A stretch of DNA of 64,000 bases from NCBI GenBank assembly GCA_026705345.1, contig JAPPAV010000012.1:1-64000 (forward strand), read 5' to 3'. This DNA is from Gammaproteobacteria bacterium. GTDB taxonomy: Bacteria > Pseudomonadota > Gammaproteobacteria > Pseudomonadales > Azotimanducaceae. The position numbers and the translations under genes were made by a program. Positions 1 to 64,000 of the stretch are shown one piece after another. Below the pieces are notes generated by a model. The model had not been told where the DNA came from, did not search any database, and was given only the letters and a program-made list of their open reading frames with translations. The first letter of the stretch is position 1, and each line of letters begins with the position of its first letter.

Positions 1-58
1 CGGGTTGGACAAACTCGTTGAAGTCGCGCGATTTAGGTACTGGTAATAACAATACCGG

Positions 59-1339
59 GTGGAGGAAGACGGCGTGCTGATCCGCCAGGGCGTGCTCAAG
101 AAGACGCAACTGGACATGCGTTTCGACCGCATCCAGGGGATCAGCACGGAACAGTCGCTCCTCTACCGCCTGCTCGGGCTCGTTACGGTTCGCTTCACGA
201 CGGCCGGGGCGGCCGGTGACGAGGGCCATCTGCCGGCGGTGACGCCCGAGTTCGTGGCCGGGCTTCGCGAACGGGTGGACGCGAAACCGGCATCGCAGGC
301 GGCGGCGAGCGGGGGCGGGGCCGAGGTACTGCTCAAGCTCGCCGGCGGCGAGGTGATCCGCATCGGCTTGACGGACCCGCGCGTTGTCCAGCTCGCGTTA
401 TTGGGCGCGGCGCTGATGCCGGCGTTCGGAAATGCGTTCGAGGAAACGTACGAACGTGCTGCGGACTTTGCGACCCGATCATTGGCCGTGTTGGCGGATC
501 TCGGTCCGCTGCTTGGCGTGGTAACGGTCGTGGCGCTGTTTCTCGGCATCGTGCTCCTGTTCCTTCTCGGGTCCGTGCTGGTGGCGTTCCTCAGGTATCA
601 CGACTTTGAACTGAGGCAGGAGGGAAGCGTCTTCCGCGCCAGTTCCGGCTTGCTGACGCGCAAGGACGTGACCGTGGAGGTTGGCAAGGTCCAGCAGGTG
701 ACCGTGCGGCAAGGGCTGGTGATGGGGTGGATGCAGCGCCATCGCCTCCAAGCGCTACCGGCGAGTGGCGGGCCGGCCGACGGCGAGATGTCGGATGATG
801 CGCAGAAGCTCGTGGTTCCGATGGCGTGCGCGCGGACTGTCGAGAGCCTACGGGAGCGGGTGTTCGGTAACGAAGGCCGCCACGTTTCCGTGCTCCCGCG
901 AGACAACCGGTTCGCTCCGGTGTCGCCCTACGCGATCTGGCCGCCCGTGCTTTGGGTGGGGGTGGTGCCGGCTGTCGTTGCGTCGGCTCTCGCTACGACG
1001 ATGTTGGGCAGCGGTGGTCTCGCATGCCTGGGCTGGGTTGTGATCGTAGGGCTTCTCGCCTTTCAGCGGTGGCGGCGTCGGGGCTACCTCCACGACGACG
1101 ACGTCCTGGTCTGCCGATCGGGATTCCTGGGCTATCGGGTGGAAGCGGCGTTGTTCCGGAAGGTGCAGCAGGTGAGTGTCAGCCAATCGCCGCTGCAACG
1201 CCGCAAAGACCTCGCCGGCCTCCACGTCCATCTCGCGACCGGCAGCGTGACCCTGGGGTACATCGACTGCGCCACGGCCAAGCGATTGCGCGACTACATC
1301 CTCTACAGGGCGGCCTCCAGCCGCTTGGCATGGCATTGA
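59..1339 (+). CDS. Bacterial PH-domain membrane protein, YdbT-like, 5' interrupted
   Basis: This looks like the YdbT family of tandem bacterial PH (bPH2, formerly DUF304) membrane proteins, whose role is poorly defined. PH-like segments lie at about residues 1-50, 170-260 and 335-426. Hydrophobic helix pairs lie at about 105-165 and 280-330. The family normally has another helix pair before the first PH segment. The GTG at 59 is only the first possible start after two adjacent in-frame TAA codons at 44-49. Upstream of them, the same frame reads RFRYW, and QYR directly precedes the GTG, both typical of the family's membrane-to-PH junction. The real gene therefore very likely began left of the window and is interrupted. 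A second PH protein follows at 1451. Confidence 0.75.
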   Translation: MEEDGVLIRQGVLKKTQLDMRFDRIQGISTEQSLLYRLLGLVTVRFTTAGAAGDEGHLPAVTPEFVAGLRERVDAKPASQAAASGGGAEVLLKLAGGEVIRIGLTDPRVVQLALLGAALMPAFGNAFEETYERAADFATRSLAVLADLGPLLGVVTVVALFLGIVLLFLLGSVLVAFLRYHDFELRQEGSVFRASSGLLTRKDVTVEVGKVQQVTVRQGLVMGWMQRHRLQALPASGGPADGEMSDDAQKLVVPMACARTVESLRERVFGNEGRHVSVLPRDNRFAPVSPYAIWPPVLWVGVVPAVVASALATTMLGSGGLACLGWVVIVGLLAFQRWRRRGYLHDDDVLVCRSGFLGYRVEAALFRKVQQVSVSQSPLQRRKDLAGLHVHLATGSVTLGYIDCATAKRLRDYILYRAASSRLAWH

Positions 1340-1450
1340 TTGCGGACGACCGCCCCGAGCGGCTGTTGCCAGGAACCTTCATGGACCTGATTAGCGGCGG
1401 TGCTCGATCAGGATGCCCGGTATAATCCCGCGCTTTCGCGAGTCCGACCG

Positions 1451-2029
1451 ATGTTCGTCAACCCGGAGATACCGCTCGACGCCCTGCCGTCGACGGATGC
1501 AGTCGAGTGGCATGCGCTTGACCCGCGTTTCGTCAGGTGTCGACAGGCGCGGAGCGTCGTTCGTACGCTAATCGTCTTCGCAATCGTCGGCATCGTGCAC
1601 GCTGTGGGCGCCAACGTGCCGAAGCTTGCCGCTGTTGGATGGGTGTTCCCCTGGCTCTGGGCTCTCGGCGTGGTACGTCTTTGCTGGGGCTTGTTCTGGC
1701 CGGTGGTCGACGTCCCACGTCGCGGCTACGCGGTGCGCGACAAGGACATTCTCTACAAGGCGGGTGTGTTCTGGCGGTCCGTCACGGCCGTTCCCTACAA
1801 CCGCGTCCAGCACGCGGAAACCGGCAATGTTCCGATGGAACGGCGCTTCGGTCTGGCCAGGCTCACGGTGTTCACCGCCGGGACGGCGTCGGGCGATCTA
1901 CGCATCGAAGGTCTCGATGAAACCACAGCGGAGCGGCTACGAATCTTCGTGGTCGGCAAGGTTCGCGGCGAGGATCTGGAAGCGACGATGGTCGACGCCG
2001 AAGATGCCGCGAGGATCGTGTCCGCTTGA
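1451..2029 (+). CDS. Bacterial PH-domain membrane protein, YdbS-like
   Basis: Single bPH2-domain membrane protein resembling YdbS, the usual partner of YdbT. A hydrophobic hairpin at about residues 35-90 is followed by one PH segment containing YAVRDKDILYKAG and VPYNRVQHAETGNVPMER, matching the family pattern of a Tyr-Arg/Ala-Val start and a basic NRVQ turn. The ATG at 1451 was preferred to upstream alternatives because it gives the expected short N-terminus; the Shine-Dalgarno is poor. It lies about 110 bases after the YdbT-like gene on the same strand, so the pair is probably co-transcribed. Function is unknown. Confidence 0.75.
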   Translation: MFVNPEIPLDALPSTDAVEWHALDPRFVRCRQARSVVRTLIVFAIVGIVHAVGANVPKLAAVGWVFPWLWALGVVRLCWGLFWPVVDVPRRGYAVRDKDILYKAGVFWRSVTAVPYNRVQHAETGNVPMERRFGLARLTVFTAGTASGDLRIEGLDETTAERLRIFVVGKVRGEDLEATMVDAEDAARIVSA

Positions 2030-2085
2030 ACGCGTACGGTCTTGTGGGGCGGATGCACGCCCTAGATGCCATCGGGCCACGACCA

Positions 2086-2514
2086 TCAGGCGGACTCGGC
2101 GATGAACACCGGGATCGTCCGCGTGGTCTTGTTCTTGTAGTCCTCGTAGGGCGGGAAGGCGTCGACGGCCAGTGCCCAGACCCGCGCCCGTTCGTCGGCA
2201 TCCTGCACCTCCCGGACCCGCATGCGGTGGACCTCGGTCTTGTCGCGAATCTCGACGTCGGCATGGGCGCGCAGGTTGTAGACCCAGACCGGATTCTTCG
2301 GCGCGCCCCCCATCGAGCCGACCAGCACGTAGCTGCCGGAGTCCTCGACCCGCATCAGCGCGGTCTTGCGGATGGCGCCCGTCTTGTTGCCCTGGTGGGT
2401 GACGATGATGACGGGACGGCCACCGAGTTCGGTGCCTTGGGTGCCGCCGCTGCCCTCGTAGAGTTCAATCTGGTCGCGAACCCATTTGACGGGAGTGGGG
2501 ATGTAGCGCGCCAT
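2086..2514 (-). CDS. Deazaflavin (F420)-dependent nitroreductase family protein
   Basis: A 142-residue member of the Ddn/DUF385 flavin/deazaflavin oxidoreductase family, a split beta-barrel fold best known from mycobacterial F420-dependent nitroreductase. Recognisable segments are GRPVIIVTHQGNKTG, the MRVEDSGSYVLVGSMGG strand pair, PVWVYNLRAH and the C-terminal PYEDYKNKTTRTIPVF. An AGGAG lies 8 bases before the ATG. The family binds F420 or FMN, and the window encodes F420 biosynthesis, so F420 is the plausible cofactor here. The substrate cannot be read from sequence. It converges with the PH gene pair and is divergent from ctaB. Confidence 0.85.
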   Translation of the reverse strand: MARYIPTPVKWVRDQIELYEGSGGTQGTELGGRPVIIVTHQGNKTGAIRKTALMRVEDSGSYVLVGSMGGAPKNPVWVYNLRAHADVEIRDKTEVHRMRVREVQDADERARVWALAVDAFPPYEDYKNKTTRTIPVFIAESA

Positions 2515-2603
2515 GCGTCGGTCTCCTGCTTGGTCGTGTCGACAGTCCGACAGCTTATCGCATCGTGTGCAGCCACAGCGCCGGACTGCGCTGGAGGTCG
2601 CGC

Positions 2604-3488
2604 ATGAGCGAAGCCGTGATCGGTGCGGCCACCTGGCGCGACTACCTGGAATTGACGAAGCCGCGGGTCGTGCTGCTCATGTTGCTGTGCGCCTTGGTCG
2701 GGATGCTGCTCGCAACGCCGGGCGTGCCGCCGCTGACCATCGTGCTGGCCGGCCTCGGCGGCATCGCGCTGGTGGCGGGCTCCGCCGCCGTCGTGAACCA
2801 CATCGCGGATGCCCGGATCGATGCCCGCATGGCGCGTACCCGGAACCGGCCGATTCCGAAGGGCCGCGTCAGTCCGGCGGCCGGGATCGTGTTTGCCGCG
2901 GTACTCGGAATCGCCGGGCTGGCCGTGCTGGTCACTTGGGTCAATCCCCTTACGGCCGGTTTGAACCTCGTGTCGTGGATCGGCTACGGGCTGCTCTACA
3001 CCCTCTACCTGAAACGCGCGACCTCCCAGAACATCGTCATCGGCGGCGTGTTCGGTGCCGCGCCGCCGTTGTTCGGGTGGACTGCCGTGACCAACTCGAT
3101 CGAGTGGGGCGGCTTGATCCTGCTGCTCATCATTTTCGTGTGGACGCCACCCCATTTCTGGGCCCTTGCGATCGACCGGCGGCGCGACTACGAGAAGGTG
3201 GACGTTCCCATGCTGCCGATCACCCACGGCGACGCCTATACCCGTCGGCAGATCCTCTACTACACGATCGTCCTATGCCTCGTGAGCGTTGCGCCTTTCC
3301 TGATCGGCATGAGTGGCCTCGTCTACCTATCCGGGGCGCTGATCCTTGGCGCGGGATTCCTCGGCTGCGCGATCGCATTGCTGCGGGGCAGCACGGAACG
3401 CGCGCCGATCGCGACCTTCAAGTATTCGATCGTCTATCTCGCGCTGCTGTGCGTCGTGCTGCTCGTTGACCACTACCTGCCCGTGTAG
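2604..3488 (+). CDS. ctaB: Protoheme IX farnesyltransferase (heme O synthase)
   Basis: UbiA-superfamily integral membrane prenyltransferase that adds a farnesyl group to protoheme to give heme O for terminal oxidases. The N-terminal YLELTKPRVVLLML, the first Asp-rich site NHIADARIDARMARTRNRP and the second site FVWTPPHFWALAIDRRRDYE are the standard substrate and Mg-diphosphate binding motifs. Several hydrophobic segments run through the 294-residue protein. The ATG at 2604 has GGAGG six bases upstream, which decides against longer starts. No cytochrome oxidase subunits are adjacent, so it stands apart from a cox operon. The symbol cyoE would be equivalent. Confidence 0.95.
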   Translation: MSEAVIGAATWRDYLELTKPRVVLLMLLCALVGMLLATPGVPPLTIVLAGLGGIALVAGSAAVVNHIADARIDARMARTRNRPIPKGRVSPAAGIVFAAVLGIAGLAVLVTWVNPLTAGLNLVSWIGYGLLYTLYLKRATSQNIVIGGVFGAAPPLFGWTAVTNSIEWGGLILLLIIFVWTPPHFWALAIDRRRDYEKVDVPMLPITHGDAYTRRQILYYTIVLCLVSVAPFLIGMSGLVYLSGALILGAGFLGCAIALLRGSTERAPIATFKYSIVYLALLCVVLLVDHYLPV

Positions 3489-3525
3489 GATTAGCGGTTT
3501 CGACCACAAGCTAAGGGGAGCGTCT

Positions 3526-4632
3526 ATGCGTGCTGGCCATCACTCGGTGGTCCTGGCTGCCATGGCAGACGGCATCGGAGACTTGACGTTCGCCTCCGAG
3601 GAATGGGTCGCGGCCGCGGGCGAGGTCCTGGCGGCGGCTGCAGACAGGCATGCCGACGGCCTGGCCGACCTCGGTCGGTTCTCGCTGTGCGAAGTGGCGC
3701 ACAACGCGCCGGCCTACCTGCACGCCGGTCCGTCGCTCGCCTGGCACGCCAATTTCGACGCAGCCAAGGTATCGGCCCATGTCGGCGAACTCGGCGTCGA
3801 GGCCTGCGATTTGAAGATCGAGGGCGATCACTCGGTCATGAGCAACCTCGGGCGCATCGTTTCCCGTGGCAAGGATCCAGACCTCGTCGCCGCGGCCCAG
3901 GCACGACTTCAGAAGCTCTCGCGGTGGGAATTCCAGAGCAGCTTCCCCCAACACCCGGTGCTCGTCGCCGTATTGCGGTCCCTGCACGACGCCATGGCGC
4001 CTCGTACGATGCCCCGGTTCGTGTGGATGACCCCCGAATGGGTGAACAGCGCGCGGCACATCGTGACGACCCGTGCGGTCTCGGACAAATACGCGGACGG
4101 TCTCAAGAACGTCGTCTACACCTTCGCGGAAGAGTTCACCGATACCCCCCGCTATGCATTCCCCGATGGCGCCCACGGCGGCTTCTGGATCCGTTGCGAC
4201 CATGGCGAAGTGACGGTTGGTGCCGGTCCGCTGCCGGACGCACTTCAGCCCGCCGATACCCTGACGAAGGGCATTTACACGCCGGTGGTCCCGGTTGGAA
4301 GAACCGTCAACGCCGCCATGACGGACTCCGACAAGGAGGAACAGGCGCAGTATTCGAAGGTGGCTTTTCGCCGCGACGAGGAGACCGGGCAGCACCCCGT
4401 GGGCCAGACGTCGCCATCGGGCAAAGGACCCATGCCGCCGGAGCTTGCCCGTGTCCTCATGGTGTTGCACGACGAGTTGTCGAAACGCACCTCGGGCGAG
4501 GTGCCGGCGGACTACGACTTGGACGTGAAGCCCGAGTGGGGCGTTCCGCAGGGATTCGACCGCGACCCGGATTACGATCCGTCCTGGCTGCGCTACGACG
4601 AGGTCGACATCTACGGAGAACCGCTCGACTAG
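3526..4632 (+). CDS. Conserved hypothetical protein, possibly SCP2-like N-terminus
   Basis: A 368-residue soluble protein not confidently recognised. The start at ATG 3526 is supported by AAGGGGAG five bases upstream. The N-terminal third (FSLCEVAHNAPAYL, VEACDLKIEGDHSVMSNLGR) is weakly reminiscent of sterol-carrier-type lipid-binding proteins. The middle has TPEWVNSARHIVTTRAVSDK and a long FWIRCDHGEVTVGAGP stretch. The C-terminus is acidic and rich in Asp and Tyr. There are no membrane segments and no signal peptide. It lies 37 bases after ctaB and 6 bases before the GNAT gene, suggesting one transcript. Confidence 0.6.
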   Translation: MRAGHHSVVLAAMADGIGDLTFASEEWVAAAGEVLAAAADRHADGLADLGRFSLCEVAHNAPAYLHAGPSLAWHANFDAAKVSAHVGELGVEACDLKIEGDHSVMSNLGRIVSRGKDPDLVAAAQARLQKLSRWEFQSSFPQHPVLVAVLRSLHDAMAPRTMPRFVWMTPEWVNSARHIVTTRAVSDKYADGLKNVVYTFAEEFTDTPRYAFPDGAHGGFWIRCDHGEVTVGAGPLPDALQPADTLTKGIYTPVVPVGRTVNAAMTDSDKEEQAQYSKVAFRRDEETGQHPVGQTSPSGKGPMPPELARVLMVLHDELSKRTSGEVPADYDLDVKPEWGVPQGFDRDPDYDPSWLRYDEVDIYGEPLD

Positions 4633-4638
4633 GTTTCG

Positions 4639-5199
4639 ATGGTGCGATTTCCGGACAAGGTCGAGACCCAGCGCCTTCTGCTGCGTCTGCCGGTCGCCCG
4701 GGATGCACGGAGGTTCTGCAAGGCCGTCAACGAGTCGCTGCCGGAATTGCGCCAGTGGATGCCCTGGGCGGTCGAACCCTACGACATCCAGAAGGCGCGG
4801 TCGTTCTGCGAGGTCGCAACCAAAAACGCCGAAGACGGGGACGACTACAGCGTTCTGATCGTTACCAAGAGTCGCCGTCGCATCGTCGGTTGCTGCAGTA
4901 TCAAGGCACGGGACTGGGCGGTCCCGAGGTTCGAAATCGGCTACTGGCTGCGCACCGGGGCCGTCGGCAACGGCTATGCCACCGAGGCTGCGCGGGCACT
5001 CACCGAGTTGGCTTTCAGATCGCTGGCCGCCGAGCGGGTGGAGATCCGTGTCGATGACCGGAACGCACGCAGCTACGCGATCCCGGAACGACTCGGCTTC
5101 GAATTGGAAGCGACGCTAAGGGCACATGAACGGGCCACGAACGGCGAACTGAGCAACACGCGCATCTACACCATGTGGAGCCTGAGCCGATTGACGTAG
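4639..5199 (+). CDS. GNAT-family N-acetyltransferase, RimJ/RimL-like
   Basis: A 186-residue acetyltransferase of the RimJ/RimL subgroup, which uses acetyl-CoA to modify protein N-termini or small amines. The start VETQRLLLRLPVARDA is the typical opening beta-strand. FEIGYWLRTGAVGNGYATEAARAL carries the acetyl-CoA pyrophosphate-binding turn. VDDRNARSYAIPERLGFELEATLR is the conserved late motif. It follows the preceding gene by 6 bases. Its stop codon TAG at 5197-5199 falls inside the first bases of an interspersed palindromic repeat, so the extreme C-terminus may have been set by insertion of that repeat. The substrate is unknown. Confidence 0.88.
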   Translation: MVRFPDKVETQRLLLRLPVARDARRFCKAVNESLPELRQWMPWAVEPYDIQKARSFCEVATKNAEDGDDYSVLIVTKSRRRIVGCCSIKARDWAVPRFEIGYWLRTGAVGNGYATEAARALTELAFRSLAAERVEIRVDDRNARSYAIPERLGFELEATLRAHERATNGELSNTRIYTMWSLSRLT

Positions 5200-5309
5200 G
5201 GGCGACCCTGGGGCGACCCTTGCGGTCGCCCGTCCTAGGGCAGCGCGAGGCGTCGGCCGGTTGCGCGCCCGTAGGGCGCGCCGGGACGGGACGAGCCCGT
5301 CCCCTACGA
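5196..5309. repeat. Interspersed palindromic repeat, copy 1 (long form)
   Basis: Long form of the repeat family. It has a left block GTAGGGGCGACC with internal hairpin GGGCGACC/GGTCGCCC, a GC-rich middle, and a right block GGGACGGGACGAGCCCGTCCC ending CCTACGAC. The two ends are inverted (GTAGGGG/CCCCTAC). The left end contains the stop codon of the acetyltransferase gene. Related copies are at 10251, 53921, 55751 and 62755. It resembles a REP/BIME-type element. Confidence 0.8.
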
Positions 5310-5337
5310 CTCCACGCACCTCGGTAAGGATGCGGGA

Positions 5338-7824
5338 CTAGCCGACGTTGATCGCGGGGATCTCGTTCTTCACGAGGGAATGGGTGCGCTTGCGCTCGTA
5401 TTTTCGGGCCGGCGTGTTGACGATCATTGACAACTCGTCGGCTTCCAGTCCCCGCCGCGCCGTGGCCGAATCCACGTCCCCGTACTCCGTCGTGCGCTGG
5501 CGGGGTTTGCGTCCGGCGGCTTCGATCATCGCGACCATGCGTTCGGGTGACGTCTCCTGGCCGTGCCCGGCGCCTGCCGCGCGGGTGATGCTCTCGTTCA
5601 TCAGCGTGCCACCGAGGTCATTGCAGCCGGCGTTCAGGGCGGCAACGACGCCGTCGTGACCCATCTTCACCCAACTCGCCTGGATGTTGGTGACATGCGG
5701 GTTCAGCGCGAGCCGGGCAACGGCATGGACCAGGATCGCTTCACGGAATGTCGGACCCCGGCGAGCCCGGCCCTTGAGATAGAGCGGAGCCTCCATGTGC
5801 ACGAAGGGCAGCGGCACGAACTCGGTGAAGCCACCGGTTCGCCTCTGCAGGTCGCGGATTCGGATCAGGTGCCGGGCCCAATGCTTGGGCTGATCGACGT
5901 GGCCGTACATGATGGTCGCGGTGGTCCGGAAGCCGACACGGTGGGCGGTCTCCATGACTTCGAGCCATTGCGCGGTGTTGATCTTGTCCGGGCAGATGAC
6001 GGCACGGACCTCGTCGTCGAGAATCTCGGCGGCCGTGCCGGGGAGCGTGCCGAGTCCGGCTTCCTTGAGGCCTGCCAGGTATTCCTCGAGGGGCAAGTTC
6101 GCCGTCGCCGCGCCCTGCCAGACCTCCAGCGGCGAGAAGGCGTGGATGTGCATCTCGGGAACGGCTTCCTTCACCGCCTGCAGGATGTCGACGTAGGTCG
6201 ACCCCGTATACTCCGGATGAATGCCGCCCTGCATGCACACTTCGGTGCCGCCGCGTTCCCAGGCTTCCCGGGTACGGCGTTGAATCTCCTCATGGCTTAG
6301 GTCGTAGGGCCGACCGCGCAGGTTCTCGGCCAGTTTGCCCTTCGAGAACGCGCAGAACTGACACTTGAAGTAGCAGATGTTCGTGTAGTTGATGTTGCGG
6401 TTGACGACGTAGGACACCGTGTCGCCGTTTTGCTCTTGGCGCAGCGAGTCGGCAGCCCGCACCACGGCGTTGAAGTCGTCCCCGCGCGCGCGGATCAGGC
6501 GGACGATCTCGGCTTCGGCGAGATCCTGCCCGGCATTGGCCCGGTCCAAGATGGCGTCCACATCGTCCGATACGCGCAACGGCGGAGCGGCAATCCGTTC
6601 GAGCACCTCGTTGGGTGGTGCGGTCTCGTCTCCCGGACACCAATCGTCTGTCCGGGGGAGGCCTTCGCCGTCGATCCTGTCGAGTACTGCGCCGCGCAGA
6701 TCCGCGTCCACCCAAGTATCCGGGTCCAGGGCGAAGCGGGGGTAGATGGTCAGCCGCTCGTGCAGTTCCTTGCCGGCGATCGCGGTCTCCCGCGCCAGTT
6801 CGTCGAGGTGCGGCCAGGGTGCTTCCGGGTTCACGAAGTCCGGCGTCAGCGGCGACACGCCGCCCCAGTCGTTGATGCCGGCCGCCACGATCTGGCTCAG
6901 TACGCCGGGACTTAGGTTCGGCGGTGCCTGAACGCTCATCTCGGGACCGAACACGATGCGGGCGACGGCGATGGTCCACAGCAACTCGTCGAGGTCGGGC
7001 TCCGGGGCGCTGCGCATCTTCGTGCCGGGCTTGGCGCGGAAGTTCTGCACGATGATTTCCTGGATGTGCCCGTAGCGTTCGTGAACGCGCCGAATCGCCA
7101 ACAGCGACTCAATGCGCTCCCGGCGGGTCTCCCCGATGCCGATGAGAATGCCGGTGGTGAACGGAATTCTCGCGTCGCCGGCGTCTGCGAGCGTCTGCAG
7201 GCGCACGGCGGGAATCTTGTCGGGCGAACCGTAGTGGGGCATGCCCTTCTCGGTAAGCCGCTCCGATGCCGACTCCAGCATGATTCCCATCGAGGGAGAG
7301 ACGGGCCGGAGAGTCGCGATCTCCTCCGGCGTCATGTTGCCGGGATTCAGATGTGGCAGCAGACCCGTTTCCTCGAACACCGCCTTTGCCGCGTCGTGGA
7401 GGTATTCGAGGGTGGTTGAATAGCCGTGCTCGGCGAGCCACTCACGCGCCGCCCGGTAGCGGAGTTCAGGCTTCTCACCCAAGGTGAATAACGCCTCCTT
7501 GCACCCCATCTCCGCGCCGTGTCGGGCGACGTCCAGGACGGCGTCGAGTTCCATGTAGGGGTTATCGAGCTTGGAGGGCGTCTGCGCGAACGTGCAGTAG
7601 TGGCAGACGTCGCGGCAGAGGTGCGTCAAGGGAATGAATATCTTCCTGGAATAGGTGACGAGGTTGAGGAACCCCCGGTCGCGCAAGCTTGCGGCGACGT
7701 CCGCCAGCGCACGGGTGTCTCTGAAATCCGCGAGCGACAGCGCTTCCGCCTCCGTCGGCAGGACGACCTGCTCGGCACGCCGCAGGATGTCGACGAGGCT
7801 TGCCCCCCGTGTCACCGTGTTCAT
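5338..7824 (-). CDS. fbiC: 7,8-didemethyl-8-hydroxy-5-deazariboflavin (FO) synthase, CofG-CofH fusion
   Basis: Two radical-SAM domains fused as in actinobacterial FbiC. They condense tyrosine with 5-amino-6-ribitylaminouracil to make FO, the chromophore of F420. The CofG half has the cluster motif CRDVCHYC at residues 70-77. The CofH half has CYFKCQFC at residues 484-491. The ATG at 7824 was chosen because similarity starts there, 828 residues being the usual fused length; the open frame continues 67 codons upstream without family features. AGGGA lies just upstream. It is separate from the rest of the F420 operon at 13593-16627. Many proteobacteria have no F420 pathway at all. Confidence 0.95.
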   Translation of the reverse strand: MNTVTRGASLVDILRRAEQVVLPTEAEALSLADFRDTRALADVAASLRDRGFLNLVTYSRKIFIPLTHLCRDVCHYCTFAQTPSKLDNPYMELDAVLDVARHGAEMGCKEALFTLGEKPELRYRAAREWLAEHGYSTTLEYLHDAAKAVFEETGLLPHLNPGNMTPEEIATLRPVSPSMGIMLESASERLTEKGMPHYGSPDKIPAVRLQTLADAGDARIPFTTGILIGIGETRRERIESLLAIRRVHERYGHIQEIIVQNFRAKPGTKMRSAPEPDLDELLWTIAVARIVFGPEMSVQAPPNLSPGVLSQIVAAGINDWGGVSPLTPDFVNPEAPWPHLDELARETAIAGKELHERLTIYPRFALDPDTWVDADLRGAVLDRIDGEGLPRTDDWCPGDETAPPNEVLERIAAPPLRVSDDVDAILDRANAGQDLAEAEIVRLIRARGDDFNAVVRAADSLRQEQNGDTVSYVVNRNINYTNICYFKCQFCAFSKGKLAENLRGRPYDLSHEEIQRRTREAWERGGTEVCMQGGIHPEYTGSTYVDILQAVKEAVPEMHIHAFSPLEVWQGAATANLPLEEYLAGLKEAGLGTLPGTAAEILDDEVRAVICPDKINTAQWLEVMETAHRVGFRTTATIMYGHVDQPKHWARHLIRIRDLQRRTGGFTEFVPLPFVHMEAPLYLKGRARRGPTFREAILVHAVARLALNPHVTNIQASWVKMGHDGVVAALNAGCNDLGGTLMNESITRAAGAGHGQETSPERMVAMIEAAGRKPRQRTTEYGDVDSATARRGLEADELSMIVNTPARKYERKRTHSLVKNEIPAINVG

Positions 7825-8006
7825 GTCGTCCCTAGCTGGCACCAAGTGGGCATTATGCTTGGGGCGGGAAATGGATGCCATGCGACGACAGTCCCACTGT
7901 CCAAACCCGTTCAGGTTTCGTTCAGGGTTCGGTGTTGACCATTGCGCCGGGTTGGGTCGACGGTTCGTTTCGCCGCCGACCCGGTACGTCATAGGGGGTG
8001 ATTGGC

Positions 8007-8231
8007 ATGGCAAAGCACGGATCAAAGGATGGACATGATGCAGGCGAATTGCTCGGACGCGGCTTTGGGAAGGGTTTCGTCGCTGGGGGCGTCCTCGGGG
8101 TGAGCATCGGGATTGCGGCGTTTGCCTTGGTTCCGGCCTTGGTGCTTGCGATCCTGAGCCTCGGGGTCGGTCTTTCGTTCTACCGCAGGATTGCCCTCGA
8201 GGCGAAGACGATCCGCGACGTTGGGCGGTGA
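8007..8231 (+). CDS. Small membrane protein, unknown
   Basis: A 74-residue protein with a Gly-rich N-terminus (ELLGRGFGKGFVAGG) and one long hydrophobic region at about residues 28-58, probably a helical hairpin. AGGGGG lies 6-8 bases before the ATG at 8007. It is divergent from fbiC. The last 25 bases of the gene (8208-8232) recur, slightly diverged, at 8902-8926 beyond the next gene. No family was recognised. Confidence 0.55.
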   Translation: MAKHGSKDGHDAGELLGRGFGKGFVAGGVLGVSIGIAAFALVPALVLAILSLGVGLSFYRRIALEAKTIRDVGR

Positions 8232-8232
8232 A
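8208..8232 (+). repeat. 25-bp direct repeat, copy A
   Basis: The 3' end of the small membrane protein gene, ATCCGCGACGTTGGGCGG with flanks, is repeated at 8902-8926 with two mismatches. The two copies bracket the DUF4375 gene. Confidence 0.7.
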
Positions 8233-8249
8233 GCGTCCTGCGGCGTCCG

Positions 8250-8864
8250 ATGGCCATACGGGCTGCCCCGTTGCAGCGCAGCGGTCGACTCGATGCGCTT
8301 GAGGACGAGCTCCGACGGAACGAGAATATGGCGTGGTTAAGAGAGGCGAGGTGTGCCGTGGGGATTCCTGATGCGCTGGAGCGTTACGAAGCCGATCAGG
8401 ACGTTGTTGAGGCGGTTTTGGCGATTTGGAGGATCCTTTGCGATCGCAATGTGATCGACGTTCCCGCCGCCTATCTCCGTCCAGAAATTTCGGTGATCGT
8501 GTTGGTCAGGTTGGCGGTGGACCAGATAAACAACGGCGGTATCGAAGCACTGTTCTACAACGGATGGGGCAAGTGTGCCGAGGGCTGCGTAAAGGCACTG
8601 CATGACATTGGTGCCCACAAGAAGGCGGCGGTCCTCCAGAGGGCCATGGACACCTATTGGGGTGGCAGGTACCCGCGAACCAGTACCGAGTGGAAAGAAC
8701 TCGTGGATGTCAACCGCGAGGGCGAGGAGATGATTCCCCGGGAGGAAGAGTTGGAGGAGATCTTCTACAGGCAAAGTGAGGACACTGACGTTCTCTTCGT
8801 GCGCTATGTCGCAGAGAACGTGGATGTGTTTGAGCCTCCTGTGATCGAGTTGCCGGCCCCCTGA
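8250..8864 (+). CDS. DUF4375 (DMP19-like) domain protein
   Basis: A 204-residue acidic protein. The block RLAVDQINNGGIEALFYNGWGKCAEGC, followed by ALHDIGAHKKAAVLQRAM, matches the DUF4375 family typified by the Neisseria DNA-mimic protein DMP19, in which V-N-N-G-G followed by FF/YN is the hallmark. The C-terminus is very acidic (EEELEEIFYRQSEDTD), in keeping with a DNA-mimic or binding role, though that is inferred. Base composition is visibly less GC-rich than in the surrounding genes, and the gene sits between two copies of a short direct repeat, suggesting acquisition. Confidence 0.65.
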   Translation: MAIRAAPLQRSGRLDALEDELRRNENMAWLREARCAVGIPDALERYEADQDVVEAVLAIWRILCDRNVIDVPAAYLRPEISVIVLVRLAVDQINNGGIEALFYNGWGKCAEGCVKALHDIGAHKKAAVLQRAMDTYWGGRYPRTSTEWKELVDVNREGEEMIPREEELEEIFYRQSEDTDVLFVRYVAENVDVFEPPVIELPAP

Positions 8865-8901
8865 CGACAATACTCGGGCAGTGTATTGCCTTCGAAGCAA
8901 G

Positions 8902-8926
8902 GACGATTCGCGACGTTGGGCGGCGA
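8902..8926 (+). repeat. 25-bp direct repeat, copy B
   Basis: Diverged copy of 8208-8232 lying in non-coding sequence just after the DUF4375 gene. It suggests that the 3' end of the small membrane gene was duplicated when this segment was inserted. Confidence 0.7.
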
Positions 8927-9052
8927 GTTCTGGCGACCCTTGGGCTCGGCGAGGTCTGGAGGCGACTCTACATGCCGACGTAACCACCGAGGCGTGTTTT
9001 GATGGATTGAGGTGTCTTCCAAAGGGTCACTGGCACCAGCGGGGCTCGGTCC

Positions 9053-9289
9053 GTGGAACTGGCGTTGACTATCAATGTGCTCGGCATACGCGAGGACGAC
9101 GCGTGGTGCGCGATCGCCTTGGAAATGAGTCTGCGCGGATACGGGAAGACGTTCGATGAAGCTCTGGACGAACTGAATCGCGCCGTAGAGGCCCAGATTT
9201 CGTTCGCGGTGCAGCACGACAATGTCGATCGTGTCTTCATTCCGGCCGAGCCGCACCACCTTAAGCTCTACGCAGATCTGACCACGTAA
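9053..9289 (+). CDS. Small HicB-like protein
   Basis: A 78-residue protein with a GTG start and no clear Shine-Dalgarno. The pattern DDAWCAIALEMSLRGYGKT followed by FDEALDELNRAVEAQ resembles the HicB partial RNase-H fold (a strand pair, then 'T-x-E-E-A-L-x-N-x-x-E-A'). No HicA-type toxin (a small double-stranded-RNA-binding-like protein with a catalytic His) is visible on either side, so if this is an antitoxin it is an orphan. It lies in the accessory patch between fbiC and the dioxygenase gene. Confidence 0.45.
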   Translation: MELALTINVLGIREDDAWCAIALEMSLRGYGKTFDEALDELNRAVEAQISFAVQHDNVDRVFIPAEPHHLKLYADLTT

Positions 9290-9406
9290 GGGATGCTGCC
9301 GCGCGTTCTCGTTCTCGTGTTCTCGTTGACAGTGAGGCGAGCTAGGCGGACAATCGGTTTCAGTCGGGTGCCCCTAGGGGCTCGATATGGCTAGCCCAGC
9401 CCGACT

Positions 9407-10138
9407 TCACTCCCCTTCGCATTCATACGGTGGCGGCCTTAGCGGCAAGTCAACGAGCGGGGACGTCTCCGGCCAGACCTTGAGGCCGGCTAACGTGCCG
9501 GTGTCGCGACGACGGTAGACCTTGGGGAGGATGGTCCGAAAATAGGGATAGTCCACATCCTCGTCGCGGAACGCGCGATAAACGTTGTAAGCGAGAAGGT
9601 CCGCAAGTTGCACGCCATTGGACAGCTCGCTCCGCGTGAAGAACGGGTACTCCACGATGTGCGGAAATAGCATGTTTGGGTTCCCTCGTCGGAGTAGCGC
9701 CGCATGCTCCATCGCAATGAACTGGTTGAGCTGGGTATTCGTGTCGTCCATGACGATCAGTGCTTGGTGCCGATGGTGGTACTGCCGCATGTAGTGCTCG
9801 ATCCGTTCGAGGAGCAGTTCGTATGCCCAGCGGTGCATGACATCGTGGGTCGTGTCCGAGCGAAGTTCCCGCTTGTCGATGATCGACGCAAGGATCACTG
9901 CGTTGCGCGTGTTGAGTTGGTCGTAGTACGCGTCGACAAGGCCGAATCGAGGGTTGCCGTCGCGATGCAGGTAATGGGCGAGTTCGAGCTTGAGTCGCGA
10001 TATCTCCAGTTCGAACGGTCGCCACTGTCGCTCGTAGAGCCCGACCGCGAGGAGTACGTAGATGTGGTCTTTGGGCCGGAACGCGGTACCCGACGATGGA
10101 TCGCGGTTACCGGATTCGTCAACGTAGAAGAAGTACAT
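9407..10138 (-). CDS. DUF3800 domain protein
   Basis: A 243-residue protein with the DUF3800 signature: an N-terminal YFFYVDESGN strand with the first acidic residues, ALIVMDDTNTQ in the middle, and the late motif SNGVQLADLLAYNVYR. DUF3800 proteins are thought to have an RNase H-like fold with Asp/Glu metal ligands, and they recur in mobile and defence-related gene neighbourhoods. The neighbours here (DUF4375, HicB-like) are also accessory genes. Its activity has not been shown. The DNA is less GC-rich than the housekeeping flanks. Confidence 0.8.
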   Translation of the reverse strand: MYFFYVDESGNRDPSSGTAFRPKDHIYVLLAVGLYERQWRPFELEISRLKLELAHYLHRDGNPRFGLVDAYYDQLNTRNAVILASIIDKRELRSDTTHDVMHRWAYELLLERIEHYMRQYHHRHQALIVMDDTNTQLNQFIAMEHAALLRRGNPNMLFPHIVEYPFFTRSELSNGVQLADLLAYNVYRAFRDEDVDYPYFRTILPKVYRRRDTGTLAGLKVWPETSPLVDLPLRPPPYECEGE

Positions 10139-10250
10139 CGAGGTAAATGTCCCTGGAGTTTAGACGTGGAGCTGTTCACGTGTGACCGGCACGACTGCCT
10201 GGCAGGAGTTCGCTCGATCATCCGTGCGAATGTCCCGCTTGGCTTGGCAG

Positions 10251-10279
10251 CGGGACGGGACAAGCCCGTCCCCTACGAT
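10251..10279. repeat. Interspersed palindromic repeat, copy 2 (short form)
   Basis: Short form consisting of only the right block: GGGACGGGACAAGCCCGTCCC followed by CTACGAT. It lies downstream of the dioxygenase gene on the opposite strand, in a 178-base gap that otherwise shows nothing. Confidence 0.75.
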
Positions 10280-10316
10280 CCGTGTTGCGCGGGCGTCCGC
10301 GAACGGCTTGATGGTC

Positions 10317-11135
10317 TCAACCCGCCGCCGATTCCTCCGAGAACAACGACGGAAAGTGCGTCAGCGGTTCGCCTGGGCCGGCCAGCAATTGCTGCTGCCG
10401 CGGCGTCAAGTCGATCCCTTCGGGTGGCGTGACGCGGGTCGCGCCCCAACTCATGCTCGACACGCAGTATTTGTAGAGCAGGGTGCGGCGTTCGTGGTCG
10501 CCGTCCCAGCGGGCCGTGCCGTGGGTCAGCGCTTCTGTGAACAAGGTGAGGCTGCCGGCGGGGGCTTCGACGATCGTCACCCAGGGCGAATCCTGGTGGG
10601 CCTCGTGGATGTGCTTCGGAATGCGGAAGTTCGACTTGTGGCTGCCAGGGACGACACAGAAACCGCCGATGCCGGGCCCGGTGTCGTTCAGGTTCCAGCT
10701 GCCGGTGACGAATCCCGATGACATGCGGTTGTTGGGGAACGTGTAGAAATCGCCTGGCGGAGACGGCGCATGGGGTGAACTTGCCCCGTAGTCGGCGTGT
10801 AGTTTCCCGGCCGGCCATCCCTTGCGCATGTAGATGCCGTAGAGGCGCTCGAGACGGAAGCACTCGCCGAGGCGCATTCTGAGGATCGACATGATGACCG
10901 GGTGATCCATGAGCCGGACAAACGGCTCGCCCCACTCCAGGAAGCCCGGCCCGGTCTGTCGGATCGCGCCGGCTGCACTGCCGAATCGTGGGAAGTGCTC
11001 GGGAGGCGGGGGGAGATCCCGGGCGTCGATCAGGGCATTGAGTTCGGCGACTTCGTCGGACGTGAGCGCGTTCTCGATGACCAGGTAGCCGTTCAGATCG
11101 AACAGGTACTGCTGTTCCTCGAAGTCGACGTTCAT
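10317..11135 (-). CDS. Phytanoyl-CoA dioxygenase (PhyH) family protein
   Basis: A 272-residue Fe(II)/2-oxoglutarate-dependent oxygenase of the PhyH superfamily. The N-terminal LNGYLVIENALTSDEVAELN is the family opening. HADYG supplies the H-x-D iron ligands. GGFCVVPGSHKSNF precedes the distal iron-binding His and the 2-oxoglutarate-binding Arg (THGTARWDGDHERRT). The ATG at 11135 is preferred because similarity begins there; the open frame upstream overlaps the GST gene. The substrate is unknown: these proteins hydroxylate diverse small molecules. It lies 17 bases after the GST gene and is probably co-transcribed. It is one of three family members in the window. Confidence 0.88.
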   Translation of the reverse strand: MNVDFEEQQYLFDLNGYLVIENALTSDEVAELNALIDARDLPPPPEHFPRFGSAAGAIRQTGPGFLEWGEPFVRLMDHPVIMSILRMRLGECFRLERLYGIYMRKGWPAGKLHADYGASSPHAPSPPGDFYTFPNNRMSSGFVTGSWNLNDTGPGIGGFCVVPGSHKSNFRIPKHIHEAHQDSPWVTIVEAPAGSLTLFTEALTHGTARWDGDHERRTLLYKYCVSSMSWGATRVTPPEGIDLTPRQQQLLAGPGEPLTHFPSLFSEESAAG

Positions 11136-11152
11136 CGTAGCCCCAATCTTTG

Positions 11153-11764
11153 TTAAGCGTCCTGGGCGACCCGGAATCCGGGCCGCTCCGACAGCCGGTC
11201 GTAGTATGCCTGCGTGAACGGATAGTCGTCGGTTAGCAGGCCGAAGTTGGACGCCAGCAACAGCGAGTAGCCGGTCATGATGTCGGCGATCGTGAAGGTG
11301 TTGCCGACGAGATAGTCGGATTTCGAGACGACGTCCTCGATGGCGGCGATGCAGATGCGCGACCGGGTCTTGCAGTCCTCGATGACGAAATCCACCTGGC
11401 CGCCCGCCGGGGCAACGCGGTTGTGGTTGACGATCTCGCCCAACGGACGCGCAAAGGTTGCCTCGGCGAACCAGGACCATTGCCGGCACAGGGCACTGTC
11501 CGTCGACCCCGGCGAAGGCAGCAGACGACCTTCGCCGTATTGATCGAGCAGATAGTCGCAGACCGCGCCGGACTCGAACATCGTGAAGCCGTCGATGGTC
11601 ACGGCAGGCACCTTGCCCGTCGGGCTCTTGCTGCGCCATTCCGGGCTGTTCTTGAAACGTGGCGAGAAGTCGATGACCTCGACCTCGTAGGGAATTCCAA
11701 GTTCCTCGCAGAGCCAGATCACCCGGACGCCGCGCGTGCCCTTGACGTGATAGACGGTGACCAT
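11153..11764 (-). CDS. Glutathione S-transferase family protein
   Basis: A 203-residue GST. The N-terminal thioredoxin-like domain (VTVYHVKGTRGVRVIWLCEE, then PTGKVPAVTIDGFTMFESGAV with the cis-Pro and the Glu-Ser glutathione contact) is followed by an all-helical C-terminal domain containing YLVGNTFTIADI, the conserved capping-box region. It conjugates or reduces substrates using glutathione in the cytoplasm. gshA for glutathione synthesis is in the same window at 37655. It lies 10 bases after the NhaC gene on the same strand and 17 bases before the dioxygenase gene. Confidence 0.9.
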   Translation of the reverse strand: MVTVYHVKGTRGVRVIWLCEELGIPYEVEVIDFSPRFKNSPEWRSKSPTGKVPAVTIDGFTMFESGAVCDYLLDQYGEGRLLPSPGSTDSALCRQWSWFAEATFARPLGEIVNHNRVAPAGGQVDFVIEDCKTRSRICIAAIEDVVSKSDYLVGNTFTIADIMTGYSLLLASNFGLLTDDYPFTQAYYDRLSERPGFRVAQDA

Positions 11765-11774
11765 CGGCGTCTCC

Positions 11775-13499
11775 TCAACCGGTGAAGAATGCTAGGACCG
11801 TCCAGCACACGGCAGCGAGAACAGCAGCGATGCTGGCCTGCGGAATCTGCGTCTTGACGTGGTCCATCAGATCGCACCCGGTACACATGGAACTCAACAC
11901 CGTGGTGTCGGAGATGGGCGAGCATTGGTCCCCGTAGACGCTGCCGTCCATGACCGCGGCGAAGCACAGGGTCATGAACAGTTCAGGGTGCGCCAAGCCC
12001 TGCCCGTTTGCGACTGCCCAGGCCAGCGGCATGGCGAGCGGAAACGCGACCGCGTAGGTGCCCCAACTCGTCCCGGTCGAGAAGGCGATCACCATGGTCA
12101 TCACCTGGAACAGCACCGGGAGCACGAAGTAGGGCAGGTTGTCGCCGAGTTGCTCGACCAGGAAGATGCCGCCGCCGGTCTTCTGGCTGATGCCGCCGAT
12201 GGTGATGGCGAGCAGCAGGATGACCGAGCCCAGCACCACGCCCTTGATGCCGTCGTGGTATCCGGCGATGAGATTCTTGAGCGACATGCCCTTGGCCAGC
12301 GCGATGCCGGACGCGAGGATGAGCGCGCCGCCGAACGCCCAGTGCACGTTCGGCGAGCCGAAGATGACGAAGGTGGTAATCGCAACGCCGATCAAGGTGA
12401 TCAACGGCAGGAAGAACTCGAGCACGTTCGGCGTATAGCCCTCCGGCACGTTGCTGCCCTGGAGTTCCTTGGCGCTCAAGGGTTCCGCCCCCGGCGCGTC
12501 GAGTTCCCCGGTGGACCGGGCGCGTTCCATGGCTTCGCGCATCTGCCTGCCGAGAAACGGCGGACGCTCGATGGACAGCAGGAACGTGCCGAGCACGGCG
12601 AAGATGGCGTAGAAGCAGAACGGCACGCTCTGGAAGAAAAAGCTGATCCGGTCGGATTCGGTGGCGAGGAAACTGACCCCCGCGACGAAGATGAACGCCT
12701 GCACGTAGGCCGGCCAAGCATTGAAGGCGAGCTGCGACGCGATCGGCGACGCGGTGGAGTCGACCACGTAGGACAACTCCTCGTGACTGACGCGTTCCTT
12801 GTCGGCGAGCGGTTTAACCGTCGTTCCGACCAGTACCGTGCTGACCGTACCGCCTTGGAAGAAGATGATCCCTAAGAACCATGCCACGAGCTTTGCGGTG
12901 CGCGGGCCGCGGACCACGTGCTTGGTCATCAGCTCGGCGAACGCCTGGGCGGCCCCTGTTCGCGACCAGACCCCCATGAGACCGCCGAGCAGCCACAGGT
13001 AGAGGATCAGGATGCCGGCGGCCTTGCCCGTGCCGAGGTGCGGGATCAGCACGTCGCCGGTCAGATCGTATTGGCCGAGGACCAGAGCGCCCGCGATGAT
13101 GCCGCCGAGTAGGGCGGTGATGGGTTCCCGGGTCACCCAGCAGAGCAGGACCGCGACGACCGCGGGAAGCAGGGACCACCAACCCCAGTGGGGTTGTGCG
13201 AGTAGCTGAAAGTAGGCGGGCTCGTCACCGCTTTGGTCGACAACGAACTGTTCCTCGACGGGTGGCGGTTCACCCGACTCGGCGATCCGGACGGTATCAA
13301 GTGCTGTGTCCGCCATGGGAATGGCGTTGAAATGGACGCGATCGCCTTCAAGGACGTAGTACGTGCCCAGGGCATCGGTGTGGGTGTCGAGCTGGATCTT
13401 CTCCACCGTCCAGGTCGGGGAAACCGTTACGCCCACGATCGCGGCGACGCCTAGGGCGGCGACGAATAGGGCGAACGTGCGGAATCGGGCGAGGGTCAT
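11775..13499 (-). CDS. Na+/H+ antiporter, NhaC family
   Basis: A polytopic membrane protein of about 574 residues, with one membrane segment and an extracytoplasmic stretch of about 130 residues before the transporter core. Core motifs include [34 protein letters not shown], the SPIASQLAF loop, [16 protein letters not shown] and [20 protein letters not shown], the last two being characteristic of NhaC antiporters. It would exchange Na+ for H+ (or dicarboxylates in some relatives). The ATG at 13499 is preferred to the GTG at 13511. The F420 operon ends 94 bases upstream on the same strand. Confidence 0.88.
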
Positions 13500-13592
13500 G
13501 CTGCATGGCACCTTGGGCGTGCAAGCGAACCATTATGCGGGGCTATTCGCGAGCAAGTCCATCCGAGTGGGCGGTGTTGCCGGGCCTCCGCG

Positions 13593-14270
13593 TTAACGCG
13601 ACTGTGGCCTAGCCCTCGCCAGTCGTGCCGAGATGCCGCTCAGCTCAAGGAATTGGCCGGTACGCGTTCCGGCTGCGCGTTGCGCCACCTCAGCGAGCTC
13701 CTGAACCGTGTCGACATCCAAGCCCCAGGCCGTGTTGCGTACGACCTTTGGTTCGATGCCGGCTCGGCGGGCCGAGGCGATGTGCGGTTTGAAGCTCTTG
13801 CCGTCGAACAGGTACTCGAACGCATTGGGCGGCGATGACGCGGCGGCGTTGGTACCGATGTCGTTGGCGTCGGGTACGAGGGTCACGTGCTCATGGCCGT
13901 CGAGTACGGCAAGGACGTCCTCGGGCCGGATCAGCGGCACGTCGCCGGGAACGAACAAGGTACCTTCGGCTTCGCGTTGGCGAAGCGCGTAGGTTCCGGA
14001 CTGAACGACGGCCCCGGAAAGATCCGTGGCGGATTCCTCGAAGACGTCCACTCCGAATTCCTCGGCCAGTTCGAATGCTTGGGCGTCCCGCGATACCAAG
14101 AGAGTTCCGCTCAAGGCGCGGCACCGCGAGAGGGCATCCAACACGTCCCGGACCATCGCGAGCACCAAGCTCTCCCGTTCGCGCTCGTCGAGAACGGATT
14201 CAAGCCGTCGCTTCGCCCCGGTGGCGCCCTTGAAGGGAACCAGGGCCCAGATGCCCCTCGCGATCGTCAA
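13593..14270 (-). CDS. cofC: 2-phospho-L-lactate (or 3PG/PEP) guanylyltransferase
   Basis: A 225-residue nucleotidyltransferase that activates the phospho-acid side chain of F420 with GTP. IWALVPFKGATGAKRRL is the nucleotide-binding N-terminus, and LFVPGDVPLIRPEDV carries the metal-binding Asp of this fold. The TTG at 14270 overlaps the TGA stop of cofD (TTGA) and has GGAG eight bases upstream. This fits translational coupling and the family N-terminus, so it is preferred to longer starts. The acid used (2-phospholactate, phosphoenolpyruvate or 3-phosphoglycerate) cannot be told from sequence by eye. Confidence 0.9.
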   Translation of the reverse strand: MTIARGIWALVPFKGATGAKRRLESVLDERERESLVLAMVRDVLDALSRCRALSGTLLVSRDAQAFELAEEFGVDVFEESATDLSGAVVQSGTYALRQREAEGTLFVPGDVPLIRPEDVLAVLDGHEHVTLVPDANDIGTNAAASSPPNAFEYLFDGKSFKPHIASARRAGIEPKVVRNTAWGLDVDTVQELAEVAQRAAGTRTGQFLELSGISARLARARPQSR

Positions 14271-15187
14271 CGGATCAACTCCAGGATGGATCGCGCAAGT
14301 TGCGTGCGGTGGTCGAGGGTGGTCATCACCGTTTGCAGCGTGGCGGTCTCCATTCCAAGAGCCGCCACCTCGGCTCTTGCGCATTCATCGACCTTGTCGA
14401 TGACGAAATGGGTGACGAGACCGGCGTAGTGTTTGGCCACCGCCTCGGTGGTCGTGGGTATGCCCAGTTCCCGCATCATCTTGGCGGTGGGCCCCTTGAT
14501 CGCCCGCCCGCCGACGATGGGCGAGACGGCGACGATGGGCGCGCCGGTCGCGAGAAGCGCATCGCGCATGCCGTTGACGGCGAGAATCGGATCCACCGAG
14601 ACGAAAGGGTTCGAGGGACAGATCACGATGGCCGTCAACGACTCGAAGGGGATCGCGGGGTTAAGGCTCGCCGTCTCGGCCCCGGCAAACTCGAAGCCGA
14701 CGGCCTTCGGCTCGCAGCGGTCGCGCACGAAATAGTGTTGGAACGCCAGCGGCCCATCGGGAGTGACGACCCGGGTGCGCACCGGGTGGTCGGACATCGG
14801 CAGGATTGTGTGATTGACGCCCAGTCGGCTCGCGATCTCGTTGGTCGCGTCGGTAAGGCTCCTACCCGCGTCAAGAAGCGTTCGGCGATGCAGGTGAAGG
14901 GCAAGATCGGCATCGCCCAAGCGAAACCAGGTCTCGCCGCCGAACCGCTCGAGCGCGTCCATGAACCGCCAGGTCTCGTCCTTACGGCCCCAACCGGCGA
15001 CCGGATTGGCGACTTCGGCCAAGGTGTAGGTCAGCGTATCCACGTCGGGCGAGATGTGCAGGCCCAGATGTTCGAAATCGTCGCCCGTGTTGACCACGAA
15101 TACGACATCCTCGGGCGGCAGCACCTTGGCGAAGCCGAGGGCCAGCTTTGCACCGCCCACGCCGCCGGTCAGCGCCAGCAGGGTCAT
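14267..15187 (-). CDS. cofD: 2-phospho-L-lactate transferase
   Basis: A 306-residue CofD/FbiA transferase. It joins the GDP-activated phospho-acid to FO to give F420-0 or dehydro-F420-0. MTLLALTGGVGGAKLALG is the diagnostic N-terminal glycine-rich motif. VVNTGDDFEHLGLHISPDVDTLTY and VICPSNPFVSVDPIL are further family signatures. ATG 15187 overlaps the cofE stop by four bases, and its own stop overlaps the cofC start, so fno-cofE-cofD-cofC is a tight operon. Confidence 0.95.
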   Translation of the reverse strand: MTLLALTGGVGGAKLALGFAKVLPPEDVVFVVNTGDDFEHLGLHISPDVDTLTYTLAEVANPVAGWGRKDETWRFMDALERFGGETWFRLGDADLALHLHRRTLLDAGRSLTDATNEIASRLGVNHTILPMSDHPVRTRVVTPDGPLAFQHYFVRDRCEPKAVGFEFAGAETASLNPAIPFESLTAIVICPSNPFVSVDPILAVNGMRDALLATGAPIVAVSPIVGGRAIKGPTAKMMRELGIPTTTEAVAKHYAGLVTHFVIDKVDECARAEVAALGMETATLQTVMTTLDHRTQLARSILELIR

Positions 15188-15948
15188 CGGAACAGATCCT
15201 CTTCCTGCGGCCGGGGGATGGCGGCTGCCGACTGCCCGGACTCGTCCGTGTCGAAACCCCGGATCAACGCCGCCGGGGTTCGTTCCGTGGTTTCGCCCAT
15301 GGCCAGCGTCGCGGCGCTCGCCAAGCTGTCCGCACAATTGATCAATGTCACCTTGAGCTCCCGACCGTAGAGATCGTTGCCGCCTCGTTGATCGTCCAGT
15401 ACGCCGATTCCAGCCGCGCCGATTGCAATACCGACGGTTCCCAACCGCCAGGGACGGTTGGCGCTGTCGGTGATCAGTACACCGATGCGGTGTCCGGTGG
15501 CCTTTGCCAGCGCAGCACGGATTTGCCGCGCACTGGCATCGGGATCTTCAGGCAGAAGCAAGGCGCTTGCCCCGGCGCCGTGGTCCACGTTCGATTGGTC
15601 GACGCCCGCATGGGCACCCACCAGGCCAAGCCTGTGGCGGACGATGAGCACACCGGGCTTCTTGCGCACGACTTCCGTGGATTCGTCCAGAATGAGCTGT
15701 ACTAGGCGAGGATCCTTGTCGGTTTCCGCTGCCAGCCGACACGCATCCGCGGAGGCTTCCACCGTCGCGAGGTCGACTTGACGGCCTTCCGCCTTGGAAA
15801 CGATCTTCTGCGCAACCGCCACGATGTCGCCGCCTTCGAGGTCGAGACCACTGGCGGCGAGTCCCTCGAGCAGCAGCGAAGCTAGGTCGTCCCCAGGCTC
15901 GACCAGCTTGATGCCGCGGATTGGCGTAATGGCAATGGTGCCGGGCAT
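15184..15948 (-). CDS. cofE: Coenzyme F420-0:L-glutamate ligase
   Basis: A 254-residue CofE, the GTP-dependent ligase that adds glutamates to F420-0. IRGIKLVEPGDDLASLL opens the protein; VAVAQKIVSKAEGR, GLVGAHAGVDQSNVDHG and ITDSANRPWRLGTVGIAIG are core family motifs with the Asp residues that bind metal and GTP. It is single-domain: the nitroreductase-like C-terminal half found in mycobacterial FbiB is absent, so a dehydro-F420 reductase, if needed, must be encoded elsewhere. The ATG at 15948 was chosen over an upstream TTG; it lies 11 bases after the fno stop. Confidence 0.95.
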   Translation of the reverse strand: MPGTIAITPIRGIKLVEPGDDLASLLLEGLAASGLDLEGGDIVAVAQKIVSKAEGRQVDLATVEASADACRLAAETDKDPRLVQLILDESTEVVRKKPGVLIVRHRLGLVGAHAGVDQSNVDHGAGASALLLPEDPDASARQIRAALAKATGHRIGVLITDSANRPWRLGTVGIAIGAAGIGVLDDQRGGNDLYGRELKVTLINCADSLASAATLAMGETTERTPAALIRGFDTDESGQSAAAIPRPQEEDLFR

Positions 15949-15958
15949 TGCTTGCCGA

Positions 15959-16627
15959 TCAATGGTCCGCTTGGCCAACGATCTTGATGCCGGAGTGGGA
16001 GATTTCGTGGCGGCGATTGATCTGGATCAGGATGCTGGTCAGCGCTTCCGCGGCGGCCGAATTTTCGATGGGACCGGCGTGCCAAGCACGCATGCCGGCT
16101 TCTTCGGCGAGTTCGATCACCTTTTCCCGGGCGGCGCGCTTGTTGCCGGCGACCAGCACGTCGCACTCGATGGCCACATCCTCTTGTAGCAAGTGTGCGG
16201 CGATGTTCTGAAACGCCGTCACAACCATGACCTCGTCGCCGAGGAAATCCTGGGCGCGCTTGCCGGCACTGCCGGGCTCGGGAAGTTGCACGGTACCCAC
16301 CCTCGGCGGAACGAGGGGTACCGTGACGTCGATCAGGATCTTGCCGGCGAGTCCGTCGCGCACGGTCTGAAGGGTCGACACCTGATGTTCGGCGGGTACC
16401 GTCAGCACGACGATGTCGCCGGCTGCTGCCGCGTCCGGGTTCTCCAGCGCGTCAGCAGGGGTTTCGGGGCTGATCTTCTTGAGGTTGGCGACGGCGTTGC
16501 GGGCCTTTTCGAGGGTGCGCGAGCCGATGACGATGCGGTGACCCGCCTTGGACCAGCGGATTGCCAGTCCGGTGCCCAGATCGCCCGTTCCGCCCAGAAT
16601 GGCGATCGTTTGCCTGCCTTGTGCCAC
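15959..16627 (-). CDS. fno: NADPH:F420 oxidoreductase
   Basis: A 222-residue NADPH-dependent F420 reductase (Fno/NpdG) that transfers hydride between NADP(H) and F420. IAILGGTGDLGTGLAIRW is the Rossmann motif, and IVIGSRTLEKA carries the Ser/Arg that choose NADP. VVTAFQNIAAHLL and the C-terminal ALTSILIQINRRHE are typical of the family. The GTG at 16627 has AGGAG five bases upstream and is preferred to an upstream TTG. It is the first gene of the F420 operon, which probably starts in the 200-base gap shared with divergent exbD. It would supply reduced F420 to the Ddn-like and LLM-type enzymes. Confidence 0.93.
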   Translation of the reverse strand: MAQGRQTIAILGGTGDLGTGLAIRWSKAGHRIVIGSRTLEKARNAVANLKKISPETPADALENPDAAAAGDIVVLTVPAEHQVSTLQTVRDGLAGKILIDVTVPLVPPRVGTVQLPEPGSAGKRAQDFLGDEVMVVTAFQNIAAHLLQEDVAIECDVLVAGNKRAAREKVIELAEEAGMRAWHAGPIENSAAAEALTSILIQINRRHEISHSGIKIVGQADH

Positions 16628-16731
16628 TCCCGCTCCTTGTCCGCCGCCGTGCAAAGCGGCGCATTATCCGTCCACCTGTGGACGGACGCCAGCAGTCGCC
16701 CCGACAAAGAGCCGTGTGCGATATCCCCGCC

Positions 16732-16747
16732 CTGTCCTGTAGGACAG
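16732..16747. promoter_or_regulatory. Palindrome CTGT-N8-ACAG, LexA-box-like
   Basis: Perfect 16-base inverted repeat CTGTCCTGTAGGACAG in the divergent region between fno and exbD. It matches the CTGT-N8-ACAG frame of gammaproteobacterial LexA boxes, but its centre is not AT-rich, so another regulator is equally possible. Confidence 0.4.
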
Positions 16748-16780
16748 AAAACGCGTGTGTCGTTTACAGGCCGGGCGTTG

Positions 16781-16800
16781 TGTGCTACGTTCTTAGCACA
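16781..16800. promoter_or_regulatory. Palindromic operator candidate upstream of exbD
   Basis: Inverted repeat TGTGCTA-N6-TAGCACA, ending 26 bases before the exbD start codon and so probably overlapping its promoter or 5' leader. No particular regulator is recognised. Confidence 0.45.
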
Positions 16801-16826
16801 TGCCACATCGGATCGAGGAGTGTGTT

Positions 16827-17222
16827 ATGCGCAGACGACGGCAACGGCCCCAAGAGGACAAGGTGAACCTGACGCCGATGCTGGACGTGGTGTTCATCAT
16901 GCTGATCTTCTTCATTGTCACGGCCACCTTCGTCAAGGAGATCGGCTTGGATGTCAACCAGCCCAAGGACAACCCCGCCACCGAGGATCCGGAAAAGAAG
17001 AGCATCGTGGTCCACGTCACCAGCCGCGACCGCATCATCATCGCCGGCCGGGACGTAGACGTGAGATCGGTGCGAGCGAACATCGAGCGCCTGCATGCCG
17101 AGAACCCGGAGGCGCCGGTGGTCATTCGACCGCATCCGGACTCGAGGACCGACACGATGGTGCGGATCTTGGACTCCGCCCGGCGAGCCGGCGTCGGCAA
17201 CGTCTCCCTCGCCGCGACCTGA
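16827..17222 (+). CDS. exbD: ExbD/TolR family biopolymer transport protein
   Basis: A 131-residue inner-membrane protein with the signature VNLTPMLDVVFIMLIFFIVTATF. This is a short cytoplasmic N-terminus and one membrane helix carrying the proton-coupling Asp. A periplasmic domain ending VGNVSLA follows. It energises TonB- or Tol-type outer-membrane transport with ExbB/TolQ. GAGGAG six bases before ATG 16827 decides the start. No exbB or tonB is adjacent, so its partner is encoded elsewhere. Two palindromes precede it. The following outer-membrane barrel gene is 130 bases downstream. Confidence 0.9.
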   Translation: MRRRRQRPQEDKVNLTPMLDVVFIMLIFFIVTATFVKEIGLDVNQPKDNPATEDPEKKSIVVHVTSRDRIIIAGRDVDVRSVRANIERLHAENPEAPVVIRPHPDSRTDTMVRILDSARRAGVGNVSLAAT

Positions 17223-17352
17223 ACCGGCACGCGGCCCGAGTAGCAGGGACTCGCGTACGGAACTAGCGATTGTTCGCGAGGTCTATCGACTACATCGGGT
17301 TCGTCCGGGCGGAAAGGGACAAACGGACGACCGTCGAGAATGGGAGGAAGCA

Positions 17353-17967
17353 ATGGAAGTTCGTAATCCGACCCTATGGGTAATCCTACTTGCTGCAAGC
17401 GTGTCCGTAGCTGCGGACAAGAAGCCGGACGGTGCCACGAAGAAATGGTCCGTTTCGCTGTATGAGACCAGTTTCCACGCCTACGGAGGCGTTCGTGCCA
17501 TGGATTCCCTTCCCGACGGGGCGAATGGTTACACCGAGTCGTTGTCTTTGCTGTCGCCGAATGTCGGTGTGGGCTATGCCCTGAACGAACGCTGGTCGGT
17601 CGACACCAACGTGCAAATGGGGCCTAGGGCCAGTTACGCAACGCTGATGGATGGGTTGGAGGGTTTTCCGCGCATCGAGTTCAAGAGTACGTTTTTGTCC
17701 GTGATGGCTGCCCGCGAGTACAAACTGCCCGAAGGATGGTCATTGGCACCCAAGCTCGGCGTTGCCGTCTCCTCTCGCTACTACGAGGAGGACAAGCACG
17801 ACGTGCGGTCGACGAACTGGACCAGTTCGCTCGAACCGGTGGCGGCGGTCGAGTTGAGGAGACGGATTACGGATAGACTGTCGTTGTCGACCGACTACAC
17901 CCGTTACTTCACAGACGACAGCGAAATCAACGGCGCGTTCAAGGTCGGTCTTCGGTTCCGGTTCTGA
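17353..17967 (+). CDS. Outer-membrane beta-barrel protein
   Basis: A 204-residue protein with a cleavable signal peptide (residues 1 to about 21, ending VSVAADKK). Alternating amphipathic strands follow, such as VGVGYALNERWSVDTNVQ, SLAPKLGVAVSSRYYEE and DRLSLSTDYTRYF. It ends in Phe (GLRFRF), the usual C-terminal signal for outer-membrane assembly. This fits a small eight-stranded barrel of the OmpA/OmpW/porin-like type. GGGAGGAAG lies just before ATG 17353. Its specific function is unknown; the upstream exbD gene is on the same strand. Confidence 0.75.
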   Translation: MEVRNPTLWVILLAASVSVAADKKPDGATKKWSVSLYETSFHAYGGVRAMDSLPDGANGYTESLSLLSPNVGVGYALNERWSVDTNVQMGPRASYATLMDGLEGFPRIEFKSTFLSVMAAREYKLPEGWSLAPKLGVAVSSRYYEEDKHDVRSTNWTSSLEPVAAVELRRRITDRLSLSTDYTRYFTDDSEINGAFKVGLRFRF

Positions 17968-18026
17968 CCTTCCTACTGGCGCGGGTTGTTCCGGACGCCC
18001 TATATCCGGCTCGGCGGTTACCTCGA

Positions 18027-20102
18027 TCAGTCACTGGCCAGCGCGTCCCAAAGAAACCGGAACGCCAGCGTCCACATGTAGGCCCTCTGGGCGTTGTCCG
18101 CCGCGCCCGCGTGTCCGCCCTCGACGTTCTCGTAGTAGAGGACGTCGTGGCCCATGTCCCGCATCTTCGCAACCATCTTCCTAGCATGTCCAGGATGAAC
18201 TCGGTCGTCGCGGGTGGATGTCGTCACCAATAGCTTCGGGTAGTCGACGTCCTCTGAGACGTTGTGGTAAGGCGAGAAGCCCTCGATGAATGCCCACTCT
18301 TCGGGGTCGTCGGGGTTGCCGTACTCCGCTATCCAGCTCGCGCCGGCTAGCAGTTCGTGGTAGCGGCGCATGTCGAAAAGCGGCACCTGGGCGACGATGG
18401 CACCGAACACGTCGGGTCGCATGGTCAGCATGTTGCCCATCAGGAGTCCGCCGTTGCTGCCGCCCATGACGCCGAGTCGCGTCGAGGTCGTGACGCCGCG
18501 CCGGATCAGGTCTTCGCCGACGGCGATGAAGTCCTCGTACGCCCGCGGCCGATTCGCTTTCAGTGCGGCCTGGTGCCATTCGGGGCCGAACTCGCCACCG
18601 CCCCGGATGTTCGCCACCACGTAGACGCCGCCGCGTTCGAGCCACGCGGCGCCGATTCCGGCCGAATACCGAGGTACCTGGGCGATCCGGAATCCACCGT
18701 AGCCGTAGAGGAGCGTGGGTTGCGGTTCGGTCGTGTCCGCACGGGAGACCTGGAAGTAGGGAATCCGGGTCCCGTCGGGGGAGGGAGCCCAGTGTTGCGC
18801 GATCACCAAGCCATCGGCGTTGAACTTGCTCGGTGCGCTCTTGACGACAACGGGGTCTTCGCCCACGGCAGCAAGCGAGACCGTCGACGGCGTCAGGTAG
18901 TCGGTGGTTTCCAGGAAATACCGGTCGTCACCATCCGGATCCACCGCATCGGCGTCGATGGTCTGGAATCCGGTCGCGTCGATTCCCGCCAATGGCGCAG
19001 CCGTCCACCCTTCGGGCCCGGGCGTCGCGACTTCGATCCGGTTGCGGACGTTGTCGAGAATGTTGACTAGCACGTGGTGGCGGGTCAGCGAATAGCCGGC
19101 AAGGGCGGTGCCTTCGCCCGGTTCGAACAGGACGTCGAGGTCCCGTTCGCCGGCGAGGAAACGGTCCAGCTTGATGGCGAGCAGACTTCCCGTCTCGTAG
19201 GTGCGCCCCGCCGGTTGCCAATCGCTGCGCGGGGTGACGTAGAGCCAGCCGCGATGCACCGCGTAACCCGCATCGGAAGGAATGGCCAGCGGCACCAGTT
19301 CGTCGCCGCGGCGGATGTAGCGGTCGCTGTTGTAGAAATCGCGCCCTCGATACACGAACTGCATCTCGAACCCGGGGGACAACTCCGCGTAGGCGCCCAC
19401 CGAGACGTCCGATGTCTCGCCCTCGAAGACCGTGATTGCATCCTCCAGGGCCTGGCCGCGTTGCCAGAGTTTGACGAACCGGGCGTAGCCGGAGTCGGTC
19501 ATGGTTCCGGGGCCGAAGTCCGTCGCCACGAAGATCTCGTCGGGACCGGCCCAGGCGACCGATTGCTTCGACTCGGGTAGGGAGAAGCCGTCGTCGACGA
19601 ACATCTTCGCGACGAGGTCGAACTCGCGCACGACGACCGCGTCGGCCCCGCCACGGGACAACCGCAACAGGCACCGGTCGTAGGTGGGGACCAAGATCGA
19701 GGTGCCCCCGTACACCCAGTTCTCGCCCTCTTCTTCGCCCAACGCGTCGATGTCCAGCACCACCTCCCAGGCGGGATCCGGTTTCCTGTACTCCTCGAGT
19801 GTCGTGCGGCGCCAGAGTCCGCGCGGATTGTCCTCGTCCTGCCACAGGTTGTAGTACCAGTCGCCGGCCTTGTAGATGTAGGGAATACGGTCGTCAGCGT
19901 CGAAGATCCCGAGCAGCCGTTGTTCGAGGGACTTGAAGTCCGGGTCTTCGGCATAGGCATTGCGTGTGGTCTCGTTGTGCCCCTCGACCCATGCCAAGGC
20001 GGCGTCGCCTTCCACGTCCTCAAGCCAAAGATAGGGATCCTCGTCAGTCGAACAGCCCAACAGCGCCACGGCCACCCCCATGCTCGTCAAGTGTTTGATC
20101 AT
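18027..20102 (-). CDS. S9 family prolyl oligopeptidase, putative lipoprotein
   Basis: A 691-residue prolyl-oligopeptidase. The N-terminus MIKHLTSMGVAVALLGCS is a lipoprotein signal with lipobox LLGC, so it is probably exported and membrane anchored. The beta-propeller opens with DPYLWLEDVEGDAALAWV. The C-terminal alpha/beta-hydrolase domain contains GYGGFRI, the nucleophile GGSNGG, the Asp in TRDDRVHPGHA and the catalytic His in EGGHAGA. It hydrolyses peptides after proline. The length is normal for the family. It stands alone between the barrel gene (convergent) and the interrupted dioxygenase (divergent). Confidence 0.93.
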   Translation of the reverse strand: MIKHLTSMGVAVALLGCSTDEDPYLWLEDVEGDAALAWVEGHNETTRNAYAEDPDFKSLEQRLLGIFDADDRIPYIYKAGDWYYNLWQDEDNPRGLWRRTTLEEYRKPDPAWEVVLDIDALGEEEGENWVYGGTSILVPTYDRCLLRLSRGGADAVVVREFDLVAKMFVDDGFSLPESKQSVAWAGPDEIFVATDFGPGTMTDSGYARFVKLWQRGQALEDAITVFEGETSDVSVGAYAELSPGFEMQFVYRGRDFYNSDRYIRRGDELVPLAIPSDAGYAVHRGWLYVTPRSDWQPAGRTYETGSLLAIKLDRFLAGERDLDVLFEPGEGTALAGYSLTRHHVLVNILDNVRNRIEVATPGPEGWTAAPLAGIDATGFQTIDADAVDPDGDDRYFLETTDYLTPSTVSLAAVGEDPVVVKSAPSKFNADGLVIAQHWAPSPDGTRIPYFQVSRADTTEPQPTLLYGYGGFRIAQVPRYSAGIGAAWLERGGVYVVANIRGGGEFGPEWHQAALKANRPRAYEDFIAVGEDLIRRGVTTSTRLGVMGGSNGGLLMGNMLTMRPDVFGAIVAQVPLFDMRRYHELLAGASWIAEYGNPDDPEEWAFIEGFSPYHNVSEDVDYPKLLVTTSTRDDRVHPGHARKMVAKMRDMGHDVLYYENVEGGHAGAADNAQRAYMWTLAFRFLWDALASD

Positions 20103-20266
20103 CTACTTCCCCGGCGATCGTCGCTGCACGCGACGCCCGCCTTGGCATCGTTACGGAATTAACCTATGTTTCCATGCGTCCTCGTTGTGGATCAACGTCC
20201 GCGCACGACCGCCGGTCAGCATCGTTGAACATAGGCACCAAAACGTCCCAAGGAAAACCCGATCCC

Positions 20267-20995
20267 ATGACAACTCCCGCGATGACCCTCGAACAGAAGC
20301 GCGACCTCTACCGCGACGGCTACATCATCCTCAGGAATGTCGTTGCCGACGAACTCGTGGAGGCGGCCCGCGCGCGCATCAAGCGCGCTCAAAAAGGCGA
20401 GAACCTCGGCCGGGACGCAGCGATGACCGATCTCGTCAACGCCTCGTCGATTACCCCCATCCTCCACGAGGCGATGGGCTATTTCGACCCGCCCGTCGCC
20501 TGCCAGGTCGGCGTCATCAAGCCGAGCAAGCCGGGTACGCGATTCACCAACTTGGGCTACCGGGACTGCGACATGCCCTACTACGGCGCGGGCATTCACA
20601 TGGACGGCAACATCACCGTCGCCGCGCCCCAGGAGGTTCAGAAGGGCACGCCGGAGGAGATCTATGCGCGCCACTTCGCGTCCGGGCCCAAGGGAGACGT
20701 CGGACGCAGCCCGGAGGTGATGGGCCACAACATGGTGCCGCTGTTCGAAGATCCGGACATGACCTTGGGACTTGGCAGCTTCACCGCCTTCGTGATCGTG
20801 CCCTTGAACGACCAGACGCGGGAAGGCTGTGGCCAGACCGCGGTGCTGCCGGGTGCCCACCACGCCATGCAGAGGTTCTTTCGCTGGCAACGCAGCGTCA
20901 ACGACTGTCTCGGTCCCGAGGGGCCGGGTTGGCCGAGGCTCGACTACGAGGTGCCGAACCGCTGCGGCATGATCTACCTGCCGAAACCCGTCTAG
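20267..20995 (+). CDS. Phytanoyl-CoA dioxygenase family protein, 5' fragment
   Basis: N-terminal 242 residues of a PhyH-family Fe(II)/2-oxoglutarate oxygenase. LYRDGYIILRNVVADELVEAAR is the usual opening, and HMDGN supplies the H-x-D iron ligands. The frame ends at TAG 20993, with a second in-frame TAG at 20999. The same reading frame then continues into the missing C-terminal part (to 21376), which carries the distal His and Arg. As it stands this fragment lacks the third iron ligand and should be inactive unless the stops are read through or are errors. The ATG at 20267 is the best start, with AAGGA about 12 bases upstream. Confidence 0.75.
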   Translation: MTTPAMTLEQKRDLYRDGYIILRNVVADELVEAARARIKRAQKGENLGRDAAMTDLVNASSITPILHEAMGYFDPPVACQVGVIKPSKPGTRFTNLGYRDCDMPYYGAGIHMDGNITVAAPQEVQKGTPEEIYARHFASGPKGDVGRSPEVMGHNMVPLFEDPDMTLGLGSFTAFVIVPLNDQTREGCGQTAVLPGAHHAMQRFFRWQRSVNDCLGPEGPGWPRLDYEVPNRCGMIYLPKPV

Positions 20996-21067
20996 GAGTA
21001 GTTTATCGACGAGACCGCGGAGTCAACGCCGGACGGCCGTCGTTGGCCGCGCCCGACCCAGATCCTG

Positions 21068-21376
21068 ATGTCGCCCGGGGACGCCTGCATCACCATGTAC
21101 CACATCCCCCACTCGGGCACCCGCAACGAGCACGGCACCGAGTCCCGCAAGAACATCATCTTCCGCATCCGTAACAAGAAGCGCCAACCCGACAAGACGG
21201 TGAGCGGCGTCACGGACCACCCGGACCGCGGCCAGATGGGCGAATGGCTGGAGTTCGAGGAAGGCAACAACCCCTGGGAGCGTTCCAAGGACGCCATGTG
21301 CGACATGTGGGACGAGTGGGAGGGCATGCGGGAGGTTGTCGCCGAAGAGCTGGCCAAGGAACGCTCGGCAGCGTAG
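21068..21376 (+). pseudogene. Phytanoyl-CoA dioxygenase family protein, 3' fragment (same frame)
   Basis: The C-terminal continuation of the gene beginning at 20267, in the same frame after the two amber codons at 20993 and 20999. The frame is open from 21002. CITMYHIPHSGTRNEHGTESR contains the distal iron-binding His and the Arg expected for the oxoglutarate carboxylate. The remainder (HPDRGQMGEWLEFEEGNNPW) is a conserved tail of the subfamily. The ATG at 21068 has no Shine-Dalgarno and lies inside the fold, so independent translation is unlikely. Together the two pieces (20267-21376) make a normal full-length protein. Confidence 0.7.
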
Positions 21377-21401
21377 GCCTCCACATGGCGAGGTTCCGAC
21401 C

Positions 21402-21824
21402 TCACACTTCGGCCCAGGGATCGATGACCTCTGCGCCGGTCGTCTCGAAATGGACCACGTTGCCCGTGACCACCGTCATGCCGTGCACCATCGCTGTCGC
21501 GGCGATAAGCGCGTCCCGTTCCGAACGGGGGTCGGGCACATGCAACCTGGCGCACTTCAGGGCGACCGCGGAGTCGACCGGGAGCGTGCGCTCCTCGAAC
21601 TCGGGCAATACATGCCCGTCCATCCAGGTACGCAGGCGCTTTCCCTGTTCGGCGTCGCGTCGTTCCACGCGCAGGATTCCGATTTCCAACTCCATCAGGG
21701 TCAGCGCCGAGATGTAGAAGCTCGAGGCGTCGCTGCCGGAGACCCACTCGGCGACACGCTGGTTGGCCTTGCCGTCGCCGAGTTTGCGCAACTCGGAGAT
21801 CACGTTGGTGTCAAGCAGGAACAT
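21402..21824 (-). CDS. PIN-domain toxin, VapC/FitB family
   Basis: A 140-residue PIN-domain ribonuclease. LLDTNVISELRK supplies the first catalytic Asp, ISALTLMELEIGI the Glu, and RDALIAATAM and TVVTGNVVHF the later acidic and Asn sites. VapC-type toxins cleave tRNA or rRNA when their antitoxin decays. The start overlaps the stop of the antitoxin gene, the classic coupled arrangement. Confidence 0.92.
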   Translation of the reverse strand: MFLLDTNVISELRKLGDGKANQRVAEWVSGSDASSFYISALTLMELEIGILRVERRDAEQGKRLRTWMDGHVLPEFEERTLPVDSAVALKCARLHVPDPRSERDALIAATAMVHGMTVVTGNVVHFETTGAEVIDPWAEV

Positions 21825-22078
21825 CAGGACAGGTCGGGCGAAGCGACTCCGATGCTCAAACGCCCCGGCTCGAAGTCGATTTCCGCCAATCCCGGCATCG
21901 ACAGTGCCTCTACCAGACTACGGCCTTTCGCCGCCAGCCTCCGGTAGTCCTCGATGGTGAGCAGAACATGCGCGGGCTTGCCGCGGTCGGTAATGAAGAC
22001 CGGACCCGATTTCGCGGCTTTCTTCGCGCCTCCGACGTCCTGATTGAGTTCGCGGCTTGTGACGGTTTTGACGGACAT
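21824..22078 (-). CDS. Phd/YefM-family antitoxin
   Basis: An 84-residue antitoxin. VTSRELNQDVGGAKKAAKSGPV is the Phd/YefM DNA-binding fold, and FITDRGKPAHVLLTIEDYRRL is its conserved second half. The C-terminal tail would wrap the toxin. It precedes and overlaps the PIN toxin gene. A 10-base-arm palindrome lies just upstream of the start, consistent with autorepression by the toxin-antitoxin complex. Confidence 0.92.
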   Translation of the reverse strand: MSVKTVTSRELNQDVGGAKKAAKSGPVFITDRGKPAHVLLTIEDYRRLAAKGRSLVEALSMPGLAEIDFEPGRLSIGVASPDLS

Positions 22079-22095
22079 GGCCGGTTCCGTGAGAG

Positions 22096-22121
22096 ATAAT
22101 GTAGTGATGTAACTACATTAT
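22096..22121. promoter_or_regulatory. Operator palindrome of the toxin-antitoxin operon
   Basis: Perfect inverted repeat ATAATGTAGT-N6-ACTACATTAT centred about 30 bases upstream of the antitoxin start. It is AT-rich in an otherwise GC-rich region, so it probably combines the promoter -10 element with the operator. Confidence 0.75.
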
Positions 22122-22267
22122 GAGCCGGCGTGCAAGCGGGAAGGGCGTGGTCGCGAGTTCACCCCGTGCTTGGTGCTCCCTCCCCGGCCTGGAGTCCAAC
22201 AACCGCAACGGCCCGGCCTCGCCGACCCGGCGGAGCCCCTCAACCCACGCTGGACGTGACTTAACCG

Positions 22268-24424
<2,157 letters not shown>

Positions 24425-24548
24425 TGATTGGCCGGACACCGGACTCGGAACGTCGATGCCGGAAGTGTAGTCCGCACATACCGTTGCGTTTTTTTGATCA
24501 CTATGGTTAAAGTTGCGCATTAATCTGTCGCCGGGCAGGGAAACGACC

Positions 24549-24932
24549 ATGTCGACCGTCAAACTCGCACGCCGCGAGAGAGAGGCGATGGAGATCCTGT
24601 ACCGCCAAGGCCCGAGCACCGTCGCCGAGTTGCAGGACCATCTCGGTGGATCGTATTCGGCTGCCCGCGCAGTGCTTTCGCGGCTAGCTCGGCGCGGTTT
24701 GGCCAACCACCGGTATGAAGGCCCGAGATACGTCTACGAACCGGCCCAGGACGTTTCCATCGCTGCGGAGTCCGCGTTGAAGGATCTGGTAGCCACCTTT
24801 TTCGGAGGTAGCAATACCGCGGTCATGACGGCGCTCCTCGGCATGTGCAAGGACACCTTGGACGACACGGAACTGAGTCGCTTGGAGGAACTGGTCGCCT
24901 CGGCACGGAAGTCCAAGCAAATCGATGCCTGA
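24549..24932 (+). CDS. BlaI/MecI/CopY-family transcriptional repressor
   Basis: A 127-residue winged-helix repressor. LARREREAMEILYRQGPSTVAELQDHL and YSAARAVLSRLARRGLANHR form the helix-turn-helix and wing of the BlaI/MecI family. The C-terminal helices (ALKDLVATFFGG, LSRLEELVASARK) are the dimer region. GGGA lies about 8 bases before ATG 24549. Classical BlaI is relieved by the BlaR1 (M56) sensor protease, and none is present here. Instead its stop codon overlaps the start of the first giant membrane protein by 8 bases, so it is the first gene of, and probable regulator for, the cassette 24549-35060. Confidence 0.88.
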   Translation: MSTVKLARREREAMEILYRQGPSTVAELQDHLGGSYSAARAVLSRLARRGLANHRYEGPRYVYEPAQDVSIAAESALKDLVATFFGGSNTAVMTALLGMCKDTLDDTELSRLEELVASARKSKQIDA

Positions 24933-27900
24933 GCCGAGCGGAGGGCACGTCAATCCGGTCCAGGTCGCCTTGGCGGCAGCAACCGCGGAGTTGCGCATCG
25001 CGCGACGAATGGTCAGGACCTGGGTGTTTGCCGCCCTCGCCGTCGGCGTGGGATTGGCCGTCTACCATACCGGGTCGATCCAACACACCCAGATGGGCTT
25101 GGCGGCGCCCCCCCGGTTTGCGCTGCCCGGCCTCGGTATTCTCGTTCTGTGGGTCCTGGTTGCCGGAACCGTGCTCCTGGCGTTCGACATTCCGGGTCGG
25201 GATGCACGTGAACGTTTGGCAGAGGCTTTGGACAGTCGTCCACCGTCGAACCTCGCCCTCTTGGCAGGCAGGCTGTCGGCTGTCGCGCTCGTCGCGTGGT
25301 TACCGTTGGTGTTGCTAGCACTGGTACTCCAGGTCGGCGGGCTAGTGTTCGACCATCTGGATGCCCGAGCGGGGGTTCCTGTCGAACCCGTTTCGCTGTT
25401 GACCTTCATGTTTGTCGATGCACCTGCCGCGCTCTCGCTCTGGGGTGCCCTGGTCGTGCTGCTGGCCGCTGTCCTACGCAATCGGCTTGTCGTCGCCCTG
25501 GTGGCGTTCGGTCTGCTGGCCACCCATGTCTGGGCGGTGTTGAACACACCCCTGTACCTGTTGCCGATCGTGTCGGGTGTCACCAACTTGGGTTTGCCGG
25601 GATCCGAGATCCTGCCCCGCACCGCATCAGGGGTTGACCTTGCCCAACGGCTGTCGGTGCTGGTCCTGGCGGCGGGTTTGCTTGCCACTGCTGCCGCGTT
25701 GCTTCCCCGCCGCGATGCGACTTCACGAGTGTCTCGCCTCGGTGCGGGCATGGCATTGCTCGTCCTCGGTGCTGCTGGAATCGGCGGTCTGTTTCGGTGG
25801 GTCGAAGCCGAACGGTTGGAACGGGTCGCGTGGGCCGAGGCCCACGAATCTGCTCTCGATGCGCCACGTCCCGACGTCGAACAGCTTTCGGGAACCATCG
25901 ACGTGGATCCGGAGCGCCAGCTCGGAATCGACGTGGTTCTCGATCTACGCACGCCGGAGACTGCGTTCGATGAACTTCGGTTCAGTCTCAACCCGTCGAT
26001 GGCGGTGGAGTCGGTTGGCGTGGACGGTACCGAGGCGCCGTTTCACCATGAACTGGGAATCCTGGCTGTGACCCCGCCTGCGGGCTTGGCGCCCGGCGCA
26101 TCGGCCCAGCTTTCCATCCGGGCCTCCGGTGTTCCCGATCCGCGTTTCGGCTATCTCGACAGTTCCGTCTGGGCGATGGACGAGACGCTTCTGGGGATGC
26201 CCATCGCCCTGCGGGGCGACGTGGCGTCGATCTACCACCCGAGTTTCGTCGCGCTGACTCCCGCGGTCGCTTGGCTGCCGATTTCCGGTGCCAGCTTCGC
26301 CATCGACGATCCCAGCCGTCGTGCGCCCGACTTCCACGACATCGATCTCCTAGTGCGGATTCCCGATGGCTGGCATGCCGCGGGCCCCGGGCGCTTGGAG
26401 GCTGACGACGGAGTCCGATTTCGGCCAAGCGTACCGCTGCCGCAGTTCCCACTGATCGCGGCGCCTTTCGAACGTCGGGCCCTGACGATGGGAGACATCG
26501 AATACGAACTGCTGATCCATCCGGAGCACCTGACCAACGTCGACTATTTCTCCGAAGAAGAACGTAGGGAGGCGACCCTTCGCCATCTCGAACAGCGGCT
26601 TCCATTCAGGTCGGGACCAAAGGTCCCCTACCCGCATGCCTTGTTCAGTATCGTGGAGGTCCCCGGCCAGCTTCGTCGCTACGGCGGGGGGCGAATCATG
26701 GATACGATACAAGCGCTGCCGGGCATACAGATGCTGTCCGAGCACGGCTTCCCGACCCGCCGTTTCGCTGCCGAAACTCCGTTCCAGGGAATGCCTGACG
26801 AGATGTGGTTTCAACAGCAGCTCTTCTTTAGCGAAAACGGGCCGCACCGGGTCCCCGCTGCCGCAGGGCGGTCACTAAACATGGGGCTGTATCTCACGAG
26901 TGCGTCCGGTGACGGTGCGATCGCGGCCAACTACCTCCTCGAGTCCCTGACTTCCTTTCTCAGCTATGAACGTCGCACGGTGGCACCGGCACACTGGCTT
27001 CAGATTGGTCTCGCACCCGGCCTGCCACTGTCCGACGGGGTGCTGAACCGACTGATGGGGACGGCGACCTTCAGTTTCGGGTGGTACCAGTTCTTCGGGA
27101 TGAGCCTCGAGGACAAGAGCGCCGAGTTCTCGTTCACCGGCGTCGACGCGATGACAACCACCGAGGGCGTCGACATCCTGATCCACAAGGGCAACCTCAT
27201 CGCGCTTGCGGTCCTGGGTCTGATGGAACGAACGAAAGTGGCCGACTTCCTCGCCCTGATGCGCAACCGGTACGGCGGCGGAACGTTCACTGTGGACGAG
27301 TTCATCGCCGCCATGTCGGAGACCGACCCCGCCATGGCGCCGTACATCGGTCACTTCATGCGCGAAGACAGCCTGCCGGGGTTTCTCGTGTCGGATGTGC
27401 GGGCGTTTAGGTTGCCGGACGACGACGGCGGCGCACCTCGCTACCAGGTCGCCGTCCATGTACGAAACGACGAGCCTGTACCGGGAGTTGCTGGTCTGAT
27501 TGTACGGGAACCTCGAGCTGACGGCTTCGGCGGGCTGTACCACCACGCGCCATTCGTCCATGTTCCGGGTAATGGTTCTCGCGAGTTCGGCGTGTTTACG
27601 AATGTACCGCCCGACGACGTGCGCTTGGAGACCTACCTGTCGCAAAACGCCCGCATCATGCGGCTGCCGCTACCGAAGGTTGACCCGGAAACAATCGTCC
27701 CGGCGGAGCCGTTTTACGGCGCGCGGCCCAGCACCTGGCTGCCCCCGGATCTCGGCATCGTCGTGGACGATCTCGACCCGGGCTATTCCTATGTCTCGCC
27801 GCCTCCGAGAGGGTTCCGGCTGCGTTTTGGCGAGGAAGGCGACGATGCTGAAATGCCCGAGTACAACTACCTCGTCCCTGTCCCGGGTTGGCATCGCCAT

Positions 27901-28305
27901 GGCGACCCGCTGACCTTGAGTTGGGGCAAGTACCGCCGGACGCTTACCCGCATTCTCGCGGGCACCGGCGACGGCAGCGCCACGTTCGCGGCGGCACTGC
28001 CCTCCGCGGGCACGTGGCGGCTCTACTACCACCTGCCGGGCGCGTCGACGAGCGGATACACCGGGCGCGCGGGCTTCCGGAATCCGGGCGAGGACTTCGG
28101 CACGTACAACCTCGAGATCGTGGCGGGCGAGGTGCGCGTCCCCGTCGCGTACGATGCCCGAATGGCAGTATCCGGCTGGAACGATATCGGCACCTTCGAA
28201 CTCCCGGCCGGCCCGGTGAGTGTCACGGTATCCGATGCCACCGATGGCCAGGTCATAGTCGCGGATGCGGTTCGATGGCAGGCAGTGGACGATCCCAGCC
28301 GCTAG
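24925..28305 (+). CDS. Giant membrane protein: ABC-2-like TM region, inactive M1-like domain, golvesin-like C-terminus (paralogue A)
   Basis: A 1,126-residue protein. About seven membrane helices occupy residues 30-295 in an ABC-2-permease-like pattern. The large remainder is then probably periplasmic. The region around residue 577 (FSIVEVPGQLRRYGGGR) and the later block near 750 (ILIHKGNLIALAVLGLM, then EFIAAMSETDPAMAPYI) match the shape of ABC permease/M1-aminopeptidase fusions, but no HEXXH zinc motif is present. The last 120 residues (GTWRLYYHLPG to VSGWNDIGTFELPAGPV and VIVADAVRW) resemble the golvesin/xanthan-lyase C-terminal domain, a probable carbohydrate- or surface-binding module. 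No ATPase gene is adjacent. It is followed by paralogue B, overlapping by 31 bases. Confidence 0.7.
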   Translation: MPEPSGGHVNPVQVALAAATAELRIARRMVRTWVFAALAVGVGLAVYHTGSIQHTQMGLAAPPRFALPGLGILVLWVLVAGTVLLAFDIPGRDARERLAEALDSRPPSNLALLAGRLSAVALVAWLPLVLLALVLQVGGLVFDHLDARAGVPVEPVSLLTFMFVDAPAALSLWGALVVLLAAVLRNRLVVALVAFGLLATHVWAVLNTPLYLLPIVSGVTNLGLPGSEILPRTASGVDLAQRLSVLVLAAGLLATAAALLPRRDATSRVSRLGAGMALLVLGAAGIGGLFRWVEAERLERVAWAEAHESALDAPRPDVEQLSGTIDVDPERQLGIDVVLDLRTPETAFDELRFSLNPSMAVESVGVDGTEAPFHHELGILAVTPPAGLAPGASAQLSIRASGVPDPRFGYLDSSVWAMDETLLGMPIALRGDVASIYHPSFVALTPAVAWLPISGASFAIDDPSRRAPDFHDIDLLVRIPDGWHAAGPGRLEADDGVRFRPSVPLPQFPLIAAPFERRALTMGDIEYELLIHPEHLTNVDYFSEEERREATLRHLEQRLPFRSGPKVPYPHALFSIVEVPGQLRRYGGGRIMDTIQALPGIQMLSEHGFPTRRFAAETPFQGMPDEMWFQQQLFFSENGPHRVPAAAGRSLNMGLYLTSASGDGAIAANYLLESLTSFLSYERRTVAPAHWLQIGLAPGLPLSDGVLNRLMGTATFSFGWYQFFGMSLEDKSAEFSFTGVDAMTTTEGVDILIHKGNLIALAVLGLMERTKVADFLALMRNRYGGGTFTVDEFIAAMSETDPAMAPYIGHFMREDSLPGFLVSDVRAFRLPDDDGGAPRYQVAVHVRNDEPVPGVAGLIVREPRADGFGGLYHHAPFVHVPGNGSREFGVFTNVPPDDVRLETYLSQNARIMRLPLPKVDPETIVPAEPFYGARPSTWLPPDLGIVVDDLDPGYSYVSPPPRGFRLRFGEEGDDAEMPEYNYLVPVPGWHRHGDPLTLSWGKYRRTLTRILAGTGDGSATFAAALPSAGTWRLYYHLPGASTSGYTGRAGFRNPGEDFGTYNLEIVAGEVRVPVAYDARMAVSGWNDIGTFELPAGPVSVTVSDATDGQVIVADAVRWQAVDDPSR

Positions 28306-31300
28306 CGCACGTACGCGCCGTTGCCGCAGCCGAGTTTCGTCTGGCGCGGCGGATGGTGCGAACGTGGGTGTTCGCATTCATCGCCGTTGCGGGGGGATTG
28401 TTCACCTATCACCTCTGGTCGGGACCGGCAACGTGGGGTGCGACCGCGTCACCCCGCTTTGCACTGCCGGGGCTCGGCATGCTGTCGCTGTGGGTATTGC
28501 TGGTCGGCCTGGTGTTCCTCGCCTTCGACATCCGTGCCCGGGACGAGCGCGAGCGCATCGTGGAAGTGCTGGATGCCCGGCCGCTCCGGAACATCGCGGT
28601 CCTGGTCGGGCGCTTGGTCGCCGTCGTCGCCATCGCCTGGCTTCCCCTCGTCGTCCTCGCGATACTGCTACAAGCCAGTGGAATGGTCGTCGACTACCAG
28701 AACTGGCCCGTCGGCGTCCCGGCGGAACCGGTTTCGCTCGCCACCTTCGTGTTTCTCGACGCACCGCCGGCGCTCGTCTTCTGGTGCGCCCTGGTGATGC
28801 TGCTGGCGGCGGCGTTGCGAAACCGCCTCGCGGTGTCGCTCATCGCGCTTTCGCTCATCGCCGTCGGGTTCTGGGCGCTCTTCAACACGCCGCTCTACCT
28901 GCTGCCCGTTGTTTCGGGGATTGCAAACCTCGGGCTGCCGGGTTCCGACATCCTGCCCCGCGGTCCTTCCCTCGAAGACGTCGTGCAGCGCCTTTGCGTG
29001 CTCACTCTGGGGGCTGGATTGGTGACCGTCGCGGCCGCACTGCTGCCTCGGCGCGACTCGCGGTCCAGAACGCCGTACCTGGCCTGGGGCGCGGCCCTCG
29101 TGGTGTTGGGCGGTGCGGGTATCGCGGGATTGGTCGTGCACGCGGTGTCATTGCGCGCGGAACGCGTCGTTTGGGCGGAGGTCCATTCGGCATTGCAGAC
29201 GTCGGCTCGGCCGGACCTGGAGCGAATCTCCGGGAACGTGGTCATCGATCCGGGTCGGGAACTTGCGATTGCCCTCGACCTCGAGATGCGTGCGCCGGAT
29301 GCGGCGCCGTTGGCGGACTTTCTGTTCAGCCTGAACCCGGGGATGCGGGTCGAGTCGGTGCAGATGGATGGCACCGGGCTCGAGTTTGAACACGATAGCG
29401 GGGTCCTCAGAGTTCGACCGGGAAGACCGCTGTCCCCGGGTGAGCGGGCCGACATGTCGATCCGGGCCCGCGGCATCCCCGACCCGCGCTTCGGTTATCT
29501 CGACAGTGCCGTTTGGGCGTTGGACGAGACGCTGCTCGGCATGCCCATCGTGCTCCTGGGCGAGCAGGCGTCGCTCTTCGACAGCCGCTATGTGGCGCTC
29601 GCACCGGCCGTGTGCTGGCTGCCGAAGTCGGGCGCGAACTTCGGCGTCGAGAATCCCGCCGTGCAGCCGCCGGACTCTCACCACATCGACCTGACCGTCG
29701 AGATTCCGGACGGCTGGCACGTGGTCGGGCCGGGGCGCGAAGTGCGGGATGGTGGCCTTCGGTTTCGTCCTGGCGTGGCGTTGGCCGAATTTCCGCTGAT
29801 CGCGGCCCCCCTCGAGCGAAGGGCGCTCCCACTCGACGATGTCGAATACGAACTGCTGATCCACCGCAAGCACCTCGCCAATGTCGAGTACTTCTCGGCG
29901 GAAGAGAAGCTTGAGACCGTCGCGAACTACATCAGATCGAACCTGCGTGCCATTCCGGGCCTCCGCTATCCGCACCGGGTGATGAGCCTCGTCGAGGTGC
30001 CGGCCCAGCTACGGCGTTATCGCGGGGGCCGGTTGTTGGACGCGGTCCAGGCGTGGCCCGGCATTCAGATGCTGCCGGAGCACGGCCTGCCGACCCGGCG
30101 TCTAGAGGCGCGGCCACGTTACGGATCGCCGACGGACGACATGGTGCTGCAGATGGATCTGGCCTATGCCGGCCGGGGTCCGCATGGCGTTCCGCTCCGT
30201 GCCGGGGCATCGCGCAACCTGTTGCCGTTTTTGACCAGTGCTACCGGCGAAGGTGCGTTCGCGGCCAACTACCTGCTGCAGTCGTTGACCGCTTGGCGAT
30301 TCGGAAATCAACGCACCGTGGCGCCGGGGCACTGGCTGCAACTCGGACTTGCGCCTGGTTCGCCGTTTCCGCTCCGGGTGATGCACCGCCTCACGGGAAC
30401 CGCGACCTTCAGCTTCAACTGGTACCTGTTCTTCCCGATGGCGTTGGAGGACCGCAGCGCCGGGTATTCGTTCACGAACTTCGATCCGAACGAATCCACC
30501 GCACACGCCGACGTGTTGATCCACAAGGGCAACCTCATCGCGTTGGCGGTGCAAGGGCTCATGGGGCGCGAGAAGGTCGGCGAGTTCCTGGCCCTGATGC
30601 GCGAACGGCATGCGGGCTCCACCTTCGGCCTCGACGATTTCATCGCGGCGATGACGGAGACGGACCCGGCAATGGCACCCTACATCGAGCACTTCATGCG
30701 CGAGTCGACGTTGCCGGGCTTCCTGGCTTCCGACCTCCGCGCCTACCGGATAGCCGACGACGAGAACGGCCAGCCCCGCTATCAACTCGCGGTCCACATC
30801 CGCAACGACGAGCCGGTTCCCGGTGTCGCCGCCATCGCGTTCTGGTCGTCGTTGTATCAGTGGGGCGATTTCGTCCACGTGCCTGGAAAGACCTCGCTGG
30901 AACTCGGCGTGGTGGCATCGGAACCGCCGGCTGAAGTGCGCCTCGAGACCTACTTGTCCCAGAACCGGCGCATCATGCGCCTGGCTCTCCCGCCGATCGA
31001 TCCCGAGACGACGCTGCCGGGAGAGCCGTTCAACGGATCACGTCACAGCGATTGGACGCCGCAGGATTCGGGCATCGTGGTGGACGACCTCGACCCTGGC
31101 TTCGCCACGGTATCGCCGCCCAGGCGGGGCTTTCGCATGAGCTTCGGCGATGAAGAGGACGATACCGACGGTGGCGTACCCGAGTACTACTCGGATGCCG
31201 GTGCGCGCCTTTGGCGGCGACAGGAGAACCCCGACACGGTGAGTTGGGGTAAATACCGGCGCACCCTGACGCGAATCCAGGCGGGGGACGGCGAGGGCCG

Positions 31301-31664
31301 GGCATCGTTCCGCGCGGAACTGCCGACACCGGGGACGTGGCGGTTGTCCTACCACCTGCCCGGATCGTCCGCGAGCGAAGGCAACCGCTTCCAGTTGCCG
31401 TCGGGGTGGGAGTCTGGCGACCGCTTCGGGACACTCGACTTCGAGATAGTTGCCGGGGCGAGCCGAACGCCCTTCATCTTTGACGCAAGCACGGCGGTTT
31501 CGGGTTGGAACGATCTGGGTACCTTCGACCTTGCCGCCGGTCCGGTAACCGTCGTGGTCTCGGACGATACGACGGGTGACATCGTCGTAGCTGACGCGAT
31601 CCGCTGGGCGCCGGTGTCCAACGCGGGCACCAGGCCAGTCGATGGGTCGACCACCGGTTCTTGA
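28275..31664 (+). CDS. Giant membrane protein, paralogue B of 24925-28305
   Basis: A 1,129-residue tandem paralogue with the same layout: an N-terminal membrane region (MVRTWVFAFIAVAGGLFTYH onward, about seven helices), an M1-like middle without HEXXH (SLVEVPAQLRRYRGGR; VLIHKGNLIALAVQGLM), and a golvesin-like C-terminus (VSGWNDLGTFDLAAGPV, VVADAIRW). By eye, more than half of aligned positions are identical to paralogue A, with the best-kept stretches in the M1-like region (RFGYLDSAVWALDETLLGMP). ATG 28275 lies inside the end of paralogue A, implying coupling. Two diverged copies retained side by side suggest a heteromeric complex. Function unknown. Confidence 0.7.
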   Translation: MAGSGRSQPLAHVRAVAAAEFRLARRMVRTWVFAFIAVAGGLFTYHLWSGPATWGATASPRFALPGLGMLSLWVLLVGLVFLAFDIRARDERERIVEVLDARPLRNIAVLVGRLVAVVAIAWLPLVVLAILLQASGMVVDYQNWPVGVPAEPVSLATFVFLDAPPALVFWCALVMLLAAALRNRLAVSLIALSLIAVGFWALFNTPLYLLPVVSGIANLGLPGSDILPRGPSLEDVVQRLCVLTLGAGLVTVAAALLPRRDSRSRTPYLAWGAALVVLGGAGIAGLVVHAVSLRAERVVWAEVHSALQTSARPDLERISGNVVIDPGRELAIALDLEMRAPDAAPLADFLFSLNPGMRVESVQMDGTGLEFEHDSGVLRVRPGRPLSPGERADMSIRARGIPDPRFGYLDSAVWALDETLLGMPIVLLGEQASLFDSRYVALAPAVCWLPKSGANFGVENPAVQPPDSHHIDLTVEIPDGWHVVGPGREVRDGGLRFRPGVALAEFPLIAAPLERRALPLDDVEYELLIHRKHLANVEYFSAEEKLETVANYIRSNLRAIPGLRYPHRVMSLVEVPAQLRRYRGGRLLDAVQAWPGIQMLPEHGLPTRRLEARPRYGSPTDDMVLQMDLAYAGRGPHGVPLRAGASRNLLPFLTSATGEGAFAANYLLQSLTAWRFGNQRTVAPGHWLQLGLAPGSPFPLRVMHRLTGTATFSFNWYLFFPMALEDRSAGYSFTNFDPNESTAHADVLIHKGNLIALAVQGLMGREKVGEFLALMRERHAGSTFGLDDFIAAMTETDPAMAPYIEHFMRESTLPGFLASDLRAYRIADDENGQPRYQLAVHIRNDEPVPGVAAIAFWSSLYQWGDFVHVPGKTSLELGVVASEPPAEVRLETYLSQNRRIMRLALPPIDPETTLPGEPFNGSRHSDWTPQDSGIVVDDLDPGFATVSPPRRGFRMSFGDEEDDTDGGVPEYYSDAGARLWRRQENPDTVSWGKYRRTLTRIQAGDGEGRASFRAELPTPGTWRLSYHLPGSSASEGNRFQLPSGWESGDRFGTLDFEIVAGASRTPFIFDASTAVSGWNDLGTFDLAAGPVTVVVSDDTTGDIVVADAIRWAPVSNAGTRPVDGSTTGS

Positions 31665-31726
31665 GGCGGGCGAGTAGATCGCCCCTGTTATGCTCGGTCC
31701 GAACTCGGACCAGCGAGTCGTTGTCG

Positions 31727-33502
31727 ATGTCCGTTTCCAATCGCGAACACAAGGGAGCTAGACGTCTGTCGCGTCTGTCGATGGTCCTGATCGTCGCTGC
31801 GTCGGTGGTGGTTGCCGCTGTCGTGGTCTGGCGGGCGGATCGGCCGGAACCCGGAACATCCCGCACGCAATCCGAGATTTCGGCGGGTGAGTCGACGGCA
31901 CTGCAAACTGTGCCGTCGGCCGAGGCGACCTTGGCCGAGATTGCCGAAATCACGGACGACTTCTCGCGCAATGCCGCGATGTATCGCTTGGCTAGCGGCG
32001 CAACGGGGCAGCAGGTCGAGGAGTGGCTGGACGAGGTGGAGACCTTGCCACGAAGCCCGCACCGCTACGACGTCGCCCGGGTGCTCTACATGCGATTCGC
32101 TGCGCTCGACCCGGAAGCCGCGCTCGAACACGCCTTTGAGGGCGCGACCAAGCCGGTCTGGCTCGAGGCCATCTTTGGAACGTGGGCCCAAGTTGATCCC
32201 GATGCGGCGGTTGCTCGGGCAGCCGAGCTCGATTCCTCCGCGAAGGCTGCGGCAGCACGTGCGCTGCTCCAACTCGGTATTCCGGTGGACGAGTTACGCT
32301 CCGTGGCCGAGCGTCTCGACGCCAACCTGAACCACGATCAGTACCGCGAGATCGAGAGGATCATTGGCGTGTCGGTACCAACGCCCAGCGTGCGGCTGCT
32401 GGCGGCGACCCAGGCGAGCAAGCTCGGCAGACGGGACGACGAATCACACGCGGACGCCTGGTGCCGGGCCATTGCGGTCGAAGACGGCCTGGTGCGGCAG
32501 ATCCTCGCCGAACGGATCGCCCTCGACTGGGCGTTGGACAGCCCCACTGATGCCATGGGGGCCGTGAAGGCTTGGGCCAACAACGACATCCACGTGACCG
32601 TGAGGAGCAACGGTTTCAGTACCAGGCTGATTCGACACCGAATTGGTTCCCAGATCGTTTGGAATTGGGCCGATGAGGAACCCCTCGAGGCGTTCGCCTG
32701 GCTGATGGCGCAGGAAATAGCCGACATCCGGAGCCACATTGGGGCCGTGATGAGTCGATTGACCCAACACGCACCGGAAGAGGCAATCGCCCGCCTCGGC
32801 GATATCCCTGCTTCGCACAGGCCAAGCGCCGCCTACGCCGTGCTTGGGGTCTTGGCGGGACGGGACATCGATCAGGCGATGAGTTTCTTTGCATCGTTGG
32901 ACATCTCCTGGAAGGTGGACAACACCCACGCACTCCGACGGGCACTCCTCGCCAACCGTTCCGCCAAGCAAGCCCTCGATTGGGCCGTGTCGGTGGACCA
33001 GCGGATTCGCGCCGACGAGGTGGCGGCCGTGATCCGCGATGTGCACGGGAAGGATCACACCGAAGCATTTCGGTTGCTGGAGTCGCTCGACGAACCGGGC
33101 CTGCGGATCCGAGCGGCGGACGAGGTGGTGCGAGACGAAGCACGGCGTGATGCCGAGGAGGCGCTGGCCTGGGCTCGAGACTTCAAACCCGAGGCCGGGC
33201 GATCCAACCTGATCGTCAAGGTGTTCGACACTTGGGCGGGCCGGGATCCCGCGACCGCTTGTCGAGAGTTGCTCGACATGCGTGGCGGGCCTGTGCGGGA
33301 TGAAGCGGCCGCGACCATGATGCCCGACGTGGTTCGGCGCGATGCCCACCTGGCGGAACGTCTTTTTGACGCGATCGAGTCGCCGGATCAGCAAGCCAAG
33401 GCCGCCCAACCCCTGCATCGGCATTTCAGAGACATCGAGCCTGATCGTCGCAAGGCCGAACGGTACGGCAAGTACCTTCCGGACGATGATGGCAATGCGT
33501 AG
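31727..33502 (+). CDS. Membrane-anchored helical-repeat protein (paralogue 1)
   Basis: A 591-residue protein with a single N-terminal membrane anchor (residues about 18-37, LSMVLIVAASVVVAAVVVW). A long all-helical part follows, built from irregular repeats of 30-40 residues with a recurring 'Asp-Pro-x-x-Ala' turn (AALDPEAALEHAF, QVDPDAAVARAAEL, SPTDAMGAVKAW). This suggests a TPR/HEAT-like solenoid in the periplasm. The start is uncertain because no Shine-Dalgarno is clear. It lies 62 bases after paralogue B, and its end overlaps the next gene, which is its paralogue. No known family was recognised. Confidence 0.65.
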   Translation: MSVSNREHKGARRLSRLSMVLIVAASVVVAAVVVWRADRPEPGTSRTQSEISAGESTALQTVPSAEATLAEIAEITDDFSRNAAMYRLASGATGQQVEEWLDEVETLPRSPHRYDVARVLYMRFAALDPEAALEHAFEGATKPVWLEAIFGTWAQVDPDAAVARAAELDSSAKAAAARALLQLGIPVDELRSVAERLDANLNHDQYREIERIIGVSVPTPSVRLLAATQASKLGRRDDESHADAWCRAIAVEDGLVRQILAERIALDWALDSPTDAMGAVKAWANNDIHVTVRSNGFSTRLIRHRIGSQIVWNWADEEPLEAFAWLMAQEIADIRSHIGAVMSRLTQHAPEEAIARLGDIPASHRPSAAYAVLGVLAGRDIDQAMSFFASLDISWKVDNTHALRRALLANRSAKQALDWAVSVDQRIRADEVAAVIRDVHGKDHTEAFRLLESLDEPGLRIRAADEVVRDEARRDAEEALAWARDFKPEAGRSNLIVKVFDTWAGRDPATACRELLDMRGGPVRDEAAATMMPDVVRRDAHLAERLFDAIESPDQQAKAAQPLHRHFRDIEPDRRKAERYGKYLPDDDGNA

Positions 33503-35060
33503 GAACCTCTTGTCCACCTTAGTGGGATTCGCGGTAGGCCTTGGCGGATCCCCAGCCGTAGCGGCCGAAGCGCCGGGTGGGGATGCGGATACCGACCGGA
33601 CATTGGCTGGAATTGCGAGCGTGGCGGATGGATTCGACCGCAACGCGGCGTTGTATCGATTCCTCGTCAAAGCGGATCGCGGTCGCATCGAACGATTGTT
33701 GGCCGAGGTTGCCGACATGCCTGCCGCGCCACATCGCGACGACGTCGCGCGCGTACTCTACATTCGCTTCGCTTCCGTTGATCCAGCGGCGGCAGCGGAT
33801 CACGCGGTGCGTACGCTGGCAAACCCCGAAGCCGTCTCGGCGGTGTTCCGGGCCTGGGCCCACGCGGATCTCAACTCAGCCGTCGCGCGCGCGGCGGAAC
33901 TGCCGACAGGCCCCAGAGCCGACGCGGCACGGGCGATCCTGCAACTCGACCTTCCCGCCACCCAGCTACGGTCGATTGCCGAGGGCCTCGGTGCGTGGTT
34001 AGCTGATTTGGAGATCTCGAAGCCGGTAGTCCCCACTCGAGATGAGGCCTACGGTGCGGCACTGGCGAGGCTCGGCGCCATCGACGATCCCGACTCGCGC
34101 TGGGAGGAGGTCGTGCTGTTGGCGTCGGACTGGTCAACCGCGGACCCGACCGGCGCGTTGACGGCGATCATCGGCTGGGATGGAGAAGCGAGCGTCAGGG
34201 ACTCGATGCTCTACCAGGTCTTGGAGGCATGGGCCAAGGTGAGACCACGAGCCGCCACGGATTGGCTGCTCGCCCAGGACACCGGCGAGTTGCTCGACCT
34301 GGTGTTCCCCGCATTCCTCAGTCTTGCCAGGACGGATCCAAACCATGCCGAGGCGCTGGTCGAGGCGCTTCCCGCAGAGCCGGCGAGGCGTCAGGCCCGA
34401 ATCGGCGTTCTCAAGGCGTTCCTGGATCAGGGTGACCTGGACCGCGCGGTGTCGGCATTCGCGGAACTCGACCAGCGTGATCAGCCGGTCGTCATGGGCG
34501 AGGTCGGTGCCGGATTGGTGCGTGCCGACCCGGAACGGGCACTGGAATGGCTAATGCGTCTCGACGAGACGCTTCGAAGAAACTCCTACGACTGGATGAT
34601 CGCGGAGATGTACGGGGTGGACGCGTCGGTGACCAAGCAACTGATACAAGGCATGGCCGACCCGGAAATGCGGATCGACGCCGCTATGGCAGTTGCCCAG
34701 TGGGAGATGGGAGAACCCGACGACGCGTTGGCTTGGGCCGAGTCGCTCGGCACCGCAGAGCAATACGCGCCGGTGGTGGCGTACATGTTCCGCGACTGGT
34801 TCCGCGACGATGCGCCTCGCGCGACGACCGCGCTAATGGGATACCGGCCCGGTCTGGCGAGAGACCGTGCGCTTCGCAGCGTGATTGCTGCCCGTTTAGC
34901 GGCTCACGACACCGTGGCGGCGGAGCGGTTCTTCGAAGCCATCGACTCGCCTGACGAACGCGCCGCCGCCGCCGAGAGACTGCAGCGTTACTACACGGAA
35001 ACGGACCCCAACGAGCGCAAGGCGGCGCTGTTCAGCGAATTGGCGACACGAGCTGAATGA
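33495..35060 (+). CDS. Exported helical-repeat protein (paralogue 2)
   Basis: A 521-residue protein with a cleavable-looking signal peptide (MRRNLLSTLVGFAVGL, ending AVAAEAP). The helical-repeat body matches the previous gene most clearly in DGFDRNAALYRFLVKAD, MPAAPHRDDVARVLYIRFAS and the C-terminal ERFFEAIDSPDERAAAAERL. Repeats again carry Asp-Pro-x-x-Ala turns (RADPERALEWLMR). Possible starts are ATG 33486, 33489 or 33495, all overlapping the preceding stop. It is the last gene of the five-gene cassette; rpmE follows 90 bases later. The role is unknown, possibly a periplasmic scaffold for the giant membrane proteins. Confidence 0.65.
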   Translation: MRRNLLSTLVGFAVGLGGSPAVAAEAPGGDADTDRTLAGIASVADGFDRNAALYRFLVKADRGRIERLLAEVADMPAAPHRDDVARVLYIRFASVDPAAAADHAVRTLANPEAVSAVFRAWAHADLNSAVARAAELPTGPRADAARAILQLDLPATQLRSIAEGLGAWLADLEISKPVVPTRDEAYGAALARLGAIDDPDSRWEEVVLLASDWSTADPTGALTAIIGWDGEASVRDSMLYQVLEAWAKVRPRAATDWLLAQDTGELLDLVFPAFLSLARTDPNHAEALVEALPAEPARRQARIGVLKAFLDQGDLDRAVSAFAELDQRDQPVVMGEVGAGLVRADPERALEWLMRLDETLRRNSYDWMIAEMYGVDASVTKQLIQGMADPEMRIDAAMAVAQWEMGEPDDALAWAESLGTAEQYAPVVAYMFRDWFRDDAPRATTALMGYRPGLARDRALRSVIAARLAAHDTVAAERFFEAIDSPDERAAAAERLQRYYTETDPNERKAALFSELATRAE

Positions 35061-35149
35061 GCGGCCCGACCCGATCCGCTCTGGTTGTATTCCCCCGCCA
35101 CGACGAATAGACTGCGCGCCCTTTAGGAACAGGCGGACAGGGCAACGCG

Positions 35150-35368
35150 ATGAAGCCCGGCATACACCCGGAATACGGCGAGATCACGGCCACATGCAGT
35201 TGTGGCAACGTGATCAAGACGCGTTCGACCTTGAACCGGGACATCCACCTCGACGTTTGCGCCGCCTGCCACCCGTTCTACACCGGCAAGCAGAAGATCG
35301 TCGACAGCGGCGGTCGCGTCGAGCGATTCCGGCGCAGGTTCGGCGAAGGTTCCCTGACGGCGAGCTAA
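35150..35368 (+). CDS. rpmE: 50S ribosomal protein L31, zinc-binding form
   Basis: A 72-residue L31. [20 protein letters not shown] is the standard opening, and the CSC and CAAC motifs make it the zinc-containing (C+) type. [29 protein letters not shown] is the conserved core. It is part of the large ribosomal subunit near the central protuberance. Its ancestral neighbour priA is 10.7 kb away, on the other side of the cassette. Confidence 0.97.
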
Positions 35369-35606
35369 CCCTCTCGCCGGCGACTCCGGCCAGACTTCGA
35401 AATCCTCTATCGGGCGACCACCGGTTCCGAACTTGTGGACGTTCGCGTGATCAAAACGGTGGTAATCTCCGCCTAGGTGGCGGTCGGACCTGCCGCGCAA
35501 GTGGCGGCCCGTCGGGAACGGCGGGAACCGACCGTCGCTGCGTGGCGGCTTAGGCGAAACGCGGCGCCCAAGGGCGCGGGTGGCGAATGAACGAGGAGAG
35601 CCCCTC

Positions 35607-37019
35607 ATGAAACGAGTCCGCAACCCGTTGAATTCGCACCTGTATCTGGCTGTCGTGACCGCGGCCGCCCTCGTTGCTTCCGGCGCGCTTGCCAGTCCCG
35701 GCTCGAAGATGGTCAAGGAGCTGGAGGAGAACGGCGGCCTCTACGATGACGAACGCTGGCAGCGGTATGTCACCGAGATCGGCGAGCGGCTCCTGGCGCA
35801 TAGCCCGGATCGCGGCAAGAAATACCACTTCTACGTGCTCGACGGCGCGATCCTCAACGCCATGGCGATGCCGGAGAGCCATATCTTCGTTTCCCGAGGA
35901 TTGATCGCGTACGTCCGGTCGGAAGACGAACTGGCGTCGGTCATCGGGCACGAGATCGCCCACATCACCGCGAATCACGTCGGCAAGCGGCGCCTTACCG
36001 ACTTGCTCGGCAAGTCGGTCGGTTTCCTGTCCGCCATCGCCACGGGTCGGGGTGAACTGAATCAACTGTCCAATCGGCTGACGTCGGTCGTGACGTCCGG
36101 ATACGGTAGGGAAATGGAACTGGAGGCCGACCACCTCGGTGCGAAATACATGGCCAAGGCGGGCTACAACCCGTCGGCCGTATTGGACATGCTGCACGTC
36201 CTCATGGACCAGAGTCTCTTCAATAGTCAAGTCGCAGGCAGGTCGACGGGTTATCACGGCCTGTTCGCCTCGCACCCCAAGCAGGACAAGCGTCTGCACG
36301 ATGCCGTGGCCTACTCGCAGCAATTCCTGCCGGACGAACTGGTCGAGCCCGTCGGCGATTTCTGGAGTCTCATGAACGGACTGGTCTACGGAGACGAGGC
36401 GGCGCGGGGCCTGGTGCGGGACAGCACCTACTATCACAGCGTACTGCGGGTCGTGATCGAGTTCCCGGACAAGTGGCAGGTCGGGTACTCGTCCGCCCGG
36501 GTCAACGGCGTGGCCCCGGGCGGCGCCGGAGTCGCCACGATCAGCGTCATGCGCCACCAGCCCGTCAAGCGCAAGTCGCCCGCCAAGTACGTCGCCGACG
36601 TGCTGAAGCGGGACGACGTCACCAGTGGCACGGAAGTTGAGATCAACGGCAACGAAGCCTACATCGGCGAGGTGGACACCAGCGCCTCGAACGTGCAGTT
36701 GGGACTCATCGGGGTGCTCTACCACCGCAACGACGTCTTTTTCTTCAAGGGCGAATGCGGGCCGAACGGCGACCCCGAGGCCTTCCGGCAGGAGTTTCGC
36801 GCGACGATGAGCGCGCTACGCCCGATGACCCAGGACGACTTGAAGATCGCCAACCGCCAGCGCATCGAGGTCATCGTCGCCAAGCCGGGGCAGACCTACG
36901 CCGAACTGGCCCACAACTCCCCGATCAGTCAATTCCCGGAGGAGACGCTGCGTCTCCTGAACGGCGATCACCCGAACGGCGAGCCGCGGGCGGGGGACAA
37001 CATCAAGGTCGTCAGATAG
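35607..37019 (+). CDS. M48 family metallopeptidase with LysM-like C-terminus
   Basis: A 470-residue exported protease. A signal peptide covers residues 1 to about 29 (ending ALASPG). The zinc site is GHEIAHITANH with the third ligand in MELEADHLGAKYMAKAGY, as in BepA/Oma1-type M48 peptidases. A second domain of about 170 residues follows. The C-terminal IVAKPGQTYAELAH to LNGDHPNGEPRAGDNIKVV resembles a LysM peptidoglycan-binding unit. GAGGAG eight bases before ATG 35607 fixes the start. Its end overlaps acpH convergently by 8 bases. It probably acts in envelope quality control. It is the only intact metalloprotease near the M1-like cassette. Confidence 0.88.
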   Translation: MKRVRNPLNSHLYLAVVTAAALVASGALASPGSKMVKELEENGGLYDDERWQRYVTEIGERLLAHSPDRGKKYHFYVLDGAILNAMAMPESHIFVSRGLIAYVRSEDELASVIGHEIAHITANHVGKRRLTDLLGKSVGFLSAIATGRGELNQLSNRLTSVVTSGYGREMELEADHLGAKYMAKAGYNPSAVLDMLHVLMDQSLFNSQVAGRSTGYHGLFASHPKQDKRLHDAVAYSQQFLPDELVEPVGDFWSLMNGLVYGDEAARGLVRDSTYYHSVLRVVIEFPDKWQVGYSSARVNGVAPGGAGVATISVMRHQPVKRKSPAKYVADVLKRDDVTSGTEVEINGNEAYIGEVDTSASNVQLGLIGVLYHRNDVFFFKGECGPNGDPEAFRQEFRATMSALRPMTQDDLKIANRQRIEVIVAKPGQTYAELAHNSPISQFPEETLRLLNGDHPNGEPRAGDNIKVVR

Positions 37020-37620
37020 TCGAGCGCGCCCAATGCACGACCTCTGTTCGCTCCGCCCGGGCGAACGCCTCAAGCTGCGGGTAGTAGACATCGAAGTCCT
37101 CGGCCAGCGCTGCTAGCGAGCCGTTGAGAACCTCGGCGAGACCTCCTCCGAGATGCCTGAGCTCGAGGCGGGCCAGAATATGTTCCATGGCGCGGTGGAT
37201 GACGTCTAGATCGGCGTAGCGTGCCAGGAGATCGGTCTCGATCATCCGCCGGACGAATTCGTTCCCCCTCGGGGGGATCCAATCGCCGTAGTGTCCAATC
37301 GCGGCATAGACGCGCGCCGTGAAGGTCCGTAGGTCACCGATGCCGTGGCGAGGCCAGGACAGCGCGAGACAGTGGTCCGCCACGACGTCGAGCAGCACCG
37401 GCGCCACCCGGCGCAGCGGTGGCGGAAACCGGCGAGTACTCGCCTTCATCGCCGGAAGACGGTTCGAGAACGAGTCGATGCGCCGATGCAGCCGAACGCC
37501 CGCCCGCAGTTCCAACGGCAGGGATTGGGGAATGTTGCCCTTGACGAAGTCGCCGAGAATCGCGCCGGCAAGGAAGCCGTCACCCGGTTGGGCGAGCACG
37601 CAATGGGCAAGGAAGTTCAA
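37012..37620 (-). CDS. acpH: Acyl carrier protein phosphodiesterase
   Basis: A 202-residue AcpH (DUF479) that removes 4'-phosphopantetheine from holo-ACP. MNFLAHCVLAQP, the metal-binding ILGDFVKG, LRAGVRLHRRIDSFSNR and VADHCLALSW are the family motifs, with His and Asp residues of an HD-like active site. It is 35 bases downstream of gshA on the same strand and is probably co-transcribed with pckA-gshA. Confidence 0.9.
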   Translation of the reverse strand: MNFLAHCVLAQPGDGFLAGAILGDFVKGNIPQSLPLELRAGVRLHRRIDSFSNRLPAMKASTRRFPPPLRRVAPVLLDVVADHCLALSWPRHGIGDLRTFTARVYAAIGHYGDWIPPRGNEFVRRMIETDLLARYADLDVIHRAMEHILARLELRHLGGGLAEVLNGSLAALAEDFDVYYPQLEAFARAERTEVVHWARSTI

Positions 37621-37654
37621 TGCGCTCCGCGCGCTTCAACGCGCCACCCGCGTC

Positions 37655-39232
37655 TCAACCCGTCACCCCACGCGGAATATCGAGTTCGAGGAACCGCTTG
37701 AGGTACTCCTCGAAGGTTTCCCGGTCGCTGGCCTCCATCCCAGTCTGGCGGGTAAGCGACTCTTCGCTCATCGCGGTCAGCTCCTTGTGCCGCTCGGGAC
37801 TCAGCGGGCGTTCCTCGAAATAGCCCCGGTGCGCTGCGGATTGGTTCATGGCGAAGCGGAAGAAGGGTACGCGTTGTTGTCGCAGGGCGTTCAACACCCG
37901 CGCCGAGGGGGTCAGCTCGGGTTGTTCGACCTTGCGGCGTTGTAGATCGACCGCGTCGGCGTGGTCCGGGACGCCGGCTACGGCGTCGACTTCCTCCGCA
38001 ACCCGGGCGCACTGGTCCAGCAACCGCTTGGCCCAGGCAACCAGCGGAACACCGATGTCGCCATCGGTCAGTTCGAGGCCGGGTTCCCGACCGCGCTCGA
38101 CCACGACGAGCTGGTTGGAGACCATGCTCTCGGATTCGGCGCGGCTGTCCGGGGGGCTGTCCGTGAGTAGGCACAAGAGCAGAAAAACGTCCAGGAATCG
38201 GCAGATGTCGGCATCGACGCCGAGGCTTAAGAACGGATTGAGGTCGAGGCACCGGACCTCGACGTACTCCACACCGCGTCCGTAGAGCGCCTCCAGCGGT
38301 CTCTCGCCAGACCGGGTCCGTCGCTTCGGCCGGATGGCCCCGTAGAACTCGTTCTCGATTTGCAGCAGCGTCGTCGAGAGCTGTCGATAGCCGCCGGCCA
38401 CCTCCACGCCGACGGCCTCGTAGGGCGGGTAGGGTTCCGTCAGCGCGCCGAACATCGTGTCGGCGTATTCGGCCAGGCTGTTGTAGGAAATGTGCAGGGA
38501 CGACTGCGCATCGCTTTGATAGCCCAGCCGCCCCATCCTGAGCGAGGTGGCGTGGGGGAGGTAGAGCGAGCCTTCGTCGTACTGCGCCAGGCCCGAGTCG
38601 GTGTTGCGGATGAACGACTTGCACACCGCCGGCGAGGCGCCGAACAGGTACACCAGCAGCCAGGAGTAGCGCCGGAAGTTGCGGATCAGTCCAAAGTAGG
38701 CGCGTGTTACGAAATCTCGGTCCGGTGTTTGGTTCCGGCTCGCCGCGATGGTCGGCCATAGCGTCTCGGGCACCGAGAAGTTGTAGTGGATGCCGCTGAT
38801 GGTCTGCATCAGGCGGCCATAGCGATGGCTGAGGCCGTTGCGGTAGACCGTCTTCGACCGGCCGGCGTTGGAGGTCCCGAACTGGGCGATGGGAATGTTC
38901 TCGTCGCGACCGATCATGCACGGCATGCTGGTCGCCCACAGCAACTCGTCGCCCACGTTCGAGTAGACGAAGCGGTGAACGTCGGCCAGCTCGTCAAGGG
39001 CTGCCTCGGCGCTCGGATGAACGCCGGTAATGAGCTCGAGCTGGGCTTCGCTGAAGTCCATGGTGATATGCGGATGCGTCAGCGCCGATCCCAGTTCGAC
39101 GGGATGACGGGTCCTAGCCAGGATGCCGGCGGGTGTCACCCGCAGGCTCTCCTTTTCGATGCCGCGCCGCAGTGCACCGAGTTCGGCGCGACCGCGGATA
39201 GCCGCCAGCGACGCCTCCGGGAGTTCAGCCAT
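37655..39232 (-). CDS. gshA: Glutamate-cysteine ligase
   Basis: A 525-residue gammaproteobacterial-type GshA, which makes gamma-glutamylcysteine, the first step to glutathione. RRGIEKESLRV, HPVELGSALTHPHITMDFSE, LSHRYGR and VEYVEVRCLDLNPF are the signature blocks. The ATG at 39232 is preferred to 39283 because the distance to RRGIEKE then equals that of E. coli GshA and avoids a 44-base overlap with pckA. Two glutathione S-transferases in the window could use the product. Confidence 0.95.
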   Translation of the reverse strand: MAELPEASLAAIRGRAELGALRRGIEKESLRVTPAGILARTRHPVELGSALTHPHITMDFSEAQLELITGVHPSAEAALDELADVHRFVYSNVGDELLWATSMPCMIGRDENIPIAQFGTSNAGRSKTVYRNGLSHRYGRLMQTISGIHYNFSVPETLWPTIAASRNQTPDRDFVTRAYFGLIRNFRRYSWLLVYLFGASPAVCKSFIRNTDSGLAQYDEGSLYLPHATSLRMGRLGYQSDAQSSLHISYNSLAEYADTMFGALTEPYPPYEAVGVEVAGGYRQLSTTLLQIENEFYGAIRPKRRTRSGERPLEALYGRGVEYVEVRCLDLNPFLSLGVDADICRFLDVFLLLCLLTDSPPDSRAESESMVSNQLVVVERGREPGLELTDGDIGVPLVAWAKRLLDQCARVAEEVDAVAGVPDHADAVDLQRRKVEQPELTPSARVLNALRQQRVPFFRFAMNQSAAHRGYFEERPLSPERHKELTAMSEESLTRQTGMEASDRETFEEYLKRFLELDIPRGVTG

Positions 39233-39239
39233 CTTGAGG

Positions 39240-40802
39240 TTAGGTCGGACGCGGTCCCGCGGCGATGATGCCGGGGTCGACATCGAACTGGGCGAAGTTG
39301 GCCGCGAACTTGGCTGTCAGCGCCGCTCGGGCCTGATCGTAGGCGTCGGGGTCGGTCCATGTATTGCGCGGGTCGAGCAGGGCGGGGTCGACGCCCGGCG
39401 CGTCGAGCGGGATGTCGAGGTTCAGGCTCCGGACATGGCGCCTCGGCGCGTTCCTCAAGGCCCCCGACTGGATGGCGCGGACGATGCTTCGGGTGGTGCG
39501 GATGTCGAATCGCTTGCCGACCCCGTAGCCGCCACCGGTCCAGCCGGTGTTCACGAGGTACACCTCGGAGCCGAAGTTCTCGACGCGCTTCATGAGGAGG
39601 TCGGCATAGACCCGCGCTGGCCGTGGAAAGAACGCGGCACCGAAGCACGTCGAAAACGTCGCCGAGTAGGGCTCGGCTGAACCGACGACCGTGGAGCCGA
39701 CGGTCGCGGTGTAGCCGGAGAGGAAGTGGTAGGCGGCGGCCTCCTTGGATAGCATCGAAACAGGTGGCAGCACGCCGCTCAGGTCGCAGGTCAGGAAGAC
39801 CACGGCGTTGGGCTCGCCGCCTTGATTGTCGGGTACCTTGGCGCCGATGTTGGCCCGGGGATAACACGCCCGGGTGTTTTCCGTGAGCGACGAATCCCCG
39901 TAGTCGGGTTCGCGCGTCGACGGGTCCAGGACGACGTTCTCGATTATGGCGCCGAACCGAATCGCATCGTAGATGACAGGCTCCTTGTCGCGCGACAAGT
40001 CGATGCACTTGGCATAGCAGCCGCCTTCGAGGTTGAACACGACGCCTTCGCCCCAGCCGTGTTCGTCGTCGCCGATCAGCAACCTGTCCGGATCCGCGGA
40101 GAGGGTGGTCTTGCCGGTCCCGGAGAGCCCGAAGAACAGTGTCACGTCGCCGGCCGAGCCCGCGTTGGCGGCGCAGTGCATGGGCAGCACGTCGCGCTCC
40201 GGGAGCAGGAAATTCTGCACGCCGAACATCGCCTTCTTCATCTCCCCCGCGTAGCGGAGCCCCGCAAGCAGCACCCGGCGCCCGGCGAAGTCGATCATCA
40301 CCGTGGCATCGGATGCGGTCCCGTCACGCTTGGGATCGCACATGAACTCCGGTGCACTCACTACTTCCCAGGTGGGCTTGCCGGCGGGATTGAAGACCGC
40401 CGGCGTGATGAACAATGCCTTGGCGAATAGCGCGTGCCAGGCGTACTCCGTGGTGACGTTGACCGGCAGGTAGTGGACGGAACCCGCACCAACGTGTACC
40501 GCCGACACGAACGTGTCCTTCTCGGCGAGGTGGCGCTGGACGCGACGCCAGAGTGCGTCGAACACACGTGCCTCGACCGGCAGGTTGATGGATCCCCAGT
40601 CGATCGAATCCTCGGTGCCGCGTTCGGACACGATGAAGCGGTCCTTGGGCGACCGACCCGTGCGTTCACCGGTCTCGACCGCTAGCGCGCCGTTCGCCGC
40701 GAGGCGACCCTCGCCGCGCAGGACGGCAAGTTCCGCAAGTGCGGTGTTGGACAGTTCGTAGTAGCTGCGGGAACTCCGCGAGGTATCGAAATTGAGCGCC
40801 AT
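39240..40802 (-). CDS. pckA: Phosphoenolpyruvate carboxykinase (ATP)
   Basis: A 520-residue ATP-type PEP carboxykinase converting oxaloacetate and ATP to PEP and CO2, the first committed step of gluconeogenesis. [11 protein letters not shown] is the substrate-binding Arg region. [14 protein letters not shown] is the kinase-1a loop, LIGDDEHGW kinase-2, and the adenine site is near ENTRACYP. The length is normal. The gene heads a run with gshA (7 bases apart) and acpH. The 159-base gap before it shows nothing notable. Confidence 0.96.
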
Positions 40803-40961
40803 GGCCGTCGCCCGGTTGGATCGGGGGATTCTACACGACCGGTGTCACGACTGCCTCGAACTATGGGCGACGAACGGCCTCGCCACCGAAGCCGGAGCCA
40901 TCGGCCGCCGCAACACGCGCCTCCCGCGCCTCGTCGTGTCCAGAGCTCGTGGCGACGGGCG

Positions 40962-42623
40962 CTAGGCAAGCGGCTGATGCCGTTCGGCTTGCGGTCCGAA
41001 GTGGACAACCTCGAGCAATGCGATTGTCCGCGCTATGGCATCCCGGAGCTGCAATAACATCACCTCGGGTAGTTCAACCACGAAGGACTCGCCATGGATC
41101 AAGCCAATCTCAGTGTCCGCAATCACGCCCCGTGCTTCGTTCTTCGTAATCGCCACATCCCGCCTGCGAAAATGCCTGATGAGCGATTCGCGCCAAGCTG
41201 ACCCCAGCCGAGCCGCCGGTTTGCGGAGCAGCCGCGTCATGACTGAGTCTGTGGCATCCATGTCCGATGTCTCTCTTGGTGCGAGTGCGAGAACCCCTGC
41301 GTTGCCAGCCTGCCTGTACCATGCCTCCCGGTACTTCAGCAAAACCAACTCTCTATACGGTTGCCGTCTGAGTTTTGTGACCGCGCGCCACGAACCGATC
41401 AGGGTGATGTCGTCGGCGTTCGCATGTAGACAGAGTCGCAACAGGCTGCTTCCGAAGCTTGGATATGCGTTGACGACTATGCGTTGCGCTCGATTATTCA
41501 AGAATCGTGTGCGGAAGAACGCGTCGATGGACACCCTTTGTTTCAGTTCAATGCCTGGTAGCGGATTGCCGACGAGAAGCCAGTCGATCGGTTCCGGTAG
41601 CGCGTCCAGGAGCTCTGACGGCAAGCTTCGAATGCTGACATTGCGACCCTCGCGCCCTTTTGAGTAAATGGCACTAGCCTCTTTTACCTCTCGCGATGCC
41701 GCAAAGGAGCGTGAGGTCGGTTCCAGGACGTAGAGGTCGCTCCGGCTCCCGATCGCTTGTGCGCCTTCGTAGTGATGAAAATCAGGCAACATCGCATGCT
41801 GAACCAATCGCAGGCTGTGAATGACAGACTGCGCCTTGTATGCGTTAGCAAGTTGACGATCACCAAATCCGTACGCGAGGAGGATTCGCGTGGGTTCTCC
41901 TTTGACCAAGGATTGCACGGCGCGTTGAAGAAAGAGACGTAGTCCCTCCTCCGTGTACGGCGGATCGGCAAAAGCCAGATGGCAGTGTTGCAGCAGTGAA
42001 CGTGGAAAAGCGATGCGCAGATCGGAAAAGACGGGCCTGATCCTGAGCCCTAGTGCGTGCCTTGCCGAATGAATGAACGAAAGGAGACGTTCGTCGATAT
42101 CGACCACGACGATGTCGGTGGATGGGGAGATCAGCGCCAGGGCGATAGATGTCATGTCCTGATCCCCCACGATCAATACCGCAGCGTCGCGGAGGTTGAA
42201 TGTAGAGTGCATGTAGGCCGCCCGCCGCCACAAGGTCTCAGTTGTTGCGGGCACATGGTCGAGCTGCCAGATCGGAGACGGTCGATCTGCGAGTACCTTG
42301 CCTAGTTTCGAGAGCATTGCAGACTTGTCGACTGCGGTGAGTGGCGAAGGTCGGGCTGCCGCAAGAACCTCGGACACGGCACGATGGTGTTCCCTGTCCA
42401 TGACAAAACCCGCCGGTAGTTCCTCGACGAATGGACCAAGCGTCTGTACGATTTCCTTGATAGACCTGTGCGACAGCCCAGTCTTTAGCACCAGATCTGC
42501 CATTGGCACAGGTCGGGTGGACACGAGCAAACCGACCACGGCGTGTGCGCGCCGCAGATCGATGCCCCATTGCCGACGCAGCCCGTCAAGGGCGGATTCG
42601 ATGGTTTGATCGATCTTCTCCAT
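40962..42623 (-). CDS. bpsA: N4-bis(aminopropyl)spermidine synthase (BpsA/DUF43)-like protein
   Basis: A 553-residue protein. An N-terminal winged-helix segment (about residues 25-75) precedes a Rossmann aminopropyltransferase domain carrying AVLIVGDQDMTSIALAL and FADPPYTEEGLRLFL. These correspond to the GDDD and DPPY sites of BpsA, which makes branched-chain polyamines from spermidine and decarboxylated SAM. About 200 extra C-terminal residues (from IDWLLVGNPLPG on) exceed the usual length of about 350. BpsA is best known from thermophilic archaea and bacteria. The DNA is clearly less GC-rich than its neighbours, a sign of transfer. It starts 12 bases after the hslR stop. Confidence 0.75.
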   Translation of the reverse strand: MEKIDQTIESALDGLRRQWGIDLRRAHAVVGLLVSTRPVPMADLVLKTGLSHRSIKEIVQTLGPFVEELPAGFVMDREHHRAVSEVLAAARPSPLTAVDKSAMLSKLGKVLADRPSPIWQLDHVPATTETLWRRAAYMHSTFNLRDAAVLIVGDQDMTSIALALISPSTDIVVVDIDERLLSFIHSARHALGLRIRPVFSDLRIAFPRSLLQHCHLAFADPPYTEEGLRLFLQRAVQSLVKGEPTRILLAYGFGDRQLANAYKAQSVIHSLRLVQHAMLPDFHHYEGAQAIGSRSDLYVLEPTSRSFAASREVKEASAIYSKGREGRNVSIRSLPSELLDALPEPIDWLLVGNPLPGIELKQRVSIDAFFRTRFLNNRAQRIVVNAYPSFGSSLLRLCLHANADDITLIGSWRAVTKLRRQPYRELVLLKYREAWYRQAGNAGVLALAPRETSDMDATDSVMTRLLRKPAARLGSAWRESLIRHFRRRDVAITKNEARGVIADTEIGLIHGESFVVELPEVMLLQLRDAIARTIALLEVVHFGPQAERHQPLA

Positions 42624-42634
42624 ACAACGGGGCG

Positions 42635-43033
42635 TCAACCGAGGGTCTTCAACTCCCGCAGCGCCCGCCGCTGCTTCTTGTTGGGACGCGATTTGGGCAC
42701 GGTGAGCCCCGCGGCACGCATGCGCCGTTCCGACCGCAACCTCTCGCGGATATCGATGGATTCGGGCGTTTCCTCGTACAAGGTCGCGGCAATGGCTGCG
42801 CTGCCCCGGCGTTCGGCGATTTGGACGACCGTCACCGTCTGTTCGACTTCGCCACGGGTCACCGTGAGCCGGTCACCCGGAACGACCTCCTTTGCAGGCT
42901 TCGTGCGGGTGCCGTTGAGATGGACCTTGCCGCCGTCGACGGCGGTCTTGGCGAGGCTCCGGGTCTTGTAGAAACGAGCTGCCCAGAGCCATTTGTCTAG
43001 GCGAACGCGGGTTTCATCGGGTCCGGTCGACAT
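42635..43033 (-). CDS. hslR: Ribosome-associated heat-shock protein Hsp15
   Basis: A 132-residue S4-domain RNA-binding protein. VRLDKWLWAARFYKTRSLAKTAVDGGKVHLNG is the S4 fold, and the basic C-terminus (PKSRPNKKQRRALRELK) is typical of HslR. In E. coli Hsp15 binds 50S subunits carrying nascent chains and helps recycle them after heat stress. It is divergent from cysQ, with 17 bases between starts. Confidence 0.92.
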   Translation of the reverse strand: MSTGPDETRVRLDKWLWAARFYKTRSLAKTAVDGGKVHLNGTRTKPAKEVVPGDRLTVTRGEVEQTVTVVQIAERRGSAAIAATLYEETPESIDIRERLRSERRMRAAGLTVPKSRPNKKQRRALRELKTLG

Positions 43034-43050
43034 GCCCCTATACTAACCGG

Positions 43051-43845
43051 GTGGACGCCGCGCTAATCGAAATCGTCGAGGCTGCGGGCAGTGCCATCCT
43101 TGAGGTCTACGGCACCGCCTTCGAAGTCGAGACCAAGGACGACGACTCGCCGCTGACCGAGGCGGACCGCCGCGCGCACCGCATCATCGTCGATGGCCTG
43201 CTCGCCCTGACGCCGAATCTGCCCATCGTCTCGGAGGAGGCCGAACCGCCGCCATACGACGAACGACGTCGCTGGCAGCGCTACTGGCTCGTGGATCCTC
43301 TTGATGGGACCAAGGAGTTCGTGGAGCGCAACGGGGAGTTCACCGTCAACATCGCGCTGATCGACGGCGCGGAGCCGGTACTCGGCGTGGTTGGAGTGCC
43401 GGCACAGGGCAAGACCTACTTGGGCGACCGCGCGCAACACAAGGCGTGGCGGCACGACGACCGCGGTAGAACGCCGTTGCACACGCGCGCCATGCGGGGC
43501 GACAGCATTGCCCTAGTCGCCAGCCGCCGGCACGGCGCGGTGCGCCTCGAGGGGTATCTGCAAGTGCTTGAGGACAGCTTCCCCCGCGTCGAACGCGTTC
43601 ATCTGGGCAGTTCGTTGAAACTGTGCGTCCTGGCGGAAGGTGGGGCGGACCTCTATCCCCGGCTCGGGCCCACGTCGGAGTGGGACATCGCGGCCGCCCA
43701 TGCGGTGTTGGCGGCGGCAGGAGGTGCCGTCACGCAGCTGGACGGCAGGCCGATCCGCTACAACAAGGAGTCGTTCCTGAATCCGGACTTTCTGGCCGTG
43801 GCGGACCCAACCTACCCTTGGAATTCCTTGCTCCCGGCGCCGTAA
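43051..43845 (+). CDS. cysQ: 3'(2'),5'-bisphosphate nucleotidase
   Basis: A 264-residue inositol-monophosphatase superfamily enzyme that dephosphorylates PAP, a by-product of sulfate assimilation. DDSPLTEADRRAH, VSEEAE, the metal site VDPLDGTKEFVERNGEFTVN and WDIAAAHAVLAAAGG are CysQ motifs. The start is GTG at 43051. It is divergent from hslR, and the DUF35 gene follows on the same strand after 41 bases. Confidence 0.93.
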   Translation: MDAALIEIVEAAGSAILEVYGTAFEVETKDDDSPLTEADRRAHRIIVDGLLALTPNLPIVSEEAEPPPYDERRRWQRYWLVDPLDGTKEFVERNGEFTVNIALIDGAEPVLGVVGVPAQGKTYLGDRAQHKAWRHDDRGRTPLHTRAMRGDSIALVASRRHGAVRLEGYLQVLEDSFPRVERVHLGSSLKLCVLAEGGADLYPRLGPTSEWDIAAAHAVLAAAGGAVTQLDGRPIRYNKESFLNPDFLAVADPTYPWNSLLPAP

Positions 43846-43886
43846 GAGCCCCATACTCGCCCGCTTTTGCGATTGGAGGGAGCAAT

Positions 43887-44312
43887 ATGGCGGACAGCCT
43901 GGGCAAGCGCCCGCGCCCGTTGCCACGGCCAACGCCGGAAACACGGCATTTCTGGGACGGTACCAAGGCAGGCGAACTGCGTCTGCAGCGCTGCAACGAC
44001 TGCGGGCACGTCTATTTGCCACCGCGGCCGCTTTGTCCGGCGTGCAGTTCGCGCAATGTCGACGTGTTCACTGCGAGCGGCAAGGGCAAGCTTCTGAGCT
44101 ACGTGATCAACCACCGCCCGCACCCGTCTTTCGATGGTCCCTACGCCATTGCCGTGGTCGAGCTCGACGAGGGGCCGACGATGCTCTCCAACATCGTAGA
44201 CTGCGATCAAACCCCGGACGCCTTGGTGCTCGATATGCCACTCGAGGTGACTTTCGAGGACAACGGCGACATCGCCATTCCGTTGTTCCGCCCCCGGGAG
44301 AGCCAATCATGA
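43887..44312 (+). CDS. DUF35 OB-fold/zinc-ribbon protein, thiolase partner
   Basis: A 141-residue protein with an N-terminal rubredoxin-like zinc ribbon (CNDCGHVYLPP and LCPACSS) and a C-terminal OB-fold (YVINHRPHPSFDGPYAIAVVEL). DUF35 proteins pair with thiolases or hydratases in steroid and acyl-CoA metabolism and in archaeal mevalonate synthesis, where they hold or channel the acyl-CoA. GGAGGGAG four bases before ATG 43887 fixes the start. Its TGA overlaps the thiolase ATG, so the two products probably form a complex. Confidence 0.9.
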   Translation: MADSLGKRPRPLPRPTPETRHFWDGTKAGELRLQRCNDCGHVYLPPRPLCPACSSRNVDVFTASGKGKLLSYVINHRPHPSFDGPYAIAVVELDEGPTMLSNIVDCDQTPDALVLDMPLEVTFEDNGDIAIPLFRPRESQS

Positions 44313-45442
44313 CCGTCGCCATCGTTGGTGCCGCCGAGACCACGGAACTCGGCAAGATTCCCGGCATGAGCCAGATCCAACTCCACGCCGACGCTGCTCT
44401 GAACACCTTGGCGGACGCCGGTCTCAAGGCCAAGGACATCGACGGTGTCGCCACGGCCGGTGAATCGCCGGTCAACGTCGCCCACTACCTCGGGATCGCT
44501 CCGCGCTGGGTGGACGGCAGTTCCGTGGGTGGCTGCTCGTTCATGCTCCATGTACGACATGCCGCCGCGGCCATCGAGGCGGGGTATGCCGATACCGTGC
44601 TCGTCACCCACGGCGAGAGCGGCCGATCCGGCGTTGGACGAGGCGGCGGCGGCGGCGGCGGCGGTTCCCTGCTGGCCCAATTCGAAGGTCCCTACGGCTC
44701 GATGGGCCCGACCACGATGTTCACGATCGGCGTGCTGCGCTACATGAAGCAGTACGGAATGACCCACGAACAGTTGGCGATGGTCGCCGTGGTGCAACGC
44801 GAATGGGCCGGCATGAACCCGCGAGCGTCGTATCGCGATCCGATCACCGTGGACGACGTCTTGAACTCGCGCATGATCGCCTACCCGTTCCACCTCCTGG
44901 AATGCTGCCTCGTTACCGACGGCGGCGGTGCGTTGATCCTGACGTCTGCGGAACGAGCCGCGGATTTCCCCAACAAACCGGTCTACATCCTGGGCAGCGG
45001 CGAGAGCGTCGAGACCCCGATGGTCAGCCAGATGAAGGACTTGACCAGTTCGCAGGCGTTCCGCATTGCCGGTGGCGAAGCCATGCGATCGGCCCGAATC
45101 AACCACGGCGATGTGGATCACATGATGGTGTACGACGCCTTCGCACACCTCCCGATCTGGGGACTGGAGGATCTCGGTTTCTGCGCACGCGGCGAAGCAC
45201 CGGGGTTCATCGAAGACGGCAATACACGGCCCGGCGGTGCCCTGCCGCTCAACACCAACGGCGGCGGTCTGTCGTACATGCACTCGGGTATGTATGGCAT
45301 GTACGCGCTGCAAGAGAGCGTTCGGCAAATGCGCGGCACGGCACCGGCGCAGGTGCCGGGTGCTGCGGTCTCGCTGTGTCTGGGCGTCGGCGGAATGTTC
45401 GCCGCCAGCGGTTGCATCGTGATGGGCAACGAGCTGCCATAA
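44309..45442 (+). CDS. Thiolase-family (SCP-x type) acyltransferase
   Basis: A 377-residue thiolase-fold protein of the lipid-transfer/SCP-x branch. VAIVGAAETTELGK opens it. GSSVGGCSFMLH holds the cysteine expected at the nucleophile position. YDAFAHLPIWGLEDLGFC and PLNTNGGGLSYMHSGMYGM are the His-containing late motifs. It may act on branched or steroid acyl-CoA with the DUF35 partner encoded just upstream; substrate unknown. An eight-glycine run (about residues 112-119) is encoded by seven GGC codons and one GGT, a microsatellite that could vary in length. Confidence 0.88.
   Translation: MTVAIVGAAETTELGKIPGMSQIQLHADAALNTLADAGLKAKDIDGVATAGESPVNVAHYLGIAPRWVDGSSVGGCSFMLHVRHAAAAIEAGYADTVLVTHGESGRSGVGRGGGGGGGGSLLAQFEGPYGSMGPTTMFTIGVLRYMKQYGMTHEQLAMVAVVQREWAGMNPRASYRDPITVDDVLNSRMIAYPFHLLECCLVTDGGGALILTSAERAADFPNKPVYILGSGESVETPMVSQMKDLTSSQAFRIAGGEAMRSARINHGDVDHMMVYDAFAHLPIWGLEDLGFCARGEAPGFIEDGNTRPGGALPLNTNGGGLSYMHSGMYGMYALQESVRQMRGTAPAQVPGAAVSLCLGVGGMFAASGCIVMGNELP
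44642..44665 (+). repeat. (GGC)7 triplet microsatellite inside the thiolase gene
   Basis: Seven consecutive GGC codons followed by GGT encode a glycine loop. Gains or losses would stay in frame and change only the loop length. Confidence 0.8.
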
Positions 45443-45458
45443 CCCGTTGATAAACGGG
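45443..45458 (+). terminator. Weak terminator-like hairpin after the thiolase gene
   Basis: CCCGTT-GATA-AACGGG, starting right after the stop codon and followed by the AT-rich ATATTTAG rather than a true T-run. It may end the DUF35/thiolase transcript. Confidence 0.4.
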
Positions 45459-45492
45459 ATATTTAGGTTCGTGGAGAGGCTCTGCGGAGTGG

Positions 45493-45580
45493 CCTCACTA
45501 GCCGGGCTGCATGGATGAAAGTGTGATCGCCCTGCAGAGGAGAACTACACTGTATCGATATACAGACCCGACTAGTGAGG
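45493..45580 (+). ncRNA. Possible structured RNA, three-way junction
   Basis: In a 360-base gene-free gap of noticeably lower GC, CCTCACTAG (45493-45501) and CTAGTGAGG (45572-45580) pair perfectly. They are extended after a 2x2 internal loop by GGG/CCC. Between them are two nested hairpins: CTGCA/TGCAG (45507-45537) and CTGTAT-CGAT-ATACAG (45550-45565). A further hairpin CACCGC/GCGGTG follows near 45626-45642. No known RNA family was recognised. It could also be a mobile-element remnant. The strand is arbitrary. Confidence 0.35.
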
Positions 45581-45802
45581 AGCCCAATATAGCAGATGGG
45601 ATTGGCGAATTTGAGGGGGTTTCGGCACCGCCGGGAGCGGTGGTGAGAAATCTCGAATGACATCAATCGGTTAACGATTGCGATTCCATATTTCCTTCAC
45701 TTTTCGACTCGCCACGCGATTCCTTTGGCCCGTCTCGACCCGTCGCGGCCCGGCTTCGCCGAGCCGCCGTGGCCGAGATTCGGTCGGGTATGATTGGCCG
45801 CT

Positions 45803-46642
45803 ATGCCGTTGTTGGACCCCGAGCAAACCGACGCGTTCGACCGCGATGGCTATCTGGTCCTGCCGGGTGTCTTCGATGCAGACGAAGTCGCCGCGATGCG
45901 GACGGACGCCGACTTCATTCTCGAGTTGATCGTCAATTCATCCCTCGCAAACGAGCGCCAGAGCCGGCGCTTGGACATCCGGCGGCAGCGCGACGGCACG
46001 ATGATCGTGCGCAAGATCCAACCGATCGTGGATCTTGCCCTCGCCTTGGCCAAGTTCTCGGCCGACGAACGTCTGCTCGGGCCGATGTCGGAACTGATGG
46101 GAGACGAGCCGGTGCTCATGGAAGAGAAACTGAACTACAAGCAGCCGGTGCCGTCGATGGAGGCGTTTCGGGTGCCGGCGGACGACGACCGGTTTCCCGT
46201 CCACAACGACTGGGCCTACTACAAGGTGAATGGCTACCCTCAAGGCATCGTCTCGTCGGCGCTGACGATCGATGAATGCCACGAGGGCAACGGGCCGATA
46301 CGGGTCTTTCCGGGGACGCACAAACGGCACATCGATCACCTCCGGGTCCGCAACGGCCTGGAGGTGCCGCCGGGGACCGTCGACCTCGACCAAAGCGTCG
46401 TCGTGCTGGCGCCGCCGGGCTCGGTGATGTTCTTTCACAGCTGCCTCATCCACACCTCGAGCCCCAACGACTCGGGGGTGTCGAGGCGCGTGATGATCTA
46501 CAGCCATTTCCCGAAGGCGGCAGCACTCGGCTTCGACATCCGGAACGGACCGAATCGCTTGAACGAATCGCCGTGGGAATGGCGCTATCAGCGCATGAAG
46601 GCGGCCGGGGAATTCGTCGATTCGTTCCGTGTCGCCGGTTGA
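45803..46642 (+). CDS. Phytanoyl-CoA dioxygenase (PhyH) family protein
   Basis: A 279-residue Fe(II)/2-oxoglutarate oxygenase. FDRDGYLVLPGVFDADEVAAM is the opening block, and VHNDWAYY gives the H-x-D iron ligands. GPIRVFPGTHKRHI precedes the distal ligand segment FHSCLIHTSSPNDSGVSRR, with His and Arg. All three ligands are present, so it should be active; the substrate is unknown. ATG 45803 is preferred to the TTG at 45794. The ketopantoate reductase-like gene follows by 47 bases, perhaps as an operon. Confidence 0.88.
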   Translation: MPLLDPEQTDAFDRDGYLVLPGVFDADEVAAMRTDADFILELIVNSSLANERQSRRLDIRRQRDGTMIVRKIQPIVDLALALAKFSADERLLGPMSELMGDEPVLMEEKLNYKQPVPSMEAFRVPADDDRFPVHNDWAYYKVNGYPQGIVSSALTIDECHEGNGPIRVFPGTHKRHIDHLRVRNGLEVPPGTVDLDQSVVVLAPPGSVMFFHSCLIHTSSPNDSGVSRRVMIYSHFPKAAALGFDIRNGPNRLNESPWEWRYQRMKAAGEFVDSFRVAG

Positions 46643-46689
46643 CCGATTGTCGGATCCACCCAAGCGCAACCCCCGGAGGTGAAACCCCA

Positions 46690-47679
46690 ATGAGATTCGT
46701 CATCTACGGTGCCGGTGGCATCGGCGGCACCATCGGCGCTCGACTGCACTTGAACGGTTTCGAGGTCGGACTGATTGCCCGCGGCGCGCACTTCGAGGCG
46801 ATCGTCCGGGACGGCTTGCGCTTCGTGTCGCCTACCCAGGACATACTCCTGCGCATCCCGTGCTTCCCGCACCCCAACGAGGCGGATATCCGTCCCGACG
46901 ACGCGGTCGTGCTCTGCATGAAGGGGCAGCACACCGAGGACGCTTTGCGTGATCTCCACGTGGCCACTGGCGGCGATGCCCGGGTGATCTGTTGCCAAAA
47001 CGGCGTCGAGAACGAACGCCTCGCGCTGCGTCGGTTCCCGCACACGTACGGAATGGTGGTCATGCTCCCCGCCGAGCACCTGGAACCTGGCGTGGTGGTG
47101 AACTTCGCGGAAGGCACCGCGGGGGGACTCGATGCAGGCTGCTACCCGGCTGGCGTGGACGACTTCATCGAATCGGTCACCGCCGCGCTTCGCCGCGCCG
47201 GATTCAGTTCAGCACCGGATCGCGCCATCATGGGGCAGAAGTACGCCAAGCTCCTCGGCAATCTCAACAATGCGGTGCAGGCAGCGACCGGAACCGGTTC
47301 CCGTGCGGTGTCCGCCAAGTTGCGCGAAGAGGCGCTTGCCTGCTATCGCGCCGCAGGCATCCACTGTGCCACTGCCGAGGAGACGCGTGCCCGACGAGCC
47401 GATATCCGCGGTGGCGACGTGCCGGGCCATAAGCGACACGGCGGTTCGTCGTTGCAGAGCATGCTGCGCGGCACGGGGGATATCGAAACGGACTTCATGA
47501 ACGGCGAGATCGTGCTGCTTGGCCGTCTCCACGGCGTCCCGGTGCCGGCCAACACGTTGGTCCAGGAAATCGGCAATCGGCTGGTCCGCGAGAACCTATC
47601 GCCGGGGAGCATGGCTATGGAGGAACTCGAACGTCGCCTACTCGACCCGAGTGCCGACGGAGCCGTCTCACCCGGGTAG
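46690..47679 (+). CDS. 2-dehydropantoate 2-reductase family protein (PanE/ApbA-like)
   Basis: A 329-residue NADPH-dependent reductase. RFVIYGAGGIGGTIGARL is the Rossmann start, VVLCMKGQHTEDAL and CCQNGVENE are the central motifs, and the catalytic Lys and Asn lie in GQKYAKLLGNLNNAVQA. The fold is that of PanE, which reduces ketopantoate for pantothenate. However, the ketopantoate reductase family includes many paralogues of other specificity, and the dioxygenase gene upstream suggests a catabolic role. GGAGG seven bases before ATG 46690 fixes the start. Confidence 0.85.
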   Translation: MRFVIYGAGGIGGTIGARLHLNGFEVGLIARGAHFEAIVRDGLRFVSPTQDILLRIPCFPHPNEADIRPDDAVVLCMKGQHTEDALRDLHVATGGDARVICCQNGVENERLALRRFPHTYGMVVMLPAEHLEPGVVVNFAEGTAGGLDAGCYPAGVDDFIESVTAALRRAGFSSAPDRAIMGQKYAKLLGNLNNAVQAATGTGSRAVSAKLREEALACYRAAGIHCATAEETRARRADIRGGDVPGHKRHGGSSLQSMLRGTGDIETDFMNGEIVLLGRLHGVPVPANTLVQEIGNRLVRENLSPGSMAMEELERRLLDPSADGAVSPG

Positions 47680-47721
47680 AAAGCCAACCCTTGCCGGATC
47701 TGGCGACGTCGCGCTAGACGC

Positions 47722-47917
47722 GAATCTGGATATTGCCGCGACATCGCGTTTGACACCGAGTTCGAGTGTGTCCGAGACCGGCGAATGAATATCACCGCAA
47801 CATCGCATTTGAGTCCGAAATCGTGTTTGTCGGGGACCCGTGATCCGGGACCCGTGAATGGGGTGTGATGTCACCGTGATGTCACGGTTGGGACCAGATC
47901 GTGTGTGTCGGGGTAAG
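47722..47917. repeat. Three degenerate tandem repeats of about 60-73 bp
   Basis: Units begin GAAT at 47722, 47783 and 47856. They share the pattern ACATCGC-TTTGA-CCGA-TCG-GTTTGTC-GGGACC with many substitutions. The second unit has a 14-base internal duplication (GATCCGGGACCCGT). They lie in the 567-base gene-free stretch 47680-48246, whose last 230 bases show nothing else apart from the hairpins at 47929-48014. No coding function is apparent. Confidence 0.6.
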
Positions 47918-47928
47918 GAAAGACCGGG

Positions 47929-48014
47929 AACGCCGGCGGGACAACGAATGAGGAGGGGGAGGGGGAAGGACTTCGTTGTCTCGCCGGCGTTGCACCGGGA
48001 AACAACGGTGCAAC
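47929..48014. other. Strong double hairpin with a purine-rich G-tract loop
   Basis: Arms AACGCCGGCGGGACAACGAA (47929-47948) and its complement (47972-47991) pair over 20 bases with a single G-T wobble. The 23-base loop is nearly all purine with two G5 runs. A second hairpin, GTTGCACCG/CGGTGCAAC (47989-48014), starts within the last three bases of the first, so the two compete slightly. There is no T-run, which argues against a simple terminator. Confidence 0.65.
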
Positions 48015-48246
48015 GACTAGGTGAGCGTCCGGAGACAGCGCTCCGATTCCGCGAACGCCCCCGGGGTCGGCCGCTTGGCCCTCCGGTTCGCGTGCGGGAC
48101 GCCCGTATGTCGTGCTTGCTCACTCATAGGGGCGCGCATTGTACGCAGCGACAGCCTCGCCGCAAGGGGTAATTCGAACTTTTTTGAGCTGCTCTCGCCA
48201 GGCGTCCGAGCGCGTTCATTCCGTGGCTTCTGGTGCCGGTGGACAC

Positions 48247-49245
48247 TCACCCAAGCAGCGCTTCGAGCCGGCGACCGGCTTGGGCAATGCTTCCACCGGG
48301 CATCTGCACCATTTGCAGCTCGGCTCCGGCCAGGGAGCGTTCGGCCAATTGCTCGGCGACGGATTCGATGGGGCCGATCACCTGGATCTCGCGCACCATG
48401 TCCTCCGTAATCGCCTTCACCGCGCCCTCCATGTCGCGCTGGCTCCATGCCGCCCTAGAAGCGGTCACCTCGGCTTCGAATCCGTTGCTGGCAAGCATGT
48501 TCCAATAGAAGTCACCCATGCGGTTGATGTAGTGGAACAGGGGTTGGCGTGCCGCGAGCCAGGCCTTCTCGTCGTCGCTGGCGTTGCCGCTCAGCACGTA
48601 GACATTCGTGAACGGCGCAATGGTCACGGAATCCGCATCCCGCCCGACGGCCACCGATGCCTCGCTCAGATCCTTGCGCAGCGACGCGAAGCGGCCCTGC
48701 GGCCAGTGGATCGGGTAGATGCCGTCGGCGATCTCGCCGGTCTGCCGTATCGACTTCGGCGTGATCGCCGCGATGTAGATGGGTACATGGTCCCGTGGCC
48801 GGTCGTAGTCGAGCCGGAACCCGCGACTCATCGAGAAGAGCTGGCCGTCGTAGTTGAGCCGCTCCCCTTTGATGAGGATGTTGATGATGTCCACGTATTC
48901 GCGAATGCGCTTGAGCGGCTTGTCGAAGGGCACGCCGTGGAAATGCTCGATGACCCGATGCCCGGACGACCCGAGCCCGCACACCATGCGGCCGCCCGAC
49001 AGCATCTCGAGCGTCGCGAACTCCTGGGCGATGGCACCGGGCGAGCGGGAGTAGGTGTTGAGTATCGAGGTGCCGATCTGGATTTTGCGGGTATGCGCCG
49101 CCAACAAGGTCATCCACGGAATCGTCGAAGGCCCCCAGGCTTCGCCCGTTGCCACGAGTTCGTAGCCGAGCGAGTCGGCAATCCGAACCTTCTCGATTGA
49201 TTCGTGCCAATCCCGACCGATGCCGGCCAATACGCCAAGCCGCAT
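48247..49245 (-). CDS. LLM-class (luciferase-like) F420-dependent oxidoreductase
   Basis: A 332-residue TIM-barrel flavin/deazaflavin enzyme. MRLGVLAGIGRDWHESIEKVRIAD is the opening strand-helix. IQIGTSILNTYSRSPGAIAQEFATLEMLSGGR is the cofactor-binding core, with FVCGLG-like VCGLGSSG after it. VPIYIAAITPKSIRQTGEIADG is the phosphate-binding region. Members use F420 or FMN. The F420 pathway in the same window makes F420 likely. It is convergent with the panE-like gene across the repeat region. The substrate is unknown. Confidence 0.88.
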   Translation of the reverse strand: MRLGVLAGIGRDWHESIEKVRIADSLGYELVATGEAWGPSTIPWMTLLAAHTRKIQIGTSILNTYSRSPGAIAQEFATLEMLSGGRMVCGLGSSGHRVIEHFHGVPFDKPLKRIREYVDIINILIKGERLNYDGQLFSMSRGFRLDYDRPRDHVPIYIAAITPKSIRQTGEIADGIYPIHWPQGRFASLRKDLSEASVAVGRDADSVTIAPFTNVYVLSGNASDDEKAWLAARQPLFHYINRMGDFYWNMLASNGFEAEVTASRAAWSQRDMEGAVKAITEDMVREIQVIGPIESVAEQLAERSLAGAELQMVQMPGGSIAQAGRRLEALLG

Positions 49246-49331
49246 GTCAAACCCCTAAGCGCTGTTCCGAGGCACTCTGTTTGAAGCACGGGTGTATTGC
49301 AACCGGCTCATCGCCGTTCGGCCCGAGATTC

Positions 49332-49592
49332 TCAATCCGAATCCCGTCCTCTCAAAGCGTGGTAGATCAACAGCAGAACCACCGCGCCGACGGTGGCGAG
49401 GAACAGGCTCACCAGGTCGAAGCCCCGCACCGATCCCAAGCCGATGCCCGCCCCGATCCAACCACCGAGGAACGCACCGGCAACGCCGATCACGGCGGTG
49501 ATCAGAATTCCCCGGGGTCCCTTGTCGGGCATGATCCATCGTGCGATCGCACCGGCGATCAACCCAAGCACTAGCCAACTCAAGATGCCCAT
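49332..49592 (-). CDS. GlsB/YeaQ/YmgE-family membrane protein
   Basis: An 86-residue protein of the transglycosylase-associated (GlsB/YeaQ) family. Three hydrophobic helices carry ILSWLVLGLIAGAIARWIMP, GILITAVIGVAGAFLGGWIG and the C-terminal LFLATVGAVVLLLIYHAL. It is usually induced by stress, and its biochemical role is unclear. The ATG at 49592 gives the standard N-terminus MGILSW. Confidence 0.9.
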   Translation of the reverse strand: MGILSWLVLGLIAGAIARWIMPDKGPRGILITAVIGVAGAFLGGWIGAGIGLGSVRGFDLVSLFLATVGAVVLLLIYHALRGRDSD

Positions 49593-49680
49593 TACCACGC
49601 ATTCCGGCAATCCCGATGGCCTAAGACTACACCGCTTCGAACCGAGATTCGAAAGATCCTATCGAAACTGAAATCGCTAT

Positions 49681-49695
49681 TGTTAATCATTCGCA
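49681..49695 (+). promoter_or_regulatory. Fur-box-like site upstream of the TonB receptor
   Basis: TGTTAATCATTCGCA matches 12 of 15 positions of the 7-1-7 Fur consensus TGATAATCATTATCA. It ends 43 bases before the receptor start codon in a locally AT-rich stretch. This suggests iron repression. Confidence 0.6.
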
Positions 49696-49738
49696 TTTGC
49701 AATACAGTTTGAGCTGTCGCGAAATCACAGGGCAGGGG

Positions 49739-51982
49739 ATGAACCGAACAGTGGCGTTGCCAGTGCTGGCCGGAGGCATAGTACTTGCGAACGGAGAACC
49801 GGGCGATGCAACCCATCTCGAGGAAGTCACCATCGTGGGCACCCGCGAACAGGCCGAAGGCACGCCGGGTGCCGCGCACGTATTGGACTCGGAGACGCTG
49901 GCACGCTTCGCGCACACCGACGTACAGCGAATCGCGCGCCAGATTCCAGGGGTGTCCATCCAGGTGGAAGACGGCTTCGGCTTGCGTCCCAACTTGAGCA
50001 TCCGCGGCGTGGCCACGGAGCGCAGCGGACGCATCACCTTGCTCGAGGATGGCATCCTAGTCGCCCCCGCGCCGTACTCGGCACCTTCTGCCTACTATTT
50101 CCCTACCCCTGGTCGCATGTCAGCCTTCGAGGTGCTCAAGGGCCCGGCGGCGATCAGCCAGGGTCCATACACCATCGGCGGTGCGTTCAACATGATTTCG
50201 ACGCCGATTCCGGTCGAGCCCAGCGGTTCGCTGTTCGCCGAGACCGGCCAGTACGGTACCAACCGACTGCACGGAACCTACGGCGCTGTCGGCGACCACG
50301 GCGTCGGCTATCTGCTCGAGACCCACCAGTGGTTTTCGGATGGCTACCAGGCCATTGACCGCAGCGATGCCGACACCGGCCTTGAGGTGCGCGACTACAC
50401 CCTCAAGGTCGCTCTGGCACCGCCGCAGTCAACCCATCGCGTGGAACTGAAGCTCCAGTTGGCCGGGCAGACCTCCAACCAAAGCTACCTCGGACTCACC
50501 GATGCGGACTTTCGCAACGACCCGAGACGCCGCTACGGTTTATCGGCGCTCGATAGGATACGGACCGACCACGAGCAGGTGATTGTCCGCCATGAATACG
50601 TCCCGGGCGACGCGTGGAAGCTGACGACCACCGTCTACGACAACTCCCACGCCCGCAATTGGTTCAAGACCGAAGGCATCGACTTCGACGGCAGCGCCAA
50701 CGCCGAAGCCCTTTCTCGTACCAGCTGGTCTAGCGTGGTGTCGGCTGTGAACCGCGGGATTCCGCTGGGGGGCCGCTCCGCGTCCGAGCTGGCGGCGATT
50801 CTCCATGGCACGGCCGACACGGCCATGGGCAGTATCCAGTTGAGAGCCAACGACCGCGAATACGAATCGCGAGGCATCCAGTTCGGGGTCTCGTGGAGCG
50901 GACTCTTGGGCGAGGCTCTACACGCCCTCCGGATCGGCGTTCGCTACCACGAGGACGAGGAGGACCGGCTGCAGCGCAATAGCAGCTACCGCCAGGAAAA
51001 CGGGATGTTGCGGCTTGACGACCTGGGTCGGCTGGGCAACGCCGGAAACCGTATCCAAGAGGCCAAGGCCGTCGCGATCTTCGTTCAGGATCGAATCGAC
51101 ATCGGTGGCTGGACGTTCACGCCGGGTTTGCGCTACGAGGACATCGACCAGCGCCGTATCCGCTACGAGACTCGACCCGGTCGAACGGGGAATCCCGCGT
51201 CCCGGGCAGCGGACAACCTTCGCAGCACGCGCGCCAACCGAACGCGGATCGTACTCCCGGGCATCGGTGCCCTCTACCGGCTCAACGACCGCGCGACGAT
51301 ACTCGCAGGCGTGCACAAGGGCTTCACGGCACCCTCCAACGCACCGGACGTTCGACCGGAGGAAGCCCTGAACTACGAACTCGGGCTTCGCTTGGGCGGC
51401 TCGGTCGCGCAGATCGAGGCGGTGGCCTTCCTGTCCGACTACGACAACCTGTTGGGCGAGTGCACGTCCTCCTCCGGCGTCGACTGCGAGGTTGGCGATG
51501 CCTTCGACGGCGATGCGGTCACCATCCGGGGACTGGAACTGTCGATCGCCATGGACGTGGCGCCCGCCGCCGGCTTCGCGGTGCCGTTCGAGGTCGTGTA
51601 CACGTACATCGATGGCAGCTTCGACACCGACATCGCCGATACGGACTTCTTCGGCGACGTCGGCGCGGGCGATCCTGTGCCGTATATTCCGAAACATCAG
51701 TTGTACTCGACCCTCGGCGTGCAAAGGGAACCCTTCTCCGGGCATCTCTCGATTGGCCATGTCGATGGCGCGTGCGTGCGTGCTTCCTGCGGCGAGTTCG
51801 AGAGAACCGACGACTCGTTCACCGTCGACCTCGCGGGCAGCTACCAGATGACCGACTCGGTGGGCCTCTTCGCCCGGGTTGAGAATTTGACCGATGCCGA
51901 CGACATCGTCGGCCGTCACCCCTACGGTGCGCGGCCAAACAAGGGCAGGATGTTTTCGATCGGTGTCGACCTCACCTGGTAG
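49739..51982 (+). CDS. TonB-dependent outer-membrane receptor, FecA-like
   Basis: A 747-residue outer-membrane receptor. A short signal sequence leads to a TonB-box-like EEVTIVGTRE. The plug domain follows (RQIPGVSIQVEDGF, RGVATERSGRITLLEDGI, FEVLKGPAAISQGPYTIGG), then a 22-strand-type barrel ending in an aromatic residue (GVDLTW). The type resembles Fe(III)-dicitrate or siderophore receptors. ATG 49739 is preceded closely by AGGGG. The Fur-like box upstream fits iron uptake. No transporter genes are adjacent, so the ligand is unknown. The 3' end overlaps the convergent guanylyltransferase gene by 11 bases. Confidence 0.9.
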   Translation: MNRTVALPVLAGGIVLANGEPGDATHLEEVTIVGTREQAEGTPGAAHVLDSETLARFAHTDVQRIARQIPGVSIQVEDGFGLRPNLSIRGVATERSGRITLLEDGILVAPAPYSAPSAYYFPTPGRMSAFEVLKGPAAISQGPYTIGGAFNMISTPIPVEPSGSLFAETGQYGTNRLHGTYGAVGDHGVGYLLETHQWFSDGYQAIDRSDADTGLEVRDYTLKVALAPPQSTHRVELKLQLAGQTSNQSYLGLTDADFRNDPRRRYGLSALDRIRTDHEQVIVRHEYVPGDAWKLTTTVYDNSHARNWFKTEGIDFDGSANAEALSRTSWSSVVSAVNRGIPLGGRSASELAAILHGTADTAMGSIQLRANDREYESRGIQFGVSWSGLLGEALHALRIGVRYHEDEEDRLQRNSSYRQENGMLRLDDLGRLGNAGNRIQEAKAVAIFVQDRIDIGGWTFTPGLRYEDIDQRRIRYETRPGRTGNPASRAADNLRSTRANRTRIVLPGIGALYRLNDRATILAGVHKGFTAPSNAPDVRPEEALNYELGLRLGGSVAQIEAVAFLSDYDNLLGECTSSSGVDCEVGDAFDGDAVTIRGLELSIAMDVAPAAGFAVPFEVVYTYIDGSFDTDIADTDFFGDVGAGDPVPYIPKHQLYSTLGVQREPFSGHLSIGHVDGACVRASCGEFERTDDSFTVDLAGSYQMTDSVGLFARVENLTDADDIVGRHPYGARPNKGRMFSIGVDLTW

Positions 51983-53201
51983 GGTCGACCCGGGAATCCG
52001 GATCGGGGTCCTCGACGGGTACGATGGCGTCCTCCGAGGCTTGGCTTCCCGTCTGCACCTCGACGACCAGCAGCGCATGGTCACCGGTGTTGGTCAGACT
52101 GTGGCGCAGGCCCCGGGTTAGCTCGGTCGACTGATCCCGGGCCAACGGGAGCCGTACCGCTCCCCGGGCAACTTCGGCGAGACCGCGGACGACGACCCAA
52201 TGCGTCGACCGGGGTCCGCGCACCGTCAGGGTGAGGGTCCTGCCGGGCGCAATCGTCAGGCGTCGTAGGTCGAAGCCGTCGCCGCTACGCGTGGTCTCGA
52301 CGCGCCCCCAGGGATGATCGCGGCCCTCGCGCCAGGGAAGTACCTCGGCGAGCGAGTCCCAGCTGCCGATGTCGGACCAGCCCATGTCGGTGGGAACCAC
52401 AGTGCCGCGATCTGTCTTCTCCATCACCGCACGGTCGATGGATTCGGGTGCGCAACGCAGGAAGGCGTCTCCAGCCAGATGAAACCCTGCATCGGTCTCA
52501 TCGGCATGGGCGGCGTCCTTGCATGCCTCGTGGATGTCCGGACGATGGCGTCCGAGTTCGTCGAGATAGACGCTCGCGCGGAACAGGAACATGCCGCTGT
52601 TCCAGTACCAGCCACCCTCGTCCAGGTATTGCCTGGCAACGGCAGGTGGCGGCTTCTCGGCAAAGGCTGCGACCGCTGCAACGCCGCCGTCACTCGCAGT
52701 AGCACCGGTCCGGATGTAACCGTACGCTGTCGCCGGGTGTGAAGGTCCAATGCCGAAGACCACGATGTTCCCGGTCTCGGCGAACTCGATCGCACTCCGG
52801 ACAGCCGCCCTGAACGCCGCTTGGTCGGCAATGTAGTGGTCGGCGGGAAGCACGAACAGCACCGGATCCGCACCGCCCGAGGTTGCTTTGAACGCCGCCA
52901 AGGCAGCCGCCGGTGCCGTATTCCTTCCCGCCGGCTCGACGACAAGGGCGCCCGGGTCGACGCCGCACGTCCTGCATTGGTCGGCCGCGATGAAGCGATG
53001 TTCGCGGTTGCAGACAACGTAGGGAGCGCGGCAACGAAGGTCGCCGACTCGCAGCAGTGTCTGCTGGAGCAGGCTCGATTCCCCGAACAGGCGAAGGAAC
53101 TGCTTCGGATAGTGGGCCCGGGACAGGGGCCGCAGGCGCGTGCCGGTGCCGCCAGCCAAGACCACGGGCAGAATGTTCCGCGTCGGGGGGTGGTTCGCCA
53201 T
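51972..53201 (-). CDS. manC: Mannose-1-phosphate guanylyltransferase
   Basis: A 409-residue enzyme making GDP-mannose. LAGGTGTRLRPLSRAHYPKQF is the nucleotidyltransferase signature; VVEPAGRNTAPA, LPADHYI, AFAEKPP and WYWNSGMFLF are further core motifs. The C-terminal cupin (LTIAPGRTLTL to TGDHALLVVEVQ) corresponds to the phosphomannose-isomerase-type domain of bifunctional ManC/AlgA, though here the total is shorter than the common 470-480 residues. ATG 53201 fits the family N-terminus. GDP-mannose would feed polysaccharide synthesis; no glycan cluster is visible here. Confidence 0.9.
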   Translation of the reverse strand: MANHPPTRNILPVVLAGGTGTRLRPLSRAHYPKQFLRLFGESSLLQQTLLRVGDLRCRAPYVVCNREHRFIAADQCRTCGVDPGALVVEPAGRNTAPAAALAAFKATSGGADPVLFVLPADHYIADQAAFRAAVRSAIEFAETGNIVVFGIGPSHPATAYGYIRTGATASDGGVAAVAAFAEKPPPAVARQYLDEGGWYWNSGMFLFRASVYLDELGRHRPDIHEACKDAAHADETDAGFHLAGDAFLRCAPESIDRAVMEKTDRGTVVPTDMGWSDIGSWDSLAEVLPWREGRDHPWGRVETTRSGDGFDLRRLTIAPGRTLTLTVRGPRSTHWVVVRGLAEVARGAVRLPLARDQSTELTRGLRHSLTNTGDHALLVVEVQTGSQASEDAIVPVEDPDPDSRVDPTR

Positions 53202-53249
53202 GGCTTTTTCGTCGTTTATCCCGAACGAGGAGATTAGACTACGCGGCCC

Positions 53250-53849
53250 ATGGAGTTTCTGTCTCTGCTGGCCGACTACTGGCTCGTCGCCGACGAGTGG
53301 ATCGGCGGTGCCCTCGGGCTGCTGATCGTCTACTTCCTCATCCGCGAGAACGTCTGGGCCTGGCCGCTCGGCGTCGCCTACGTGCTGGTTTCGATCACCG
53401 TACTCCTCGAGGCGCGGCTGTACGCCAACCTCGCGTTGCACCTGGTCGGCTTTCTGCCGCTCAACCTCTACGGCTGGTATCACTGGTTGTTCGGGGGCGA
53501 GCAGCGGGACGACCTGCCGGTGACCCGCGCCAGCCCCGCCTTGTTGGCGGGCGTCGGCGGATTGTGCATTGCCGGAGCGCTGGTGCTTGGCTGGTATTTC
53601 GCGAGCTTCACGGATGCCGCCTATCCGTACTGGGACAACGCCGTCTTCGCCGCGAGTCTTGCCGCGATGTGGCTGACCGCGCGCAAGAAGATCGAAAACT
53701 GGATGGTATGGATCGCGGTCAACGTGGTGTCGGTCGGCCTTTACTACGCCCAGGATGTCCTGCCGTACACCTTGCTCTACCTGGCCTACATCCCGATGGC
53801 GGCCTTGGGCTATTGGACTTGGTTGGGTTCCATGGGGCGACGCCCGTGA
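53250..53849 (+). CDS. pnuC: Nicotinamide riboside transporter
   Basis: A 199-residue polytopic membrane protein of the PnuC family, which facilitates uptake of nicotinamide riboside as an NAD precursor. WAWPLGVAYVLVSITVLLEARLYAN, YGWYHWLFGG, YWDNAVFAASLAAMWLTARKKIENW and YIPMAALGYWTWL are the family's conserved transmembrane motifs. It is divergent from manC. The nearby TonB receptor might import the same kind of substrate, but the Fur-like site argues for iron. Confidence 0.92.
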   Translation: MEFLSLLADYWLVADEWIGGALGLLIVYFLIRENVWAWPLGVAYVLVSITVLLEARLYANLALHLVGFLPLNLYGWYHWLFGGEQRDDLPVTRASPALLAGVGGLCIAGALVLGWYFASFTDAAYPYWDNAVFAASLAAMWLTARKKIENWMVWIAVNVVSVGLYYAQDVLPYTLLYLAYIPMAALGYWTWLGSMGRRP

Positions 53850-53920
53850 GGGCGACCTGATCGCGCTCAAAGGTCGCGCGGTCGCACGTCCTAGTCGCGG
53901 TATACGGGGTTCTCCGGCGC

Positions 53921-53947
53921 GGGCGGGGACAAGCCCCGCCCCTACGA
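53921..53947. repeat. Interspersed palindromic repeat, copy 3 (short form)
   Basis: GGGCGGGGACAAGCCCCGCCC followed by CTACGA: the right block with compensatory changes in both arms, so the hairpin is preserved. It is 70 bases from the 3' end of tRNA-Phe. Confidence 0.7.
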
Positions 53948-54016
53948 TGCCCACCCGTCTTGCATCGCGCTGGTCCGTGAGTTGATGCAAGCAACGTGGC
54001 GATAGAAGGCACGGAA

Positions 54017-54092
54017 TGGTGGCCAGGGGCAGAATCGAACTGCCGACACGAAGATTTTCAGTCTCCTGCTCTACCGACTGAGCTACCTAGCC
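54017..54092 (-). tRNA. tRNA-Phe (GAA)
   Basis: A 76-base tRNA including encoded CCA. On the minus strand it starts GGCTAGG, has D-arm GCTCAGTCGGTAGAGC, an anticodon loop reading CTGAAAA with anticodon GAA, the T-arm motif GTTCGATTC, and ends CCTGGCCACCA. The acceptor stem pairs in all seven positions with one G-U. Confidence 0.96.
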
Positions 54093-54188
54093 AAAGCCTG
54101 AGCTTCCGCCACCGACGGCGTCGGTGACATGGCGGTCGAATGCACCGCGTTGAGCGGCAGCGTATTTAAGCCGTTGACTCCTTGGGCG

Positions 54189-54773
54189 TCAACTCGCACG
54201 GGACGGCTTTCTGGCCACCAGCCTTGCCAGTGCCGCTCGTCGTCCGTCGGGGTCATCGAATAGCCCTTCGTCGATTCGTTCGACGACCATCCCGCTCGCG
54301 ACACGGGCGAGTTCCCCCGGCTCGACACGGTAGGCCGGGTTCTTCGGGCCAATCACGTCAGCCGTCGTGGCGAGGTGCTGCTCGACGACCAGGACGCCGC
54401 CGGGCCGCAGCGACTCGAGCAGCCTCGAGACCAGCGGCGGATTCACGTAGCGGATGTTTACGATCAGGTCGTAGTCCACGCCGGTCTCGAAGCCGTCGTC
54501 GAGATCGCATTCGATCCAGCGGATCGGCAACCGGGCGGCGTCGACTCGTCCTCGTTCCAGCGCGAGCGTGGATATGTCCACGGCATCCACGGCCAAACCG
54601 CGGTGCGCAAGATAGATCGCATTGCGTCCAGCACCGCACGCCAAATCGAGAGCACGCCCGGTCTCGGGCAACCGGTGGGCGATTTGTTCCAGGAACTGGC
54701 TCGGATGCCGTCGCGACTCGTATGCGCCCTCGGCGTATCGAGCATTCCACCGGTCGCGGTCGGCGGTGCTCAT
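54189..54773 (-). CDS. Class I SAM-dependent methyltransferase, TehB-like
   Basis: A 194-residue methyltransferase. RWNARYAEGAYESRRHPSQFLEQ is a TehB/UbiE-type opening. ALDLACGAGRNAIYLAHRGL is the SAM-binding motif I, VDAVDIST motif II, and LRPGGVLVVEQ the post-III strand. The substrate is unknown; tellurite or thiopurine-type relatives are possible. Its start overlaps the stop of the small membrane gene (ATGA), so the two are coupled. Confidence 0.85.
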   Translation of the reverse strand: MSTADRDRWNARYAEGAYESRRHPSQFLEQIAHRLPETGRALDLACGAGRNAIYLAHRGLAVDAVDISTLALERGRVDAARLPIRWIECDLDDGFETGVDYDLIVNIRYVNPPLVSRLLESLRPGGVLVVEQHLATTADVIGPKNPAYRVEPGELARVASGMVVERIDEGLFDDPDGRRAALARLVARKPSRAS

Positions 54774-54967
54774 GCCTCCCGGTCCGACGTGGGCTCCCTC
54801 TCCCGGGGGGCTGGTGTTCGCTCGTGATCGGCCTCGTCCGGGGGTAGCTTTCGGACGATGCGCCAAGCGAGCCACATGCCGCCGACACCGACAACCAGGC
54901 CGAGACAGAACAACACGATGCCAACGACGCTGCTGAGTTGGACACCTGTTTGGCCGATGCTCTCCAT
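54770..54967 (-). CDS. Small single-pass membrane protein, unknown
   Basis: A 65-residue protein with one membrane helix (SSVVGIVLFCLGLVVGVGGMWLAW) followed by a charged cytoplasmic tail rich in Arg, Glu and Pro. It overlaps the methyltransferase start by four bases. No family was recognised. ATG 54967 is preferred to 54985. Confidence 0.5.
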   Translation of the reverse strand: MESIGQTGVQLSSVVGIVLFCLGLVVGVGGMWLAWRIVRKLPPDEADHERTPAPREREPTSDREA

Positions 54968-55026
54968 GCCTACCCCACTCCGCATAGCTCACGGGGTATG
55001 CTGCGTCTTTTCGAGGTGGATGCCAA

Positions 55027-55656
55027 ATGAAGCTCTACGAGTACGCCATGGCGCCGAATCCCCGGCGGGTACGGATATTCCTCGCCGAGAAGGGTGTCGA
55101 GATCGACACGGTCCAGGTGGATATCCCATCCGGCGAGAACCTGGCGCCGGCGTTCCGTGCCATCAATCCGCGCAGTCTGCTGCCGACGCTGGTACTCGAC
55201 GACGGCACCGTCATCGACGAATCCGTCGCCATCTGCCGCTACATCGAGGAACGGCATCCCGAGCCGCCGTTGATGGGCACGGATGCCCAGTCCAAGGCCG
55301 TGATCGAATCGGCGCAGCGGCACATGGAGTGGGACGGGTTGTTGTCCGTGGCAGAGGCGTTCCGGAACGCCAATCCCACCTTTGCCGACCGCGGCATTTC
55401 GGGCAGCGAGGGTGTGCCTGCCATCGAGGCGCTCGTTGATCGCGGGCGGGCGTCGACGGTCCGTTTCCTCGGGGCATTGAACGACACCCTTGGCACATCG
55501 GAGTACGTGGCGGGAGACGCCTTCTCGATCGCCGACATCACGGCCTTCTGCGTGGTGGACTTCGCGAAGTGGATCCAAGTCCGCGCTGGCGACGAACATC
55601 CGCATCTGAATCGGTGGTACGCCGAGTTCAAGGCTCGGCCGAGCGCGCAGGCGTAG
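55027..55656 (+). CDS. Glutathione S-transferase family protein
   Basis: A 209-residue GST. MKLYEYAMAPNPRRVRIFLAEKGVE and the cis-Pro loop RSLLPTLVLDDGTVIDESVAICRYIEE form the thioredoxin-like glutathione site. The C-terminal helical domain carries EYVAGDAFSIADITAF, the conserved N-capping motif. It is unrelated in detail to the GST at 11153. It stands alone, divergent from the small membrane gene; the substrate is unknown. Confidence 0.9.
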   Translation: MKLYEYAMAPNPRRVRIFLAEKGVEIDTVQVDIPSGENLAPAFRAINPRSLLPTLVLDDGTVIDESVAICRYIEERHPEPPLMGTDAQSKAVIESAQRHMEWDGLLSVAEAFRNANPTFADRGISGSEGVPAIEALVDRGRASTVRFLGALNDTLGTSEYVAGDAFSIADITAFCVVDFAKWIQVRAGDEHPHLNRWYAEFKARPSAQA

Positions 55657-55750
55657 CAGACCGTATCGCGGCGAGGCGAGACACCCTTCGCCAACCCATG
55701 CGAGTCCCCGCCCCGTGTGGCGCGTGCGGACGCGGGAGAAACAACGAACC

Positions 55751-55777
55751 GTAGGGGACGGGCTTGTCCCGTCCCGT
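55751..55777. repeat. Interspersed palindromic repeat, copy 4 (inverted short form)
   Basis: GTAGGGGACGGGCTTGTCCCGTCCC: the right block in opposite orientation to copies 1, 2, 3 and 5, in the 225-base gap after the GST gene. Nothing else is seen in that gap. Confidence 0.75.
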
Positions 55778-55881
55778 TACCCAAAGCAGATGGTCGACGA
55801 ACCCCGGCCACTTGGTGCGTCGGGCAATCAGGCTGGCGTCGATAACGACGGTTCAGGCGGCGTTCAGTTTGGAGTGTGACA

Positions 55882-56355
55882 ATGTCGCGTCGGAAGGCGG
55901 GGCCGGAAACGAACATGACCACGTGGCGAGTCGGCAAGCTGGCAATGCTCTTGGCCATGCTGCCCGGGTGCGCGACCGCTCCAACCGACGACCGGCCCGT
56001 TTTCTCCTGGAAGTGGGAAGTCGCGATGACCGACTCCTGCGAAAAGCTTGCCGGTCTCTTGGCGACGATGGACCTGCTCGACATGTTGGGCATGGACCAG
56101 GGAGCCGGTGCGGTGGAGGTCACAGCCCAGGTTCGGGCCGAAATGGCCAGGCGTTGCCCCGACGACGTCGAGCCGGAGGCGTTGGACACGACGATCAGCA
56201 TCCCGACCATCGCCTGTACGGACCTGCGCAATCTCGTGGCGATGGCGAACGCGTTCGGGATCGCGACGCTGCCGCGCGACAAGCGGGAAATGGCGGAAGA
56301 GCTCCTGGACGATCTCGACTCGGAAATCGAGAAACGGTGCCCCCCGCTGGACTAG
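55882..56355 (+). CDS. Putative lipoprotein, unknown
   Basis: A 157-residue protein with a lipoprotein signal: a hydrophobic stretch KLAMLLAMLPGC, where LPGC is the lipobox. Two pairs of Cys in the mature part (DSCEKL, RRCPDD, IACTDL, KRCPPLD) could form disulfides, and the body is mainly helical and acidic. ATG 55882 has GGAG seven bases upstream. ATG 55915 would give a more typical signal length and is the alternative. No known family was recognised. Confidence 0.55.
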   Translation: MSRRKAGPETNMTTWRVGKLAMLLAMLPGCATAPTDDRPVFSWKWEVAMTDSCEKLAGLLATMDLLDMLGMDQGAGAVEVTAQVRAEMARRCPDDVEPEALDTTISIPTIACTDLRNLVAMANAFGIATLPRDKREMAEELLDDLDSEIEKRCPPLD

Positions 56356-56487
56356 GATCGGTCTAGGCGATGGCGATGCGAAGACCCTGAACGCCTAGGT
56401 CCGCAGGTTCCTCGCGGCGCGCCCCCAACGGCGACAACCTCGCCTGCTCTCCAATGATCAGGTAACCATTCGGGCGCGCCTGGGCGC

Positions 56488-56757
56488 CTACGTCGGAGGC
56501 ACGTATCCCGCTGGTCGCTCGTAGTCCTCGTTGGCGAGGAACTTGTGCATCTGTTCCGTCAGGAACCGGCGCGCTTGCGCGTCCACCATGGACAGGTGGT
56601 GCTCGTTGATCAGCATGGTTTGAAGGTGCTGCCACTCCCGCCACGCCTTGGCGGACACGTCGGCGAAGATTTCTTCGCCGACGGGTCCGGGGAGCGGGGG
56701 TACGGTAAGCCCCGGCAGCTCTTGCCCGTACTTTCGACAGCGGACCATTCGGCTCAC
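56488..56757 (-). CDS. yggX: Fe(2+)-trafficking/oxidative damage protection protein
   Basis: An 89-residue Ygg[25 protein letters not shown]-like [19 protein letters not shown] and the C-terminal [23 protein letters not shown] match the family, which protects iron-sulfur clusters. The GTG at 56757 gives the usual MSR start. It lies 7 bases after mutY, the same mutY-yggX arrangement as in E. coli. Confidence 0.95.
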
Positions 56758-56764
56758 GATTGAC

Positions 56765-57835
56765 TCACCATGCCTGCGCGTTGATCAGTTTAGCCGCTAC
56801 GGCGGAAAGGCCAAGGGTATGGCCACCGGGGTCTATCCACTTCCCGCCGCCGTCCTGGGCGAGACGCGGCATTGCCTTGAGCTTGACGTAGACGGTCTCG
56901 ACGTCAAGGTCGAAATGGCTGAAGCCGTGCCGGAACACCGCTTGTTCGCGAACGTCGTCGACGAGCGCCCGCTCGATGCCCCGAACGGCGAGGAATGCCT
57001 CCAGGGATTCGTTCGCATCCCGTTCGGGCGGGGACCACAGGCCGCCCCAGATTCCGAGCGCGGGGCGCTGTTCGACCAGGCATCGGCCGTCCGGATCGAC
57101 CAGCACGAAGAACCGCCGCCGTTCGAGACGCCTCGCGGTTTGCCGTTTGGCGCGTTCCGGATATCGTTCGACGTCGCCGGCCGCGAATGCCCGGCAGGTC
57201 TTGCGCATGGGGCATGCGGGACACTGCGGACGGCTGCGTCGGCACACGGTAGCGCCGAGATCCATGATCGCCTGCGTGTAGTCCGCGACCCGTTGGTGCG
57301 GTGTGTGAAGTTCGGTCAGCCGCCACAGTTCCTTGCGTGTTTTCGCCTCCGATACCGGACCGGCGAGGCGATGGTGGCGCGCGAGCACGCGCTTGACGTT
57401 TCCGTCCAGAATGGCCGCGCGCGTCCCGTAGGCCTGGGCGACGATGGCGGCCGCCGTTGACCGTCCGACACCCGGTAGTTCCTGCATTCCCACCGCCGTA
57501 GTGGGGAACACGCCCCCGTGCCGCTCGGCAACGATGACCGCCGCCCGGTGCAGGTTGCGTGCGCGGGCGTAGTAGCCGAGGCCGCTCCAGTGGTGCAGGA
57601 CTTCGTCGAGTCCCGACCCGGCCAAGGTTTGAACGTTGGGGAATCGCCTCGTGAAACGTTCGAAATACCCGACCACGGTGGTGACCTGGGTCTGTTGAAG
57701 CATGACCTCGGACACCCAGACGCGGTACGGCGTACGCGGGCTCTGCCAGGGAAGGTCCTTGCGGCCGTGTTCGTCCCACCAGGTGAGCAGCCGAGCCGCG
57801 AATCCAGGATCCGTCGAGTGATAGGCTTCGGCCAT
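56765..57835 (-). CDS. mutY: A/G-specific adenine DNA glycosylase
   Basis: A 356-residue MutY that removes adenine mispaired with 8-oxoguanine. [13 protein letters not shown] contains the catalytic Glu, [18 protein letters not shown] is the helix-hairpin-helix, and [15 protein letters not shown] carries the catalytic Asp. The 4Fe-4S cluster motif is C-x6-C-x2-C-x5-C ([17 protein letters not shown]). The C-terminal NUDIX-like domain reads 8-oxoG. yggX follows directly. Confidence 0.96.
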
Positions 57836-57867
57836 CAGTACGTTGCGAAGGCTGACACGAACCGAGT

Positions 57868-58260
57868 ATGGATGCTGAAGTCGGTGCCTGGGAACCCCCG
57901 GCCACGCTGGGCCACCGGCACGCGCTTGCGCTGGACGGGGCGGATACGGCGGGTGACGTTCTCGATTTGGACAAAGATGCCCAAGCGCGCGTGCGCGAAG
58001 TCGCCCAGGGCGGTGCCGAGTGGTCGGGATTCTTCGCCGATCGGTCGTCGGAGCGATTGATCGCGTGGCTACGGGTGCTGACGCTGGCCGAAGCGACGAT
58101 TCCCGGCTGCGATACCGGACCGAAGTCGCCGGTCATCGAGCTGGCGCGATTGCTACGTGAGCGAGGCGACTATCCGGACGAACTGACGCCGTGGATCAAA
58201 TCGGTGAGCACCAACCGCTTCCTGCCGTACGGCAGTTTGATGGATCGTTTGAGAGGCTGA
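57868..58260 (+). CDS. Conserved hypothetical protein
   Basis: A 130-residue, mostly helical acidic protein with no signal or membrane segment. Its best-kept-looking part is the C-terminal half (LTLAEATIPGCDTGPKSPVIELARLLRERGDYP, ending TNRFLPYGSLMDRL). It is divergent from mutY, with 32 bases between starts, and lies 48 bases before hisB on the same strand. No domain was recognised. Confidence 0.6.
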   Translation: MDAEVGAWEPPATLGHRHALALDGADTAGDVLDLDKDAQARVREVAQGGAEWSGFFADRSSERLIAWLRVLTLAEATIPGCDTGPKSPVIELARLLRERGDYPDELTPWIKSVSTNRFLPYGSLMDRLRG

Positions 58261-58308
58261 TCGGCAACCGACGGGTATACTGCGCGTTGGTGGACCAGTC
58301 GAGTTCGC

Positions 58309-58899
58309 ATGACGGACCGCAAGGCATCCAAGACCCGGGAGACGTTGGAGACCCGCATCGATGTGGCCGTGAACCTCGATGGTTCGGGAACCGCCGACAT
58401 CGCCACGGGACTGCCGTTCTTCGAGCACATGCTCGATCAGGTGGCGCGGCACGGACGCATCGACCTCGAGGTCGACGCACGCGGGGACTTGGACGTGGAT
58501 GCCCACCACACCGTCGAAGACGTTGGCATCACCCTCGGCCAGGCCATCGCCGACGCCGTGGGCGACAAGCGCGGCATCTTCCGCTATGGCCACGCCTACG
58601 TCCCCCTGGACGAAGCACTCTCGCGGGTGGTCATCGACTTCTCCGGCAGACCGGGCCTCGAGTACGACGTGGCGTTCAGCCGGGCGCGGGTCGGGACCTT
58701 CGACGTCGATCTTCTCCACGAGTTCTTCCAGGGTTTCGTGAATCACGCCCAGGTCACGCTGCACGTCGACAACCTCAAGGGTTCCAATGCACACCACCAG
58801 GCGGAGACCATCTTCAAGGCGTTCGGACGGGCGCTGCGCATGGCGTTGCAACGGGACCCCAGAACCGAGGACGCGCCGTCCACGAAGGGTTCTCTATAA
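58309..58899 (+). CDS. hisB: Imidazoleglycerol-phosphate dehydratase
   Basis: A 196-residue monofunctional HisB dehydratase, the sixth step of histidine synthesis. [13 protein letters not shown]-like [44 protein letters not shown] and [18 protein letters not shown] supply the metal-binding His and Glu residues. The phosphatase half of the enterobacterial fused HisB is absent. hisA follows 28 bases later; hisH, often between them, is missing. Confidence 0.96.
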
Positions 58900-58927
58900 C
58901 CCAACCGGCCAGGTAGGGAGCCACGAC

Positions 58928-59689
58928 GTGCTGCTGATTCCCGCCATCGACTTGAAGGATGGCCTGTGCGTGCAGTTGCGCCAGGGCATCATGGAGTCCG
59001 CGACCGTCTACTCGGCGGACCCCGGGGCGATGGCTACGCACTGGGTGGAAGCCGGTGCGCGACGGTTGCACGTGGTGGACTTGGACGGCGCGTTCGCCGG
59101 GACGCCGATCAACCGGGCACCGGTGCGCCGCATCGTGGAAGCGGCCGGCACGGTACCCGTGCAGGTCGGGGGCGGTATTCGCGACCTGGAGACGGCGCGG
59201 AGCTACCTCGAACTCGGCGTGAGTCAAATCATCACCGGCACCTCGGCGGTCGAAGATCCGGATTTCCTCGCGACGCTTGCGGCGACGTTCCCGGGGCGAG
59301 TCATCCTTGGCCTGGACGCCCGCGACGGCCGTTTGGCGACCCGTGGATGGGCGACGGTCAACGAGGTCGACGCGGTGGCGTTTGCGAGTGCGGTGACGGC
59401 GGAACTGTTCGCCATCGTCTATACCGATATCGGCCGCGATGGGATGCTCGCCGGGGTCAACGTCGCCGCGACGAGACGTATGGCGTTGGCAGCCCCCGTG
59501 CCGATCATCGCGTCGGGCGGGGTCCGGAGCCTCGACGATCTGCGGGCGATTCTCGACCTCGGCCTGGGACCGGATCGGATCCTGGGTGCGATCAGCGGCT
59601 CGGCCCTCTACGAAGGGACGCTTGATTTCGAGGTCGCCCAGCGTTGGCTCAAGTCGCGGCAACCCCCGGCGGACGATCCGGACGGGTAG
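58928..59689 (+). CDS. hisA: ProFAR isomerase, phosphoribosyl-AICAR imine isomerase
   Basis: A 253-residue TIM barrel. LLIPAIDLKDGLCVQL has the first catalytic Asp, and GLDARDGRLATRGW the second. VQVGGGIRDLETA and IIASGGVRSLDDL are the phosphate-binding loops. It opens the ring of ProFAR to PRFAR in histidine synthesis. GTG 58928 with AGGGAG eight bases upstream is the start. It follows hisB directly; hisF and hisH are not in the window. Confidence 0.96.
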   Translation: MLLIPAIDLKDGLCVQLRQGIMESATVYSADPGAMATHWVEAGARRLHVVDLDGAFAGTPINRAPVRRIVEAAGTVPVQVGGGIRDLETARSYLELGVSQIITGTSAVEDPDFLATLAATFPGRVILGLDARDGRLATRGWATVNEVDAVAFASAVTAELFAIVYTDIGRDGMLAGVNVAATRRMALAAPVPIIASGGVRSLDDLRAILDLGLGPDRILGAISGSALYEGTLDFEVAQRWLKSRQPPADDPDG

Positions 59690-59694
59690 GCCCT

Positions 59695-60855
59695 CTAGCC
59701 GGTCGCCGTCTTCTGCAACTCGCCGAGCGCGGCGTCCAGGATGCGCTGGTCGTGGTCCTGCAACGTCTCGTCGGCACGCCTAGGTAGGCGGATGTCCGGC
59801 ACCACGCCGCCTGCGTCGATGGAGTGACCGGCGGGTGTGAGGTAGTGTGCGGTGGTCAGCTTGAGGGCACCGGACCCCAGCCGTATCACCGACTGGACGG
59901 ATCCCTTGCCGTAGCTCGGGGCGCCGATGAGCACGGCTCGCCCCCTGTCCTTCAGGGCACCGGCCACCACTTCGGAACCCGAAGCGGACTGTCCGTTGAT
60001 TAATACGGCGATGGGAACCCCCTCGGCGAGGGCATCGGGAGTCGCGTAGAACGTCCGCTGGCTCCGCGCTTCCCGGCCTTCGATGGTGACGATGACACCG
60101 TCGATCAGGAACGCATCGGCAACGTCGACAGCGGTTTCCAAGAGGCCGCCGGGGTTGCCGCGCAGATCGAGGACAAGGCCGGACAGCGGGCCTTCCCGCT
60201 GCAATTCCTGAATGGCGTTGTCGAGATCGGTTCGAGTGGGGCGGTCGAACTGGTAGATTCTGACGTAGCCGGTTCCGGCCGACAGCGAGCGGCTGACGAC
60301 ACTGGCAATGGCTCCGCGGGTCAAATCGAAGTCGAGTGGCTCCACCTCCGTCGGCCTGCGGATTCTCACGTGCACCGGCGTGCCGGGCTCGCCCCGCAGA
60401 TCCCGCACGGCGTCCGAGAGCGTGCGACCCTCCAAGGGTCGGTGATCCACTTCGATCAGGCGGTCCCCAGGTTCGATGCCGGCGCGCTCTGCCGGTCCGC
60501 CGGCGATGGGGGCGATCACGGTGGGAAGGCCGTCCGCCATGCCCACTTCGATGCCGATTCCGCCAAACCGACCGGTGGTTTCCTCCTCGAGGACGACGAG
60601 CGCATCGCCGTCGAGGAAGGCCGAGTGGCCGTCGAGGCCTTCCATCATGCCGCGTATCGCATTGTCGACGAGGTCGTCGGGGTCGACCTCCGCGATGTAG
60701 CTGCCCTGTATTTCGCGCGCAGCCGCTACCAGCAGCCGCTCGTGGCGCGCCTCGCCTTCGTAGTACACCGCACTCCAGAAGGCGGCGACCCCAAGGGAGA
60801 TGCCGCCCAGCATGCTGACGAGGACGGCGATGATCGTGATGGGACGCAGGTTCAT
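59695..60855 (-). CDS. S41 family C-terminal processing peptidase
   Basis: A 386-residue CtpA-like protease. An N-terminal signal or anchor (ITIIAVLVSMLGGISLGVAAF) places it in the periplasm. The PDZ domain covers GGIGIEVGMADGLPTVIAPI to ERAGIEPGDRLIEVD. The protease core has VLDLRGNPGGLLETAV, the catalytic Ser in INGQSASGSEVVAGAL and the catalytic Lys in SYGKGSVQ. It degrades or trims periplasmic proteins from the C-terminus. ATG 60855 is preferred to a longer frame. It is convergent with hisA. Confidence 0.92.
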   Translation of the reverse strand: MNLRPITIIAVLVSMLGGISLGVAAFWSAVYYEGEARHERLLVAAAREIQGSYIAEVDPDDLVDNAIRGMMEGLDGHSAFLDGDALVVLEEETTGRFGGIGIEVGMADGLPTVIAPIAGGPAERAGIEPGDRLIEVDHRPLEGRTLSDAVRDLRGEPGTPVHVRIRRPTEVEPLDFDLTRGAIASVVSRSLSAGTGYVRIYQFDRPTRTDLDNAIQELQREGPLSGLVLDLRGNPGGLLETAVDVADAFLIDGVIVTIEGREARSQRTFYATPDALAEGVPIAVLINGQSASGSEVVAGALKDRGRAVLIGAPSYGKGSVQSVIRLGSGALKLTTAHYLTPAGHSIDAGGVVPDIRLPRRADETLQDHDQRILDAALGELQKTATG

Positions 60856-60973
60856 GACGCCATCATAGCGTCCCCGGACCGGGTGGCGGGCTTGCTTTGC
60901 ATTCAACCCGCGCGTCGGTCTGGTAGTTCGGTAGACTCGTCGACGCCATGTTTCCACCGTAGGCCACCGACTT

Positions 60974-62698
60974 GTGCTGAACTATTCGCCGCCGCTCGCC
61001 GACATGGAATTCGTACTCTTCGACGTATTCGACGCCGAGACCGAGTGGGCTCGCATGCCGGCCCTAAAGGAGACGGACAGGGAACTGGCCTTGGCCGTCC
61101 TCGCCGAGGCGGGCAAGGTGGCCCGCGAGGTGATGGCGCCCCTCTACCAGGCGAGCGACTCCGAGGGGGCGCAATGGCGGGACGGCGCGGTGACCGCCCC
61201 GAGGGGGTTCAGGGAAGGCTTCCACGCACTCGCCGAGGGCGGTTGGTTCGGTGTTGCCGGCAACGCCGAGCACGGCGGCCAGGGCCTTCCCAAGATGCTG
61301 ACCGTACCCCTCGAGGAGATGTTGTGGAGTGCCAACGTAAACCTCTACCTCTACGGGGCACTGACCATCGGTGCCGCGGTTTGCATCGACACACACGGCG
61401 ACGAAGCCATGAAACGCAACTACCTGCCGAAGCTCTACGGCGGGGAGTGGACGGGGGCGATGGCATTGACCGAGTCCCACGCCGGGACGGACCTCGGCAT
61501 GATCCGCACCCGCGCGGTGCCTTCCGGCGATGCCTACGAGATCACCGGGACGAAGATCTTCATAACGAGCGGCGAGCACGACGTCGCCGACAACATCGTC
61601 CACCTGGTGCTGGCGAAGTTGCCCCAAGCACCGGCTGGCAGTCGCGGCATCTCGCTGTTCCTGGTACCCAAGCTCCTGCCCGATGGAACGCGCAACGCCT
61701 TCGCCAGCGGCTCGATCGAGCACAAGATGGGTATCCGCGGCAGCGCGACCTCGGTGATCAACTACGACGCCGCAACCGGCTACCTCGTCGGTGCGCCGAA
61801 TGGCGGTTTGGCCAACATGTTCACGATGATGAACCACGCCCGGCTGTCGGTGGGCATACAGGGCTTAGGCCTTGGCGAACTGGCGTATCAGAACGCAGCC
61901 GCCTATGCGCGGGACCGGCTCCAGGGCAGGGCGTCTTCGGGGCCGAAGAATCCCCACGGGCCGGCGGACCCGATCCTGGTTCACCCCGATGTGCGACGCA
62001 TGCTGCTAACACAGCGCGCTTTCACGGAGGGCGGGCGGGCTTTCGCGGCGTTCGTCGGACTGATGCTCGACCGCGCCAAGTACGCGGATGTCGCGACCGA
62101 ACGGGAGTCGGCACAGGCAGTCGTGGACTTGCTGACACCCCTCGTCAAGGCGTTTCTCACCGACCGGGGCATGGAGGGCGCACTGCTCGCGCAGCAGGTG
62201 TTCGGCGGCCATGGCTACATCGTCGAACACGGCATGGAACAGATCGTTCGGGACGCACGCATTGCCCAGATCTACGAGGGCACGAACGGCGTACAGGCCC
62301 TCGATTTCACCGCCCGAAAGGTCCTCCGGGACGGCGGCAGGACCTTGAAACGACTCTTAAGCGAGTTGGCGAACGATCCCGTTCCGCCGGAGTTCCGAGG
62401 GCCACTCTCGAACGCGTTTGCTGCCATCGAAACGGCAACGGCCCATCTACTTGCCGACGCGCGGTCGCACCCCGATTTGCCGGGCGCCGTGTCGGTGGAC
62501 TTCCTAGAACTCACCGGCCTCGGCATCTACGCCTGGCTGTGGGCACGCATGGCCCGGACCGACGCCGACTCGGCGCGCGACAAGGCCGACGTGGCGCGGT
62601 TCTTCTACGCCAAACTACTGCCCAAGACGCAATCGCTCCTCGCCAACATCGAGGCCGGTGCGGACAGCGTCATGGCATTGGCGGAGGAGTCGTTCTAA
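60974..62698 (+). CDS. Acyl-CoA dehydrogenase
   Basis: A 574-residue FAD-dependent acyl-CoA dehydrogenase of the longer type with a C-terminal extension. MALTESHAGTDLGMI is the FAD/substrate motif, ITGTKIFITSGEHD is typical, and FGGHGYIVEHGMEQIVRDARIAQIYEGTNGVQALD contains the catalytic Glu and FAD-binding Arg. It carries out the first step of beta-oxidation, or acts on methylmercaptopropionyl-CoA in DmdC-like relatives. The start is GTG 60974. It is divergent from the S41 protease gene. Confidence 0.92.
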   Translation: MLNYSPPLADMEFVLFDVFDAETEWARMPALKETDRELALAVLAEAGKVAREVMAPLYQASDSEGAQWRDGAVTAPRGFREGFHALAEGGWFGVAGNAEHGGQGLPKMLTVPLEEMLWSANVNLYLYGALTIGAAVCIDTHGDEAMKRNYLPKLYGGEWTGAMALTESHAGTDLGMIRTRAVPSGDAYEITGTKIFITSGEHDVADNIVHLVLAKLPQAPAGSRGISLFLVPKLLPDGTRNAFASGSIEHKMGIRGSATSVINYDAATGYLVGAPNGGLANMFTMMNHARLSVGIQGLGLGELAYQNAAAYARDRLQGRASSGPKNPHGPADPILVHPDVRRMLLTQRAFTEGGRAFAAFVGLMLDRAKYADVATERESAQAVVDLLTPLVKAFLTDRGMEGALLAQQVFGGHGYIVEHGMEQIVRDARIAQIYEGTNGVQALDFTARKVLRDGGRTLKRLLSELANDPVPPEFRGPLSNAFAAIETATAHLLADARSHPDLPGAVSVDFLELTGLGIYAWLWARMARTDADSARDKADVARFFYAKLLPKTQSLLANIEAGADSVMALAEESF

Positions 62699-62754
62699 CG
62701 CAGGCGCATCCATGGAACAAAGTCGACAACCCGTTGAAGCACTTGATAAAAGCC

Positions 62755-62848
62755 CGTAGGGGCGACCCTTGTGGTCGCCCGCCCTTGTGGTCGCCCGCGT
62801 CGCGTGCCCCGTGGGCTGACGGGACGGGACAAGCCCGTCCCCTACGGG
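62755..62848. repeat. Interspersed palindromic repeat, copy 5 (long form)
   Basis: Long form: GTAGGGGCGACCCTTGTGG, with a second copy of the CCCTTGTGGTCGCCCG unit, a GC-rich middle, then GGGACGGGACAAGCCCGTCCC and CCTACGG. Its right end contains the TAG stop codon of mpl on the minus strand. Confidence 0.8.
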
Positions 62849-64000
62849 GCATTACTTAGGCGTTGTCGCAGGCGGTCGTAGATACCGCCGAACGCGCCGT
62901 TGCTCATCGCGACCACGTGGGTCGGACGTGCGCTGTCGGTTTCGAACGCCGCAATTCGGTCGACCAAGGTGTCGATGTCCGTTTCCACCGACGCGGGCAC
63001 CGGGCTGTTCTGCACCACGTCGGCGACATCCCATTGGATGTGGTCGCCCCGGAACCAGATGGCCTCGTCGGCGACAGCGCAGCAGTTCGTCAGGTCGCCG
63101 CGTAGGGTGCCAAGCGACATGGTATGAGTCCGCGGGTCGACGACCGCGACGACCAGTTGGTTGCCGACCCGGGCCCGCAAGCCCTCCAGCGTGGACCGAA
63201 TCGCCGTCGGATGGTGGGCGAAGTCGTCGTAGATCTTGAGTCCGGGTCGGTCGACGATCAACTCCATGCGTCGCCGGACGCCGCGGAACGTGCCGAGCGC
63301 GGCGATGCCATGGGCGGCGGAGACACCGGCATGGTGGGCGGCAGCGAGGGCGGCCAACGCGTTGGCGACGTTGTGTCGGCCCATGAGTTCCCAGTCCACC
63401 GACCCGAGGTGCGTGCCATTGAAGGAGACGGTGAAACGACTCCCGTCGGGGCCGATGTCCACCGCATGCCATTGGTCGGCGGTGGCTGTCTTCGAATCCA
63501 TTGGCGGCTCGTCGTTTTCCGCCACGGCGAACGTCGACACCGGCGTCCAGCAACCCCGCTTCAGGGTCGCCTCGACATTGGCGTCGCGGCTCGGCGCGAT
63601 GATGAGCCCCGACCGGGGTACGGCGCGCACCAGGTGGTGGAACTGGTACTGGATTTGCTCCAGATCGTCGAAGATGTCGGCGTGGTCGAACTCCAGGTTG
63701 TTGACGACCAGGGTCTTCGGCCGGTAGTGCAGGAACTTCGAGCGTCGGTCGAAATACGACGTGTCGTACTCGTCGGCTTCGACCACGAAACACCGACCGG
63801 CGCCAAGGCGTGCCGAGGTGGGGAAGTTGTCCGGCACGCCGCCGATCAGGAACCCCGGGTCGAGTCCCGCATGGGCCAGAATGTGCGCGATCATGCTCGC
63901 CGTGGTGGTCTTGCCGTGCGTTCCGGCTACGGCAATCGTCCAGCGCCCGCGGAGCACCGCGTCGCCCAGCCACTCGGCACCGGAGGTATAGGGCAGATCG
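62842..64000 (-). CDS. mpl: UDP-N-acetylmuramate:L-alanyl-gamma-D-glutamyl-meso-diaminopimelate ligase, 5' end beyond window
   Basis: The C-terminal 386 or so residues of Mpl, which reattaches recycled murein tripeptide to UDP-MurNAc. LPYTSGAEWLGDAVLRGRW is read up to the window edge, then AVAGTHGKTTTASMI (ATP-binding loop), VVEADEYDTSYFDRRSKFLHY, LEFDHADIF, MGRHNVANALAALAAA and YDDFAHHPTAI, all standard for Mpl/Mur ligases. The frame stays open to base 64000, so the start lies outside. The last codons and stop fall in a palindromic repeat. Confidence 0.95.
   Translation of the reverse strand, partial: DLPYTSGAEWLGDAVLRGRWTIAVAGTHGKTTTASMIAHILAHAGLDPGFLIGGVPDNFPTSARLGAGRCFVVEADEYDTSYFDRRSKFLHYRPKTLVVNNLEFDHADIFDDLEQIQYQFHHLVRAVPRSGLIIAPSRDANVEATLKRGCWTPVSTFAVAENDEPPMDSKTATADQWHAVDIGPDGSRFTVSFNGTHLGSVDWELMGRHNVANALAALAAAHHAGVSAAHGIAALGTFRGVRRRMELIVDRPGLKIYDDFAHHPTAIRSTLEGLRARVGNQLVVAVVDPRTHTMSLGTLRGDLTNCCAVADEAIWFRGDHIQWDVADVVQNSPVPASVETDIDTLVDRIAAFETDSARPTHVVAMSNGAFGGIYDRLRQRLSNAP

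What the first reader, a model, noticed from the sequence alone, without database searches (positions are those of the whole stretch)
24549..35060. Five-gene cassette between priA and rpmE: a candidate new regulated envelope system
In E. coli priA and rpmE are adjacent and divergent. Here they keep that orientation (22268-24424 minus, 35150-35368 plus) but are split by five same-strand genes. These encode a BlaI/MecI-type repressor, two paralogous membrane proteins of about 1,130 residues and two paralogous exported helical-repeat proteins. Overlaps (8 bases, 31 bases, and 8-17 bases depending on the start used) imply one coupled operon. Base composition is like the flanks, so it is not a very recent arrival. 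No BlaR1-type sensor, beta-lactamase or ATPase is present, so the repressor must answer to something else. That the set works as one complex is inference.
Basis: partly seen in the sequence, partly recalled or inferred. Interest (0 to 1): 0.78.

Follow-up and report, generated by a model that had tools for sequence, protein, structure and literature searches.

The report
Repressor operon that lost its sensor
Five genes between two housekeeping genes form an operon whose repressor once had a membrane sensor partner that appears to have been deleted here; the operon encodes exported and membrane proteins that exist in many separate copies across this group of bacteria, so it looks like an unusual local assembly rather than a wholly new conserved system.

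Summary
The five genes are real, on one strand, and overlap as described. The reading is only partly right. (1) The BlaI-type repressor had a sensor: in orthologous priA-rpmE loci of two relatives an M56/BlaR1-type gene sits between repressor and first membrane gene; two others keep remnants; here it is gone and the membrane gene starts where the sensor did. No close copy of that sensor was found elsewhere in the genome, and each of its four clear M56 genes has a BlaI-like neighbour. (2) The membrane proteins are ABC-2-type permeases joined to an M1-aminopeptidase-like region without the zinc motif and a golvesin C-terminal domain. Some relatives sit with an ABC ATPase, an adaptor and RND pumps; this genome has 16-17 copies, all but the C112 pair without such an ATPase beside them. 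(3) The exported proteins belong to an alpha-solenoid family with separate copies. In the fetched stretches both families meet only at this locus; all five genes are whole in 2 of 6 orthologous loci. Most likely: a lineage-made operon under a BlaI repressor that lost its off-switch. New variant of a known kind.

The parts
24484..24519 (+). Putative promoter/operator block upstream of R, aligned without gaps to the block upstream of R-like genes in R-M56 loci elsewhere
   Evidence: conserved in all 5 cassettes that keep an intact R (G011 with a few changes); 25 of 36 identities to the G004 and G011 R-M56 upstream regions (dinucleotide shuffles mean 18.3 and 18.5, max 21 and 22, 0 of 60 reach), 22 of 36 to G021 (0 of 60 reach), 21 of 36 to G008 (2 of 60 reach). 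My dyad scan found none in the window copy
24549..24932 (+). R: BlaI/MecI-type (Penicillinase_R) repressor, 127 aa, with no M56 partner beside it
   Evidence: PF03965 E=2.8e-16; orthologs 77-89% in G002, G004, G006, G011; pairwise dN/dS 0.10-0.21 in 10 pairs
24925..24960 (+). Inferred scar of the sensor-gene deletion: M1 starts where relatives have the M56 start codon (ATGCCTGAG here; ATGCTTGAG in G002, G003, G004, G006; ATGCTTGAA in G011), with the 8-base overlap with R kept
24925..28305 (+). M1: seven hydrophobic stretches in the first 290 residues (ABC-2-like), M1-peptidase-like region without HExxH, golvesin C-terminal domain (aa 1001-1117)
28275..31664 (+). M2: paralogue of M1 (59%), same architecture
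31661..33502 (+). H1: exported or membrane-anchored protein (hydrophobic stretch aa 39-57 of the longest ORF), solenoid family; start codon uncertain
33495..35060 (+). H2: exported alpha-solenoid (31 helices of 4 or more residues predicted, mean pLDDT 83.5); alternative start 33486
22268..24424 (-). Flank: priA
   Evidence: hmmscan of the longer ORF 22268-24706; start at 24424 used
35150..35368 (+). Flank: rpmE

Best explanation
The locus is a repressor-first, overlapping gene set put together in one lineage of its genus. Supported by comparison: its ancestor had a BlaI/BlaR1-type switch (R plus an M56 membrane protease-sensor overlapping R by 8 bases) ahead of two members, without an ATPase neighbour, of an ABC-2 permease / M1-peptidase-like / golvesin family and, in 5 of 6 copies, a pair of exported alpha-solenoid proteins. 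In the window's genome the sensor gene has been deleted cleanly, so that M1 starts where the sensor did and still overlaps R. R and its upstream block are still conserved. Inferred mechanism: R binds its own promoter and holds the operon at a low or set level; the normal release, cleavage of R by the M56 protease on an outside signal, is gone, so the operon is locked down unless another protease or anti-repressor removes R. Inferred role of the products: M1 and M2 are membrane-anchored periplasmic binding or scaffold proteins (the peptidase site is lost and no ATPase is encoded nearby), and H1 and H2 are periplasmic or surface docking proteins; their joint action is not shown.
For: An intact M56 gene lies between R and M1 in G004 (403 aa, PF05569 3.5e-24, HEMGH) and one interrupted only by a 100-N assembly gap in G006; shortened forms lie in G002 and G011; G000 and G003 have none. 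R's five nearest relatives (56-61%) each precede an M56 gene, with the 8-base overlap measured in L146, L149 and L150. The upstream 36-base block matches that of four of them tested. R dN/dS is 0.10-0.21 in 10 pairs, against 0.14-0.18 for PriA in 10 pairs. The own genome has no close M56: best hit 32%, E=4.8e-6. Of five PF05569 matches four pass the family cut-off, and each of these four has a BlaI-like neighbour. M family: Golvesin_C in 31 of 33 members and ABC2_membrane_3 in 15 of 33 (E up to 1); hhalign over 710 columns, E=6.3e-9, probability 96%, to an ABC-2 permease-M1 peptidase fusion that keeps HEVAH and lies beside an ABC ATPase. ATPase, M, MFP and RND together in 7 of 42 M-bearing stretches, the ATPase alone in two more. 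The tree puts the 7 cassette M rows in a supported clade of 16 whose other members have no neighbour related to the family's ATPase.
Against: No expression, binding or protein data. Pairwise dN/dS cannot date the sensor loss: if it is recent, R may not yet have decayed. A misassembly at the junction cannot be excluded without reads, though three relatives show M56 shortened or gone too. My dyad scan found no dyad in the window's upstream block, and the match to one of four R-M56 upstream regions was reached by 2 of 60 shuffles. The AlphaFold model of M1 failed (mean pLDDT 43.6), so the M1-peptidase-like region rests on profile comparison only; the comparison with the genome's plain M1 peptidase is weak (25% probability, 68 columns) and no member has a PF01433 hit. 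In G003, H1 and H2 survive with R and M1 broken; in G006, R, M56, M1 and M2 survive without H, so a joint function of M and H is doubtful.
Confidence: 0.62

Rival explanations
1. R is still switched, by a different trigger: one of the genome's other M56 proteases, or a soluble anti-repressor of the MecR2 kind, releases it in trans.
For: R and the upstream block are conserved after sensor loss; the genome holds four M56 genes over the family cut-off; MecR2 is a known precedent (PMC3406092, abstract and section list seen).
Against: Each of the four M56 genes over the cut-off has a BlaI-like neighbour, and they are distant from the lost sensor: the three matched at E up to 0.01 share 26-32% with it.
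Confidence: 0.25
2. One reading: one co-adapted complex of R, M1, M2, H1 and H2, regulated by something other than BlaR1.
For: Overlaps suggest one coupled operon; all five genes are whole in G000 and G011.
Against: The sensor is present or a remnant in 4 of 6 orthologous loci; M and H live apart elsewhere in the fetched stretches; relatives lack M2 (G004), H (G006), or whole R and M1 (G003).
Confidence: 0.12
3. The locus is decaying: an accessory cassette under weak selection, now silent in this genome and on its way out.
For: Four of six orthologous loci have a broken or missing M gene or no H pair; the sensor is shortened or gone in four of six.
Against: In the window all five frames are open over 10.5 kb; dN/dS of M1 is 0.19-0.23 (6 pairs) and of H 0.27-0.36 (20 pairs), well below 1.
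Confidence: 0.2
4. M1 and M2 are working ABC exporters that borrow the ATPase encoded at C112.
For: The genome has one close relative of the family's ATPase (73%, C112:26759-27679), beside two M genes; the next matches are 36-42%; ABC-2 hits in 15 of 33 members.
Against: One ATPase would have to serve 16-17 diverged permeases; cassette Ms form a clade without ATPase-linked members.
Confidence: 0.2

Closest known systems
BlaI-BlaR1 / MecI-MecR1 switch (PF03965 + PF05569)
   Same: R is a Penicillinase_R protein; in relatives an M56 protease gene overlaps its end; a conserved block lies where a self-regulating operator would
   Different: No M56 partner beside R in this genome; the operon holds no beta-lactamase or PBP gene; the lost sensor (G004 copy) has a short tail with a CCTCH motif and no Pfam hit beyond M56
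ABC-2 permease fused to M1 peptidase (for example L195:5196-8795 beside an ABC ATPase)
   Same: TM region and soluble region align over 710 columns
   Different: M lacks HExxH at the peptidase site, has a golvesin C-terminal domain, is greatly multiplied and mostly has no ATPase neighbour
ATPase - M - HlyD/MFP - RND loci of the same family (L168, L169, L172, L174, L175, L176, L033)
   Same: Same M family; likely the ancestral setting
   Different: The window cassette has none of these partners
HEAT/TPR-type alpha-solenoids
   Same: H2 is predicted as a regular helical solenoid
   Different: No PDB match at E 0.001 or better; the 50 rows listed are generic solenoids with TM-scores of 0.34 or less

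Membership tests
BlaI/MecI repressor | Penicillinase_R domain over most of the protein | tested here: met
   PF03965 E=2.8e-16, profile 3-114 of 115
BlaI/MecI repressor | Operator dyad at its own promoter | tested here: inconclusive
   36-base block shared with R-M56 loci, but my dyad scan found none in the window copy; binding not testable
BlaI-BlaR1 switch | Adjacent M56 protease-sensor with HExxH | tested here: not met
   Absent in the window; intact in G004, present with an N gap in G006, remnants in G002 and G011, none in G003
BlaI-BlaR1 switch | Cleavage of the repressor by the M56 protease on signal | not testable with these tools
   Needs experiment; the mechanism is as described in PMC7593790 (passages seen)
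ABC-2 exporter | ABC-2 membrane domain | tested here: inconclusive
   ABC2_membrane_3 in 15 of 33 members up to E 1 (best 8.1e-6; M2 0.045, under the gathering score; M1 no hit); but hhalign to an ABC-2/M1 fusion spans this region, E=6.3e-9
ABC-2 exporter | Cognate ABC ATPase in the operon | tested here: not met
   None in the cassette; one close ATPase in the genome, at C112
M1 aminopeptidase | HExxH zinc motif and GxMEN | tested here: not met
   HExxH string in 2 of 33 members, both in the linker just after the TM region (rows L006 and L029); G[AG]MEN in 0 of 33
M1 aminopeptidase | Homology to M1 peptidases | tested here: met
   hhalign 130 columns to the L197 M1 peptidase E=1.4e-7, 710 columns to the ABC-2/M1 fusion; against this, no PF01433 hit in 33 members and a weak match to the genome's own M1 peptidase
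Golvesin C-terminal domain proteins | PF25275 | tested here: met
   31 of 33 members; M1 32.5 bits and M2 31.8 bits against a cut-off of 31.6
Known anti-phage defence | PADLOC model match | tested here: not met
   No hit for M1, M2, H1, H2 at E up to 0.01; R matches parts of Csa3 and SoFic models weakly (best 5.7e-5)

The most novel reading that the evidence does not exclude
A permease-peptidase fusion family lost its peptidase site and mostly its ATPase neighbour, carries a golvesin domain and multiplied to about 16-20 copies in several genomes of one bacterial genus, becoming a non-transporting surface or periplasmic binding repertoire. One branch was put under BlaI/BlaR1-type control together with exported solenoid partners, and the sensor was then shortened or deleted in at least three distinct ways while the repressor was mostly kept, so that loss of inducibility itself is being selected.
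Probability: 0.25. Interest if true: 0.65.

Novelty: new variant of a known kind. Interest (0 to 1): 0.45.

Why it matters
It gives a natural series (sensor intact, shortened, gone) for asking what a BlaI repressor does after its BlaR1 partner is deleted. It also brings out a taxon-limited, strongly expanded family of ABC-2/M1-like proteins that have lost the catalytic zinc motif and mostly lack the motor ATPase beside them. As a cautionary case it shows that 'no sensor here' can be a local deletion, not a new signalling principle.

Tried and rejected
Foldseek of H2 against the PDB gave only generic solenoids. PDB sequence searches gave nothing solid for either family: two hits for M (E 0.16 Paenibacillus xanthan lyase, E 0.7 aminopeptidase N) and three for H, all E 0.28 or more. 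NCBIfam gave no family for M1 or H1, and only below-cut-off hits for R, M2 and H2. PADLOC gave no defence reading. The idea that an M56 without a repressor in this genome is R's lost partner was tested and rejected for the four M56 genes over the family cut-off, since each has a BlaI-like neighbour. The fifth, sub-threshold match (C10:92030, E 0.008) was not followed. Literature: searches for golvesin, BlaI with M56 and ABC transporter or MacB, ABC permease with M1 aminopeptidase, orphan or truncated BlaI/BlaR1 (10 of 162 papers listed) and sponge MAGs (8 of 159 listed) showed no title or abstract start that describes this cassette or the M family; only open-licence PMC papers were searched, and listings alone were seen except for PMC7593790 (passages) and PMC3406092 (abstract and section list).

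Corrected on checking: my first wording made all of R's near relatives part of full R-M56-MacB-adaptor operons. One search shows an M56 gene after R in 5 of 5, a MacB-type gene beside the pair in 4 of 5 (downstream in L146, L148 and L150; divergent in L149 and also L150), none in L147 (only a 33% ABC match on the other strand), and the adaptor in L146 only.

Rows dropped: ORF calls in scripts are greedy longest-ORF calls and sometimes chose antisense frames; counts were therefore taken from tblastn maps. In one search, 86 stretches over 8 kb were compared, of which L009-L012 repeat L109, L108, L111 and L107. The tree used 38 rows, not all M genes. One search listed only the best matches.
Full report
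Observation. R is a Penicillinase_R protein; M1 and M2 end in a golvesin domain; H1 and H2 have no Pfam family above its cut-off. Hydropathy gives seven candidate TM stretches in the first 290 residues of M1 (an eighth, weak one at 749-767), seven in M2, and one N-terminal hydrophobic stretch in each H protein. G+C does not stand out.

Where it occurs. The genome is G000 (5.07 Mb, 151 contigs). By equal contig lengths, relatives G004, G006, G011 and G003 are the records VXYL01000016.1, JAGWBM010000064.1, JAPPGK010000056.1 and JAPPND010000054.1, titled as Gammaproteobacteria or Pseudomonadales metagenome-assembled genomes. That such isolate names point to sponge samples is recalled, not from a call. 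Of 35 relatives with rpmE I fetched the rpmE neighbourhood of 20: 10 have priA and rpmE adjacent (102-308 bases apart), 6 have cassette genes between them (G002, G003, G004, G006, G011; G009 has a single M gene only), 3 have no priA match in the stretch, and 1 is cut by the contig end. The empty state is therefore common in the family.

The missing sensor. In G004 a 403-aa M56 protein (PF05569 3.5e-24, HEMGH motif) sits between R and M1, starting in an 8-base overlap with the end of R; the M1 start there overlaps the M56 stop. G006 has the same gene with a 100-N gap. G002 keeps its N-terminal part and, in another frame, its C-terminal part; G011 keeps an in-frame 124-aa remnant of the first 18 residues plus the C-terminal tail. 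G003 keeps only a few codons that resemble the M56 start and the last 24 residues of R. In the window the M56 gene is gone, and M1 starts at the position of the former M56 start (ATGCCTGAG against ATGCTTGAG), with the 8-base overlap preserved; that this start codon is the old M56 one is inference. So the sensor is intact or near intact in 2 of 6, shortened in 2 of 6 and gone in 2 of 6. The direction is loss: remnants remain, and R's five nearest relatives elsewhere (56-61%) each precede an M56 gene. A MacB-type ABC gene lies beside that pair in 4 of the 5, and an adaptor gene in 1.

What R can still do. R is 77-89% conserved among the intact copies, with pairwise dN/dS 0.10-0.21 (10 pairs; PriA 0.14-0.18, 10 pairs; M1 0.19-0.23, 6 pairs; M2 0.21 and M56 0.36, one pair each; H 0.27-0.36, 20 pairs). 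The block 24484-24519 is conserved in all five cassettes with intact R and aligns without gaps to the corresponding block of four R-M56 loci: 25, 25, 22 and 21 of 36 identities, with 0, 0, 0 and 2 of 60 shuffles reaching these values. The putative recognition helix of R is nearly the same in both groups (alignment; the assignment of the helix is recalled). My dyad scan found none in the window copy. In this genome no M56 is close to the lost one (best E 4.8e-6); of five PF05569 matches four pass the cut-off and each has a BlaI-like neighbour. The most likely state is a repressor without its normal release. The BlaR1/BlaI mechanism used as the model is from passages of PMC7593790; a second kind of anti-repressor, MecR2, is known (PMC3406092, abstract and section list seen), so release by another route stays open.

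The M family. The genome holds 16-17 M genes or gene ends (19 matches, some of them pieces). All 16 genus members searched, G000 included, have at least one, and 19 of 38 genomes in the relatives set do. In a sample of the class, 2 of 369 genomes, one of them G000, have a match at 1e-20. In a phylum sample, 4 of 398, one of them G000, have one at 1e-5, the other three only partial. Those three tell what M is: one is an ABC-2 permease fused to an M1 peptidase with HEVAH, beside an ABC ATPase, aligned over 710 columns (E 6.3e-9); the other two are M1 peptidases, one of them compared by hhalign (E 1.4e-7). Against this, the genome's own M1 peptidase matches only weakly and no M member has a PF01433 hit. 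M has lost the zinc motif: HExxH occurs as a string in 2 of 33 members, both in the linker after the TM region. Of 42 fetched M-bearing stretches over 8 kb, 7 show ATPase, M, MFP and RND together, 2 more show the ATPase only, 4 show only distant ABC hits (29-36%), and 29, including the window, show none. In the tree the seven cassette rows sit in a supported clade of 16 rows whose other nine have no neighbour related to the family's ATPase; the nine ATPase-linked rows lie outside it. So the cassette's ancestor probably had no ATPase neighbour already.

The H family. H2 folds as an alpha-solenoid in the prediction (mean pLDDT 83.5). H matches occur in 16 of 38 genomes of the relatives set, 13 of them among the 16 genus members, often as H1-H2 pairs at other sites. 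In 369 genomes of the class, 3 including G000 match the H profile at 1e-10. Of 21 H-bearing stretches, the 8 that also hold M are all copies of the priA-rpmE locus.

Is it one system? As an operon, probably. As a conserved functional unit, no: G004 lacks M2, G006 lacks H (a short H1 trace remains), G003 has R and M1 broken and no M56 or M2 but keeps H, and G002 has deleted M pieces; only G000 and G011 have all five genes whole, and no copy has all six with the sensor intact. The break in G006's M2 coincides with an assembly gap and is not counted as damage.

Verdict. A lineage-made operon combining parts from two expanded, otherwise separate families under a BlaI-type repressor whose sensor has been deleted here. 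New variant of a known kind, moderate interest: the parts are unusual, the function is unknown, and the supposed novelty of sensor-free control is a local deletion.

Noticed in passing
L146:8905-10566, L149:240-1928, L150:8204-9895: The M56 antirepressors beside R-like genes carry a C-terminal MacB_PCD domain (PF12704; 3.1e-18, 2.9e-18, 7.6e-20; 3 of 3 scanned), the same periplasmic domain as the MacB-type transporters encoded beside them: a sensor that may mimic the transporter's own substrate domain.
   Followed up: partly
L155:5456-7189 (G000:C130): Another M56 protein of this genome carries TonB_C domains (PF03544 1.2e-27, two stretches) after its M56 domain.
   Followed up: no
L108:4243-5454, L109 about 11709-12908, remnants in L106 and L111: The lost sensor's tail keeps a GWHA(S/N)(L/M)DS..L..TGCCTCH stretch in all four copies or remnants; CCTCH fits CxxCH, a possible metal or heme site.
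   Followed up: no
window 21402-22078, minus: Phd/YefM antitoxin and PIN toxin pair beside priA.
   Followed up: no
L175, L176, L174, L169, L168, L172, L033: ABC ATPase - permease/M1-like - adaptor - RND gene order (two RND genes in six of the seven slices), which would couple an ABC-2-like permease to RND pumps.
   Followed up: partly
L036/L037 (G000:C66) and L179 (G004:C41): Four M genes in tandem in two species.
   Followed up: no
L112, L113, L121: G013, G012 and G021 have rpmE without a priA match in the fetched stretch.
   Followed up: no
L126, L143, L144: H1-H2 pairs lie near ORFs that look like phytanoyl-CoA dioxygenases by their first residues (label recalled, not scanned).
   Followed up: no
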